Below, piece after piece: positions 1 through 64,000 of a stretch of DNA of 64,000 bases. Under the pieces are notes generated by a model. That model saw only the letters and a list, made by a program, of their open reading frames with translations. It was not told where the DNA came from and did no database searches. Source of the stretch: Siphonodentalium dalli (Eukaryota > Mollusca > Scaphopoda > Gadilida > Siphonodentaliidae); the NCBI GenBank assembly GCA_032622095.1, contig CP136064.1:177274247-177338246 (forward strand), in the 5' to 3' direction. Position 1 is the first letter of the stretch; every line of letters starts with the position of its first letter. Both the position numbers and the translations under genes were made by a program.

Positions 1-243
1 TAGATTATACCTTTAGTAAGAAGTTAAATTTGTCCGTCAAGATGCTAAATCAAATCATTATTAGCCAACGTGGAGACTAATTCCAATACCTGTCTTCCTG
101 CTATTAATATCCGAAATCTGGAATAATTTGGAAATTAGAATGGAGTGTAATAATGTATTATGGGAAATACTATAGTGTAATAAATATTTAATTCCAAGTG
201 TGTTTGGCGGAGTTACTCTTCCACATGCTTTATAGATAGCACC
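1..243. other. Unannotated left flank
   Basis: AT-rich sequence outside the tandem duplication. I see no exon, RNA gene or inverted repeat in it. Its junction with the duplicated block is at about 243/244. Confidence 0.5.
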
Positions 244-869
244 GAGACACCACGTGTGACATCCAAATGGTCATTTGTCTCTTTTGGTACTATCATGATT
301 TAGTCGAGAAGAGTCAAGCAGTCGGCACACATGACAAAGCATTTCATTGCCAAATTTTACTTGTTCACCATGTTGCTAATTAGCTTGAAAAGAAAATCAT
401 ATATACGGTACCATTTGTTCTTCAGCATCAGGTATACGCACGTTAACTAAGTGTTTTATTGACTGGATACGCGTAGTCATGACATTCGGCGGTTTCTATT
501 TCACGAATATCAACTTTCAGAGTATATAGCTGTTTCCAGTCTGAATTTTTTGTGGACAATTGTATTTGCCTATGAAAATCAGTCATTGTCTTTTAACTTT
601 CTGAGTTTTATAGATTTTTTGTTAAATTATCATGCCAGGCTAATTAAGTTTCCTGTGGACCATTCTGTTTTGGTATTTGAAACAATGCCATCACATCTAT
701 GACATCTATACATGCGTTGCAAACGGGTTTATTTCAAAATCAGATATGAACTTATGTGAATATTATAGGTCGATTATGAACCTATTTTTGCGACGATATA
801 TGTTGTACCACAAGTTGTACGTAGTGTTTTCTACTTAAATGCACGTACGTGTTGATCATTTGTGTAAGG

Positions 870-1165
870 TCATCTTCTTCCGCTCATCGATCAAACAACC
901 ATGCAGTTTCTTTCGGTCCCTGCTTAATACTAAGACCATGCACATTGTGAAAATGATCAATTTTATCGCAGTTTCGTCCTTGTGCTAAACGAAATTTATG
1001 CATAGTTTCGAATTGAAGCGGACAGCAACTATTTACGCCAACATTTTAATCTCGTGCTTACTGAGACTCGTGGGCATCTATATATACCTAATATAAATTC
1101 ACACTGTGTGCATGGTATAGAACGTTATGTACAACGACCCCATCAGCGCCACTTTGTGGTTAAAT
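870..1165. repeat. Segment shared with the fold-back at 17.3-17.7 kb
   Basis: This part of the duplicated block, and its copy near 9730-10020, matches 17280-17570 in inverted orientation at clearly lower identity. Shared landmarks are the ATCGATCAAACAACCATG stretch, AGGGACCGAAAG read on the other strand, and AACGACCCCAT near the right end. The block therefore contains older dispersed repeat material and is not unique DNA. Confidence 0.7.
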
Positions 1166-1883
1166 TTGCGCTCCACAAAATACACCTAATAATATCCGCT
1201 TCCGAAACAAAAAATACAGCCATTTGCACAGTATGGAACAGAAAAGAGCGTTCCGTGTTGATCTATTCCCAATATGGCAACAATAAAGAGCGTTTATTCC
1301 ACTTATGTGCGAAAGATTGTAAACGGTACGAAAATGGCTATAACCATATCGAAAGTATTTTTCAGAGCATATGATGCCGGTATATCAATAGTTCTTGTAT
1401 TTGTAGCGTACACCATTATCAAATACTAAAACATAAACACTCTGTGAATGTCCTATTAAAGGCACGGGCGGTGTTCGTTGCAGAAATATTCATATTTGTT
1501 CAAATCACCATCAACAGAAGGAATATTAAAAAATATATAGTTTTGTTCATATGCCAAACATAATCAGCGCGTAAATATTATATTGTCGTCAAGGCGTACG
1601 ATGGTGTACGTAAAGAAGAGATAGCCTGCTCGTGTTATCTACAGAAGTTGTGCTTCTGGTTACATAACTCAGCGCAATTATATTGGTTAATCACACAAAA
1701 ATGATATAAACGCTCTTTATTATTTCCATATAAGGAAAACAGTAACAAATAATACTCTTTATGTTTACCATATCCGGATCTAAACAAAAGCCAGGAAACA
1801 ACGTTTTTTTTGCTTTTGTTTACATAACAAAGGGAAAATACTGACAATAACATACTGTTTATGCCATATATTTCTGATTGGTA

Positions 1884-3499
1884 CAGGGGGGGGTCGCACA
1901 CAAAAATTCCATATATGAGGCGGGGGTGGGTGGGTCATTTCACCCGGAAAAAATGCGTAAATGACCAAAAATGCAAATTTTTTCCTCCACTTAAAATCAC
2001 TGTTTTTGTGCTCATGTAATCTGTTAATATCAACCATATGACACACTATGCTATTTAAAACATACTAACCAGAACTAACTACCATTTAGGGGTGTATGTA
2101 TGCTGATGTATGTCAAAATTAATGTACCAGATTTCGACGGATGAAAGATATATTATATAAGCATAATTATGAAATGATTACCATCTTCTGTTCTTAATCC
2201 ACATAATGGATATTATTTGTTATCAAGATAAACTTGATGATACAAACAAAAATAACAGTTCCACTATATTCCACTGGTTTAAAACTATAAAACAAAATAA
2301 CTCATACAAAAAGTTCATACTATTTGGATAACAATATGAAAACTTAGCCTTTTGTGATATTAAATCAACCACAGTTATTATTCACAAGTCTAAGCAGTTA
2401 GGTACTGTACATATACATGTAATAAGGTAATATATCTTGGAGTTCCAGTTATTTGACTGCCAATACATATGGTATTGTAATTATTAGTTGTTTGTTCATT
2501 ATTGGTTGCTTTGATATTCAATTTAGGATATAGCAGGATAGAGCAATGTAACTATAAAAGTAGCTTTTGGTATTAAAGTCTCAACTTATTCCATATGCAA
2601 CATAAAGCTAGAATATAAACATGACTAATATGAACTTTGTTCTTGAAACTAATTATAAATCATACTAACCTGGATCAAACTGCACAGGTAATCTATGCAA
2701 CTCTCTTCATGCGAACTTACTCAGAGTCACATATCTCAACTGAACAGTCTGATCCAGGATGCTTGTTCTTATAATGGGTTTCCATGTGATACGTCCAGTA
2801 AACCACATTGCACAGGGGGAACCTACATGTATACAGACGGTTTGTACAAGGTGACCGTGGCTTGGATATCTCTGCTGGCTTTAAACTAAACTTTATACTC
2901 TGATAATAAGTTAATAATACTACCAATTTTTCGCTAATATTGGTATATGTCAATCTGCGAACCAACATGACATACATACATGTATTTATACTGAGCTGCT
3001 GTGAGTGTGACTTTCCTTGGCTTGGGTCCCAGATGAAATTTGTTCTACCCCTATTACTACAGTATTACTATTGGGCCTTGACTCTAAAACATCTTATACT
3101 ATTGTTATATAAAAGAATATGGAGTTATTGAGGATATCAGGAAATGTATTACCTCGTAATTATTATGTTTTATGGCATTATGCCCAATGTTTTTAAGTGC
3201 ATGCGTTCAGCATTTCCACATTTTATACTAATAGAATTATCTCCCTTTAGAGCAGTTTAGAGGTTTACTAAAATGCTGGGAATAGTATTAAATAATAAGA
3301 AATGGAACAATTCTTTGCTAGGCTTTGATTTGGTTTATATTTTATGTTTTTTGTAAGATTTTGGGGGGGTGGGTCCCAAAAATTGGGCGGAAAAAAAAGT
3401 AAAAAATTGCAGGTAGAGGGGTGGTGGGTCCCCGAAAGGGGCAAAAACATTTTTTTCGCCCTATATATGTAAAAAATTTCCGCGACCCCCCCCCCCCCT
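1884..3499. mobile_element. Non-autonomous DNA transposon present only in copy 1 (hAT-like ends)
   Basis: About 1.6 kb present in copy 1 and absent from copy 2, where the site reads TTCTGATTGGTATAAG uninterrupted. The ends are CAGGGGGGGGTCGC on the left and GCGACCCCCC..CTG on the right, so they are inverted repeats ending in CAGGG/CCCTG. Imperfect complementarity continues inward (ATATATG, GTGGGTGGGTC, AAAAATT). A direct repeat ATTGGTA, up to CTGATTGGTA, flanks it. The exact outer base is ambiguous because the terminal CTG overlaps the duplication. The CAGGG start suggests the hAT superfamily, whose duplications are 8 bp. No transposase frame is seen. Confidence 0.8.
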
Positions 3500-3995
3500 G
3501 ATTGGTATAAGAATAAGGTCTGTCTATATATTTTACTATTCTTTCTATTTATGGCGGTTTTTGACGGAGGTGCATGAATATTTTAACAGCATATAGGCCT
3601 ACCCACCGCCAACATCTTTAATACTGACATTCAAAGCAAGGCAATCTAAACATATTAGTTTTTCGTTTCTAAGGATAAAATAAAAACAACATAAGGTGGA
3701 AATAAAGCAGACATATACAAAAACCAGGTGGTCAAATTTTCAAATCGAGTTTCCCCACAAAAAAACTAAAAATGGATATAGAACCGATGCGACGCTATCA
3801 GTTCAGGTTATATGTACATGTACACGCTAGGCAGTATCCCACAAGGGGTATGCACCGGACGACATTCCATCTCTTGTATTTATTTGGGTTTGATTATGAA
3901 ATCATATATATTGTCAATATTGTTTTTCAAATAATTTTATTCTGCTTTAACAACCGATAAAATATGTGGAATCAACATAATTTTGAAGATCGAAT

Positions 3996-4723
3996 GAGCC
4001 ATGTCCCCGTTTAAAGATCATACGGGATAACCCCCAGATGGAGATGTGGACCAATGTTCAACCAAATTGCAGAACTGCACAAAGAACAGCGCAGTGCGCT
4101 ATTGAAGCACATACACATAAAAGGAAATTGCCAGTTTATTCATATGGATATTTTAGTTGTAAATGCTACACAAGCTCGGGATAAACCTGTTTACTTAAGT
4201 ACCGTACTATGACAGAAGCTACCGTACCATACAAATAACATGTAGTAATTCCTATTTAGTGACATATGTTTAACGAGAACAATACGTTTTGGTCACATTA
4301 TCTGTTTTAACTATTGAAAGCCAAGACAAAAAACCCCGGTGAGATCGAGCCGCTATACACGAGCCATGTCCCCGTTTAAAGATCATACGGGATAACCCCC
4401 AGATGGAGATGTGGACCAATGTTCAACCAAATTGCAGAACTGCACAAAGAACAGCGCAGTGCGCTATTGAAGCACATACACACAAAAGGAAATTGCCAGT
4501 TTATTCATATGGATATTTTAGTTGTAAATGCTACACAAGCTCGGGATAAACCTGTTTACTTAAGTACCGTACTATGACAGAAGCTACCGTACCATACAAA
4601 TAACATGTAGTAATTCCTATTTAGTGACATATGTTTAACGAGAACAATACGTTTTGGTCACATTATCTGTTTTAACTATTGAAAGCCAAGACAAAAAACC
4701 CCGGTGAGATCGAGCCGCTATAC
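3996..4723 (+). repeat. 365-bp local tandem duplication (copy 1 only)
   Basis: GAGCCATGTCCCCGTTTAAA starts at 3996 and again at 4361, and both units run to GATCGAGCCGCTATAC. They differ by about one base (CACATAAAAG versus CACACAAAAG), so this duplication is younger than most differences between the 8-kb copies. Copy 2 has a single unit from about 11236. Confidence 0.92.
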
Positions 4724-5646
4724 TAAATCGTGACATCTATAAGTTTGTAGAGTGTTATATCTTAGCACAAAAATAAAACAGTGAATTTTGAAGAATTTTG
4801 GGGTGAGGGTGTGAAATAATCTCACATAATACAGCACATGTTACGGATAGTGACATATTCAGCTTACTATATATTTCCGCAGTTTTCTAGATTACGTACG
4901 AGATCCCAAGTCAATTAAAACAATATTTATCTGGATCGCCCATTAAGAGGGACAAAACAAAATGAAAAATTGCGCTTTTTTGTCTATTTTCACCATAAAT
5001 ATATCTTGCTATATCTATCAACGAAATTGTGACACTATCATATTGAATATCTAGAAGTATGTAGATTACAATATGTTATCGCAAACAGATCGCGTTTCTC
5101 TCCTTGCATGTCCCATTTTGCCGCATTTTACAAAACCAGGATTTTTTGCTTTGGCACTTAAACCACTCAATATCAACTTTTGCATTTTTGTATATTTCAC
5201 ACCGGCGTCACACCAGTGCGCAATGTCATAACCATCAAAATGATGTTTCACAAGCCTGTGTGTGGTGCCGATGGACTAAACTTTCTGAAATCGGTTCCGC
5301 CCGCTCCACTATAATATATATTACCTACGCTTGCTTGCTTGTTGTGGATTTCCCTCCTTTAAGTCAGGAGCACCCCATTATATTGGGTATATAAAATAAT
5401 GGAAGTAAAAATAAGTCAAATAAAACCAGGTAAAACTGCAATAATGATAAAATAGTTGGTAGAATTGTGGTACTAGTGAGTTAAAAGATTTGTGTGTGTG
5501 TAAGTTACACTTAAGAACTTTTAAGTTGAGCTTTCATATGTACATATATGTACATGTATATTTTGATTGGATAGTTAAAATTGTCGTATTGACAAGAATA
5601 TTTACAGGTAGTTGTTTTGCCTGTACAGCTCGGCTAGTTTGTCATT

Positions 5647-8219
5647 TTATATGTGCGTGTCTGCTTCTGTTTTTAAAGTGTTTACTCTATGCACATGAAT
5701 TGAGTATAAGAAATTTCTTGCCAGTTTTTCAATTTGTTCTTTTTCTATATCGGTAAGGTTCCAGGTTTCTAGTTTTGTGCAGTCTAAGGTTAACTGAGTT
5801 AAGAGTTCTGGTTGATCAATAATGTATTTGTCAGTGGTAGTTTTGAGAGACATAGTTTGAGTTTTTGTATGTAACGATGTCGTTGGTTGCTAGTGTTCGT
5901 ACATTGTGAAATGAAGTGTATTCTGTCCTCATCAGCTAGTTTGCATAGTGGACATATGGCAGAGGTCAGGTTTTGTCTAAATCTTTTTATATTTATTTGT
6001 AGTAAATAAGTGTCTGTCATCAACCATGTTTTTATAATAGCCTTTTTTGTGGCAGCGGGCGAGTATTTTGATGAATCCCATACAAGATGACATTTGCTGC
6101 TGGAATTTTCTTGCAGTTTGATCATTGCTAATGTTGTTTTACTGGAGAACTCTTTGTCATTAATATCATGCCAATATTGGTATATAGCTTTTTTACATAT
6201 TGTTTTCCATTTGTTGGCATCTTCCTTACTGTGGATGGTGTTTATGATATGCAGTGGGTCAGGAAGGGTATATTTGGAAAGTATGTCTCTGACATGTATA
6301 AACCAGCTATGGCTGTTGTCATTATTCATGATAAGTTGTCTTATTGCAAGATCTCGCTCTGCAGAGTTGTGTGTTTTGGCTATATTAATATAGAATGTTG
6401 TAATTTTGAGATCTATAGTGCCTTGGATGGGAATAGCACCAATAAGTGCATTTGTAGCAGCATTTGCTGTGCGTGTTGATAATCTGCAATTGTCTCATGG
6501 TTTTTCGTTGGAAACGTTCGAGTTCATCTATGTCTTTTTTTCATATGTAGGATTTCTATACCATGCAGCATTCTAGGAATGACAAAAGTGTTCCACATTT
6601 GGTATGCTATTACTGGTGATATACCGTTTGTTCCATGTAGCCCTGTACCCATCAAGGAGTATAGGGTTCGTCTGCCCATTGTTATTCGTTTTGGGATATC
6701 TGGGGTATTCGTTGGATTACGATCTACACCTAGGTGTTTGGTGGAGCCTACGATATTAACAGGAGTTCCACCTAGGACAGTTTTTATTTCACCATTCATT
6801 TTTTGTGTAGATGTTTTCATTTGGACAATTTCGCATTTAGTTGCGTTCATTGCGAATCGATCTTTACATGAGTTGTTGTATACAATACTTGTGAGAGTTT
6901 GTAAATCAGATGTTGTTTTTGCTAAGATAGCTACATCATCTGCACAGGTGGGGCTGTTATATCAATTGTGCCAATTTTAAACACAGCTGCATTGTTACTT
7001 AGCTGATTTAGCATGTCGTTGTTAAATCTTTTATAGAGCATTGCTGATAATTTAGCCCCTTGTCTTATTCCTTGGTGAAGTAGTATACCTGAGGAGTATG
7101 ATCCACCCCATTTTACCTTTGTATTCGCCTCATGATGTAATGAATTTACAAGTAGCCATAGGTCGCTGTGGATCCCATCAATGAAAAGTTTTCTCAGTAG
7201 GCTTTTATGCCATACAACGTCAAATGCTTTTTCAGCATCCAGGGTTTCTAATATTAATTTCTCATTTATGTCTTTGCTTTCATTGAATGCTTCAGTTATC
7301 ATAAGCCCAGCAACTAGGGGTGATGTGCCTTGAGTGAAGCCACGTTGCATTTTATTTTGCGATGGTAATAGTATGTTGTCTAGTTTGTCTTGCAGGGTTG
7401 CTTCTAGGATTTTACATATTATGGAGCTGATAGTTATGCCCCTGTAATTCCCTGGTTTTGTTGGGTCTTTGTCCTTTTTTGGTACAGGTGTTAATATGCC
7501 GATTTTTATTTCTTTTGGCACTTCTCGTTTTTCATATATAGTGTTTATGATGTTCATGATTATTGGGGCAGTTTCTTCTATGCTATATTTGAGGTGTTCA
7601 GCCGTAATTCCAGCATAGTCAGCTGCTTTATTTAGTTTGAGCTTATTGACAATTGTTTTAATTTCATGCAGTGTGACTGGTTCTAAAGATGGTGTATTAG
7701 CACGACATATTTGTTCAATAGCTTCAATATCAGCCGAGACTTGTTTGTGGAATGTATCATCAAATCTATCGGCAGTTTTTGGTTCTGACAGTTTTTTGAA
7801 GTGTTTAAACCACCCATCCATCATCTGTTCGGCACCATATTGGTGTCCATCTATTTCAATATACTCAGTGACTACACTCTTGGTGAGCCTTTGTTTGTTT
7901 ATAAGTTTATAGAATAGCACTTGATCATTAGATGCATTGGCTTGAGAGATTTCATCATATAGCTGGGTTCTCTCTGCAGCTATTTGTTGCCTTTGTGTAC
8001 ATCTTAACTTCTTTTTAGTGGCCATTTTTGCCATTTTAAGTGGATTATTTGTGTCAACTGGCCTACCTGCCGTTTTCCATTGATAATGGGCCTTTTTACT
8101 TTCTTGTATCGCACTGGCTATGCTTGGATTCCATTGTTTTTGACCATTGGAGCTTTTTTTTATGCCTTTTGGCAGGTGTGGCTTTCTCTGCTGCGCTTAT
8201 TATCATTTGGCCAAACTTC
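5647..8219 (-). pseudogene. Non-LTR retrotransposon reverse transcriptase, copy 1 (frameshifted, 5'-truncated)
   Basis: Minus-strand reverse transcriptase broken into several frames. The largest open piece (6931-8034) holds the fingers and palm motifs: NKAADYAGITAE, GNYRGITISS, RGFTQGTSPLVAG, LDAEKAFDVVWH and HQGIRQGAKLSAML. The frame shifts just before the catalytic Asp-Asp motif. Further downstream pieces follow at 6524-6850, 5799-6329 and 5647-5853, and a Cys/His motif (CPLCKLADED..H..C) lies in the C-terminal part. No apurinic-type endonuclease domain precedes the RT, so the 5' part is missing. Unlike copy 2, it keeps the 14 residues after the motif A Asp (VVWHKSLLRKLFID). The family is likely of the I/Nimb/CR1 type, but the clade cannot be fixed by eye. 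It is not expressible as one protein. Confidence 0.9.
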
Positions 8220-8240
8220 ACGTAAACTTGTACGGCGAAT

Positions 8241-8264
8241 ATAGATAGATAGATAGATAGATAG
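8241..8264. repeat. (ATAG)6 microsatellite upstream of RT copy 1
   Basis: Six ATAG units, with the counterpart at 15106-15129 in copy 2. Read on the minus strand it is a (CTAT)n tract preceded by TTTCAATAAAAG. It therefore looks like the 3' tail of another retroelement abutting the truncated 5' end of the RT element. Confidence 0.85.
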
Positions 8265-8315
8265 CTTTTATTGAAACCAAATGCATGCACTGTACATACA
8301 ATGGACCCCGAGAGG

Positions 8316-8323
8316 TAGGCCTA
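8316..8323. other. TAGGCCTA: empty site or excision footprint of the copy-2 element
   Basis: At this position copy 2 carries TA, then an 879-bp element beginning GG and ending CC, then TA. Copy 1 has TA-GG-CC-TA, that is, both TA target copies plus two terminal bases from each element end. This is what cut-and-paste excision by a Tc1/mariner-type transposase with a 2-nt staggered cut would leave. Confidence 0.65.
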
Positions 8324-11300
8324 TGACTAGAAAATAAACATTGGTATATTTTACCGAAACAAACAAAGCATATTATATTAATCCATGCAGTCAAGTAGTT
8401 TCCGGATCCTGATTAGTCAAGATTTGTTAACTGTAAATATCTAACTGTTTGAAATTGAATGGTGCACTGCCAAATGTATGGTACGTATCAACTATACTAT
8501 ATAATATATTGTAAGTCTGCAGTCCGATCACTTCTTCCCACGGTGCATGCAACAAGATGGGAGTTGACAGGTCCCAACTTTTATTGCAAAATTAATAATA
8601 GAAGTCATTAGGCAGGGTAACTACTTGACATTTGAATATGGATAATATAAAAAGGTTCTTATACAAGTATGCACTGTATAATCTGCAAGTATATGTCACT
8701 TTGAGAAATATACGCCGTATACAATAATTGTAACCTGTGGTGGCCCCATGTTTCCGTATATTAATTACCGTTATAAATCCCCTCATTTTGTAAAAACATA
8801 AACATTGGACTACGGGGGTGGGGGGTAGCCTAGACCACTTTTCAACTGTTCACACAAACGCTCTTTATTAATACCATCAGATAAATGAAAACATAAGCGC
8901 CCTTTGTATTGTTGTAACACACTGCACAAGGTATAAACCGCAATTACTCGACTGGTATTTACGGTAAATAATACAACGCGCTCATTGGCTGCACAACTTA
9001 TTTATTATTCAGTGACCCGAGGTCACGCGTGTGCTCTGTTCTCACTCATGTGAATGACTGAGTCACCGATACAGGAAGTGAAAATGACAACAAATGGGTG
9101 ATGAGACACCACGTGTGACATCCAAATGGTCATTTGTCTCTTTTGGTACTATCATGATTTAGTCGAGAAGAGTCAAGCAGTCGGCACACATGACAAAGCA
9201 TTTCATTGCCAAATTTTACTTGTTCACCATGTTGCTAATTAGCTTGAAAAGAAAATCATATATACCATTTGTTCTTCAGCATCAGGTATACGCACGTTAA
9301 CTAAGTGTTTTATTGACTGGATACGCGTAGTCATGACATTCGGCGGTTTCTATTTCACGAATATCAACTTTCAGAGTATATATAGCTGTTTCCAGTCTGA
9401 ATTTTTTGTGGACAATTGTATTTGCCTATGAAAATCAGTCATTGTCTTTTAACTTTCTGAGTTTTATAGATTTTTTGTTAAATTATCATGCCAGGCTAAT
9501 TAAGTTTCCTGTGGACCATTCTGTTTTGGTATTTGAAACAATGCCATCACATCTATGACATCTATACATGCGTTGCAAACGGGTTTATTTCAAAATCAGA
9601 TATGAACTTATGTGAATATTATAGGTCGATTATGAACCTATTTTTTTTTTGCGACGATATATGTTGTACCACAAGTTGTACGTAGTGTTTTCTACTTAAA
9701 TGCACGTACGTGTTGATCATTTGTGTAAGGTCATCTTCTTCCGCTCATCGATCAAACAACCATGCAGTTCCTTTCGGTCCCTGCTTAATACTAAGACCAT
9801 GCAATATGTGAAAATGATCAATTTTATCGCAGTTTCGTCCTTGTGCTAAACGAAATTTATGCATAGTTTCGAATTGAAGCGGACAGCAACTATTTACGCC
9901 AACATTTTAATCTCGTGCTTACTGAGACTCGTGGGCATCTATATATACCTAATATAAATTCACACTGTGTGCATGGTATAGAACGTTATGTACAACGACC
10001 CCATCAGCGCCACTTTGTGGTTAAATTTGCGCTCCACAAAATACACCTAATAATATCCGCTTCCGACAGCTTCCGGAACAAAAAATACAGCCATTTGCAC
10101 AGTATGGAACAGAAAAGAGCGTTCCGTGTTGATCTATTCCCAATATGGTAACAATAAAGAGCGTTTATTCCACTTATGTGCGAAAGATTGTAAACGGTAC
10201 GAAAATGGCTATAACCATATCGAAAGTATTTTTCAGAGCATATGATGCCGGTATATCAATAGTTCTTGTATTTGTAGCGTACACCATTATCAAATACTAA
10301 AACATAAACACTCTGTGAATGTCCTATTAAAGGCACGGGCGGTGTTCGTTGCAGAAATATTCATATTTGTTCAAATCACCATTAAAAAATATATAGTTTT
10401 GTTCATATGCCAAACATAATCAGCGCGTAAATATTATATTGTCGTCAAGGCGTACGATGGTGTACGTAAAGAAGAGATAGCCTGCTCGTGTTATCTACAG
10501 AAGTTGTGCTTCTGGTTACATAACTCAGCGCAATTATATTGGTTAATCACACAAAAATGATATAAACGCTCTTTATTATTTCCATATAAAGAAAACAGTA
10601 ACAAATAACACTCTTTATGTTTACCATATCCGGATCTAAACAAAAGCCAGGAAACAACGTTTTTTTTGCTTTTGTTTTCATAACAAAGGGAAAATACTGA
10701 CAATAACATACTGTTTATGCCATATATTTCTGATTGGTATAAGAATAAGGTCTGTCTATATATTTTACTATTCTTTCTATTTATGGCGGTTTTTGACGGA
10801 GGTGCATGAATATTTTAACAGCATATAGGCCTACCCACCGCCAACACCGCCCGTATCTTTAATACTGACATTCAAAGCAAGGCAATCTAAACATATTAGT
10901 TTTTCGTTTCCAAGGATAAAATAAAAACAACATAAGGTGGAAATAAAGCAGACATATACAAAAACCAGGTGGTCAAATTTTCAAATCGAGTTTCCCCACA
11001 AAAAAACAAAAAATGGATATAGAACCGATGCGACGCTATCAGTTCAAGTTCAGGTTATATGTACATGTACACGCTAGGCAGTATCCCACAAGGGGTATGC
11101 ACCGGACGACATTCCATCTCTTGTATTTATTTGGGTTTGATTATGAAATCATATATATTGTCAATATTGTTTTTCAAATAATTTTATTCTGCTTTAACAA
11201 CCGATAAAATATGTGGAATCAACATAATTTTGAAGATCGAATGAGCCATGTCCCCGTTTAAAGATCATACGGGATAACCCCCAGATGGAGATGTGGACCA

Positions 11301-12543
11301 ATGTTCAACCAAATTGCAGAACTGCACAAAGAACAGCGCAGTGCGCTATTGAAGCACATACACATAAAAGGAAATTGCCAGTTTATTCATATGGATATTT
11401 TAGTTGTAAATGCTACACAAGCTCGGGATAAACCTGTTTACTTAAGTACCGTACTATGACAGAAGCTACCGTACCATACAAATAACATGTAGTAATTCCT
11501 ATTTAGTGACATATGTTTAACGAGAACAATACGTTTTGGTCACATTATCTGTTTTAACTATTGAAAGCCAAGACAAAAAACCCCGGTGAGATCGAGCCGC
11601 TATACTAAATCGTGACATCTATAAGTTTGTAGAGTGTTATATCTTAGCACAAAAATAAAACAGTGAATTTTGAAGAATTTTGGGGTGAGGGTGTGAAATA
11701 ATCTCACATAATACAGCACATGTTACGGATAGTGACATATTCAGCTTACTATATATTTCCGCAGTTTTCTAGATTACGTACGAGATCCCAAGTCAATTAA
11801 AACAATATTTATCTGGATCGCCCATTAAGAGGGACAAAACAAAATGAAAAATTGCGCTTTTTTGTCTATTTTCACCATAAATATATCTTGCTATATCTAT
11901 CAACGAAATTGTGACACTATCATATTGAATATCTAGAAGTATGTAGATTACAATATGTTATCGCAAACAGATCGCGTTTCTCTCCTTGCATGTCCCATTT
12001 TGCCGCATTTTACAAAACCAGGATTTTTTGCTTTGGCACTTAAACCACTCAATATCAACTTTTGCATTTTTGTATATTTCACACCGGCGTCACCGGGTCA
12101 TACCAGTGCGCAATGTCATAACCATCAAAATGATGTTTCACAAGCCTGTGTGTGGTGCCGATGGACTAAACTTTCTGAAATCGGTTCCGCCCGCTCCACT
12201 ATAATATATATATTACCTAGGCTTGCTTGCTTGTTGTCGATTTCCCTCCTTTAAGTGAGGAGCACCCCATTATATTGGGTATATAAAATAATGGAAGTAA
12301 AAATAAGTCAAATAAAACCAGGTAAAAATGCAATAATGATAAAATAGTTGGTAGAATTGTGGTACTAGTGAGTTAAAAGATTTGTGTGTGTGTAAGTTAC
12401 ACTTAAGAACTTTTAAGTTGAGCTTTCATATGTACATGTATATTTTTGTTTTGTTTTTAAGATTGGTATAGTTAAAATTGTCGTATTGACAAGAATATTT
12501 ACAGGTAGTTGTTTTGCCTGTACAGCTCGGCTAGTTTGTCATT

Positions 12544-15081
12544 TTATATGTGCTTGTCTGCTTCTGTTTTTAAAGTGTTTACTCTATGCACATGAATTGA
12601 GTATAAGAAATTTCTTGCCAGTTTTTCAATTTGTTCTTTTTCTATATCGGTAAGGTTCCAGGTTTCTAGTTTTGTGCAGTCTAAGGTTAACTGAGTTAAG
12701 AGTTCTGGTTGATCAATAATGTATTTGTCAGTGGTAGTTTTTGAGAGACATAGTTTGAGTTTTTGTATGTAACGATGTCGTTGGTTGCTAGTGTTCGTAC
12801 ATTGTGAAATGAAGTGTATTCTGTCCTCATCAGCTAGTTTGCATAGTGGACATATGGCAGAGGTCAGGTTTTGTCTAAATCTTTTTCTATTTATTTGTAG
12901 TAAATAAGTGTCTGTCATCAACCATGTTTTTATAATAGCCTTTTTTGTGGCAGCGGGCGAGTATTTTGATGAATCCCATACAAGATGACATTTGCTGCTG
13001 GAATTTTCTTGCAGTTTGATCATTGCTAATGTTGTTTTACTGGAGAACTCTTTGTCATTAATATCATGCCAATATTGGTATATAGCTTTTTTACATATTG
13101 TTTTCCATTTGTTGGCATCTTCCTTACTGTGGATGGTGTTTATGATATGCAGTGGGTCAGGAAGGGTATATTTGGAAAGTATGTCTCTGACATGTATAAA
13201 CCAGCTATGGCTGTTATCATTTTTCATGATAAGTTGTCTTATTGCAAGATCTCGCTCTGCAGAGTTGTGTGTTTTGGCTATATTAATATAGAATGTTGTA
13301 ATTTTGAGATCTATAGTGCCTTGGATGGGAATAGCACCAATAAGTGCATTTGTAGCAGCATTTGCTGTGCGTGTTGATAAACTCTGCAATTGTCTCATGG
13401 TATTTCGTTGGAAACGTTCGAGTTCATCTATGTCTTTTTTTTTCATATGTAGGATTTCTATACCATGCAGCATTCTAGGAATGACAAAAGTGTTCCACAT
13501 TTGGTATGCTATTACTGGTGATATACCGTTTGTTCCATGTAGCCCTGTACCCATCAAGGAGTATAGGGTTCGTCTGCCCATTGTTATTCGTTTTGGGATA
13601 TCTGGGGTATTCGTTGGATTACGATCTACACCTAGGTGTTTGGTGGAGCCTACGATATTAACAGGAGTTCCACCTAGGACAGTTTTTATTTCACCATTCA
13701 TTTTTTGTGTAGATGTTTTCATTTGGACAATTTCGCATTTAGTTGCGTTCATTGCGAATCGATCTTTACATGAGTTGTTGTATACAATACTTGTGAGAGT
13801 TTGTAAATCAGATGTTGTTTTTGCTAAGATGGCTACATCATCTGCACAGGTGGGGGCTGTTATATCAATTGTGCCAATTTTAAACCCAGCTGCATTGTTA
13901 CTTAGCTGATTTAGCATGTCGTTGTTAAATCTTTTATAGAGCATTGCTGATAATTTAGCCCCTTGTCTTATTCCTTGGTGAAGTAGTATACCTGAGGAGT
14001 ATGATCCACCCCATTTTACCTTTGTATTCGCCTCATGATGTAATGAATTTACAAGTAGCCATAGGTCGCTGTGGATCCCGTCAAATGCTTTTTCAGCATC
14101 CAGGGTTTCTAATATTAATTTCTCATTTATGTCTTTGCTTTCATTGAATGCTTCAGTTATCATAAGCCCAGCAACTAGGGGTGATGTGCCTTGAGTGAAG
14201 CCACGTTGCATTTTATTTTGCGATGGTAATAGTATGTTGTCTAGTTTGTTTTGCAGGGTTGCTTCTAGGATTTTACATATTATGGAGCTGATAGTTATGC
14301 CCCTGTAATTCCCTGGTTTTGTTGGGTCTTTGTCCTTTTTTGGTACAGGTGTTAATATGCCGATTTTTATTTCTTTTGGCACTTCTCGTTTTTCATATAT
14401 AGTGTTTATGATGTTCATGATTATTGGGGCAGTTTCTTCTATGCTATATTTGAGTAGTTCAGCCGTAATTCCAGCATAGTCAGCTGCTTTATTTAGTTTG
14501 AGCTTATTGACAATTGTTTTAATTTCATGCAGTGTGACTGGTTCTAAAGATGGTGTATTAGCACGACATATTTGTTCAATAGCTTCAATATCAGCCGAGA
14601 CTTGTTTGTGGAATGTATCATCAAATCTATCGGCAGTTTTTGGTTCTGACAGTTTTTTGAAGTGTTTAAACCACCCATCCATCATCTGTTCGGCACCATA
14701 TTGGTGTCCATCTATTTCAATATACTCAGTGACTACACTCTTGGTGAGCCTTTGTTTGTTTATAAGTTTATAGAATAGCACTTGATCATTAGATGCATTG
14801 GCTTGAGAGATTTCATCATATAGCTGGGTTCTCTCTGCAGCTATTTGTTGCCTTTGTGTACATCTTAACTTCTTTTTAGTGGCCATTTTTGCCATTTTAA
14901 ATGGATTATTTGTGTCAACTGGCCTACCTGCCGTTTTCCATTGATAATGGGCCTTTTTACTTTCTTGTATCGCACTGGCTATGCTTGGATTCCATTGTTT
15001 TTGACCATTGGAGCTTTTTTCATGCCTTTTGGCAGGTGTGGCTTTCTCTGCTGCGCTTATTATCATTTGGCCAAACTTCAC
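12544..15081 (-). CDS. Non-LTR retrotransposon reverse transcriptase, copy 2 (845 codons, internal deletion)
   Basis: One long minus-strand frame encoding the reverse transcriptase part of a LINE-type element, which copies element RNA into chromosomal DNA by target-primed reverse transcription. Motifs in order: a basic linker (residues 1-110), NKAADYAGITAE (about 200), GNYRGITISS (about 250), RGFTQGTSP (about 290), LDAEKAFD (327-334), HQGIRQGAKLSAML, the catalytic TCADDVAILA (about 411-420), and a Cys/His motif CPLCKLADED..H..C near 745-765. There is no N-terminal endonuclease domain, so the element is 5'-truncated at the (ATAG)n tract. After the motif A Asp, 14 residues present in copy 1 are missing (42 nt, in frame), which should damage the palm fold. 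Despite its open frame it is therefore probably inactive. Being internal to a truncated element, its first Met is not expected to be a genuine start. Confidence 0.88.
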   Translation of the reverse strand: MKFGQMIISAAEKATPAKRHEKSSNGQKQWNPSIASAIQESKKAHYQWKTAGRPVDTNNPFKMAKMATKKKLRCTQRQQIAAERTQLYDEISQANASNDQVLFYKLINKQRLTKSVVTEYIEIDGHQYGAEQMMDGWFKHFKKLSEPKTADRFDDTFHKQVSADIEAIEQICRANTPSLEPVTLHEIKTIVNKLKLNKAADYAGITAELLKYSIEETAPIIMNIINTIYEKREVPKEIKIGILTPVPKKDKDPTKPGNYRGITISSIICKILEATLQNKLDNILLPSQNKMQRGFTQGTSPLVAGLMITEAFNESKDINEKLILETLDAEKAFDGIHSDLWLLVNSLHHEANTKVKWGGSYSSGILLHQGIRQGAKLSAMLYKRFNNDMLNQLSNNAAGFKIGTIDITAPTCADDVAILAKTTSDLQTLTSIVYNNSCKDRFAMNATKCEIVQMKTSTQKMNGEIKTVLGGTPVNIVGSTKHLGVDRNPTNTPDIPKRITMGRRTLYSLMGTGLHGTNGISPVIAYQMWNTFVIPRMLHGIEILHMKKKDIDELERFQRNTMRQLQSLSTRTANAATNALIGAIPIQGTIDLKITTFYINIAKTHNSAERDLAIRQLIMKNDNSHSWFIHVRDILSKYTLPDPLHIINTIHSKEDANKWKTICKKAIYQYWHDINDKEFSSKTTLAMIKLQENSSSKCHLVWDSSKYSPAATKKAIIKTWLMTDTYLLQINRKRFRQNLTSAICPLCKLADEDRIHFISQCTNTSNQRHRYIQKLKLCLSKTTTDKYIIDQPELLTQLTLDCTKLETWNLTDIEKEQIEKLARNFLYSIHVHRVNTLKTEADKHI

Positions 15082-15105
15082 GTAAACTTGCAGTGTACGG
15101 CGAAT

Positions 15106-15129
15106 ATAGATAGATAGATAGATAGATAG
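15106..15129. repeat. (ATAG)6 microsatellite upstream of RT copy 2
   Basis: Exact counterpart of 8241-8264. The repeat number is the same in both copies, which suggests the duplication (or haplotype split) is recent. Confidence 0.85.
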
Positions 15130-15182
15130 CTTTTATTGAAACCAAATGCATGCACTGTACATACAATGGACCCCGAGAGGTA

Positions 15183-16061
15183 GGGGATACCCGGGCAAAG
15201 CGGATCGCCCGGGCAAAGCCGATCACCTTTATTATTTCAATACTATCAAATTATCCCTTATCTATCTGTATTTTAGAATAAGGTCGTTTCGTGTTGGGTT
15301 AGTTTTTATACATGTCCACAGAGAACAAGGTATACTAAAATTTTGTAGCCCAGTAGAACATTTTCGTCGACATTTTACGATTTTACCAAATTTATAATTA
15401 TTGTGCGTTTGCGCATATCTGTTGCGCAGGTCGATGATCGCATACCCATCTACCCGAATAAATGTTGTCGGTGTCTTAGGCAATACATGTTTGGAATAAG
15501 ACAATATGTCAATTTGCTAAATTCGATATGACACCCGCGTAATGACCCGGACTGTAAAAAGATGTGCTGTGGGCAAAAGCGGATCGGGCAAAGCGGATCA
15601 TTCATAATATGACTAACTTCCGGTACACATGCGTAGATTAAGTGAATTTGGACAATTTGAATAAGATGGGTCGACAAAACTCGTGCCTTGTCGGAGCATG
15701 TCCATAATTGAAATATTTGAACGTTTGAAAAAACGCGATTTTAATTATTTGCAATAAATATGTATATTTGTCATAAATAAAACTGAAAAGTATAGGATTA
15801 GTTTATTAGTATTGCATTTTCAGAAGGATTCGTTTGCTGATCCGCTTTGCCCGATGTGGTGATCCGATTTGCCCGACGGCCGGGCAAAGCGGATCAAAAT
15901 TAAAAATCACCATAGCAACCAAACCAATAGATGCATCTGAATGCATCCTACGCCAAATGTTATACCATCATGATTAGAAACTGACAGTGCTAATATTTAT
16001 GATTGCCGGTTGCATTTTGTACATGAAAACCTTACGTGATTCGCTTTGCCCGGGTCTCCCC
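15183..16061. mobile_element. 879-bp TA-flanked DNA transposon, copy 2 only, with iterated 14-bp motifs
   Basis: Inserted relative to copy 1 and flanked by TA on both sides (15181-15182 and 16062-16063). Terminal inverted repeats read GGGGATACCCGGGCAAAGCG on the left and GGGGAGACCCGGGCAAAGCG on the right (complement). The motif GGGCAAAGCGGATC or a close variant occurs eight times: 15193, 15211, 15571, 15586 and 15882 on the plus strand; 15839, 15861 and 16038 on the minus. Five of the eight lie well inside the element. There is no transposase frame, so it is non-autonomous. TA flanks suggest the Tc1/mariner/pogo group. Confidence 0.88.
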
Positions 16062-17275
16062 TATGACTAGAAAATAAACATTGGTATATTTTACCGAAAC
16101 AAACAAAGCATATTATATTAATCCATGCAGTCAAGTAGTTTCCGGATCCTGATTAGTCAAGATTTGTTAACTGTAAATATCTAACTGTTTGAAATTGAAT
16201 GCTGCACTGCCAAATGTATGGTACGTATCAACTATACTATATAATATATTGTAAGTCTGCAGTCCGATCACTTCTTCCCACAGTGCATGCAACAAGATGG
16301 GAGTTGACAGGTCCCAACTTTTATTGCAAATTAATAATAGAAGTCATTAGGCAGGGTAACTACTTGACATTTGAATATGGATAATATAAAAAGGTTCTTA
16401 TACAAGTATGCACTGTATAATCTGCAAGTATATGTCACTTTGAGAAATATACGCCGTAGACAATAATTGTAACCTGTGGTGGCCCCATGTTTCCGTATAT
16501 TAATTACCGTTATAAATCCCCTCATTTTGTAAAAACATAAACATTGGACTACGGGGGTGGGGGGTAGCCTAGACCACTTTCAACTGTTCACACAAACGCT
16601 CTTTATTAATACCATCAGATAAATGAAAACATAAGCGCCCTTTGTATTGTTGTAACCCACTGCACAAAGTATAAACCGCAATTACTCGACTGGTATTTAC
16701 GGTAAATAATACAACGCGCTCATTGGCTGCACAACTTATTTATTATTCAGTGACCCGAGGTCACGCGTGTGCTCTGTTCTCACTCATGTGAATGACTGAG
16801 TCACCGATACAGGAAGTGAAAATGACAACAAATGGGTGATGGTTTTGAAATGGTTTCCGCATACATTTCCGATTATTGCACAGAAACATTGTTTAAATGA
16901 ACGATAATAGATAATCCAGTAAGCTACCGGTAAGACTTAGTTATGCCATAGATTGAGATTTCTGACATTTAAATAGCAGGTTGGCTTTGAGAACGGAACT
17001 GGTGAGTGATGAGAATTGACAGTTCAGTGGTGTTTTGTGACACTGGACCTGCTATCAGTGCTGAAGATTAGATAACCTGATAAGTGTGCGCCAAAGGCAG
17101 ATTATCATTGTCTATCGATACTGACACATGGGGTGCAGTCGTATTCGAATTATTGTTTTAATCATTCATAAATGGTGGAGATCAAAGACATACAATCAAC
17201 TGATCAAGAACACCCAGATGTCTTCTTCACCAGTGTTCACTGTCATAAATTGCTAATCCTGCATGTGTCACTCAT

Positions 17276-17707
17276 GCTAATGCCGAAGTAATGGGGTCGT
17301 TGTCGTAACTTTTTATACATAAATGCACACCAGTCTCAGTCTGCACGAGATTGAATTGTTACCGTAAATAATTGCCGTCTGCTTCAATTCATAACTATTT
17401 TTCTTCTGAAGTTCTGATAAAGGCAATTCCTTTATCACAATGATGAAACTGCAATAAGTCATAAGATTGCGCATCATCGGTCGCATATTGTCCTTAGTAT
17501 TAAACAGGGACCGAAAGAACTCCATGGTTGTTTGATCGATGAACGGAAGAAAATTAACTTACAAAATGTATCAAAAAATACTACAATGACCACTGTCACG
17601 TGACACTACACGAGACTGGTGTGCCTTTATATATACAGAAATGCACACTGTGTGCATAGATCTATGTATAAAACATTACGACAACGACCCCATTAGCATC
17701 ACTGATT
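17276..17707. repeat. Diverged fold-back element related to the duplicated block
   Basis: Imperfect inverted repeat. The left arm begins near CTAATGCCGAAGTAATGGGG and runs through GGTCGTTGTCGTAA and CACCAGTCTCAG. The right arm ends with ACGACAACGACCCCATTAGC. The left two thirds match 870-1165 inverted and the right part matches 1050-1165 directly. It is an older relative of repeat material in the 8-kb block. Confidence 0.7.
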
Positions 17708-17709
17708 TT

Positions 17710-18020
17710 TTATGCCATGGCCACCAAAGTAGACTTATCGGGAAGAACTTCTTTTATATTTGGACATTTACGACTGTTGTTTCCCTCAAAATTAAGAGGA
17801 TAACTTAAGGGAACTTGTACGATGTACATGTAAATGTCTAAATATATTAAAATATCCCTTATGCGATAAATTTGTAATCTACTTTGGTTAACAACTCATG
17901 ACCATGCAGGCCATTTAGTTTCACTCCTTTGTTTTTATTTTATTTTTTTATTGAAAATTTCAACCTGTGATACACCCCGGCCGTCACTATAAACTCATGG
18001 CCATATTGGATCCACCAGGC
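17710..18020. other. No feature recognised
   Basis: AT-rich sequence between two fold-back elements. No exon-like frame, RNA gene or clear repeat is visible. Confidence 0.4.
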
Positions 18021-18021
18021 C

Positions 18022-18395
18022 TGGTTCCGTGGTTTTAGTCAATTAGTGCTACAGGTCAAAGTTCTGGAGTACAGTAATGCCCTAAATAATCAACTCCTTA
18101 AGTTAACCACAGCAGAATTATGGCTAATTTTTCAGGATTTAGTCAGAAATATGGCTTGTTGCCATTTATCAGAAAGCTCTTACTGAATGGCAACAAGCCA
18201 TATTTCTGACTAAATTCTGAAAAATTAGCCATAATTCTGCTGTGGTTAAGGAGTCGATTATTAGGGCACTACTGTAGCATTTCCAATTCCATATATGGAA
18301 GTCATGAATGTTCAATTTTAAGCTCCATACTAGTATGTGGAAATGCTACTCCAGAACTTACTTTCAACCTGTAGCACTAAAACCATGGAATGGGC
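18022..18395. repeat. Inverted repeat interrupted by a TA-flanked MITE
   Basis: Left arm CCGTGGTTTTAG..GTGCTACAGGT..AGTTCTGGAGTA pairs with right arm TACTCCAGAACTT..ACCTGTAGCACTAAAACCATGG. The left arm is split at TA by the MITE at 18070-18276. The uninterrupted right arm shows the original site, CTGGAGTAGCATTTCC on the complement. Confidence 0.85.
18070..18276. mobile_element. TA-flanked palindromic MITE, copy 1 of family CAGTAATGCCC
   Basis: Nearly the whole element is one inverted repeat: TACAGTAATGCCCTAAATAA.. through ACCACAGCAGAATTATGG, TTTCAGGATTTAGTC and GGCTTGTTGCCATT, then the complement back to ACTGTA. TA flanks match the empty site preserved in the opposite arm of the host palindrome. 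Non-autonomous and probably mobilised by a Tc1/mariner-type transposase. Confidence 0.92.
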
Positions 18396-18944
18396 TGGAT
18401 GAATCTCTGAAACCACGGAATTGAGCTGGATAAATCTGATAGAGCCGCAACTCAGTGATCTCGCTTATTATCATGATCTGTTCTTTGTGTTTGGTCCCTC
18501 TAGTTTCGCAAATGCCCAATTTTTTAAACGTGTAATAGTAATACTAATAGAATATCCCCAGTTCTCAATTGGAGAAAAATTTATAAAAGTTGGAAGAACA
18601 TCCGAATGCCATTTCCTTTTTCGTTTTAGTTCCGTCCACCTGCACTGCACCATTGGTATCGATCTCTTTTCCGGAAGTCTATCTTAATTTGTCACTGTTG
18701 GTTTGCAATGCACACTGTGAATTGTTTTGAGTTCAGTAGGGAGAAGCTTAAAAAATAATTCTCAGAAAAAGTAAATTTTTCGCTGTGGAGTATTCGCACC
18801 AGAATATATGATGAAATCATGGGATTATTAGACTGCATATATCTGTTTTCAGTAAAACTGAAGTTTGATAAATTCTGAAATATTGACATTATTATAATAC
18901 ACTTAAACACAGTCATTGGAATCACTGACAATATAAATATTAAA

Positions 18945-19065
18945 ACTTTACAATAAATATTGAATTTCTAATATATATCACCCTTTATTTATAGCAATGG
19001 TACAAAACCTTTAAAATAAATATTGAATTTCTCTAATATATATTACCCTTTATATATAGAAACTA
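18945..19065 (+). repeat. Short AT-rich tandem duplication
   Basis: AATAAATATTGAATTTCT..AATATATAT..ACCCTTTATATATAG occurs twice in a row about 65 bp apart, with small differences. Confidence 0.75.
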
Positions 19066-19139
19066 GTGGCCGGCATTGCACAGGCATGTTAAAGAGCGTT
19101 TAATGTTAGATAAGGTAGAAAATAAAGGTTATGTCGGCA

Positions 19140-19395
19140 GAGTCGAGACCCAGCCCATGTTATCTAGAGGGCCGAATACATGACCACACAAAATTTCACT
19201 GCGATCTGCCAAGTAGTTCCCCAAAACCAATTTGCACATTGGGATATGCCTTCAAAACGTGAGGTTGGGTGAGCCCAGAGACTCCAGACTAAGCTCATGT
19301 TACCCGGAGAGCCAAAATACTCACCCATACCAAATTTCAGTGCGATCTGACCAGTAGTTCAAAAGAAACAGTTTTGCCTGTGCGGATATAACGTC
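19140..19395 (+). repeat. Degenerate ~130-bp direct repeat, two units
   Basis: GAGACCCAGCCCATGTTATC..AAATTTCACTGCGATCTG..CAGTAGTTC-like sequence appears at about 19143 and again at about 19272. A weaker trace follows near 19450. I see no open frame. Confidence 0.6.
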
Positions 19396-19559
19396 AATAC
19401 GAGACGTCGACCAGAATCCAAAATTGACTATACATTGAATATTTTCGACTAAGACAGACCCAGACCAAGTTACGGCTATAAGGAACATACAGAACTGTTC
19501 CATGACTGATTGATAATAGCCTTTCAACTGAGTCAGTGTTATAGTTTTTGTGATATTAT

Positions 19560-20195
19560 ATTATATTTTTCCACTGAAAAATGGCAATAACATGAAAAGC
19601 TCAGCACACGACATCATAACGTCATTTAGCAGCGAAGAGGTTAATGGCTGCCCACCTGCGCCCACCAGCTTATAATTTTCATGCCTGATAGGGATAGCAA
19701 CTTTCTCATCTCCCCAAGTGACGGCACACACGATCACGATTGTCCCCGATTAATCCGGCTGCAGGATAAATCGAGGACAATCGGGAATGTGTGTGCCTAA
19801 CTTTGGAGTGGTTTTTGTCGGATCCGATTTAATCGGACGGATCAAACTGAGTTTGATTTCATCAGGAGAATCCGGCGCTCGTGATGATGGCAACGCGCGT
19901 GTTTTGCTTGTCACATGACCCATCGTCACATGACCAAAACCTCAGTCAAAATGTCGGAATAGTTAGCGGCGACCGCTATTCGAAATTAAATCATGAATTC
20001 TGATCGATCGACAAGGTACAACAGCTGGTACACCTGTGGGCAGAAAATGAGTGCCATGTAGATTTCACTCAAACATATTAAAACTGCTCGCACATGTAAC
20101 ATGCTTTGGAATTTCAGTATACCGGTATTCATTTGGTATATATACCAAAATCATCCACGATAATCCCGAATCAGATTTTGCCCGAGATTTTCAAA
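19560..20195. other. No gene recognised; somewhat G+C-richer stretch near 19.7-20.0 kb
   Basis: Contains GATTAATCCGGCTGCAGG, GGATCCGATTTAATCGG and a CpG-containing stretch to about 20000. I cannot support a promoter or exon here. Confidence 0.3.
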
Positions 20196-20197
20196 TT

Positions 20198-20626
20198 AAG
20201 AACAAGTCTGAAATTAGTTTGTATGACATTTGCAGAATGAGGTCCCCAGAGAGTGAATTTAGCATGACCAAATTCGCCATCTGGGAAACTCATTCTGCTT
20301 AGGCCTCAACTACTATGGAATATCTACTTATCAGATTGAATTCCCGAGTTGCAGTTGGTGATGTTCACCCATTAATCACCTCGATTATTCAATTTTATCT
20401 TCTGCAAATTATGGGATATAGAAACTTCACAGAAGGGAAAAAGTAACTAAAATCAATGTTAATTTGAGACTTTAGATTCTTCCAAGAAGATGAGACCTTA
20501 GCAGAATGAGGTCCCCAGAGGGTTAATTTGGTGATGCTAGCTAGCTATGTGGGGTAGCTTCACTAAATTCACCCTCTGGAGACCTCATTCTGCAAATGTC
20601 AGACACATTAAATTCAGGCTTGATTA
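20198..20626. mobile_element. Double-hairpin fold-back element, copy 1
   Basis: The outer inverted repeats are AACAAGTCTGAAATTAG..GACATTTGCAGAATGAGGTC on the left and the complementary GACCTCATTCTGCAAATGTC..TTCAGGCTTG on the right. Each end is also a hairpin: GCAGAATGAGGTCCCCAGAG..GAATTTA pairs with TAAATTC..CTCTGG..CTCATTCTGC about 50 bp further in. An element ~430 bp long thus ends in two hairpins that are inverted copies of each other. Confidence 0.82.
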
Positions 20627-21034
20627 AGAGGCTACTGAAATGTGCTCCAGACTGGTAGAAAACAATCCGAATGAGGCTCTTGGGTTGGGAGAAAAATTAT
20701 CAAGTCATGACCTGGGATGTGGGGAAGAAAAAATCTGAGATATTTCCATGCCCACATCCTACATGTTGTTAATGATGGATAATATTATTCTCATGTACAT
20801 TTGTATATGAACATACACTCAATAGTCATACACAAACAATCTATTGTATTCTCGTCGAAATGTCATTTCCTTGAAGCATGCAGGCTTCCCCCAGATTAAG
20901 TCACACTGCATTACGTTAATCGCTTTGATTCAATGCTTTTATCTTCCGGCTACTAATAGTGAGTTCTGATTGGTGGTCCTGATGTGGAATCCAATGCATG
21001 GTTCGGGAAATAGATAGCCTATGATAAGTAATCA

Positions 21035-21070
21035 GACCCATGTGGGTCTGTAGACCCATGTGGGTCTGTA
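21035..21070. repeat. Two tandem copies of an 18-bp palindromic word
   Basis: GACCCATGTGGGTCTGTA occurs twice in direct succession. The core GACCCATGTGGGTC is nearly self-complementary. Confidence 0.9.
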
Positions 21071-21189
21071 GCTAACTCAAGACTGATGATCATGATACAT
21101 GTATCAGAACTTGATATTCATATTAATTCCCAGACAGCTTTCAATTAATCCTCTCATATTTGGATAGATACTAGCTGCATGATGGTGAG

Positions 21190-22474
21190 TAGAGATGAGC
21201 GAAATACCAAAACAGTATCGATATCAACACGATACCAAAATACCGAGCTGATTCAGCATGACAATACCGAGGTGTTCGGTATCTCAAATATCCTGATGTC
21301 CGCTATTTATGCAGCACTATAATGGTCCCAGTATACTTCCATAATTAACCCTTCCATGACTGGAGCTTCTTGAAATTTTGCAAAAACACTGCACTCCATG
21401 CAATGACTTCTCTTAGATATATGCAAGTCTCCCTCGCATATATAAGAGAATACATTGGCCTGACCTGACCTTTCAATTTTAGCCAGTGCATTATCTTATA
21501 TATGCGAGGCTCTCTATGGGAGACTCACATATATACGGTACCGTAAGAGAATGTGCTGGTACAAGATTATGAATGCTGCACCAGCGCAGCTCCCATCATG
21601 AAAGGGCTAAGTTTTAATTAAATAATAGTTGCAGTCTTTGCAAAGTACTAGTATAAATGTAAGAACACATACGCAACAATGTGAACACCACTTATAGTAG
21701 CCCACAAGTTGGCCACAATCTATGCGGCAACTGAGCTCAAAAGAATTGGTCCGAGATGTGACAAAAAACTTGCACAAATGAAAATTAGGCCTAGGTTCAT
21801 TCATCTTTAATCTCTCCCCAATGGTGCCCTGTTTCAGTTGCTTTGCAGTCTGTATACTCGGATGCACTTGTATAAGTGCACTTTTCAAAGACTTATTGAC
21901 AGAGAGTGCTAACCCTGATGGCATCAAACACCACACATGTACAAAGGCCTTGGATGCTGACAACATGTTCTCATTATTAACATCCGTGTACTGTGACTGC
22001 TCTACTTTTTCCATGAATTTAGCTATTTAGAGATTGACATTTATCCTTAGTGACCTGACCTACCTACCTAAAAAGTTGAAGCTATCAATTCCGAGAAGCA
22101 GGTTTCTGGAACAAACATTAGTTTGATAAGTTTATATTTTATGGAATAAATGAATGCTGCATTAATTGATATTAATTTATAGTGTCAATATGCTCTATTA
22201 GGAAAAACAAAATTGAGAAATAGGGATTATTTAGAACACTAGCAATCATTTGTATTGCAATTCTAAGGGGCTCAAATACATGTATATACAATCTGACTAT
22301 CGTTGATCAAATCCCAGTGCCTGAAACGGCTGACAAAGAAACCAGTTCGTATTACCATGTTAACTCCAGTGTTATAATCCCATCTTGTGCTATGAATACC
22401 CGATATCATTACCGAGGTATGGGCCTCATAAAATACTGATACCAAATCATAAATTTCAATACCGTCCATTTCTA
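21190..22474. mobile_element. hAT-superfamily element, 1285 bp, TSD ATGGTGAG
   Basis: A perfect 8-bp target duplication ATGGTGAG lies at 21182-21189 and 22475-22482. Terminal inverted repeats start TAGAGATGAGCGAAATACC on the left and TAGAAATGGACGGTATTG on the right (complement), matching the TAGNGATG ends common in hAT elements. Sub-terminal AT-rich motifs (GATACCAAAATACCG, GATATCATTACCGAGG) recur in both orientations. No recognisable transposase remains. A 135-codon minus-strand frame (21607-22014) has no motif I know. A TTAA MITE (21345-21610) is nested inside, so it is younger. Confidence 0.88.
21345..21610. mobile_element. TTAA MITE, copy 1 (family TTAACCCTTTCATGATGGGA), nested in hAT
   Basis: Starts TTAACCCTTCCATGACTGGA and ends GCAGCTCCCATCATGAAAGGGCTAA. 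It has internal inverted pairs of the word TCTTATATATGCGAG. The TTAA flank (right copy mutated to CTAA) and the CCCTT end resemble piggyBac-type or Kolobok-type elements. It lies inside the hAT element at 21190-22474. Confidence 0.85.
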
Positions 22475-22489
22475 ATGGTGAGTTCCCAT

Positions 22490-23100
22490 GCATTAGTCTG
22501 TAGGGTCTTATTTTAATTAAATGTCAAGTCGTCAACTTCATCATAGTCACTATCTTTTTGAACTGGCCCTTTCTTAAATTTTTTACAATTAGCATATACC
22601 AGCTGAAACAGGGGAGCCTTTAGTTTATTCATCTGTGTTGGGGTTGATCTTTTAAATATTTTGATTTAAAAAATAAAAAAAACAATAATTTTATTTTGAT
22701 GCTATTTTGAACTTCTCGCTCAAATTAACAAATGTAATAAAAATATAAAAAGTTAGAAAAACTAACATCGTTATTAACATCCGCCAGGGTCCCGAGTCAC
22801 CACAATAAATTTGGTTGAAATTGGTCGAGCGATGGGGAAAATATAACTATTATTTATAATATCTTCTAGATCAGTATCTGCTGGTTGAGAATTATGACTT
22901 TCTTGTGTGTTTTTCATATTAACAGGAAATGTGCCATTCATTGGGTCCCAGCACCTTTCGATCCCTTACATAATTTTTACAGAACGTGGTATGAAATTTC
23001 ACCTAAAATCACTAAAGGGATTTTAGTCATACTTCAATAAGAAAGGAGCAGAACTTTGCAATGTAAGTGAAGGATAACCATTACTTATAAATATTCCAAC
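22490..23100. other. No feature recognised
   Basis: AT-rich sequence with A-runs. No exon, RNA gene or repeat structure that I can support. Confidence 0.4.
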
Positions 23101-23133
23101 TCATTGGAACCAAAATTGTCAACATGGCGGACA

Positions 23134-23171
23134 CCCCCCCCCCCCCCCCCCCCCCCCCACACACACACACC
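23134..23171. repeat. Poly-C tract followed by (CA)n
   Basis: A homopolymer C run of about 25 bases ends in ACACACACACAC. Such tracts are length-unstable and prone to sequencing error. Confidence 0.9.
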
Positions 23172-23179
23172 CATGATAA

Positions 23180-24180
23180 AATTGTGTCCCACAAAATATT
23201 TGATATTATTATGTCATGAAATGATGAGAAAACTTAAAAAAAAAATTCAGTCTTACTTGTCAACCCCTAACACACACCAGCAGCCTACATATATCAAACT
23301 CTCACCTTATGATTTTATCGCTGATTTTGCTTTATAATTATATAGTCATGAAAGAGAAATGTTGTTTGTTCGAGTCAGCATTTGAGGGGGGGGGGGTATT
23401 TATACCTCTTTAAATAAATTCTGAAAGCGCTGCTCACTCAGGCTCACTGGGCAAATCCTTTGCTTTCAAAAATGTTACTGCCCACATTTTATACTGGGCC
23501 ACCTTTCATCTGCACATAGTTTTTCACTGGGTTAGTGTTAAAGGCGATGACAGACTTGATAGAACAAAATCTTGATCAATACACTAAACACACTGCAGTG
23601 TTATCTTGTTTACTTTGGCAAATCCCTTTGTTAAAACTAATGTTCAAAGAATGTTTTGTGGATCCATATATTTACCTTGTACATTTTACTGCTGTGAGAG
23701 ATGTTTTAACTGTCCAAATTCTTCATTCTCTTGAGACATTGTTGTCATAAATAGCATCTAGCTACAAATTACCCTCAACCCACAAACCAACATTCATGTG
23801 TGATTACAATGCACATCATAGCATGAAACATTGTCATGCATTTATGTCATGTGAGTCAGTCAAGTTGGTCAGTCAAGGATGGTAGTTTTGGGCTTGCTGC
23901 CAGTCCACTGATAATATATTCATCAAGAGATTTTGGACTCACATATTTTTGGACTTTCTTTTCTTTCTCTTGAATGGCTTTAATTGATCAATATCACTGT
24001 TAATATGACTAAAGGATTATTTAATAGCTATTAGTACAAGCACCAGGAGTTACTATCTCAACAGTTTTATGACCAACTTAATGGGATTCTTTAGCTAATG
24101 GCTTAAAATGTGGCTCTGCAAGCATGACCTTGTCAAGATAGAGTAGGTCCGGTACAGCTACAGGTATGGAATAACTTTTT
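23180..24180. other. No gene recognised
   Basis: AT-rich, with a poly-G run near 23386. No supported coding region; short frames lack codon structure or similarity that I recognise. Confidence 0.4.
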
Positions 24181-24182
24181 TA

Positions 24183-24381
24183 TACAGTAATGCAATAAAT
24201 AATCGACTCCTTAACCACAGCAGAATTATGGGTAATTTTTCAGGATTTAGTTGTAAATATGGCTTGTTGCCATTCATCGGAAAGCTCTCAGTGATGAATG
24301 GCAACAAGCCATATTTCTGACTAAATCCTGAAAAATTACTCTGCTGTGGTTAAGGAGTCGATTAGTTAGGGCAATACTGTA
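24183..24381. mobile_element. TA-flanked palindromic MITE, copy 2 of family CAGTAATGCCC
   Basis: Full fold-back from TACAGTAATGCAATAAATAA to GCAATACTGTA. The centre is GGAAAGCTCTCAGTGATGAAT, where one arm has lost a few bases. Confidence 0.92.
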
Positions 24382-24389
24382 CCAGATAA

Positions 24390-25080
24390 GTTTGGTGTAT
24401 ACTGGATTGACTTTGTCCATCTAGCTGTCTGGCCACTCGTCAACCATGGGTTATTGGATCAGATTGAAATTTGGTATCGAGATTCACCACCAAGAATGCT
24501 GGGTCAGCTAATTGATTAGGTGATACAGCTTAATGGGCCACAAAATACAAAAAGGGGATTGCACTATTAAACAATGGGCCACCATGCAATAAAAGAGTAA
24601 TCAGGAGTAACACTAATGAATCCATTGTATGTCGCAAGGCTGAATGGTAGATGGTGGGTAGTGGTATATTGTCAAATAACAATGGTGGGATTATCATAAA
24701 TAAGTCTATACACAGCATTTGACATGGTGTCTACATAAATTTGTTTAACTTGGTTGAGCGGATTTATGTTATTATAATTATATAGAACTAGATAAAACTG
24801 GCTCCCTTCGGGAGCATTTATTCAGCATCGGAAGGGGCCTGCGGTCTGAACAATTATAACATTAAATTAGTAATTTAATTTATATGCTTGCCTAAAGAAT
24901 AAAACCACAGTGAAATACGTTTTCGTTAAACATTGAAACTTGCTCTTGATTAAGTAAAATTAAATAAATTTTTAGCCAAATGATGAAAACAATTGCATGT
25001 CACCAGATGTCACCTTTAAAAATTTAATAAAAATAAATACCAACATTTTTTTATTTTTTGAATGCCTGAAACATCTCATT
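24390..25080. other. No gene recognised
   Basis: AT-rich sequence. A small inverted pair GGCTCCCTTCGGGAGC lies at about 24800. Nothing else can be supported. Confidence 0.4.
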
Positions 25081-25088
25081 GGTGTGTC

Positions 25089-25152
25089 TGGAAAGAAATA
25101 TCAAATTTTCACTCAGTGCTTGCAGCCTGTGAAAATTTTATATTTCTTTCCA
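25089..25152. repeat. Compact 64-bp hairpin
   Basis: Arms of 24 nt (TGGAAAGAAATATCAAATTT.. and its complement at 25129-25152) differ at one base and enclose a loop of about 16 nt. The size resembles a pre-miRNA, but palindromic repeats are so common here that a MITE core is the likelier explanation. Confidence 0.8.
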
Positions 25153-25444
25153 GAAACATAAGATATTTCTGTATTCAAACAAAAACTGTAGGTATTCTCT
25201 ATGTATTTTATGGACCTATTTTGGTCCTCCGAAACATAACAAATGCTATTAATTATTTGTCTCTTTTCAGCCTTCAATATTTCAGCTACGGCAAACAGCA
25301 ATGTTGTAGAAAAAGTTGTAGAAGCCAATAGGGTTTTCATGCAATTCTAAAGCAATGCCGTAGAAAAAAATGCTAATTTCAAGGGTCGCACTTTTAGTGC
25401 TATAGCAATCAAGTTAATTGAATATATGACTTTATTTCTTGAAG

Positions 25445-25880
25445 GTGTTTAGCTCTCCTGAGACAAAGTCTCCGGTGGAGCTATAGTCATCACTCCTCAT
25501 CCGTCGTCCGTCCGTCGTGCCATCCATCCATCCATCCATCTGTCCGTCCCTCAACAATTCTTTAAACATCTTCTTCTCTGAACCCATAAGACCGAATGGG
25601 ATCATATTTGGTGGGGATTTTCCCTTGGTGACTGGTATTCAGATTTGTTCAAATGAGGTCACTGGGTCAATTAGTTCCAATGTCAGGGCCATAACTTTTT
25701 CCCTCCATAGTAATTCTTAAAACAACTTCTCAAGCAGCATCAGTCCGGAGGGGTTCATAATTTGTATGAAGGGTCCTTGGGTGACTGGGGTTCAGATTTG
25801 TTCAAATGAGGTCACTGGTTCAAATGTGGGCGGAGCCAGGAACATAACTCAAAATTATTATTTTTTTTAGATTGAACCCC
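25445..25880 (+). repeat. Interspersed repeat with TCCGTCC runs, copy 1
   Basis: Begins near TCTCCTGAGACAAAGTCTCC, contains GTCCGTCCGTC and CATCCATCCATCCATC, then twice the word TTCAGATTTGTTCAAATGAG GTCACTGG. The same order recurs at 29372-29905. I associate this type of repeat with mollusc genomes but cannot name a superfamily. Confidence 0.75.
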
Positions 25881-26224
25881 TTGCTCAATTGAAAAAAAAA
25901 ACAAAAAGAAATAATATATATTTTAATAATATATATTTTTTTAAGTTAATTATTAAAGACACAAATATTAAAGAAGCCCCATCACCCTTGCCCATTGGTG
26001 CTTCTATCATTCCTGTTATCAAACACTTGTTTTAAATTTATTTCAGTCACAATACAATACACCCTGTGCATATGCTAGAATGTTATCTCTTACTGTAAAA
26101 TAATACAGGTCAGCATACCAGTATGCTCTGTTGATAATTATCCACATGTCAAATCTGACAGTGCAGTATCAACAAGCACACAGCTATCTTTAGCCAAACC
26201 ACAGAGGTTTTGTTTTGGTAATTA

Positions 26225-28890
26225 TACTTCCATGTTTTAACATGGAAGTATATTGTAATTCTTCTGGCTTTTCTTATTATTATTTTTTTTCTTATTAATT
26301 ATTCCAATAACATGCTTATATCTCAAGAACGGCTGGGCCGATTTACCTGCTGTTTTCTGCTTCAGTATATAACTTTGGAAGTTCTCTGAAAATAGCCTAT
26401 TGAGAATTTCGTCCGACCTTGACCTTCGGAGTTATCGCCATTTTCCTAAAATGACTTGCAAAATCGATGTTTGATTTCTTATATCTTCGGATTTGAAATT
26501 TCGTACCTGCATAGTCATTGAGTATACGCAGTCGATGCACAAATAGGGAATTTCGTCTGACCTTGACCTTTGGAAAGAACACTCTTTATCTGTTTTATTA
26601 TTGTTCCAGTATCTCCTCCGAAACGGCTTGAGTTATCTTGTTCGGACTTTTTTAGTTATTTGCGCATTTATGTGTGTTATGTACCACCGAAAAATTATAG
26701 GGTTCGCACTTCCGGTTTAAAAGTTCGCTACTGGTCGAAGCATAAAACAACTCTCTTTATAGGAAATCCAGAAGGGCTTGAGATATCGAGTTGGGACTTT
26801 TTGCGTGATGTGCAGCAAACTCTGCGCTCTCTAATGATATATATAGTTAACGGATTTCACTTCCGGTTTGGCAGAACAGGTGTGTGGGTATGTATCTCAA
26901 AACTATTTTGGCGGAGATTTTGATGAAATTTGGTGGACATAATAGTTGTCGCTTACCACTACTCCGCTCAGATTTTTAAAATCGGACTTAAACTTCTCGA
27001 GTTATGGCTGCTTAAAAACCTGATTTTTATGGGGTTTTCAAACCCCTAGAATGACTTGCAAAATTGCAAAATCGATGTTTGATTTTTTTATACCGTCGAA
27101 ACGGCTTGGCCAATTGATTTGAAATTTTGTACCTGTATAGCCATTGAGCATTCGCAGTCGATGCACAAATAAGGAATTTCGTCTGACCTTGACCTTTGGA
27201 AACATCGCTCTTTATCTGTATCTGTTTTATTGTTGTTAACCTATCTCCTCCTAAATGGCTTGAGATATCTGGTTCGGACTTTTTTCGTTATTTGCGCATT
27301 CACATGTGTTACAAACCACCAAAAAATAATAGGGGTCGCTTTTCCGGTTTAAAAGTTTACCCTGGGTCGAATAATAAAAGAACGCTCTTTATACGAAATC
27401 CAGAACGGCTTGAGATATTGAGTTGGGACTTTTTGCGTTATGTGCATCCAACTGTGCGATGTATAAAGATATATAGAGTTAACTGGATTTCACTTCCGGT
27501 TCTGGAGAACGGGCGTGTGGGTATGTATCTGAAAACTATTTTGGCGCAGATTGTGGTGAAATTTGGTTTTTATAATCTTTGGTTGCCGTTGATCAATATT
27601 CCACTCGAATTTTTCAAATCGGACATTAACTTATCGAGATATGGCTGCATAAATACCTGGTTTTTCAGGGTTTTGGGGGGGTTTTCGCGCCACCAGAATT
27701 ACTTGGAACTGGAGGTTTGATTTCTTATATCGTCAAAACGGCTTTGCCAATTGATTTGAATTTTCGTACCTGCATATACATTGAGTACACGCAGTCCAGT
27801 CGCTAACATGAAAGATTGTATGATCTTGACCTTAGGAAACAACGCTCTTTAGCTGTGTTATTGTTGTTTGTGTATCTTATACGAAACGGCTTGACATATC
27901 GGGTTCCGACTTTTTTCATTATTTGCGCCTGTATGTGTGTTCTAAAATACTGAAAAAATGATAGGGGTCGCACTTCCGGTTAAACAGTTTGCTGCTGGTC
28001 GAAGGATAAAATAACGCTCTTTATACGGAATCCAGAAGGGCTTGAGATATTGAGTTGGGACTTTTTGCATTATGTGCATCAGCATCTGCTCTCTATAATG
28101 ATATACTACCTATATACGAGCGCCTGCGGCGCATAAGATACTATGGGTGGCGGGATGGGACGGTGGGTACTTACTACCTATATATGAGCGCCTGCGACGC
28201 ATAAGATAATTTGGGTGGCCGGATGGGATTGTGGGTGGGTACTACCTATATACGAACGCCTGCGGCGAATAAGATACTATGGGTGGCAAGATGGGGTGGT
28301 GGGTGGGTACTACATATATACGAGCACCTGCGGCGCATAAGATACTATGGATGGTGGGATGAGGTGGTGGGTGGGTACTACATATATACGAGTGCTTGCG
28401 GCGCATAAGATACTATAGGTGGCGGGATGGGATGGTGGGTGGATACTACCTATATACGCGGGCCTGCGGCGCATAAGATACTATGGGTGGCGGGATGGGG
28501 TAGTGGGTGGTGGGTACTACCTATATACGAGCGACTAAATCACATACGATACTATGGGTGGCGGGATGGGATGGTGGATGGTTACTACCTATAAACGAGT
28601 GCCTGCGGCGCATAAGATACTATGGGTGGCGGGATGGGATGATGGGTGGGTACTACATATATACGAGCGCCTGCGGCGCATAAGATATTATGGGTGGCGG
28701 GATGGGGTGGTGGGTTGTTTACTACCTATATACGAGCGCCTGCGACGCATAATATACTATGGGTGGCGGGATGGGATGGTGGGTGGGTACTACCTACATA
28801 TATATGATAAATTTTACTGATTTCACTTCCGTTTTGGGAGCACGGGCGTGTTTGTATGTATCTCAAATTGTTTTTGGTGCAGATTTTTAT
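26225..28890 (+). repeat. Long tandem repeat, ~630-bp period
   Basis: Landmarks recur at about 630-bp spacing: GTCTGACCTTGACCTTTGG near 26554 and 27181, with a variant near 27820; CCAGAAGGGCTTGAGATAT-like near 26769, 27403 and 28031; TTTCACTTCCGGTT near 26856, 27489 and 28818. About three units plus partial ends are present. Short frames within them (for example 27196-27720) share sequence only because the repeat does, so I do not call them genes. The last unit is split by a minisatellite. Confidence 0.85.
28108..28801 (+). repeat. Minisatellite, ~68-bp unit, about 10 units
   Basis: The unit contains CTACCTATATACGAGCG, CCTGCGGCGCATAAGATACT and ATGGGTGGCGGGATGGG. Ten units can be counted, with point changes and unit lengths near 67-71 bp. 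It sits inside the third ~630-bp repeat, between ATAATGATATA and the point where the TTTCACTTCCG landmark resumes. The array therefore expanded after, or inserted into, the larger repeat. The G-rich strand has many short G runs. Confidence 0.93.
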
Positions 28891-29371
28891 GGAATTTGGT
28901 GCATAGAATCTGTGGTTGCCGAGTATTACTATGAGCTACAGTATCACCATACCGATATGTGTCTCCTGAAAACTGATGCTTTATCAGGTGACACAATTTC
29001 CGTCATTGGCGAACATGGAAGTATCGAAATTGCTGTGCAATTTCAGTTTCATTCTAGTTAATTTTGAATTGTATGTCAAATGTATTCCCAGGAGCCTTCA
29101 CTCTACTCATATAAACTATTACTTTGTTCAAATGGTGGGTCTGCCGAAATAGGTCATTTATACAGTTCTAACACTTCCTTTCGGTGAATTCATTTCTACC
29201 CTATGAATGGTTCTGTAGTTTGTGTGGACCACCTTTTGTTGATTGAAACTGTTTTAATAGAGACAGCTTTAAAAGTTTAAGAATCAGCCACTAACTCCAA
29301 AAACTTTAACCCCCTCCATCAGACAAACTATTTGAGTTGCTGAGTTCAAGTTTGGTACTCATTACAGTTTT

Positions 29372-29905
29372 AAGGTCACCTGAGGCAAAGACTCCAGTGG
29401 AGCTACCGGGTATAATCATCACTCCTCTTCCATCATCCATCCGTTCATCCAAATTTTTTTAAACATCTTCTCCAGACCCATAAGACCGAATGGGTTCATA
29501 TTTGGTGTGGATGTTCCCTAGGTGACTCATATTCAGATTTGTTAAAATGAGGTCACCAAGTCAAATAGTCCGTCCATCCATCCGTCTAGCCATCCATCCG
29601 TACATCAGCAATTCTATAAACATCTTCTTCTCCGGAACCATAAGACCGAATGAGTTCACATTTGGTGCGATGTTCCCTAGGTGACTCACATTCAGATTTG
29701 TTCAAATGAGGTCACTGGGTAAAATAGATGCGAAGCCAGGTCCATAACTCTTTCCCTCCATAGTAATTCTTAAAACAACTTCTTCTCAAGAACGATCAGG
29801 CCTATTTATCTTATATATGGTATGAAGGGTCCTTGGATGACTGGGATTCAGATTTGTTCAAATGGGGTCACTGGGTTATATAGGGGTGGAGCCAGGGACA
29901 TAACT
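29372..29905 (+). repeat. Interspersed repeat with TCCGTCC runs, copy 2
   Basis: Collinear with 25445-25880: AGGTCACCTGAGGCAAAGAC, CATCATCCATCCG, CATAAGACCGAATGGG, then TTCAGATTTGTT AAAATGAG and GTCACTGGG. It contains an extra internal half-unit near 29565-29720. Confidence 0.75.
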
Positions 29906-29960
29906 TAAAAAAAAACAACAATGAAAATATATATATATTTTTTTAAATAGTAAAAATTTA

Positions 29961-29982
29961 ATCTCTCGATCGATCGAGAGAT
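29961..29982. repeat. 22-bp perfect palindrome
   Basis: ATCTCTCGATCGATCGAG followed by AGAT is fully self-complementary. It sits in AT-rich DNA just after the interspersed repeat, and I know no specific function for it. Confidence 0.95.
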
Positions 29983-30139
29983 CATGGGTTGAATTATGGG
30001 CTGAGTTTAGAACCACTTAATTGGGGGAGGGATTCTGGATTTGACCCCCAACTTTGGTATTCAGTGAAAAATCTGTTGTAATTAGACCAACAATTGCCCA
30101 CAATTAGAATATTTTATCTTTGAGGGAGAGCTTGAAGTA

Positions 30140-30245
30140 CCAGTTGTAAAATATAGTTTGGTTCAGTTGGGAGTCTCATGGCTATAAGTCAGGGGTTTGC
30201 AATTGGAAATTTCAAGTTTAATTCCCTCTGCATGTCAAAGAAGAC
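30140..30245 (+). repeat. Possible degenerate tRNA-derived SINE head
   Basis: TTGGTTCAGTTGGGAGTCTC resembles the A box and D arm of a tRNA. About 50 bp downstream, TTCAAGTTTAATTCCCTCTG resembles the B box and T arm, followed by GCATG. The spacing fits a tRNA-related RNA polymerase III promoter. The cloverleaf is not intact and no tail is clear. A chance match is possible. Confidence 0.4.
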
Positions 30246-30574
30246 CCTCTAGCTATGTCCATGTTTATAACTACTTGTTTTAAAGTGATTTGACAAGTAT
30301 TGACTATTGTAGTTTTCAGAGTCCAGGCCTCTCTGTCTTGAAAGTCAGGTGAGCACTCCAGTCATTGACTGTCTTGTTTATTGTTGTGACTGAATCAATT
30401 TATTGGATAATATATGTACAGTACATCGTTGCCTGTATATGGCACAGGTGATAACAAATCAAAATAAACAATATAATGAACATAAAAAACTTGGCGGGGA
30501 TGTGACCTACTGGCCGTATTCCATGCCCAGGTGAAAAATAAAGGCATATATATGCTGCACAACATCTTGTTATT

Positions 30575-31160
30575 ATACCCCCGACAACGAAGTTGTGGGG
30601 GGGGTATACTGGAATCAGTTCGTCCGTCTGTCTGTCATCCATCCGTTGTCCGTCCATGGACACAAATTTGTCCGGAGTTTTTCTCAGTCGTTTTATGATC
30701 ATTTTCCATGAAACTTGGCACAGATATCATCCACCATGGGAACCTGTGCACCTGCGATTATGTTGTCTGTTGGACTTTTTTTGGTAGAGTTATCCCCCTT
30801 TTTCGACTTAGAAATGTTTTGTAACATGCATAATTTTGTCTGAGCTTTTATTCCTACATTTTTAGGTCAATTTTTTAAAAACTTGGCACAGATATTTAGT
30901 ACCATGGGAACCTGTGCACCTGCGATTATAACATCTGTCCGACATTTTTTTCGACTTAGAAATTGTTTTGCAACATTTATAATTTTGTCAGAGCTTTTAT
31001 TCCTACATTTTTAGGTCAATGTTTTTTAATCTTGGCACTGATATTTAGTACCATGAGAACCTGTGCACCTGCGATTATGACGTCTGTCTGACTTTTTGTT
31101 GTGGAGTTAGTCCCCTTTTTCAACTATTTTTGCACCCATTGGGACAGTCACACCTCTAGT
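30575..31160 (+). repeat. Interspersed repeat, 'tataccccc / gggggtata' family, copy 1
   Basis: Starts TATACCCCCGACAACGAAG TT..GGGGGGGGTATACTGG and ends CCCATTGGGACAGTCACACC. Inside, the phrase ACCTGTGCACCTGCGATTAT recurs about every 180 bp and TCGACTTAGAAA recurs. Further copies are at 41928-43477 and, interrupted, at 54632-55690. The family is common in my experience of mollusc sequence, but its transposition mechanism is unknown to me. Confidence 0.8.
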
Positions 31161-31166
31161 TGTGCA

Positions 31167-32965
31167 AAGTATGCTACTGGCCCAGAACCATGAGACATTT
31201 CAGAGAACAATTGTTTGTCGATATATAAAGCCATCCTGTGGTAATCAATACACGTGTATGTATCAGCATCTAACTGACTTCTACCTTAAATAGTTATAGA
31301 TAGTGTATCTCTTCCTAGTAAGTTTTATATAGATTCCGGGGTATAAATAATAGATAGGAATCAAGGACACATGTCCGGAAAAGCTCCTATCAATTAATAA
31401 CAACTTTATTTAGATTTTATCTCATATGGTACAGTGACAGTAAATGGGGGTTATTTTTATAACGGAACTCCCGTGAAAACCTTTGGAGCATACCAAGAGG
31501 GAGAACTCAATCTTGTTAGCACCCTAAATCAAGGCAAATAAGATATTTCACCACGGATTACACTCACCTGCATAAAAAATAAACCACTCTATTTTTGCCT
31601 TGATAGACAAATAATATACCCAATCTTCAGTTTTATTCTGAAAGCACAAAAATGTTTTTATAAATGCACAAAAAAGTTTTTATAAAAATTATGTTGTAAT
31701 TGTGGCCCGGAAGAGATACACTATCTTTAATAATTACCAGTCAGCCGCTGATAGGAATAAAATCATATCAGCAATCAATGAATGATAGTTCTGTCTTCTA
31801 ATGGTCTCATGGCAGAATTCTACAACTATGTCTACCATCTGAGCTATATGAATTTGTTATTGAAAAAACATTGAAACAATCAGGGCCCAAGTTAGGGTGA
31901 AAACAGAAGTGGCTTCTCCCTCTGGAGATTTTAGGGAGACTTAATTCAGCCCAAAATAAGGATAAGTGGGGAGACTTAAGAAAAACATAAGAAACTTTTT
32001 TAAATTTTTAAATATCGCTTTATTTATAACATCAATAAAAAGATAAAATAACAAGATAAAACAGTTTTAGAAAGAATAAAGTACAGCAAAAGTATAGTTT
32101 AGATCGATAACCTGACATTGTATTTCTTCAATTTATAACTTTTATTTAAAAATAAAATAATGTTTACTTTATTTGAAGAAATCAATTATTATAAATTTTT
32201 GGAATTGTTTTGTGTAAATATCATTTAAGCAAGACAATTAGCAAGTTACAGTAATAGTTAAATTTTTAACTTAAATGGAAGTATAGTATTGTAATACATT
32301 ATTTTAAGATTCTATCATTCCATCATTATTTCCAAGACTGGAAATATTCAAATATGTACAGTCAGTACAAGCTAGATGTAAGTTTAATTTGTCACTGCTG
32401 TAAATGTGGATGCCCCACTAAAATAAACAATAAGGACTAACCAAAGAGTTGTAAAAGCTTTTACAAATTCAAAAGATGTGAAATATATGAACAAAAAATT
32501 AATTATCAAACAAAAATAGTGATGTTCTCATTCCAAACATGTTATTTCATAGAGTAGAATCTAAATAAACAGTAAAATAGGTTTGTAAAAATTGGCAAGG
32601 AACAGTGACTACATCTGTAAACGTCAGTTAGGCCTGGGCCTGGCTGGCACATGCCTAAATTTCTTTGCCAGTTATTTAATATGACTTTAATTCTCTATTG
32701 TTGTTTCACCAAGTATGCTACTGGCTCATAGCCATGAGAAAGTTCACAGAATAATTGTTTGCCAATAAGCCATCTTGGGCTGATCAATATGTATCAGCAT
32801 CTAACCGACTTCTACCTTAAACAGTTAACAATTGTCAGCAGCCATTTAATTAGAAATGAAATCCCATGAACAATCAATGAATGATTGTGAGTGGCTGATA
32901 ACACTGTCTTATATTGATCTCATGACAGAAATTCTACAACTCTGTGTGTATCATCTGAGCTGCCA
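31167..32965 (+). repeat. Direct duplication of a ~260-bp segment, one copy split by a transposon
   Basis: TATGCTACTGGC..TATCAGCATCTAAC..GACTTCTACCTTAAA and the continuing sequence to ATCATCTGAGCT occur twice, at about 31167-31860 and 32708-32965. The first copy is interrupted by the element at 31298-31726. The second gives the empty site. Between the copies (31870-32700) the sequence is very AT-rich and nothing further is recognised. Confidence 0.82.
31298..31726. mobile_element. 429-bp TTAA-type DNA element
   Basis: Terminal inverted repeats AGATAGTGTATCTCTTCC (18 bp) match perfectly at both ends. The right flank is TTAA (31727-31730) and the left flank is TTAT (31294-31297). The paralogous empty site at 32825-32828 is TTAA, supporting a TTAA target with one later mutation. 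There is no coding capacity. It is a non-autonomous element of piggyBac-like or Kolobok-like target preference. Confidence 0.82.
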
Positions 32966-33412
32966 ATCAATCAGATATGGGCCGGATTTATCCCCTTGTT
33001 TGACATCCTGTTGTTGAGTTCACTTGTGAACTATGCCTGCAGACATAGCTGACTTAATGAGGGATAATTTCTGCACATGCATGAATACTTGAGTTTTAAC
33101 GCTGATGTGCCGTAGGTCATAAGGTCATAAAATTTCATAAATATAAGTGGCATACTGTTGCTAGTATTGGATAAATCAGGCTAAATTATTAAGTATCTAT
33201 GCAGTTTGGTTTGTCACAATCATTAATCTCATCAGTGGACTTATATTGACGATCAGTTTATGGTGGAACTTTGGTATGTATGCATATATCTACACCAGTG
33301 TCTTTTTTTTATTTTTGAAAGTCATTTTGTATCCTGTCTGAGAAGATGTCACTTAAGGATTCAGGATGCCAACATTTATTTACCATGAAATCGGATAACA
33401 AGTTTGAACCAC

Positions 33413-33814
33413 ATACATGGCAATTGTTTCATGTTTTTGTAGTCATTTGGTGTTGTGAGCGATTAATTTTGCCAATAGCTCCTATCAGCAGTACATACAG
33501 TAATGCCCTTAATAATCGACTCCTTAACCACAGCAGATTATGAGTAATTTTTCAGGATTTAGTCGGAAATATGGCTTGTTGCCATTCATCGGAAAGCTCT
33601 CAGTGAGAGTGATGTTATCTCAGTGAGAGCTTTCCGATGAATGGCAACAAGCCATATTTCCGACTAAATCCTGAAAAGTTACCCATAATTCTGCTGTGGT
33701 TGAGGAGTCGATTATTTAGGGCATTATTGTACATGGCAATTGTTTCATGTTTTTGTGGTCATTTAGTGTTGTGAGCGATTAATTTTGCCAATAGCTCCTA
33801 TCAGCAGTGCATAC
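33413..33814 (+). repeat. 84-bp tandem duplication with a MITE inserted exactly at the junction
   Basis: ATGGCAATTGTTTCATGTTT..CCTATCAGCAG..CATAC occurs at about 33413-33496 and 33731-33814. The MITE at 33496-33731 lies between them at a TA that the tandem junction ACATACATGG would have supplied. Confidence 0.88.
33496..33731. mobile_element. TA-flanked palindromic MITE, copy 3 of family CAGTAATGCCC
   Basis: Full fold-back from TACAGTAATGCCCTTAATAA to GGGCATTATTGTA. The centre has an extra CTCAGTGAGAGTGATGTTAT CTCAGTGAGAG, making it the longest copy in the window. Confidence 0.92.
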
Positions 33815-33934
33815 ATGTATCTACAAAACTTGTAGTTGGTGGACCCAACTATTCAAACAGAGCTACAATTATATAAATGCTCTCGAATTTGCTCTGATAA
33901 TAAACGTCGGGTTTACGGACTACAAGACTTGATG

Positions 33935-34090
33935 AACAAGTCTGGATATAATGTGTTTGACATGTGCAGAATGAGGTCCCCAGAGGGTGAATTTAGTGAT
34001 GTTATCGCACACAGTGGGCTAGCATCACCAGATTCAACCTCCGGGGACCTCATTCTGCTTAGGCCTCTTCTTCTGGGAAGTATCTCAACA
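33935..34090. mobile_element. Double-hairpin family, left half only
   Basis: GAACAAGTCTGGATATAATG..GCAGAATGAGGTCCCCAGAG pairs with CCTCATTCTGC about 60 bp on, followed by TTAGGCCTCTTCTTCTGG as in the complete copies. No inverted right end follows. Confidence 0.8.
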
Positions 34091-34460
34091 TATAGTCTGA
34101 TCATTGTTTGTAGTCGCTTTTCTGATAAATGTTGTGATTGGATGACTTGGTCACATAATGAATTCTGGTGGTACTCAAAAACACTCTCGATTGCGTAGTG
34201 CTATTCGAGTCGGGTTTACCTAGAACTGTATCAAAGCCAACAACTGATCGCTGCCTGTGTTCACTTTATCATCTGCTGAATAGAGAAATATAGTTTTTCC
34301 CCCATAATTTTCTATTTTATTTTTATTATAACTACATTAATAACAGTAAAGGATATCTCTACGGATTCACGATGATTTTGAAATTTTCCAGTATTTCTTT
34401 CGTACGCACAATTTAATCGCTCGCACCTAGTGTGAAGAAAACTATATACACTTCTGTATA

Positions 34461-34604
34461 TAGTCAATAGTTAACTTTTCTGAGTAGCGTATGGTTTTTC
34501 TCCTTGAATGAGATGCGGAGGATTATTTTTACGAGTGAAAATAATCCTCGTATCTCATGAGAGAAGAAAACCCATACACTACTCAGAAAAGTTGACTGTT
34601 GTGT
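34461..34604. repeat. Long hairpin (~65-bp arms)
   Basis: AGTTAACTTTTCTGAGTAGC..GAGATGCGGAGGATTATTTT pairs with AAAATAATCCTCGTATCTC..CTACTCAGAAAAGTTGACTG across a loop of about 8 nt. A few mismatches and small bulges are present. It is probably a fold-back element. The preceding ACTATATACACTTCTGTATA TAGT is a second small palindrome. Confidence 0.85.
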
Positions 34605-34939
34605 TTATTATATTTTCTATTGTGTTTTTTATATTTGTTACGACCCAGACCACAATGAAACACACGGCTAGACCTAATATGTTCTTAAAGCTACAACACA
34701 TCACCATCCATTTCTGTTGAAATAACGCAAAGGGATACCGAATGGCGCAAAAATGTATATCATGACGCAGTGCTGAGAGTAGGATAACATCTACTGAGTA
34801 GGATAACACATTCGGTCTTCTGGGAGTGGGGATAATGATTTTTATCACATAATTAACCCACAAAACCAGCTTCATAATTTTTGGTAAGACACATGTGTAG
34901 TATTAGCGATGTCACATCATTATTTATATGACTTGCGAT

Positions 34940-34975
34940 GTGGTTAAGGAGTCGATTATATAGGGCATTACTGTA
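34940..34975. mobile_element. Solo end of MITE family CAGTAATGCCC
   Basis: TGTGGTTAAGGAGTCGATTA TATAGGGCATTACTGTA matches one terminal repeat of the family. The rest of the element is absent. Confidence 0.85.
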
Positions 34976-34979
34976 ATAG

Positions 34980-35080
34980 GTTCAACAAATAGTTGTTATC
35001 TTAATATTATCTTAACATTCCCTAGGGAATTACTAGTCAATGAGTATTTAGTATAGAAAGGGTTGAACCTATATATCAAC
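34980..35080. repeat. End of family TATAGAAAGGGTT, copy 1
   Basis: GTTCAACAAATAG..GGGAATTACTAGTCAATGAG TATTTAGTATAGAAAGGGTT corresponds to sequence in 41640-41870, 43660-43884, 44600-44690 and 45365-45425. Confidence 0.65.
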
Positions 35081-35635
35081 TATCCAGTATGCTTTACCGC
35101 TTACATGTAAGTCATAGAACATAGCGGATATTTGTGCAGTTTTCATGTAATTTGATGTATTGTGTATATTGAGTGACTTATAGGTCCTATGGGCCGGGCG
35201 TGATTGAATTGCTCTTTATTATTGTAATTATGTATAAGCTCATGCATGTCACTATAATAAATAAATCATCCATTCATTAATTCGTACACTATTAATTGGA
35301 CACATTTTAATGATATTATTACAATTATTACATGTATTAGAACATAGGACCACTGGTGTTCAAGTGTTGCATGAATTAATTGACAGCTAAGTGTTATTAA
35401 ATTATACAGCATTTAGGTGTAAATAACAACAAATTTTTCCCATTATTGATATCTGGAATTCACTTATACATGTAGTTACATATAACTTTCAACATATTTA
35501 TGTTTCAAAATGTTGTGTGGCTTTTCATCTTCATTGTTCATTCGAAATCTGAAATAACTCAAATGAATAATATAGCCTTGGTTTAAACAAAATTCAGAAT
35601 ATGTAGTGCAGCTTGAATTACATGTAATGTCAACA

Positions 35636-35790
35636 TGTTTAACCCTTTCTATTCCATAGGTCATTTGTTGAACTAATTATCTGAACATTTTTTACCAATG
35701 AAAAGGATTCCTTTTGCTTGTTCTACCGTCTGTTGTCTGCTCATATTTTATGAACATCTCTCTCAATATATTCAATACATCTACATGTAT
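35636..35790 (-). repeat. Family TATAGAAAGGGTT, inverted copy next to the gene's 5' splice acceptor
   Basis: Starts TTTAACCCTTTCTATTCC and continues with GTTGAACTAATTATCTGAAC and ACCAATGAAAAGGATTCC, the complement of the copies at 41.7 and 43.7 kb. It ends only about 35 bp upstream of the 3' splice site at 35825. Confidence 0.7.
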
Positions 35791-35825
35791 GTGTCCTAAT
35801 TCTAGTGTTATCTTTATCTTTCAGA

Positions 35826-36046
35826 AACTAAAACTGATGATTTTATGATTGTGATATTCTCAAGTCAGGAGCGTTAAAGAAAAATGGATGGAGGAACAGA
35901 ATGAAGGAAGAGATATGAGGAGCTTCTCGACGGTTATAATACTGGTGACGTCTAATTTGCAAGTCTGTGATGTGATTTGAAATAATATGTAGGCCCTCAG
36001 CCTTACAAATTCTGTAAATAGTTCCGTAGTGCATTTAGTGGAAAAA
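35826..36046 (+). promoter_or_regulatory. Probable 5'UTR exon segment with upstream ORFs
   Basis: A pyrimidine-rich tract ending TTATCTTTATCTTTCAG at 35825 is a good 3' splice site, so the transcript probably enters an exon here from an upstream, non-coding exon. Before the main ATG there are several upstream ATGs. Two overlap at 35884 and 35888. The second opens a 30-codon reading frame (35888-35980) in a favourable context and ends before the main start, so reinitiation or leaky scanning would be needed. The exon boundary is inferred, not proven. Confidence 0.55.
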
Positions 36047-37625
36047 ATGGAGGCTCGATCAAAATTTGAGAGTGGTGGGTTGACATCTACAACAAAGATC
36101 AGCAGCAGTAGCCGAACTACTACAGGTGTGTCACAGTCACGTAATATATCAAATCTCAAAGCGAAATTTGGTACGGAAAATGATGCACATGATTTTAAGA
36201 ATTTGAAATTCAGCATTGATTCTAAGGATGGAGGTGTTTCATGTTCACAAGAAGTGGTGACAAAGCGAATCCTCACAAAAACCTTGGATGATAATGGCCG
36301 AGTTGTTCATACATTCCGCACAGAAACTGTGAAAAAGGATGAAAAGTTTCTCTCTCGGGAAACAAGTCCATCGTCAACTGCTAGTCAGAGTAAACTGAAT
36401 AGGTCACTTAATTCAAGCCCGGTGACTGTTCGGTCAAGTTTATCCTTCGAAAGTGAATCTTCGGATTTGAGCGCAGCATCAAGTCCTAGAAATAGCAAAG
36501 AGCGTGAACTTTCAGATGATAATTCATCTGTGAATAATCAAGGGAAAACATCTTCTGGTGATCGGAAATTTTTTAATGTTCGGAATAATCGTCTGGCAGG
36601 AGAAACTAAGACTGATCAAGGTGCTAAAGTTATAGGGCAGAAGAAAACTGATGATCCGCCATGGAAGGTCAATTTGAAAAAAACAGAAAAGACATCTTTA
36701 CCCAATCAGAATGATGAAAAACGATATCGTGATATAGAAAACAAATTAAAACAAGATCGTGATAAACTGAAGGCAATGAAACAGACAGGAACTGTACATG
36801 AGGAGGATAAACCAGTGACAAGTTATTCCGCATTCCAACGAAAACAGAGTCATGACAGAATAGAGTTAGCAAAGGCAATGTGGAAACAACGAACAGACTC
36901 GACTGATGGTTCTTTGCTTGAAGAAAAAAACAAAGGTGCTGCTCGGAGAACGCTAGATAATGTTCTTACAAAGAAAACGACATTAGATATCGGTGTTTCT
37001 CCTAGAAATGCAAGAAGTTTAGATAATTTATCTCAATCAAGCATAAAAAATGGTGATTGGCGAAATAAAGAAAAACTTACTAGCAATGCAAGAAACATTC
37101 AAAAACCTAACTCAAATATAACTACTGGTGCTAAAACTAATTTTAAACAGTCTAAAAGTTCTTCACATATCGTTTTACGGAAGACTGATGGGGACAAATC
37201 TACTAGTGAATGCAAAGATAAGCATTTATCTCGTAAAATTAGTGCTGACCAATTTCAAAAACTGAGGACGGACTTTGAAATGGGTGATTCAGAGAGGAGT
37301 GATGACAAGGATAATGCCGAAGGTGAAACAAAATTACAAGGCAAAATTTCTGCAGCTTTAAAAGCATTCGAAAACAAGGGAATTAAACCGGATATAAACC
37401 TAAACAAACCACGGGTTGGCAAAGCTTTGTCAAAAGACAATAAGAGTGATAGATCTAGTGAGGATTTTGAACGAGAAGGTTCAGATTCGAGCTCCCTACT
37501 TCAGGTCGTTGAGGGTAGCAGTATATCTTCGGAGCCAGTTCTGTATGACGACCTTGAAGGACATGAATATGAAGCCGATGCTTACAGTGATGAAGGGATT
37601 TACGAGGATGTTACTCATGCTCCAG
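36047..37625 (+). CDS. Large first coding exon of an adaptor-like protein (FYB1/ADAP-like, tentative)
   Basis: I chose ATG 36047 because the context AAAAAATGG is strong and no ATG lies upstream in this frame within the exon. The exon gives 526 codons plus 1 nt and ends CATGCTCCAG|GTGAGA, a canonical donor. The product is hydrophilic, Ser/Lys/Asp-rich and lacks membrane segments or a signal peptide. A charged, possibly helical stretch lies near 221-245 (EKRYRDIENKLKQDRDKLKA), and SAFQRKQSHDRIELAKAMWK follows near 265. The exon ends with acidic Tyr motifs at 500-522 (YDDLEG, YEAD, YSDEG, YEDV), which look like Src-family kinase sites that recruit SH2 domains. FYB1/ADAP adaptors combine disordered regions, YDDV/YEDI motifs, Lys/Glu-rich stretches and helical SH3 domains, and this gene shows the first three. 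The SH3 domain would be encoded beyond the window, so identity is uncertain. Confidence 0.85.
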
Positions 37626-37681
37626 GTGAGAGTAAATTCTCACTCATTTTTAGTTCAACTTTACTTTGTAAAGTTTAAGCT

Positions 37682-38960
37682 ATTGCCGTCCGTCATCCTA
37701 GCGTTCGTCCACCTGGCTGTGCATCTATCAACAATTTCCTTTGGCTCACCCTACAGGCCGCATCCCTCATCCGATCATCACCAAACTTCATATGGATATA
37801 TGGTATGACCTCTAGATGGGAGCCATCAATGTTTTCCGAAATTAAAAAAAAAATATAGCCGCCAGCAGCCATTTTTGATTTCAAATTTGAATCCATTGGC
37901 ACACCCTGTAGCCCGCATTTATTGCAGAAATGTTTTGAAAATTTATAGGCATGTTTAGGATCACCTCTAAATGGGAGCTATAAAATTTTAGTGATTTTCG
38001 ATGAAAACATGGCCTCCGGCAGCCATCTTGAATTTTACTCTTTGCATGGCGGAATCCTTTGGCACACCCTACAGACCATCATCTAATCGCCACCAAACTT
38101 CATAAGGATCTTCGGGTTGACCTCTGGATCAGAGCCATCGATTATTTCCGAAATTAATTTTAAAAAACATGGCTGCCTGGGGCATCTTGGATTTTACTCA
38201 TTGCATGACTAAATCCTTCGGCACAACCTACAAGTCACATCCCTCATACGATCATAACCCAAACTTCATAAGGAACTTTGGGGTGACCTCTAGATGGGAG
38301 CCAACCATGTTTTCCAAAATGTTTTTAAAAACATGGCTGCCAGTGGCCATCTTGGATTTTACTCGTTGCATGACTAAATCCTTCGGCACAACATACAGGC
38401 CACATCCCTCATCTGATCGTCACCAAACTTCATAAGGATCTTCAGGGTGACCTCGAGATGGGAGCCAATGATATTTTCTGAATTTCCCGTTAATAAACAT
38501 GGTACAGTATCCCAGTGCACGTGGCCATCTAATTCTTGGATTTTACTCTTTTCATGACTAAATCCTTTGGCACACACTACAGACATCTGACCATACCAAA
38601 CTTTATATGCATCTTCAGGGTGACCTCTAGATGGGAGCCATCGACCATCGACCTACAGGTCACATCCCTCATCTGATCATCATCAAACTTCATAAGGATC
38701 TTTGGGGTGACCTCTAGATGGGAGCCAACGTTTTCCGAAATTTGTTGAAAAACATGGCTGCCAGTGGCCATCTTGGATTTTACTCTTTACATGACGCATT
38801 CCTTTGGCACACCCTACATGCCACATCCCTCATCTAAACTTCATACATGGTTTTTTGGTGTGACCTCGAAATTTAAGCTGTCCTGTTCCGAAATTTGTTA
38901 AAAACATGGGTGCCTGGAGCCATCTTGGATTTCACATTTGAATCCATCACCCTGCAGCCC
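37682..38960 (+). repeat. Degenerate tandem repeat, ~155-bp unit, about 8 units
   Basis: Recurring phrases are CCTTTGGCACACCCTACAG, CACATCCCTCATC, TCACCAAACTTCATAAGGAT, GTGACCTCTAGATGGGAGCC and AACATGGCTGCC..GCCATCTTGGATTTTACTC. Unit spacing is roughly 140-195 bp. The array starts about 57 bp inside intron 1. Short frames on either strand here are by-products of the repeat. Confidence 0.88.
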
Positions 38961-40106
38961 ATTTAGTGGAGAAATGAAATTATTTTCATTTACACAATAC
39001 AATCCATTTACTGAAACTTTTTTACTTTCCTTCTTTATCATTCTATTGACTCATTCTATTGACTGCTCAGCATAAAATTATTACTCCTCCCCAAGTTGAG
39101 CTACAGATTGACACTTTCATTGTTTTTTTTAAACTGAAACTGGGATGAGTAACCAATGTGCTGTCAGGTCCACTGCATTGTGCTACCAATGTATTCATAT
39201 GAGTTATACCAGATGTGCTCCTTCATTAGCCTAATTTGAGAGGCTGGTTTCAGGGCCATAAGTCCATAAAACAACCACGGACAAAGTTCTCAATTCAGGG
39301 TTCTACATTTACCGGTTCCTGAGATTAAAATATGGAAGTATAATGACTGCACAATACATTTATGCATTGGGTAATTGTCATTTGTAATTTGATGCCAGTG
39401 ACCCCATCAGACTGTAAATCTCATTTTATCATTTGTCTGCACATACAATGATAACAACCAGTCTGTTATAAATTGCTAAAAGGTCAATGGCTAGAAATTT
39501 AAATTACTGTCTGTATATTAAAGTATACCCAACAGGCAGATTATCTTTAAACAATTTTGATTTTGGTTACATTGGATTATATAATGAATTAGCTAAAACA
39601 ATTGGAGGAGCACCTGTTTCATACGGTAGCGATGAAAATGGCTAGCTAACAATATAGTTGGTATTTCCCTCCGAGCTCTATTTTAAAGCCCTGCCATCAA
39701 TATTTTATCATGGTATACATACATGTACATAACATCTTTCAAAATTTCTTATCACACCTTACCGGTACATAAATTCAACAAAAAACACATTTCATTGTCC
39801 AAGAATAAGTCAATTTTTTTTTGCGGTTGGGATTATACAAAAAACAATTAGAAATTATCCCAGGCCAATGACACAATTGAAAAAATAACAATAGAATAAC
39901 TACAATAAGTACCTAAAGACCATACCATGTCTCACCCTCCTATACATGAACATGTACATGTATGTTAAACAAATTTCAACAGTTGGAAATTTAATCCAAA
40001 CACAACATCAGTTGGTATACTTTCACACCAAAAATAGGCTGAAATTATTCTCATAGTCATAGTTTGATTTTCCAACCAGTAGTTAGTGGGAAATTTATTG
40101 CTTTTA

Positions 40107-40590
40107 GACCAACACAAGTCTGAGTTTAGTGTGCCTGTCATTTGCAGAATGAGGTCCCCAGAGGGTGAATTTAGTGACGCTATCCCGCATATCGGGCTAG
40201 CATCACTAAATTCACCTTCTGGGACCTCATTCTGCTTATGCCTCATCTTCTCTGGAAAGTTTCTTTTTTATTATCAAATGTCTATAGATACTTCTTCACA
40301 TACCGTAGATTCTATTTCTTTTTTAGTCTAGTTTCTCTGTATCCCCAAATCGGCAGATGACACATTGCAAAAAAGAGGTTCCCAATGGGTGTGCATCACA
40401 ATATTCACCATTTGGGAACTTCAATCTGAGTCTATGTCTCCCATAGCAGATGAGGCCTTAGCAGAATGAAGTTCCCACAGGGTGAATTTGGTGATGCTAG
40501 CCCACTATGCAGAATAGCATCACTAAATTCACCCTCTTGGGACCTCATTCTGCAAATGACAGGCACCTTAAACTTAGGCTTGGACCAACA
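40107..40590. mobile_element. Double-hairpin fold-back element, copy 2 (most complete)
   Basis: Outer inverted repeats GACCAACACAAGTCTGAG..GTGCCTGTCATTTGCAGAAT on the left and ATTCTGCAAATGACAGGCAC..TTAGGCTTGGACCAACA on the right. Each end forms its own hairpin (left 40145-40240, right 40460-40555). A third, weaker hairpin lies between them (AGAGGTTCCCAATGGGTG..CACCATTTGGGAACTTC, 40372-40423). It ends about 230 bp upstream of exon 2. Confidence 0.85.
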
Positions 40591-40821
40591 GTCGCATATT
40601 TTCCTACTGTCGGTCAAAAGTTTGAACTGAACTGGCTCTCAGTTTGAAAATTTCCAACCGTCGGTAGTGTGGTGTCAAGTTAGAGATGTCAAGGTGGAGG
40701 ATTCTATCCTTGTCTGAGATACTGTAATTTGTTGTGGATTAATCAATTATAAAACATGATTATTGTGACAACTGAATAAATTATAGCAATGTAAGTCTAT
40801 ACATGTATTATCTTCTTTTAG

Positions 40822-40876
40822 CTTCTGCAGACAAGAAAAAGTCAGGGATCTGGAATCGGAGGCGCTTTGCTCTCAG
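40822..40876 (+). CDS. Coding exon 2 (55 nt) of the adaptor-like gene
   Basis: Acceptor ATCTTCTTTTAG at 40821 and donor CTCTCAG|GTAAAT at 40877 are both canonical. Joined to exon 1 (phase 1) it reads APASADKKKSGIWNRRRF, residues 525 onward, with no stop, and leaves two bases for exon 3. The strongly basic content fits the Lys/Arg-rich linker that follows the acidic Tyr cluster. It is too short to show conservation by itself; the evidence is the in-phase join on both sides. Confidence 0.78.
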
Positions 40877-40879
40877 GTA

Positions 40880-41635
40880 AATTTGATCTTGAGATACATG
40901 TATATAAATTCCATGTAACTTGGGGGTGGCAGTTACTTATATAACAAATGATGTGCAAATGTGCAGACTGCATCAAAAATGGAATAAAATGGCTGAAATC
41001 AGTACTAAATACTGTAATCGTCTTAACTCTTAACTCCTAATGACATGATTTGACCTGTCTGTTGTTAATACTTTCTATAATCTATATGACTAAAATGTTC
41101 ATCTGACTTGACTTACTACATGTACATGTATAGAAACATGACTTGGTAAAATAACGAGGCATCAAATTGATCTATAAGTTGTCATAACTGGAGTAATATC
41201 ATGTTTCTTATCAACAAAATAGTAAATTTATCGCATCAGGTACAATGTAGGTATCTATACGCATGAAAATCCAGGTACTAGTACATGTATAAAATTATCA
41301 AAACATGCACATGTTCAGCTGAAAACTGAACCGTAAATACCCATAATTTGAAATTGTCCCACTACGCACTTCTCAATTTCCTCCCAAATGAGTTTGTTTG
41401 CATAAAATGTGGTTGTACATGTAGGCCACTTTGCAAGAATTTTATATGATTGTTTCTTATTATAAACATGTGTGGTTTTATATACCAGTACACTTCAAAA
41501 CATGTCACCCACCCATGATAGGTTGTCCACATCAACTCATGTCACCAGGTGTTCAGAGGCATTAAGTATAAAGTGATAAAAGAGCTAATGTCGGGCATGT
41601 AAAATTAGAGGTGTCCATACTTTACCCCTTTATAT
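40880..41635. other. Intronic stretch, no repeat recognised
   Basis: AT-rich with scattered ACATGTACATGTA words. Nothing else to report. Confidence 0.4.
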
Positions 41636-41639
41636 ACTA

Positions 41640-41870
41640 AATGGATTATTCTTTTTGAGGGATGTTAAAGATATATATGAGCAGAAGACAGCCTGATGAA
41701 GTGATGATTCAGAAGAATTCATATTCATTGGTGGGAAATGTTCAGATATTTACATGTAATAAGTTCAGTTAACAACCTACAGTGTATATGGTCTTTTATT
41801 GAACATATTATCTGAATAAGGGAACTACTCATCAATGAGGCTATTTAGTAAGGGTTAGTTCTACTGTCAG
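41640..41870 (+). repeat. Family TATAGAAAGGGTT, copy 2
   Basis: ATATATGAGCAGAAGACAG, TCATTGGTGGGAAATGTTCAG, AATAAGTTCAG..TTGAAC and AACTACTCATCAATGAGGCT ATTTAGTAAGGGTTAG occur in the same order at 43660-43884. A small inverted pair around GTTCAACAA/TTGTTGAAC in the fuller copy suggests a fold-back origin. Confidence 0.7.
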
Positions 41871-41927
41871 TCCTATAGACTTGGAATTTGTTAATTTAAA
41901 AAAAATTAAACATCACCATGCTGCTAT

Positions 41928-43477
41928 TATTATACCCCCCGCAACGAAGTTAGGGGGGGGTATACTGGAGTCAGCTTGTCCGTCGTCCGTGGACACAAAT
42001 TTGTCCGGAGTTTTTCTCAGTTGTTTTTTGATCAATTTCCGTGAAACTTGGCACAGACATCAACCACCATGGGAACCTGTGCACCTGCGATCATGACGTC
42101 TGTCAGACTTTTTTAGTTATCCACCCTTTTTCGACTTAGAAAATTTTCGCAACATGTATACTTTTGTCCGAGCTTTTATTCCTACATTTTTCAGTCAATT
42201 TTTTTAAAATGTGGCACAGATATTTAGTACCAAGGGAACTTGTGCACCTGCGATTATGACGTCTGTCCGACATTTTTTGGTGGAGTTATCCCCCTTTCTC
42301 GACTTAGAAACTTTTTTTGCAACATGCATAATTTTGTCCGAGCTTTTATTCCTACATTTTTCGGTCAATGTTTTTTTTATCTTGGCACTGATATTTAGTA
42401 CCATGGGAACCTGTGCACCTGCGATTATGACGTCTGTCCGATATTTTTTGTGTGGAGTTATTCCCCTTTTTCGACTTAGAATTTTTTTCGCAACATACAT
42501 AATTTTGTCCAAGCTTTTATTCCTACATTTTTCGGTCAATAGGTTTAAGATTAGGGTTATGGTTGTACACCTGCAATGGGAACTGTTATTTTATTATTTT
42601 AACTAAATGTTTACTGACATGTGAAACATCTTAGTATTTTAAAAACAGGGGGGTATCCGTAGTCCCATTGGGACAGTCACACCTCTAGTTATTATTATTA
42701 TACCCCCCGCAACGAAGTTAAGGGGGTATACTGGAGTCAGCTTGTCCGTCCGTCGTCCGTCCGTCATCCGTCCGTGGACTCAAATTTGTCCGGAGTTTTT
42801 CTCAGTCGTTTTTTGATCAATTTCCGTGAAACTTGGCACAGACATCAACCACCATGGGAACCTGTGCACCTGCGATTATGAAGTCTGTCGGACTTTTTTT
42901 GGTGGAGTTATCCCCCCTTTTTCGACTTAGAAATTTTTCGCAACATGTATACTTTTGTCCGAGCTTTTATTCCTACATTTTACGGTCAATTTTTTTAAAA
43001 CGTGGCACATATATTTAGTACCATGGGAACTTGTGCACCTGCGATTATGACGTCTGTCCGACATTTTTTGGTGGAGTTATCCCCCTTTTTCGACTTAGAA
43101 ACTTTTTTTGCAACATGCATAATTTTGTCCGAGCTTTTATTCCTACATTTTTCGGTCATTGTTTTTTAATCTTGGCACTGATATTTAGTACCATGGGAAC
43201 CTGTGCACCTGCGATTATGACGTCTGTTCGACATATTTTGTGTGGAGTTATTCCTCTTTTTCGACTTAGAATTTTTTCGCAACATATATAATTTTGTCCA
43301 AGCTTTTATTCCTACATTTTTTGGTCAATAGGTTTAAGATTAGGGTTATGGTTGTACACCTGCAATGGGAACTGTTATTTTATTATTTTAACTAAATGTT
43401 TACTGACATGTGAAACATCTTAGTATTTTAAAAACAGGGGGGTATCCGTAGTCCCATTGGGACAGTCACACCTCTAG
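41928..43477 (+). repeat. Two tandem copies of the 'tataccccc' interspersed repeat
   Basis: Each copy (about 41928-42692 and 42693-43477) starts TATTATTATACCCCCCGCAA CGAAGTTA, goes through CTTGTCCGTCCGTC and three rounds of GAACCTGTGCACCTGCGATT, and ends AAAACAGGGGGGTATCCGTA GTCCCATTGGGACAGTC. They are nearly identical to each other and closer than either is to 30575-31160, so they arose by a recent tandem duplication. Confidence 0.9.
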
Positions 43478-43510
43478 TTATTATTATTATCATTATTATT
43501 ATTATTAATA
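43477..43510. repeat. (TTA)n microsatellite
   Basis: TTATTATTATTATCATTATT and on to TTATTAATA, at the 3' end of the second 'tataccccc' copy. The same TTATTA tract precedes each copy. Confidence 0.9.
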
Positions 43511-43659
43511 TGAAAAACTAAGGCACAATAACTTTGTTCCAGAGAAAACTTAAACATGGTTGTTTTGAATATCAACCAACTGATAGCAGGTGCAAACACC
43601 TCAACAACTTCTTTACTAGATGGATTAAATTCTCCCATCAGTTATAAACGTACACATCA

Positions 43660-43884
43660 TAATGATCTATTATTCATATCTAAAGGGATGATCAGGAAAT
43701 ATAAGCAGCCGACAGATAACACAAGTACAGAAGGATCCTATTTGTTACCATTGGTGGGAAATGTTTAGATAATAAGTTCAACAAAGGGCCTACCAGTATG
43801 CTGTTTGTTGAACTTATCATCTGAACATTTTCTAAGTGAACTACTCGTCAATTAGTTTTTTATTATAAAGAAAGGGTTAAAAAA
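43660..43884 (+). repeat. Family TATAGAAAGGGTT, copy 3
   Basis: ATATAAGCAGCCGACAGATA ACAC, CATTGGTGGGAAATGTTTAG, then GTTCAACAAAGGGCC..TGTTTGTTGAAC (inverted pair) and AAGAAAGGGTTAAAA. Confidence 0.72.
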
Positions 43885-43889
43885 GGCTC

Positions 43890-44450
43890 TGTGTTATTTA
43901 TTTCTGGTAATTTCAGAGGAGAAAACTGATCACATTTTTAAATAAAATCCCCACCAAGTAATAAAGAACTCTCATATTTTAATATAATGCACTAATTAAA
44001 ACTGCACTACAGGAACAGAATTTTTTTTTTTTTTACACAAACAGATCACAAAAACAGCAAGGACAGAGAGCTCCCAAAGTGGTAACAGGAATAACTATTA
44101 AATACAATAAAAATAAAGCAATAAATTTTTGTACACAATGCACATATGAATGTGTTGAATGTGTTGTGCTGTTATGTCATATTGCAGCTAAAGATGCCAC
44201 TCCTCACATATGGAAATGGTTACAATGTGTCATCACTGTGTAACACAGGCATATGGCATGAATTTTCTGATCTGTTCAATGTACAACACATATCTTTTAT
44301 CAGATATTAAGTTATACACTGGAACATACCGAACATGTATTCCATTACGTTATTAATCTCCCACTCAGTCATAAAAGTATATAGGTTGGTATAGTCTGAA
44401 TTATTCATCTGGATATACAAGCAGGTGACAACAGACAAACAGATATTAAA
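43890..44450. other. Intronic stretch, no repeat recognised
   Basis: AT-rich with a T-run near 44020. No supported feature. Confidence 0.4.
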
Positions 44451-44454
44451 GACA

Positions 44455-44600
44455 TATTATGGAATTTAATTGATATATAAGAATGACGGTGTGTCTTGTA
44501 AATTTGGATTTATATTCGTAAAAATAACTACTTTGAACAAGATTATTCTACATTTCTATTTGATACCCTACCGGAGTGTTTCACATCACTTTAATACAAG
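44455..44600 (-). repeat. Family GTGAAACACTCCGGTAGGGT, copy 1 (inverted, partial)
   Basis: Read on the minus strand: GTGATGTGAAACACTCCGGT AGGGT, GTAGAATAATCTTGTTCAAA GTAG and AATCCAAATTTACAAGACAC. The plus-strand copies are at 54085-54470 and 58455-58830. Confidence 0.78.
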
Positions 44601-44604
44601 TGCA

Positions 44605-44695
44605 GAGAGATGGGAAATATTTAGATAATAAGTTCAACAATGAACATATCATAGGGGAACTACTCATCAATAATTATTCAGTAAATAAAAGTGAG
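44605..44695 (+). repeat. Family TATAGAAAGGGTT, copy 4 (fragment)
   Basis: GATGGGAAATATTTAGATAA TAAGTTCAACAATGAAC..AACTACTCATCAATAATTA. It directly follows the inverted family copy at 44455-44600. Confidence 0.65.
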
Positions 44696-44765
44696 TTCAT
44701 GCAAAATAACATAACTTTTACAAAAGTCTGTAAACAACTGTCATCAACAATCCCATATAAAATAT

Positions 44766-44887
44766 AGAAATATGGCTTGTGAGAGCTTTCCGATGAATGA
44801 CAACAAGCCATATTTCCGACTAAATCCTGAAAAATTACCCATAATTCTGCTGTCATTAAGGAGTCGTTTATTTAGGGCATTACTGTA
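44766..44887. mobile_element. MITE family CAGTAATGCCC, copy 4 (left arm mostly lost)
   Basis: Only AGAAATATGGCTTGT remains of the left arm. The right arm runs complete to TTTAGGGCATTACTGTA. Confidence 0.88.
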
Positions 44888-45364
44888 AATCAATTTCTGT
44901 ATATAGTGAAACAAACCTTGAAATGCACATTTTATTGCACAAATATTGATTTGAGGAAAAGTGACTACTGTTGCATGTTTACATGACTTCAGGCACGCAT
45001 GTAGATCTATGTGTGAATCACAATTATAAACATTGCCTTATTTGGATACATGAATATTATGAGTTTTCACAAATAGGGGATTCCCCCTTTTATCCCTGAG
45101 AGTTAGAATACTGGTGTTGCCAGATTTAGAAGAAAGAAATGAGGAGGCGGGGTCTGGATATTTATCAGACTGTGTACTATGTTATCCCTTTGAAATGTTT
45201 TTGTTATTATCTGAACATTTCTCAGCAAAGAATATGAAATTTTCTGCACTTGTATTAGCTTTTTGTCTGTCTGTATTAGCTTTTCATCTGTCTATTGGCT
45301 GCTTATATTGCCTAGAATTGATATTGCCTGAACATCCCTACAAATAAAATAATAGACCATTCCA

Positions 45365-45425
45365 GTGTATTCTTTTTAATAAAACTGAACAGGAGAATCC
45401 ATTTAGTATAGAAAGGGTTTAACTT
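45365..45425 (+). repeat. Family TATAGAAAGGGTT, terminal fragment
   Basis: CATTTAGTATAGAAAGGGTTTAAC only. Confidence 0.55.
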
Positions 45426-45584
45426 GGATCACAATGTTTGCTTCATCAGCACCATTCAATCGTCACCCTCGTCGAATCGGCTCACCTATTACATTCCGAG
45501 GAATCGACGGAAAGTACCGAGGTTTCCGATTGCAGCACCATTGTCTGGATTGATCAGTTACATGCTTTAGTTTGTCCCAGCATT

Positions 45585-45965
45585 CAAGACTGCAAATAGT
45601 GTGTCTTTCATTTGCAGAATGAGGTCCCCATAGGATGAATTTATTGATGCTATCCCGCATGGCGTGCTAGCAGTATCACCCTTTGGGGACCTCATTCTGG
45701 TTAGGCCTCATCTTCTGGGAAGTATCTATAGTCTCAAATTGACATTGTTTTTAGTTACATTTGCCCTTCTCTTCAGTTTCTATATCTCCTATAATTTGAA
45801 AAAGATAAAATGCATAATCAAAGTGATTATAATGACATATAATAACATACCCAACTTCAACCGGGGAACATCAATCTGATCATAGGTCTCCCATAGCAGT
45901 TGAGGCCTATAAACAGACTGACGTCCCCAGAGGGTTAATTTTGTGATGCTGACACACTATTTGCA
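45585..45965. mobile_element. Double-hairpin family, copy 3 (right end decayed)
   Basis: CAAGACTGCAAATAGTGTG..TCATTTGCAGAATGAGGTCC folds with GGGGACCTCATTCTGG. The right end keeps TTGAGGCCTATAAACAGACT GACGTCCCCAGAGGGTTAAT and then stops. Confidence 0.75.
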
Positions 45966-46183
45966 GCCCAGCCAGCATTCCAATAAACCATTTATGTGGT
46001 CTGTTTATATGGGACATCTGGGCACATATGGATTGCATTGTTGCAAGTCCTAGTATGTACAATATGACAGTGTCTATGTGGACATTAAATAAACTGGCAT
46101 GGAATATACTTGTTTATCACACATGTAACTCAAGTAGACCCTGTTTTCTGTAATTGGCTAATACATGTGTATACCAACCTTGG

Positions 46184-46442
46184 TTAACCCTTCCAAGACT
46201 AGCTTCCTGAAAATTTGTGAAATCCATGTTCCTAGTGCATTCTCTTATATATGTGAGTCTCCTATGGGAGACTCACATAAAAAGAGAATACATTGGCCTA
46301 ACAATATTTACCTTGACCTTGTAAACCAGTGCATTCTCGTATATATGCGAGGCTCCCTATGGGAGACTCACATATATAAGAGAATGCACTGACATTGGAT
46401 CTTTAATGCTGCACAGCGCAGCTCTCATCATGAAAGGGTTAA
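46184..46442. mobile_element. TTAA MITE, copy 2 (both TTAA flanks intact)
   Basis: TTAACCCTTCCAAGACTAGC..CATTCTCTTATATATG..CATATATAAGAGAATGCACT..CAGCTCTCATCATGAAAGGGTTAA. Confidence 0.9.
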
Positions 46443-46971
46443 GTGCATAGTTCTGCTGAATTGCTATGATACTGGTAGGGCAAAGTGATGCTGTTAAAAA
46501 AGTACCCATTATTTTATTTGAAGTTCTCATTTTCACGGTGTTTGGCTGATCTGCAAAAATTGAGCGAACGCCACTATGTGCAGAAAACATTCAAAAACAT
46601 GTATATTGTGAAATATTTTAATAATGGGTGTGTTGGTTGTTTCAAACCCTGCATAATTGAGATGGCTGTCCCTGTAATTTTGCAAACACCATGCAGTGCC
46701 ATCATTATTAAAATATTAAAAATAAATATATGTTCTTGAATGTTTCGTACAGACACTGGCTTTTGCTCACAATAAACCGCAATAAACGAAACCGAGATTA
46801 CCCATTAATATATCGTCACCTTAAGGACGTAAGTTGATTTTGGTCATTTTTCATGACAGACAAAAATCTTATTTATTTTAATTTCACTGTTGTTTATAAA
46901 GTTTAACTATTATTTCTGAATAGAGGCAAAAACAGACCTTTTACGAATATATAACTTGATCCCTAGCCGAC

Positions 46972-47225
46972 CTAACCCTTTCATGATTGGAGCTTCTTGA
47001 AAAATATTTTGAAAACCCTGTACCAATGCATTCTCTTATATATGCCAGTCTCCCATATGGAGCCTCACATATATAAGAGAACGCATAGGCCTAACAATAT
47101 TTACCTTCACTTTGTAAGCTAGTGCATTCTCTTATATATGCAAGGCCCCGTTATGGGAGACTCGCATACATATATATAATATAACAGGGTCTTTAATATT
47201 GCAACTCCCATCATGAAGGGGTTAA
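46972..47225. mobile_element. TTAA MITE, copy 3
   Basis: CTAACCCTTTCATGATTGGA GC..two inverted TCTTATATATGC pairs..AACTCCCATCATGAAGGGGTTAA. The left TTAA is mutated to CTAA. Confidence 0.88.
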
Positions 47226-47229
47226 TATG

Positions 47230-48530
47230 CTGTGGGTAATCACGCAAAAAGTTTTCCCAGAGCTGTTTCATTGATTTCTTGTCAAGATAAGACATTTTAG
47301 TATCAAAAGGACCTGTCTATAGCTCTTGATCATTCATAGATCAACAAGAAAGTCAAGGCAAAATGTCTTTATCACCGATAAAAACAAGGTTCTGATTGAA
47401 CTACATGTATATAGGGGTGTGATGTTTTGACGCAAACTGAAGCACAGTCATGCATGGCGGGAAAGTGTTCGCACAATTGTAAATCTGTTTTGCCCACAAA
47501 CCGACTTATACTCCTTTTGACTTTAAGCCAAGGTGACCATATGTGATCTATTTTTGTGTCCACTTCCCAAAAGTTGATATAAAATAATCATAAATCAGTG
47601 TCCTTTACTTCCCTCATCAGACTGTGTACACTGGATCTATAAATCAGAATGGTTTAACATTAACCTATATCTGTCTGCTAACAGCTAGGTCTTGTTGACA
47701 CGATAAAGAGTTTTATATGATAAGGGCATATGGACACACCACATACTGTTGATATATGATAATATTATCTGTCTATCAATAGAACACTTGTAATGAAGAG
47801 TCTGGGGCCCTTTCTATTCATGGACAGTTAAATCAGTTTTGAGAATAGGCCTAATTTTCTCATTAGTCGAAAAGGAAATTAATATTCACAGTTTAATACG
47901 ATTGAACTGTTCAAGAAAAGTGCATGATGCACAGCTAGTGGTGCACAACATTTTGTGTTGGTAGGGGGGTATGTGATCTGGTTTCAGATGTTTATGAAAT
48001 AACAATGTCTTACTAGTATATTGTCAGTCCTGCAGTCCAAAATGTTTTAAAGCATTTTAATATAAATGATTGAAATGTTAGTTGAATCTGAAATATTCCC
48101 AGCAAACTAATGAAATGGAATCCTGTTTTTGTTGTATTATTGGAATGTCCCCAGGGGCTCCGTGGGGTGGGGACAGAGAGGGACACTTTACCTGGGGGGG
48201 GGGGGCTCAGGAGGTATAAAGTGCCCTCTTATTTTCCATAAAGTGACAATAAATACCATAGATTAAATAAGTATATATTGAGGCAATCGAGACTTCACTA
48301 ATAGAGTTACTGTACTTCTGGAAACAATGACTGGACATTCTTTACCTAAATTAATGGGCTCGGCCTGCGGCCTTGACCATCTAGTTAACAAATTTTCAGT
48401 AGCTCATCCATTAGCCCTGACATATTACCTGCTATCTTTTTTTTCAAGGTCAAAAAAGTTCCCCATCAGCATACTAGTAGGTCTGAACATCAACAAGTTC
48501 TCAGGTTTGAATGGGTACTTGGAATATATG
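47230..48530. other. Intronic stretch, no feature recognised
   Basis: AT-rich, with a poly-G run at about 48198. No supported exon or repeat. Confidence 0.4.
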
Positions 48531-48531
48531 A

Positions 48532-48702
48532 TACAGTAATGCTCTAAGTAATCGACTTCTTAACCACAGCAGAATTATGGGTAACTTTTCAGGCTTTAGT
48601 CGGAAATATGGCTTGTTGCCATTCATCGGAAAGTTCTCAGGGGAGAAAGTTACCCATAATTCTGCTGTGGTTAAGAAGTCGATTACTTAGAGCATTACTG
48701 TA
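48532..48702. mobile_element. MITE family CAGTAATGCCC, copy 5
   Basis: TACAGTAATGCTCTAAGTAA TCGACTTCTTAACC to GATTACTTAGAGCATTACTG TA. Compensating changes in both arms (CTCTAAGTAA/TTACTTAGAG, CTTCTTAACC/GGTTAAGAAG) show that this copy belongs to a subfamily, shared in part with 63745-63907. Confidence 0.92.
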
Positions 48703-49157
48703 TCTACTGGCATAGCTAGACTGGATATTCGTAATATGATCTATGCATGGGGACACCCGTTCTGGCTCAGAATGCTCAAATTTATTATCATGATAATTAT
48801 AAAACCTTTAGCGGAGGAGAAATTAAGATATCTACGAAGTACAGTCCATCCTACAAGGAAAACACAGCAAGAGCATTTATTTGCTCATGCAATTCAGAAG
48901 ATTTATTTGCTCATGCAATTCAGAAGACAGGTGTAATATTGCACCCATAATATAATTGTAATTTGGGTTTTTCTCAAACAAAATGTCATTGTGAGTAGAC
49001 TTATGTCACAGTTACACTTTCATATGCCCAGGGAAAGGATCTAAATAAACCTCAAATTAGTTCAATGCTGATCAGTGATTACAGTCACCAATTTTTTCAA
49101 GAGGGACGAGTGCGAATTTTAACACTTGTTAATTGAAAATTACGAGTGTGTATGGTG

Positions 49158-49936
49158 CAGGCTTGTCAACCGGTACCAGTACCGGTACCGGCGGTACTTG
49201 GCCGTTTCAACGGTACCGGTTCTGATACTCAGTACCGAAGGTTCTCGGTACTCGCCAAAAACAGTAAATAGATCAGTATAGATCGATTAAAATTGAAGGA
49301 ACTTTGCTCTTTTAAGTGTGTCGCAACCGCCGCTTGCATTATGGTATGCTACTATGTGTCAACGGATCAAGCACGCGGCAGCGGATGCCGAGTCTTGAAG
49401 CTGTTATCATTTTATTCAACAATGTATATATGTGTCATTGACACAATGTGTGTTACATTGTTCTTACATCTGAGGATTGCAGCCTTGCAGGTACATAAAA
49501 TTTATTTCAGTTTAAATTGTCATTCACCATATATATATACCCATCTTTCCGATTTATGTATTTGAGCGCCTGAAGCCCTAAACATAAATGTTCTAACACC
49601 TATCAGGCTGCCTAAATTATGGCACATTTTAGTTGATTGTTGATAAATCCAACTATTGCAGACTATACTAATGCATGTATGTCACACATTTATGTGTGGC
49701 TGCTGAGGCATACGTGCATTATGATAGTCTGACATGGTTGTATTTGTCATCCACAACAATCACCAAAATCTGGCACAAAGTGCCATACATTACCAGTAAT
49801 TACCACATTAGAATATACTCTTTTAAATGTGTGATATGTAGTGGAATAAACAATACAACACCAGTACCGGTACCCGCGGTACCAACGCGGTACCGGTACC
49901 GACTACCTTGGTACCGGCGGTACTTTGACAAGCCTG
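49158..49936. mobile_element. hAT-superfamily element, 779 bp, TSD GTATGGTG, GGTACC-rich ends
   Basis: Perfect 8-bp duplication GTATGGTG at 49150-49157 and 49937-49944. The ends CAGGCTTGTCAA and TTGACAAGCCTG are exact inverted repeats. Just inside each end is a cluster of GGTACC/ACCGGTACC words (49169-49245 and 49860-49922), plausibly transposase-binding iterations. No transposase frame is seen, so it is non-autonomous. Confidence 0.93.
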
Positions 49937-49944
49937 GTATGGTG

Positions 49945-51370
49945 AAGGAATAATCAGTCCCGTCTCCTGTGAAGGACTGAAAGTAGACTTGAAAACAGCA
50001 GTATCACATATTGGAAAAGAATAGAAAGATGTCACACAGTTCATATCAATATGTAAATAGAGTTATTCACCATGGCATGCACATATAGTCAAAATGTCAA
50101 TTACAGTAAGCCAGTCCTTTGATGGGAAACGTTATTACACCATTGTATAGACAATTGCATGTGCAATTACATCAAAATGTAGGCCAGAGTAATTTTCAGT
50201 ATAGAGCTAATAAATAATGAAAGGCATAGATATTGTTTAGGTACATATAAATTATATGGCTGCACACAATAACACCACAGTCCTCAAAGTAGGTCAACCG
50301 TGCCACAGTGTGTAGGGAAATATACACATTTCACCTGGCCTTACCTAGCAGTAATTAGCTGAAGGGTTTTGATGACCTCCAAGTTGGCAGGAATTTAGGC
50401 ATGTGCATGTGAAACAAATATGTATCTATTTTCATAGGAGGTATGTAAACATTTAGTTGTATGGAGAGAGTGTGCTTGCACTCGGTTGCCTAAACTGAGT
50501 ATTTTAATGATTTTTGCCATATTTGTTTATCGATAGACCACATATTTGAAAGCTCTTTGATTTTAAGATCATTTTATTGATTACTATAATGTTATTTGTT
50601 ATGAATTTTGATTGTTGAATTCTCTTGCCTTCTATCATCAATACATGCTGTTTCAATGCATGGTATATTAAAAGTTTCAGGATATATAGGCTGGTTTGTT
50701 ATTGTATGCTGTAAAGGTACTACCCAGTAGCAGAAATCTTTTCTATGGTGAATAGAAACATTTAATATGACAAATTATGTCTCCGATCATAGAGAGCTAT
50801 AGTATACATTGTACCATGTCAAATCAGACACAGCTTTTGTGTTTATGTCCATTAGCTGAGAATATCCGGGTATGTACATGTATGCATACACATGTGACAG
50901 ATTGACTACTTGTACATGTAAATGTTTTGAATATACCAGTACATTGTTTATGTAACTGTACGAGTAATTGATTGACTGAGTTGCAAGGTATTCTGTATGG
51001 AAACTGTGTGTAAGGACTCCATATTCACGATTATTTATATCAGTTTTGAGCAATACTAGTAATAAGGAAACTGGATGACCGACCTGCCCCAGCGACAACC
51101 CACCCCAGTGATTGTATAGCCAACAGAAATGAGTTTTCTTTCTGTATTTCATTTGTATCGCAGGGATAAAAAATTTATTATTGGATAAATTATGTTATGT
51201 ACAATTCATAGATAGTAGAAATATATTGTTAAATCAAGGGATAATTAAAATATTTTTAAGTTACTTTTGATACCACCGCGCCTTACAAACTCGATCATGT
51301 CCATGAAAATTCACATTTAGTCTGATCTAGTTTGAAATAAAAAAAGGTTCTATTCTATCTGATATGGAAT
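49945..51370. other. Intronic stretch, no feature recognised
   Basis: AT-rich. No repeat or exon can be supported. Confidence 0.4.
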
Positions 51371-51378
51371 TTTAATTA

Positions 51379-51612
51379 TTAATCCTTCCTGAATTTTCCA
51401 AAAAACGTGTGTCAATGCATATTCTTATATATGCGATTCTCCCAGGGAGTCTAGCATATATAAGAGAATACACATTGACCTAACATTATTTACCTTGACT
51501 GACCTTGTAAGCCAGTAGATTCTCTTATAGGGAGCCTCGCATATATAAGAGAATGCACTGGCACAGGATCTTTAATACTGCACCAGTTCAGCTCCCATCA
51601 TGAAAGGGTTAG
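51379..51612. mobile_element. TTAA MITE, copy 4
   Basis: TTAATCCTTCCTGAATTTTC C..CTTATATATGCG..CATATATAAGAGAATACAC..CAGCTCCCATCATGAAAGGGTTAG. Confidence 0.87.
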
Positions 51613-51614
51613 TA

Positions 51615-52100
51615 ATGAAACCTCAGGTGGTTGTTGCTTGGGCGGGTCATCTCGGAGCCACTGCTGTGTACCATATGTGAGACTATTCAAGTAAAAAAAC
51701 AATCTGTACATATTAAACCATTGCTGATTTAAGTAAAAAATTGTGTTATTTTTTTCACAATGTATTGATGATCAAGTGAGTGAGGCCATCAGAATCGGCC
51801 CATGAAACAATATATATATATATTTTTTTTTATATATATATTTTTTGTATTAGATTGCATAACATATCATTATTTCAGATTAAACACATGCATCTATTAG
51901 CTAGTGTACTATATCATTGTCTAATATGTCCAAAACTGACAAAGATAAAACAAATTATTTTTGTTATCAGGTCTTTCAATAAGAAATTACGAGGATCGTA
52001 AGTAGCTTGTGCACATTAGAAAATGTTTGGTTGCTTTTCTCTTTATTGTTTCTCTACCATTATGAATGACTGAAACACTGTGCATGAGGTTTCTGATGAA
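51615..52100. other. Intronic stretch with a TA-rich microsatellite
   Basis: A (TA)n/T-run tract at about 51808-51848. Otherwise featureless. Confidence 0.5.
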
Positions 52101-52101
52101 G

Positions 52102-52199
52102 TGCAGTAATGCCCTAAATAATCGACTCCTTAACCACAGCAGAATTACCCATAATTCTACTGTGGTTAAGGAGTCGATTATATTTAGGGAATTACTGTA
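52102..52199. mobile_element. MITE family CAGTAATGCCC, copy 6 (short form)
   Basis: Only the terminal ~45 bp of each arm remain, joined at AGAATTACCCATAATTCT. The left flank is TGCAGT, not TACAGT. Confidence 0.9.
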
Positions 52200-52291
52200 G
52201 ATACTGCTTCCAGTTCGATTACTGTTCGTTTATAATAGCCAGGTTTAGATCATGCAACATCACACATTGAACTTCAAGCATCAAATGGCTA

Positions 52292-52398
52292 TACAGTAAT
52301 GCCCTAATTAATCGACTCCTTAACCACCGACTAAATCCTGAAAAGTTACCCATAATTCTGCTGTGGTTAAGGAGTCGATTATTTAGGGCATTACTGTA
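52292..52398. mobile_element. MITE family CAGTAATGCCC, copy 7 (short left arm)
   Basis: TACAGTAATGCCCTAATTAA TCGACTCCTTAACCACC joins directly to CGACTAAATCCTGAAAAGTT ACCC and the complete right arm. The centre and most of the left arm are deleted. Confidence 0.9.
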
Positions 52399-52749
52399 AT
52401 TAATATTCTATACAAGCAGAGGTAAAAAATTACCCAATGGGTGCTGAACTACATGTATAATCTGTTGATGATACCTATGCAGCATTAAAAAATGAGTTGT
52501 TTTTTTATGGATATCATATACACATGTATACTATAGTATGGTGTGTTCAGATTTTAGAAACTTGTTTACAGAATTAGAATACAGCCATGTTTCTACTGGG
52601 TATTTTCTGCACCATGCTTGAAATATTATATAGTATGTTGATGCATGAACTATAAAGTGTGATATACAGGTAGTATGATCTGAACATGGCTATAATACTG
52701 CATGTTGTACAGCATGGTTTTCAGTGATTATGATGGATGTGTTATAGAT

Positions 52750-53117
52750 CAAGGTCGCATCTTATTTTTACCCAACTGACAGACATCAGTAATTATCCCC
52801 CGTCCGTCTGTCTGTCCGTCCCGAATTTTAACGGACTTATTGGACTTTGTTTATTTTTTTGTGTGCAAATGGACGACGTCACAGAGCTCATTTCCACAAA
52901 TGTCAACGGATTTAAAAGATTTTTGGTATGTGAGATCACATGACCAGTATCTAGAACGAGTTCGCAAACCAGGTCCGGCCAGATATTTTCAGCAGTGTTA
53001 TTGGACTTTGTTTATTATTTTTGGTGCAAATGGACGATGTCACATGGCTAATTTCCACAAATGTCATACCTAAAATGAGTTCGCAAGCCAGGCTTTTTGA
53101 CAAAATCCCACCTCTTG
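52750..53117 (+). repeat. Interspersed repeat with an internal duplication
   Basis: Contains GTCCGTCTGTCTGTCCGTCC and two copies (about 52840 and 53000) of TTATTGGACTTTGTTTATT, GTGCAAATGGACGA and TTCCACAAATGTCA. It ends near TCCCACCTCTTG. The family is not identified. Confidence 0.65.
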
Positions 53118-53358
53118 TTTAGCACATACTGAGAACGCAAACATTATTGAGAATGCACTTCCCTAACTGCACAATTCGGCAGGGGAGACCGTCGTCTGCG
53201 ACTGCTTGTTAGTGTATCTGAGACAGGGTTCCAAAAGCCTCTAAATAAACACCTAAAAATAGTAAGTTCCCCCCTCATATTTTTGAGGATATTTTCAGAT
53301 GTGTAATCAGAATACAATGAAACTTTGGGAAGATAATCTCATTTATGTGACCAACCCA

Positions 53359-53546
53359 TACAGTAATTCCCTAAATAATCGACTCCTTAACCACAGCAGA
53401 ATTATGGGTAACTTTTCAGGATTTAGTCGGAAATATGGCTTGTTGCCATTCATCAGAAAGCTCTCACTGAGAGCTTTCCAATGAATGACAACAAGCCATA
53501 TTTCTGCTGTGGTTAAGGAGTCGATTATTTAGGGCCTTACATGTAT
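53359..53546. mobile_element. MITE family CAGTAATGCCC, copy 8
   Basis: TACAGTAATTCCCTAAATAA to ATTATTTAGGGCCTTACATG TA. The right arm lacks the segment between CATATTTC and TGCTGTGG. Confidence 0.9.
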
Positions 53547-53549
53547 CTT

Positions 53550-54080
53550 ACAACTAATGATATGGTAAGTGGCTATGACACCCTTTACACACAATAGGCT
53601 ACATGTATGCTCCGGCTAGCGACCATATTTTAGTCATATCGGCATTTTGTTTTGATTGTCACACAACAAGCGAGACGATTCACTCCCACCATTGGTCTTA
53701 ATACTGTAGTTTAAAATATAATTTTCGAGTGTAGCTCAGCTCAATTGTGAACTGGTGTGAAAGCCTGTGTTAAACCTATAGGATTAGGACAAATCTTGGG
53801 CGAAAATTGCCCCGTTCGCTGTATGACAATAAAACCAATCACGACCCTAATACGGTCGCTAGCATCAGAATTCTTGGGTTATGACAGGTGGACCTTTCCT
53901 TGGTGACATTGAATTATAGCACCAAAGGGTTAGAGCAGCCTACAAAAGAGCGGATATATAGTGATTCCTCACCAACTGCAAGAGGAATTGGCAGCCTCTT
54001 GGCTGTCTTGAATCCATTAAAATGAGGGCGTGGTGTCACCAAATTGTGTGGTGATACATGCAGAACTCAATTGTTCTTCA
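53550..54080. other. Intronic stretch, no feature recognised
   Basis: Moderately AT-rich; no support for an exon. Confidence 0.4.
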
Positions 54081-54084
54081 CATC

Positions 54085-54470
54085 AGTATTTAAATTTATG
54101 TGAAACACTCCGGTAGGGTGATGAAATAGAGATGGAGAATAATCCTGCTCAAAGTAGTTATTTTTACGAATATATTAATCCAAATTTACAAAACACACCA
54201 TCATTCTTATATATTGATTAAATGCGATGACTTTCGATGGTGAAATCATTTGCGTTGGTTTATCGCCGATAGTTGCATACCGAATCGAGATGTAAATATT
54301 TACAATTGCACATAGTTCAGATGATGTTTTCTTTGGAGTGGTATGGTCGATTTCTTTGAGACTTTCGAAGATGTCAGTAGAATGCTGCATCCCTCCAGTT
54401 GGCATAGCACCTGAATACTAACTTGTCGGTTTCACACACCAAAACAAGTCCATAATATGTCTTTAAATGG
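54085..54470 (+). repeat. Family GTGAAACACTCCGGTAGGGT, copy 2
   Basis: GTGAAACACTCCGGTAGGGT GATGAAATAG.. CATACCGAATCGAGATGTAA .. GGCATAGCACCTGAATACTA ACTTGTCGG .. AAGTCCATAATATGTC. It is collinear with 58455-58830 at reduced identity. It may be a SINE or a small DNA element; no ends are defined. Confidence 0.8.
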
Positions 54471-54904
54471 GTAATTTTTTTACCCTCATAACTGTGTTCT
54501 GACTTTTATATTGAGCTTTACCTCGTTGCTCACTCAGTCATGCAAGCTCTGTGCCCGTCGACATTAGGTCACTTCTTTATCAGTCCTCATATTCTGTATT
54601 ATGTCAGGGTGGAACTTACATTTGAGGTGCTTATTATTATACCCCTCCCCCGCAATGGGGTATACTGGAATCAGCTCGTCCATCTCTGACTGCTGTCCAT
54701 CCATCCGTGGACACAATTTTGTCAAAGTGCCTCTACCTACATTTGAGACATAAGTGGTATTTTTTCTTGAGTGGTTAGGATTAACCTATTCACTTCTTCT
54801 AATGACATTATGACGTCGAGTGGTGGGCCAATGAAGTTATGGCCAATTTCCAGTGGAAAAATATACACAAACTGCCAACTGCTAGTGTGCTGAAGTAGGT
54901 TCGT

Positions 54905-54957
54905 ACTCAGTATGGACGTATAGCACACAGCGTGACATTTTACGTCCATACTCAGTA
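54905..54957. repeat. Short inverted repeat
   Basis: ACTCAGTATGGACGTA pairs with TACGTCCATACTCAGT (one mismatch) across about 20 nt. Confidence 0.8.
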
Positions 54958-55379
54958 CTGAGTAGCAGCCAAGAGGTTAATTGGTTGCTTATGTGGTTAA
55001 ATCTTAAGAAAGCCAAAGTACTCCAATATAACTTTTTTTGTTGTGTGTAAATGTCATTGAGTCGAATGTCACTGTATTTGTCCAAGTATTGAGTGGTTTA
55101 CATGTAAAACAAATGAATCGGAGATAAGCAGTTGGTTATTTAGCTGGTGTTTTATGTCATGTTTCTGATTAGCGTCCTTGTGGTTATTTTGAATAATGAA
55201 TCTTGTACACAATCTTGATTCAACTCTTCATTTCACTCTGGAAGGAAGCGGATGGAAGCACTGGCAAAAAAAATGACATTTCATGTTGCCTAATTTAATA
55301 GAAAGTGATGCTAAGAAAATTCACACAAAAAAGTTTAAATATAAAAAATGTATTAAGTACTAGATGGTTTTAAACACAG

Positions 55380-55473
55380 GCCCCTGGGGAAAATTACTAA
55401 AATACCAATATAGACTATACCAGTGTACACTGGTATAGTCTATATTTGTATTTTAGTAATTTTCCCCAGGGGC
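55380..55473. repeat. 94-bp near-perfect hairpin
   Basis: GCCCCTGGGGAAAATTACTA AAATAC..CTATACCAGTG pairs with its complement ending TTTTCCCCAGGGGC. There is about one mismatch over ~45-bp arms and almost no loop. Near-perfect pairing and CCCCTGGGG/CCCCAGGGG ends favour a very small fold-back element over a miRNA precursor. Confidence 0.93.
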
Positions 55474-55699
55474 TTTTGGTTTTAAATTACACTTAATATA
55501 TTTCTGAACACACAGTGTGTTCAAATTAAATGTGCATCTGCGATTTTGAGATCCGTCAGACCTTTTTTGTGGAGTTATCCCACTTTTTCGACTTAGAATT
55601 TTTTTTTGTAAAATGCAGAAATTTGTCTGAGCTTGTATTCCTACATTTTCCAGTAAATTTTTTAAAACATAACACAGAGGCTGATTGGGCAATTTTGTT

Positions 55700-57390
55700 T
55701 GTAGTTTTTCTCGACTGCCATGGGGAGCATCCTTTGTATCATTGGGACAGCCAAGTTTCAGGAATGCATTGCTTGCTTCAACAATTTTATTTCTTCATTA
55801 TGTGGAAGGATATATTGGTGTTTGACTGGTGTATACTTCTATATACTGTATTTGTTTGTGTGGTAAATTGATATTTCAGTATTTGAAACTTCTGTTTGAG
55901 AGTTAATTTTGTGCTCTTTAAATTAACTTAAACTATAATGTTTGCACAGACAATTTTTAAGCTCTTAATGTTGTTGTTACTATTTTTTTTTTTTGAGTTT
56001 GTTTGTGTTTATTTACTTGTTACGATTCAAAACTTTGTTCAAAACCATGCATGTGATGAAAGTAATGATATGGTTTACATAAAAAGTGAGTGAGTTGCTG
56101 TAAATTTTGTCATTATTTGTTTTAAAAAATACACATACATGTATGGTACCTATTGCGCTTGAAACATACAGTATTATGACTGGTATCTTTAACATGAGGG
56201 GTGAGTGTATTGGTTAAAAGTTATCAGTTATCAGCTTTCTATACTTGTGACTATATAGATTGATGTATGGATATGTTTCGACTGATTTTGATAAGAATTT
56301 CCATCAAATGTGATTAATATTCAATGCTTTTCTTTAAATTTAACGATTTGTTTTGAAGTTCAAATTTGTGCTTGATAGCTAATTCAGAGCATTTTGTATC
56401 AATGGAAAGAGCTTGTTGAAGGGATCATGTACAATATTTTTCAGTATTGTGACAACGTATTTAAAATATAAATACAGTGCCATTTGAATATATTTGAAAC
56501 CTGTCCTGTTTGATTACACTGCCCATGCCTTCACAAAGCAACATTTACTCCCATGTGGAAATAAGTACTTGTCATAAACAAAACACCATATAATTATTTT
56601 CTACATTTCCTGTGAACTTCACTTGTCAGTTACTGCACATAGTTATATCTGCACTCTAGTTTTCACAATATCCAATTGGATTTTTTTTTACAATTTATAT
56701 AAACAAAATCCAAGAGATCTTGATGAAATTTTACATTTCATCATCAACAAAGTCTGTTTTAATGGAAATTAACTAATCATGCTGTTCTGGGATTGGGAGG
56801 AAATTGCATTGCAGCGAATGTGGAACATTTATATGATTATGCAAGTATTAAATTTAACTATTCTCTGCCTTGCTGAATATTACATGTTTTAACTGATAAA
56901 CTACATACAATAATATGACATGCCCATTTGTTTCTGTTCTATATTGATCTAATAACTTCTATGGGAGGTTCTTATGGCCATGTAATTAAATGCTTTATCT
57001 TGCCAGTTTATCCAGGAGAAGTGGGACACAGAGGGGCATGAATTACCCTTCATAAAATGGAGCAAGAAGTACATGTACCTTTAAATAGAACAACATTATT
57101 ATAATGTCTTAAAATAATAGTATATATCCATTCTGAGTAGCTTAATATGGCAGGTGCTCTATAATGCTTACCAAAAAATTCACCTTTTCAGAATTTATAA
57201 ATTCAATTTATGTATATGACTTTAAAAAGTGCCCTTTTCTGAAGTTGTGTCCCTCTTGCCCTCATTTGCTTCCAGTGCCCCTGATTTTATCACTCATAAA
57301 ACTTGACATCTCCCTTCAATATGTATATATTGGGACACCTTTATTCTACATGTATGTTTTATTCGAAAAATGTTCCACTTTATTTTTTAG
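55700..57390. other. 3' part of intron 2, no repeat recognised
   Basis: Among the few stretches of comparable length with no obvious mobile element. AT-rich, with long T-runs. A polypyrimidine tract leads into the exon 3 acceptor. Confidence 0.45.
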
Positions 57391-57445
57391 AAGGAAAGAA
57401 AAAGAAGATGAACAGAAAGCCAAGAAGTCAAAGAATACTGAAAAG
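57391..57445 (+). CDS. Coding exon 3 (55 nt) of the adaptor-like gene
   Basis: Acceptor ATTTTTTAG at 57390, donor GAAAAG|GTTTGG at 57446. With two bases from exon 2 it reads RRKEKEDEQKAKKSKNTEK and ends in phase 0. This Lys/Glu-rich, helix-prone stretch after a YEDV motif resembles the segment preceding the helical SH3 domain in FYB1/ADAP proteins. The donor GTTTGG is weaker than the other two. A retained frame through the donor would add about 24 codons before a stop at 57515-57517, so an alternative 3' end cannot be excluded. Later exons must lie beyond 57.4 kb, and I find none up to 64000. Confidence 0.72.
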
Positions 57446-57577
57446 GTTTGGGTCGATCTTTGGTATTATTCATCATATTGCATTTTAGTTTTTCAGTGTC
57501 TTTTACCAGTAAAATAAATACAATAATGCATAGTATCATGCTGCAACTACTCCTCTGGTTCCTCCATACACTCCTGA

Positions 57578-57947
57578 TATAATATTATTTTACCCAAAAT
57601 ATGTATCTCCTAATAAGTATCTTGGACACTGAATGAACTAATGGTTATATATTTCTTGCTTGCAAGATTCTAGAAGAAGTTTTAAAAAAAAATTGGTACA
57701 AAGTACCTACAGTATGCACACAGTCAAACCCGATTAGGTTTTATACTTTCGACCAATCATGTGAGTTCTTTCGCTATAAACGAGATGACAAGTAAGTTTA
57801 TGGTCTTTTTAATTTCTCTCTTCTGTGTATTTGATGCGTTTGACCGAGTGCACAGGGCGGGAATGTTGATTCCAACTGGGAGGCCCCTATGTGTTCAGTG
57901 TCCACGATACTTATTAGGAGATACATATTTTGGGTAAAAAAATATTA
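57578..57947. repeat. Inverted junction at the left end of the large TIR element
   Basis: TAATATTATTTTACCCAAAA TATGTATCTCCTAATAAGTA TC..GGACACTGAA at 57578-57641 recurs inverted at about 57884-57947. Right after it an outward-facing second copy of the element end begins (TATCTCTGTCAAAGATATCT TGGACACTGAATGAAC, 57950-57990). The arrangement is flank, end, inverted end, inverted flank, end, which suggests repeated insertion or aberrant transposition. Confidence 0.75.
57597..57826 (+). repeat. Left long terminal inverted repeat of the 5.2-kb segment
   Basis: Begins 150 bp downstream of the exon 3 donor. The inner end of the similarity is near TTTTTAATTTCTC. Confidence 0.82.
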
Positions 57948-58320
57948 TATCTCTGTCAAAGATATCTTGGACACTGAATGAACTAATGGTTATAATTAGA
58001 ATTCTTGAATAGGAGGAGGCCACGAGGCACATAATCAGACTATGCCCATGAAACCCACCTGCTGAAGCAGAAAAGATTTGCATCCTGTACCAAAAAGAGT
58101 TCTTTGTAGACGAGTGTTAATAAGAGACCATTGTGTCCCATATGCAGTAGCTCAGATAAACCCAAAAGCGATTGAGCCTCCTAAAAGGAAACAATAACAC
58201 ATACTTCATGTGCCCTAATGATCAGAGAGTGAAGGTGTCCAGGATAAACATTGGTCATAGGCAAGGGAGATAACTCATTCATTCATTCATGTTCCCAATA
58301 GGATAAAGAGACCTACTAAC

Positions 58321-58341
58321 CCCCCCCCCCCCCCCCCCCCC
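58321..58341. repeat. Poly-C tract
   Basis: About 21 C residues interrupted by none, then CGCCC. Length is likely unreliable. Confidence 0.9.
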
Positions 58342-58454
58342 GCCCTTCAGAGGATGAAGCAGCACTAGAACAACATCCAGAAGATGTTGACAGGCCCACA
58401 AGACACGGAAGAGGGGACCATAGCAGCAAACCGATGAGAAAACACGGTTATGAC

Positions 58455-58830
58455 TCGACTTGAAAGTGATGTGAAACACTCTGGCAGGGTGATCAAATAG
58501 AATTGGAGAATAATCTTGTTCAAAGTAGGTATTGTGACAAATACTATATCCAAATTGACTACACCCAAGCACGCGGATACACCAACTAAATGCAGAGACT
58601 CTCAATGAAATCCTATTTTGTTAGTCTGTCGCTGCTAGATGCGTCCCGAATCGAGAAGTAAAATTGGAAATGAGCGTGGTTCAGACGATATTGTCTACGG
58701 TCGATATGCGTGATATTTTCGGCCATGTGAGTAGAATACTAAAGTCCTCTGTGAGGCATAGCACCCGCATACTAACTGATCAGTTCCACGCAAACTATCA
58801 AGTCCATAATATGTCGAGGTTACTCTCATA
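58455..58830 (+). repeat. Family GTGAAACACTCCGGTAGGGT, copy 3 (inside the 5.2-kb segment)
   Basis: GTGATGTGAAACACTCTGGC AGGGTGATCAAATAG .. CCCGAATCGAGAAGTAAA .. GAGGCATAGCACCCGCATAC TAACTGATC .. AAGTCCATAATATGTCGAGG. Confidence 0.8.
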
Positions 58831-59123
58831 AAAGCGGCCTAATCGCTGAGTAAGCGCACCATGGCGATCACCACAAAATCGAACAGATTTGAAGGCCCGA
58901 CATTCTAAAGACTGGTCTCAACAACACCTTGAATACCCGGGCGGGATATGAAGGGAGGTGAGAATGGAGGCGAAGTAAATATTAGTCATGTGCAGTTCCT
59001 GATTGTGGCACATGGCCAGAGCAATAGGATATGGCGGACAATCAGACTGACAGAGGAAACCTCAAAGTCGGAGAAAAGGCCGGTGGACAAAGCAGGTCCC
59101 AATACCCGAGAGGGATATGATAG

Positions 59124-59975
59124 CAGTGTTCGCGCTGGACCGAAAAAAACTTTAGCCAAAAGTTTAGCCAAATGATAATTTTTATTAGCCAAATGAAATT
59201 TTTTTTAGCCAAATGTTTTTTTACCAAATTAAAACAACACAAAAAAACACTTTAAAAACAGTATTATACGAACATATCATCACATATCACACAGGTATTC
59301 GCAATCATGAAACTAACATTCTATATAATTATAATCCGCTAAACTATAATTGTAATAACTCTATACCGTTGACACTATTGATACCACGGCATGACGGCTG
59401 CTAACTATGGCTTCTTATACTGTAGTAAGGTGTTAACTGATGAATAGCTATTGTATTCAAATCGTTTATGGTGTGAAGCCCGGTCAAAGCATTTAGCTAT
59501 TTTATCTTCCAGACGGCTTAACCAATTACATAACCAGTATACAGCTTATATACGTTTTGACGATTAGGCTGCATGGTTATATAGACTCTCAACGAAGAGC
59601 CCAATGTCTGAACATCAGAAGTCTTTTTAGGCGTCAGTAAACTAATGTCATTCGGTCTCATCGTATTCAGTAGTGCTTCGTCAGGTTCGCTCGCCTGTTC
59701 ACTAACTTCCTAAGTTCCTCACATCTACTATCGCCACCATTACGGAACGATATTTCACAAGTACGAAAATAACGAAATACTTTCGTCACCTAACTTCGTC
59801 TTGAATGTCGATCTATTGAACGCTTTTATTAATTAGCTTTCTGACTCCATGCTTTCCGTCTCCATGTGTTTGGCCAAAAAGTTTAGCCAAAAGTTTAGCC
59901 AAATGAAATTTTTATTAGCCAAATTCTAAAAAAATAAGCCATTGGCTAATTTGGCTACCGACAGCGCGAACACTG
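59124..59975. mobile_element. hAT-superfamily element, 852 bp, TSD TATGATAG
   Basis: Perfect 8-bp duplication TATGATAG at 59116-59123 and 59976-59983. The ends CAGTGTTCGCGCTG and CAGCGCGAACACTG are inverted repeats. Inside each end is an array of the word TTAGCCAAA(TG), about six times on the left (59153-59222) and about as many on the right (59871-59956). In both places the word reads in the same plus-strand direction, that is, as direct repeats. No transposase is seen. Confidence 0.93.
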
Positions 59976-60099
59976 TATGATAGGTAGGCAGGCGGACCCA
60001 TCGGTATCTGGTAAGAAGGCAAAGCTTGACTGGACTCCAGGTCATGTCAGGGAAAAGACAGAAATGGGGTGACATGACATAATCGTGACCTCCGTGGTT

Positions 60100-61630
60100 A
60101 GCTTGTATTAATGGTCATTATGGACAACACAGTGAGGCGAGTTCGCACCCCTCCAGCGGTGTGCTGAAGCTGCGCAATTGCGTGTGGTACACTATGGAAA
60201 TCGCACGCCAGGGTCCAACCGCTGAGCAAGGTCGCATGCACTTAAGCGTCCCCCATAAGTCACCACAAGTCAGCCTTGTCATATCGGGGAGAAGCACAGG
60301 ATCGGATCCAACGAGGGCAGCGCCTGTAATGGCTGCAGCCGGTGCAGTGGTAGGCTAGTACAAATAACGGAGGTAATATTGTACAATATTGTACAAAACA
60401 ATCAGTCGAATGATTGCGACTTGTCTGCGACAAGTAACAATGAGGTAGCCATGGCAAGAAAGGGTTTTGAAAAACCGGTATGTGCCGCGATAGAATGAAC
60501 CTGGATTGGCTGAGGTAGGACCAGCGGTAGCTGCCGCATAACATCCATTGCTGCTCTACTCTGCGAAGGTTGTGGAAGCCGCGACTACAAATAGAGGAGG
60601 CATGACCACTAACAGACTCTGAGCCTGCAGCGCAGGCTGTACCGAGTCGGCAGAAAAAAAGTCGCCACACGTTGGTGTATTTTCTTGATATGGGGGCTCC
60701 ATCCAGTCCTTCGATTGTGGCAAACAGGCGTACTTCTCTGCGGAGGCTGAGGAGGCCACGACCAATAAGGAGGAGGCATGTCCAGTAAACAACTCAATTC
60801 CATGTTGATGGAGGAAGCAGGAGAAGGTGCCACGTTGTCTCATCCTTCTTTTTCTGTGCTGTTAGTATTGTGCTGGTAATGCATGCAAAATGGTGCGCAA
60901 TGGTTATCCTAAGATCGAAGGACTGACCCATCCGAAATTACCCTCGTGGAAGGCACTCTCGGATGGGCATGTCGAACTCGGACACGCATCAAATGCTGCT
61001 GAATCCAGGGGATGTAGTGACAGCACGTCCTCGTCTCTGTACAGCACCGTCCGTCCAAGAGATGGAGAAAAGGGGCAAGTATCCCGCCCAGGTCACCTGG
61101 TTTGACGAGGCACAAATTCCGGAGCCTCGGAAAGGAAACTAAGTCTGTAAGTTCTGGCCTAGGAGCCGAAAAAAGGCCAGGAACTGTACAAAGCAAGGCC
61201 ACACTGGTGGATGAAAGAACACAGGTGAATAAGAGGGATACATGCCTGCCCCTAACCGGGAGGGACGGATGCCGGAAAAGACATGATGAATGGAGGACAG
61301 GTTGGAACCTGTGCGGTAAAATCCCCTGGAATGGAAGCAGTGGCAGGTGACACTTTGAACTGCGAGGCAGGCAATATGTTGATAGCACCGGGCCTTGCGA
61401 GCTTTACGGACCACCGATGTTGTGGTAGCTATGGCAAGTGGCCGGCTGGTGCAGCGATGGAAGGAACCCGGACTCACCGGAGGCAGGACCAGCGGTAGCT
61501 GCGATTGGATGACCATCGCTGCCCTTCTCTGCGGAGGCTAAGGAGGCCGCGACCCAGAGGGAGGAGGCATGTCCAGTAACCGACTCAAACTCCATGTTGA
61601 TGGAGGAAGCAGGAGAAGGTGCCACGTCAG
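60100..61630. repeat. G+C-richer cargo with internal direct repeats
   Basis: Visibly richer in G+C and CpG than anything else in the window. A segment around AGGACCAGCGGTAGCTGC..CTCTGCGAAGG..GGAGGCATG occurs at about 60510-60606 and 61486-61572. AGGAGGCATGTCCAGTAA..CATGTTGATGGAGGAAGCAG GAGAAGGTGCCACG occurs at about 60772-60835 and 61564-61627. Frames of 70-160 codons exist on both strands (for example 60909-61388 minus), but none has a motif I recognise, and the repeats explain their similarity to each other. Non-coding origin is likely. Confidence 0.65.
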
Positions 61631-61633
61631 GAG

Positions 61634-62040
61634 AGGTGCCACGATTATTGATCTTGATAATCGATAATCAGTCGTCAATAAGAGAATATAATCGATTAAT
61701 CGTACCGAATAGCAATAACAGTGGAAGTTTCCATAATATGGCCTATTTGCGGGTTAAAAAACCAGGCCGAGATAAATTTGTTATGTGAATAATGTGTACC
61801 AGAACCACCGGTAATGACTAATGAGCACAATGTTTTACAAATATCGTTGCACGATCAAAGGTCGTTAACCCGTCGGTTGTAGATTAAACTGTAAAACAAA
61901 CAGCTGGGTATCCAAATATACCCGCCACTTTCCGACATCCGAAATAAAGGACTCAGATTAATCAACGCCGAAAATGGTAATCGATTATCGGCTGTATCAA
62001 CGGTTCATCGATTATATGATCAATCGTGGCACCCCTACCT
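61634..62040. mobile_element. Degenerate hAT-like element with AATCGATTA-rich ends
   Basis: Ends AGGTGCCACGATTATTGATC and GATCAATCGTGGCACCCCTA CCT are inverted. The interior near each end is rich in ATCGATAATC/GATTATCG words. Flanking GTCAGGAG and GTCAGAGG agree at 6 of 8 positions and may be a decayed target duplication. The GGTGCCACGATTNATC end resembles a common hAT terminus. Confidence 0.65.
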
Positions 62041-62572
62041 GTCAGAGGGAAAAAACATTACGAAGTTTTCATCGTAAAATCATTGAGTCTTATGTTCAAT
62101 GTAGAGAGAAGAGGCAAGCCACACTGTGGCTAGTTTATATGGCATCCGGGAGTAAAAATATTGTAAACTATTATATCCAATTCGTTTTGATAGGAATTTT
62201 CAGTGACCAAACTCCAAACTTGAGCTGAGTGTATAGGCCAACACCAAAGTGCCCCCGGTGCAGGGTTAAAAAATCCCAACGAGAACCTGAAGTAATCAAA
62301 TGAGCATGAAGCTCCAACAAGAAAAGGCATCGTTTTTTTATGCAAAAAACAACATTTGTTCTGAGTGATTCTCGTAAACAAAACAAAATTGGTTGATTTG
62401 TTATTGAAATTATCCATCCACGGAGCACTGTCATTGAGAAGACAGTATTGTAGAATAAATGATTGTTGAACAATTGGGAAACGTAATTCCGAAAATTGGA
62501 AACAAGTGCTATTGCACGAAATTAGGAAACGGCGCGTTGTCAGATGAAAAATGCGACTTATCTTGCAAAGTA

Positions 62573-62796
62573 GAAGAAATTAAAGAGACCATAAACTTAC
62601 TTGTCATCTCATTTATAGCAAAAGAACTCACATGATTGGTCGAAAGTATAAAACCATATCGGGTTTGACCGTGCGCGTACTGTAGGTACTTTGTACCGAT
62701 TTTTTTTTTAAAACTTCTTCTAGAATCTTGCAAGCAAGAAATATATAACCATTAGTTCATTCAGTGTCCAAGATATCTTTGACGGAGATACATACA
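62573..62796 (-). repeat. Right long terminal inverted repeat of the 5.2-kb segment
   Basis: Ends TTCAGTGTCCAAGATATCTT TGACGGAGATACATA. The variant GTCAAAGATATC matches the inner second end at 57950-57970 rather than the outer left end. Confidence 0.82.
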
Positions 62797-62842
62797 TTTA
62801 TTACAAAACGTTAAATATTGAAAATGAAAAATTGTTGAAATC

Positions 62843-63049
62843 TTAAACCTTTCATGATGGGAGCTGCGCCTGTGCAGCATTAAAGATTCTTTGCCATTGC
62901 ATTGCAATGCATTCTCTTATATATGCAAGTCTCCCAGAGAGCCTCACATATATAAGAGAATGCACTGGCTTACAAGGTCAAGGTAAATATTGTTAGGCCA
63001 ATGTATTCTCTTATATATGCGAGGCTCCCTATCACCATGAAAGGGTTTA
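62843..63049. mobile_element. TTAA MITE, copy 5 (right end truncated)
   Basis: TTAAACCTTTCATGATGGGA GCTGCGCC at the left. The right end stops with CCATGAAAGGGTTTAG and lacks most of the GCAGCTCC terminal block. Confidence 0.87.
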
Positions 63050-63218
63050 GGCACAAACTATTCATTGTGATGTCTGTAAATGTAGAACTCTGATATATAA
63101 TTACAGGGACTAAGAGTCAGATTGACTCCTTCCTTCAATAAATAATGGTGAATGATGATGTAATTATATGTAAGCAATTTTTCCAGCTAGCTAGGTCACA
63201 TATTAGACCGTTTCCCCA

Positions 63219-63605
63219 CAGGGGCGCCGGAAGAGGGGGGGGGGCAGAGGGGGCAGCTGACCCCCCTGCCCTTGACCAAGGGGGGCGAGCGGGGGCAGGA
63301 CTTGCCATTTTTCTGGAGACAGAAAATGCTTTTTGTGTGTTTAATCTCGTGTTTTTATAGCAAAATGTGTTTTTGGTCCAAATACGACCAATTTCACAAG
63401 GAATATTAATTTTTTGTCAATTTTATCACAAAACGGCCATAAAAACCGACAAATACCATTAAAATAGGGATTTTTGCCACAATGAATTTATGGTTATTTT
63501 CCCGAGTTTGCGGAGAAAATGCCCTTTTTTGCGGAAAAGCTGGGAAAAGTGCCCTTTTTGTAGGCTCTGTCCCCCCCCTGCCCTTGGATGCTTCCGGCGC
63601 CCCTG
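63219..63605. mobile_element. hAT-superfamily MITE, 387 bp, TSD TTTCCCCA
   Basis: Perfect 8-bp duplication TTTCCCCA at 63211-63218 and 63606-63613. The 15-bp inverted ends CAGGGGCGCCGGAAG and CTTCCGGCGCCCCTG are exact. Just inside each end is a CCCCCCTGCCCTTG word (63262 region and 63570 region). It is too short to encode a transposase. Confidence 0.95.
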
Positions 63606-63744
63606 TTTCCCCATATCATAGAAATAACCTGTTGTAATAGGAATTTGGGTCTTGGAAGAACAGTGTGCAGTGTTAATGGTCCTGAGTTCTATCATGTCAC
63701 CCACCTTCCCCCCAACAGATGTGTTATACATTGAATTGTTTTGC

Positions 63745-63907
63745 TACAGTAATGCCCTAAGTAATCTACCTCTTAACCACAGCAGAATTATGCTCTCGCC
63801 AAGAGCTTTCCGATGAATGGCAACAAGCCGTATTTCCGACTAAATCCTGAAAAGTTACCCATAATTCTGCTGTGGTTAAGAGGTCGATTACTTAGGGCAT
63901 TACTGTA
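63745..63907. mobile_element. MITE family CAGTAATGCCC, copy 9
   Basis: TACAGTAATGCCCTAAGTAA TCTACCTCTTAACC to GGTTAAGAGGTCGATTACTT AGGGCATTACTGTA. It has CTAAGTAA in both arms, like copy 5. Confidence 0.92.
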
Positions 63908-64000
63908 GTTGTGAGGAATAAGGAAAATTAGTCAGATTTAAGATTAATCCAGTTTTCAAAGCCCAACACGGCCAACAGGAACCCAGTCTGACTATTCTTA

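Follow-up and report, generated by a model that had tools for sequence, protein, structure and literature searches.

An 879-bp TA-targeting MITE and its very probable excision scar in the two copies of a tandem block of the Siphonodentalium dalli genome

The window analysed, a stretch of 64,000 nucleotides from contig CP136064.1 of the scaphopod Siphonodentalium dalli, hosts a tandem block of about 8 kb (Table 1). The two copies share five main blocks, 97-99% identical, and are distinguished by several further indels; the tandem arrangement in this assembly is either a true duplication or the outcome of two haplotypes placed end to end. At one point (C4:177282562) copy 1 reads TAGGCCTA (TA-GG-CC-TA), and the equivalent point of copy 2 reads TA, an 879-bp element starting with GG and ending with CC (GGGGATACCC...GGGTCTCCCC), and again TA. 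The bases flanking the octamer and those flanking the occupied site are identical at 60 of 60 positions on each side, so that the contrast drawn by an earlier sequence-only reading between the two copies is exact. Given the whole-genome count, TAGGCCTA is expected at a given point with a chance of about 3 in 100,000, and its exact match with the insertion point is therefore not fortuitous. Among the best 40 candidates scored for this locus only copies 1 and 2 span the site, and no single-TA version was found. Additional rearrangements mark the block. A 1.6-kb stretch of copy 1 (window 1884-3497) is missing in copy 2 (10730-10739), with about 10 bp common at the break, and may be another mobile insertion differing between the copies. 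Copy 1 also carries a direct tandem repeat of 363 bp, 99.7% identical (window 3996-4723), and a high-copy repeat (window 7916-8221; at least 38 other matches at 97-99%) which ends close to a GATA microsatellite immediately to the left of the octamer.

Table 1. Features of the tandem block, in window coordinates
Feature	Position	Strand	Remarks
Tandem duplication copy 1, element lost	244..9103 (about)	.	
Very probable excision scar TA-GG-CC-TA, copy 1	8316..8323	.	comparison with the occupied site of copy 2, 60/60 per side
Tandem duplication copy 2, element kept	9103..16841 (about)	.	
Left target-site duplicate TA	15181..15182	.	single-TA empty paralogs of 11 other insertions of the family
Non-autonomous element (MITE) retained in copy 2	15183..16061	+	879 bp, longest ATG ORF 51 aa
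Left terminal inverted repeat GGGGATACCCGGGCAAAGCGGATC	15183..15206	+	22/24 positions agree with right end
Two internal copies of terminal motif GGGCAAAGCGGATC	15572..15599	+	
Right terminal inverted repeat	16038..16061	-	
Right target-site duplicate TA	16062..16063	.	

The terminal motif GGGCAAAGCGGATC, or close variants of it, occurs eight times in the element, on both strands; besides the pair listed in Table 1, copies start at 15193, 15211 and 15882 (plus strand), and at 15839, 15861 and 16038 (minus strand). Allowing up to 3 mismatches, there are 8 matches in the 879 bp, terminal ones counted, versus 4 in the remaining 63,117 bp, and the motif copies are possible, putative transposase-binding sites. 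Within the genome (2.23 Gb, nine contigs) 39 further copies of the element were scored at 92-96% identity, out of 568 first-look candidates. For the end sequence TAGGGGANACCCGGGCAAAGCG there are 451 matches, 228 in forward and 223 in reverse orientation, a count which requires the TA, and takes in relatives besides the 879-bp MITE. The genome contains 16 ends of the TAGGGGARACCCGGGCAAAGCG form, which depart from those of the MITE at the sixth base inwards; two were fetched, the first being that of a 1.9-kb relative with no coding capacity, and the second part of the L018-L032 repeat group. The non-coding 1.9-kb relative with the same ends found at L120 (1553-3450) carries the internal motif GGGCAAAG(C/T)GGGAC. 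At L006/L051, L059-L062, L066 and L067 the element is contained in a longer repeat that has been duplicated whole, and is 97-99% identical across loci, flanks included. It seems to travel inside this repeat, ACAACACGCGTA...GTACAGGCCT, of which no empty copy was found by searching for the joined flanks among the best 40 candidates scored; exact matches with 0-10 bases between the two flank sequences were absent as well. No title concerning the 879-bp element was present among the literature matches listed for the terminal repeat and its motif.

A transposase-coding relative was not recognised among the pairs of terminal repeats fetched, whose ORF lists were judged by eye. Seven longer pairs (L039-L045, L044 and L045 being near-identical) were considered as autonomous partners and discarded, as all look like MITE copies hosting a foreign insertion. 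The 5-kb insert interrupting the MITE copy L041 (1374-6429) includes a number of distinct ORFs, and the last of them terminates in a segment rich in cysteine; four of the ORFs of this insert gave no Pfam match.

The target site was defined by joining the flanks of 36 insertions around one TA, and searching the genome with the resulting sequences, a match with no length difference at the join denoting an empty site. For 11 independent insertions out of the 36 (L016, L034, L036, L042, L043, L046, L049, L054, L064, L065 and L074) a single TA was read base by base in at least one paralog each; for L074 two of 40 listed copies were read, and the matches of the third query batch all belong to this locus. 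Among the other insertions L044 was ambiguous, being located within a TA repeat, L011 showed a footprint at its closest paralog, and 23 had no informative site among the best 40 candidates per list. The single-TA paralogs imply that the duplicated target is TA, and that GG belongs to the element. They bear out the expectation of the earlier reading that an unoccupied site has one TA, and answer the check it had suggested, as the empty sites of these 11 insertions exhibit a single TA, and TAGGCCTA is thus not the original target. Element ends from loci sought regardless of the TA (L047-L078) lie directly behind TA in 59 of 61 cases, and so do the remaining two if one G is taken as lost. In the 35 insertions whose ends had been sought behind TA, the outward neighbour of the TA is a purine in 62 of the 70 flanks (44 G, 18 A). 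To judge from these comparisons, the never-occupied site is a single TA, mostly (G/A)TA(C/T). One element copy (L030 2384) is directly followed by TAGGCCTA, and other copies of the local repeat carry TAGGCCTA or a one-base variant; this element was apparently inserted into the TA of what would be an older scar.

The footprint found at L011 is informative. Its nearest listed paralog, L087 (C9:87045300-87045580), reads TAGGCATA. In the element residing at L011 the right end is mutated (...ATCCCA-TA versus the usual ...CTCCCC-TA), so that the last two bases of the element are CA; the same mutated right end is found in the occupied copies L142 and L143, of which the right end only was read, L143 being a neighbour of L011. 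Since the CA of the mutated end is also the CA of TAGGCATA, the scar inherits the mutation of its element lineage. Diverged members of the same host repeat have a single TA in six out of six cases read, of 40 matches listed. Single TA, element and scar, the three states which the sequence-only reading had proposed to look for, therefore coexist in one repeat family, from which it follows that two bases per end are kept at excision. This rule, also put forward by that reading, holds in both cases in which the parent element is readable, i.e. the window site and L087, the latter scar carrying the altered end of its own lineage.

The octamer at 8316 is almost certainly the scar left by excision, in copy 1, of the 879-bp element present in the ancestor of both copies. 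Insertion of the element duplicates a TA, and in the two cases with a readable parent copy the scar consists of TA, the first two and the last two bases of the element, and TA. In the scenario proposed, a transposase supplied in trans would cut the transferred strand exactly at the ends of the element, and its complement two bases further in, which would leave GG 3' overhangs on both flanks. GG and GG are unable to pair with one another, hence end joining with no trimming would retain both overhangs, and give rise to GGCC. Retention of two bases per end is what a Tc1/mariner mode would give if the non-transferred strand were cleaved two bases inwards of either terminus. Elements of the Tc1/mariner type have been described to generate 2- or 3-nt 3' overhangs and TA-flanked scars (PMC3878927), and Stowaway elements to leave scars derived from their ends (PMC1925063, PMC4561436).

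The 879-bp element is a TA-target, GG-ended MITE, similar in its working mode to Stowaway and Tc1/mariner elements, and its excision mechanism looks Tc1/mariner-like. The likeness includes the duplicated TA target, the small size and lack of coding capacity, and a scar made by both TAs and a few end bases. TA is the 2-bp target-site duplication in 11 insertions, and the scars in the window and at L087 retain both TAs plus a number of terminal bases within the 1-4 bp expected of this type. A superfamily label is withheld because no transposase partner was found among the pairs of terminal repeats fetched. Stowaway scars of Thinopyrum have the form TACT...AGTA, with two bases per end (PMC1925063). 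The terminal repeat of the MITE is in contrast GGGGAGACCCGGGCAAAGCG, its ends reading GGGGA(G/T)ACCCGGGCAAAGCG or close to it, and is unlike the Stowaway repeat CTCCCTCCRT; for this reason the element is not filed as Stowaway. The eight copies of the terminal motif inside the MITE set it further apart, and none of the relatives fetched ties a mariner transposase to it. The element shares with Tc1 of C. elegans the TA target and a short scar built from the element ends. Tc1 scars contain two bases per Tc1 end. Yet the typical somatic Tc1 scar is given as +4 (PMC13148408, citing Eide and Anderson 1988), whereas the scar described here is +6, both ends being kept. In rice, 8 of 94 inferred excisions, all superfamilies considered, lacked deletions or filler (PMC4423477); the scars described here are uniform by comparison, though the searches used favour clean scars. 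ISL2EU elements of the PHIS superfamily usually begin with GG, as the MITE does, but duplicate AT within A|AT|T (PMC4482050), whereas the target here is TA, mostly (G/A)TA(C/T). PIF/Harbinger (Tourist) elements differ in their 3-bp target-site duplication (TWA), the empty sites of the MITE indicating a 2-bp TA.

Whether TAGGCCTA is a recurrent scar was addressed by removing the six bases at 25 TAGGCCTA sites, and at 12 control TAnnnnTA sites, and searching the genome with the shortened sequences. A listed paralog spans the site in 10 of the 25 cases, and a single TA was read in a fetched paralog in 5 of these 10 (L014:177, L047:2060, L047:2230, L053:2509 and L075:2119); at L014:177 most of the other listed paralogs retain the scar or a shortened form of it. 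At the other five, all paralogs listed carry the scar, or differ from it by one base. At L018:2030, L051:947 and L051:1985 six or seven extra bases are present in all listed paralogs, one of which was read and the rest assessed by match length; L030:617 and L030:893 match one another and a third neighbour reading TAAGCCTA, only within their own tandem repeat. In the small control set paralogs were available for 2 of the 12 sites, and neither read a single TA. All other TAGGCCTA and control sites gave only the self-match, or nothing listed. When the fetched loci and the window were all aligned with one another, 43 nonredundant contexts differed by exactly six bases, some of them being alternative placements of a single event. 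Nine of the 43 oppose TA-palindrome-TA to a single TA, the inserted form being TAGGCCTA in four, TACATGTA in three, TACCGGTA in one and TACTAGTA in one. Scars of the +4 type (TAGGTA, TACCTA, TACATA, TATGTA) were absent from the local alignments, in which other TA-flanked insertions of 3-14 bases occur. Longer TA-flanked palindromes also appear as insertions relative to related sequences, TACACGTGTA (+8) at window 31249 and TACGGTACCGTA (+10) at window 21534, in one comparison each, and may be scars that kept three or four bases from each end. TAGGCCTA itself thus acts as a scar found repeatedly in this genome. We infer that many other TAGGCCTA words, above all those which appear as six-base insertions versus single-TA paralogs, are scars of the MITE family or of GG-ended relatives. 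Among the literature matches listed none bears on an excess of TAGGCCTA or TACATGTA, or on their role as scars, though earlier work may exist elsewhere.

TAGGCCTA occurs 66,420 times in the genome. About 15,000-17,000 occurrences are expected under a local Markov model, and the word is thus about four-fold in excess, yet the mirror word ATCCGGAT is found 33,611 times; because TAGGCCTA exceeds its mirror only about two-fold, the number of scars is not readable directly from the count. A local estimate over 180 kb (35 occurrences versus 1.4) was too high, since the regions sampled adjoin elements and still contained repeats; it is superseded by the whole-genome count. The regions up to 1 kb from element copies (65.9 kb in 72 flanks, 4 repeated flanks having been dropped) contain 24 TAGGCCTA words, 18 if one tandem array is left aside, versus 2.0 expected from the genome mean; the resulting density is about nine-fold the genome mean, and since the matches are clustered, a Poisson value is over-optimistic. 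The mirror word occurs once in the same regions, 1.0 being expected. Of 72 flanks of TAGGCCTA, 25 have G as the adjoining base, versus 17.6% outside any TA, a weaker form of the preference of the element. A purine lies just outside the word in 69% of the cases for TAGGCCTA and in 70% for TACATGTA, hence the purine part of the preference is not specific. TACATGTA, TACCGGTA and TACTAGTA are likewise in local excess. TACATGTA is found 35 times in the 64 kb of the window, where about 2.3 are expected, and 10 times in the 65.9 kb near element copies; the TACATGTA words of the window are possibly scars of a CA-ended TA family. On C1 TAGGCCTA is found at regular spacing, as pairs every 1,389 bp in G000:C1:8076-16417 and every 1,575 bp or so in C1:647654-661378, and some copies thus reside within tandem arrays.

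The word read in copy 1 could in principle have been generated otherwise. The palindrome TAGGCCTA might be the original target, the element having been inserted at its centre with no duplication; the word is in excess in the genome, and every copy of the element would look the same if this were so. The single-TA empty paralogs of 11 insertions rule out this origin at the family level, and TAGGCATA at L087 matches the mutated end of its own lineage, not a fixed target, which makes such an origin extremely improbable for the window site. Only marginally less improbable is the loss of the element by replication slip or hairpin deletion between the inverted ends, with no transposase involved. The 24-bp ends match at 22 positions, and could indeed form a hairpin. 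Slippage is nonetheless expected to yield scattered endpoints, whereas the two-plus-two geometry is found again at L087, and in the nine six-base TA-palindrome-TA insertions.

Excision of the MITE from copy 1 thus being the preferred explanation at 8316, a separate issue is what the genomic excess of TAGGCCTA stands for. Even if the scar at 8316 is genuine, most of this excess may be unrelated to the MITE family, and reflect TA transposons of other families with GG ends, or else a motif with a mutational or a functional basis. Exact terminal repeat ends are only 451 against the many thousands of octamers, and the parallel local excess of TACATGTA, TACCGGTA and TACTAGTA means that several families may contribute. 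Against this stand the 5 sites, of 10 that were informative, at which a paralog has a single TA, 4 further such cases from local alignment, and the crowding of TAGGCCTA beside MITE copies. TACATGTA is by contrast no denser near MITE copies than in the window, which serves here as a comparison in place of a genome mean. On balance, an excess largely foreign to the MITE family is a serious contender, to which we give somewhat less than even weight.

As a type, the footprint at 8316 is nothing out of the ordinary, though unusually well documented, and the more interesting claim is the one on octamers. That the over-represented TA-palindrome octamers TAGGCCTA, TACATGTA, TACCGGTA and TACTAGTA are for the most part relics of the excision of TA-targeting transposons is a proposition for which we see the balance as level. 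Were it true, the two terminal bases of each family could be read from its octamer, and octamer counts would provide a census of departures, inclusive of transposon families of which few copies remain; the uniform +6 form would in turn show that non-pairing 3' overhangs are joined without trimming in this species. Excision is usually not visible from one assembly. Here the form of the scar is exact, tied to the parent element by an inherited end mutation, and countable. A single genome would then allow measuring the rate of excision, the behaviour of germline end joining and the turnover of vanished transposon families, as short repeated words can record the former positions of mobile elements.
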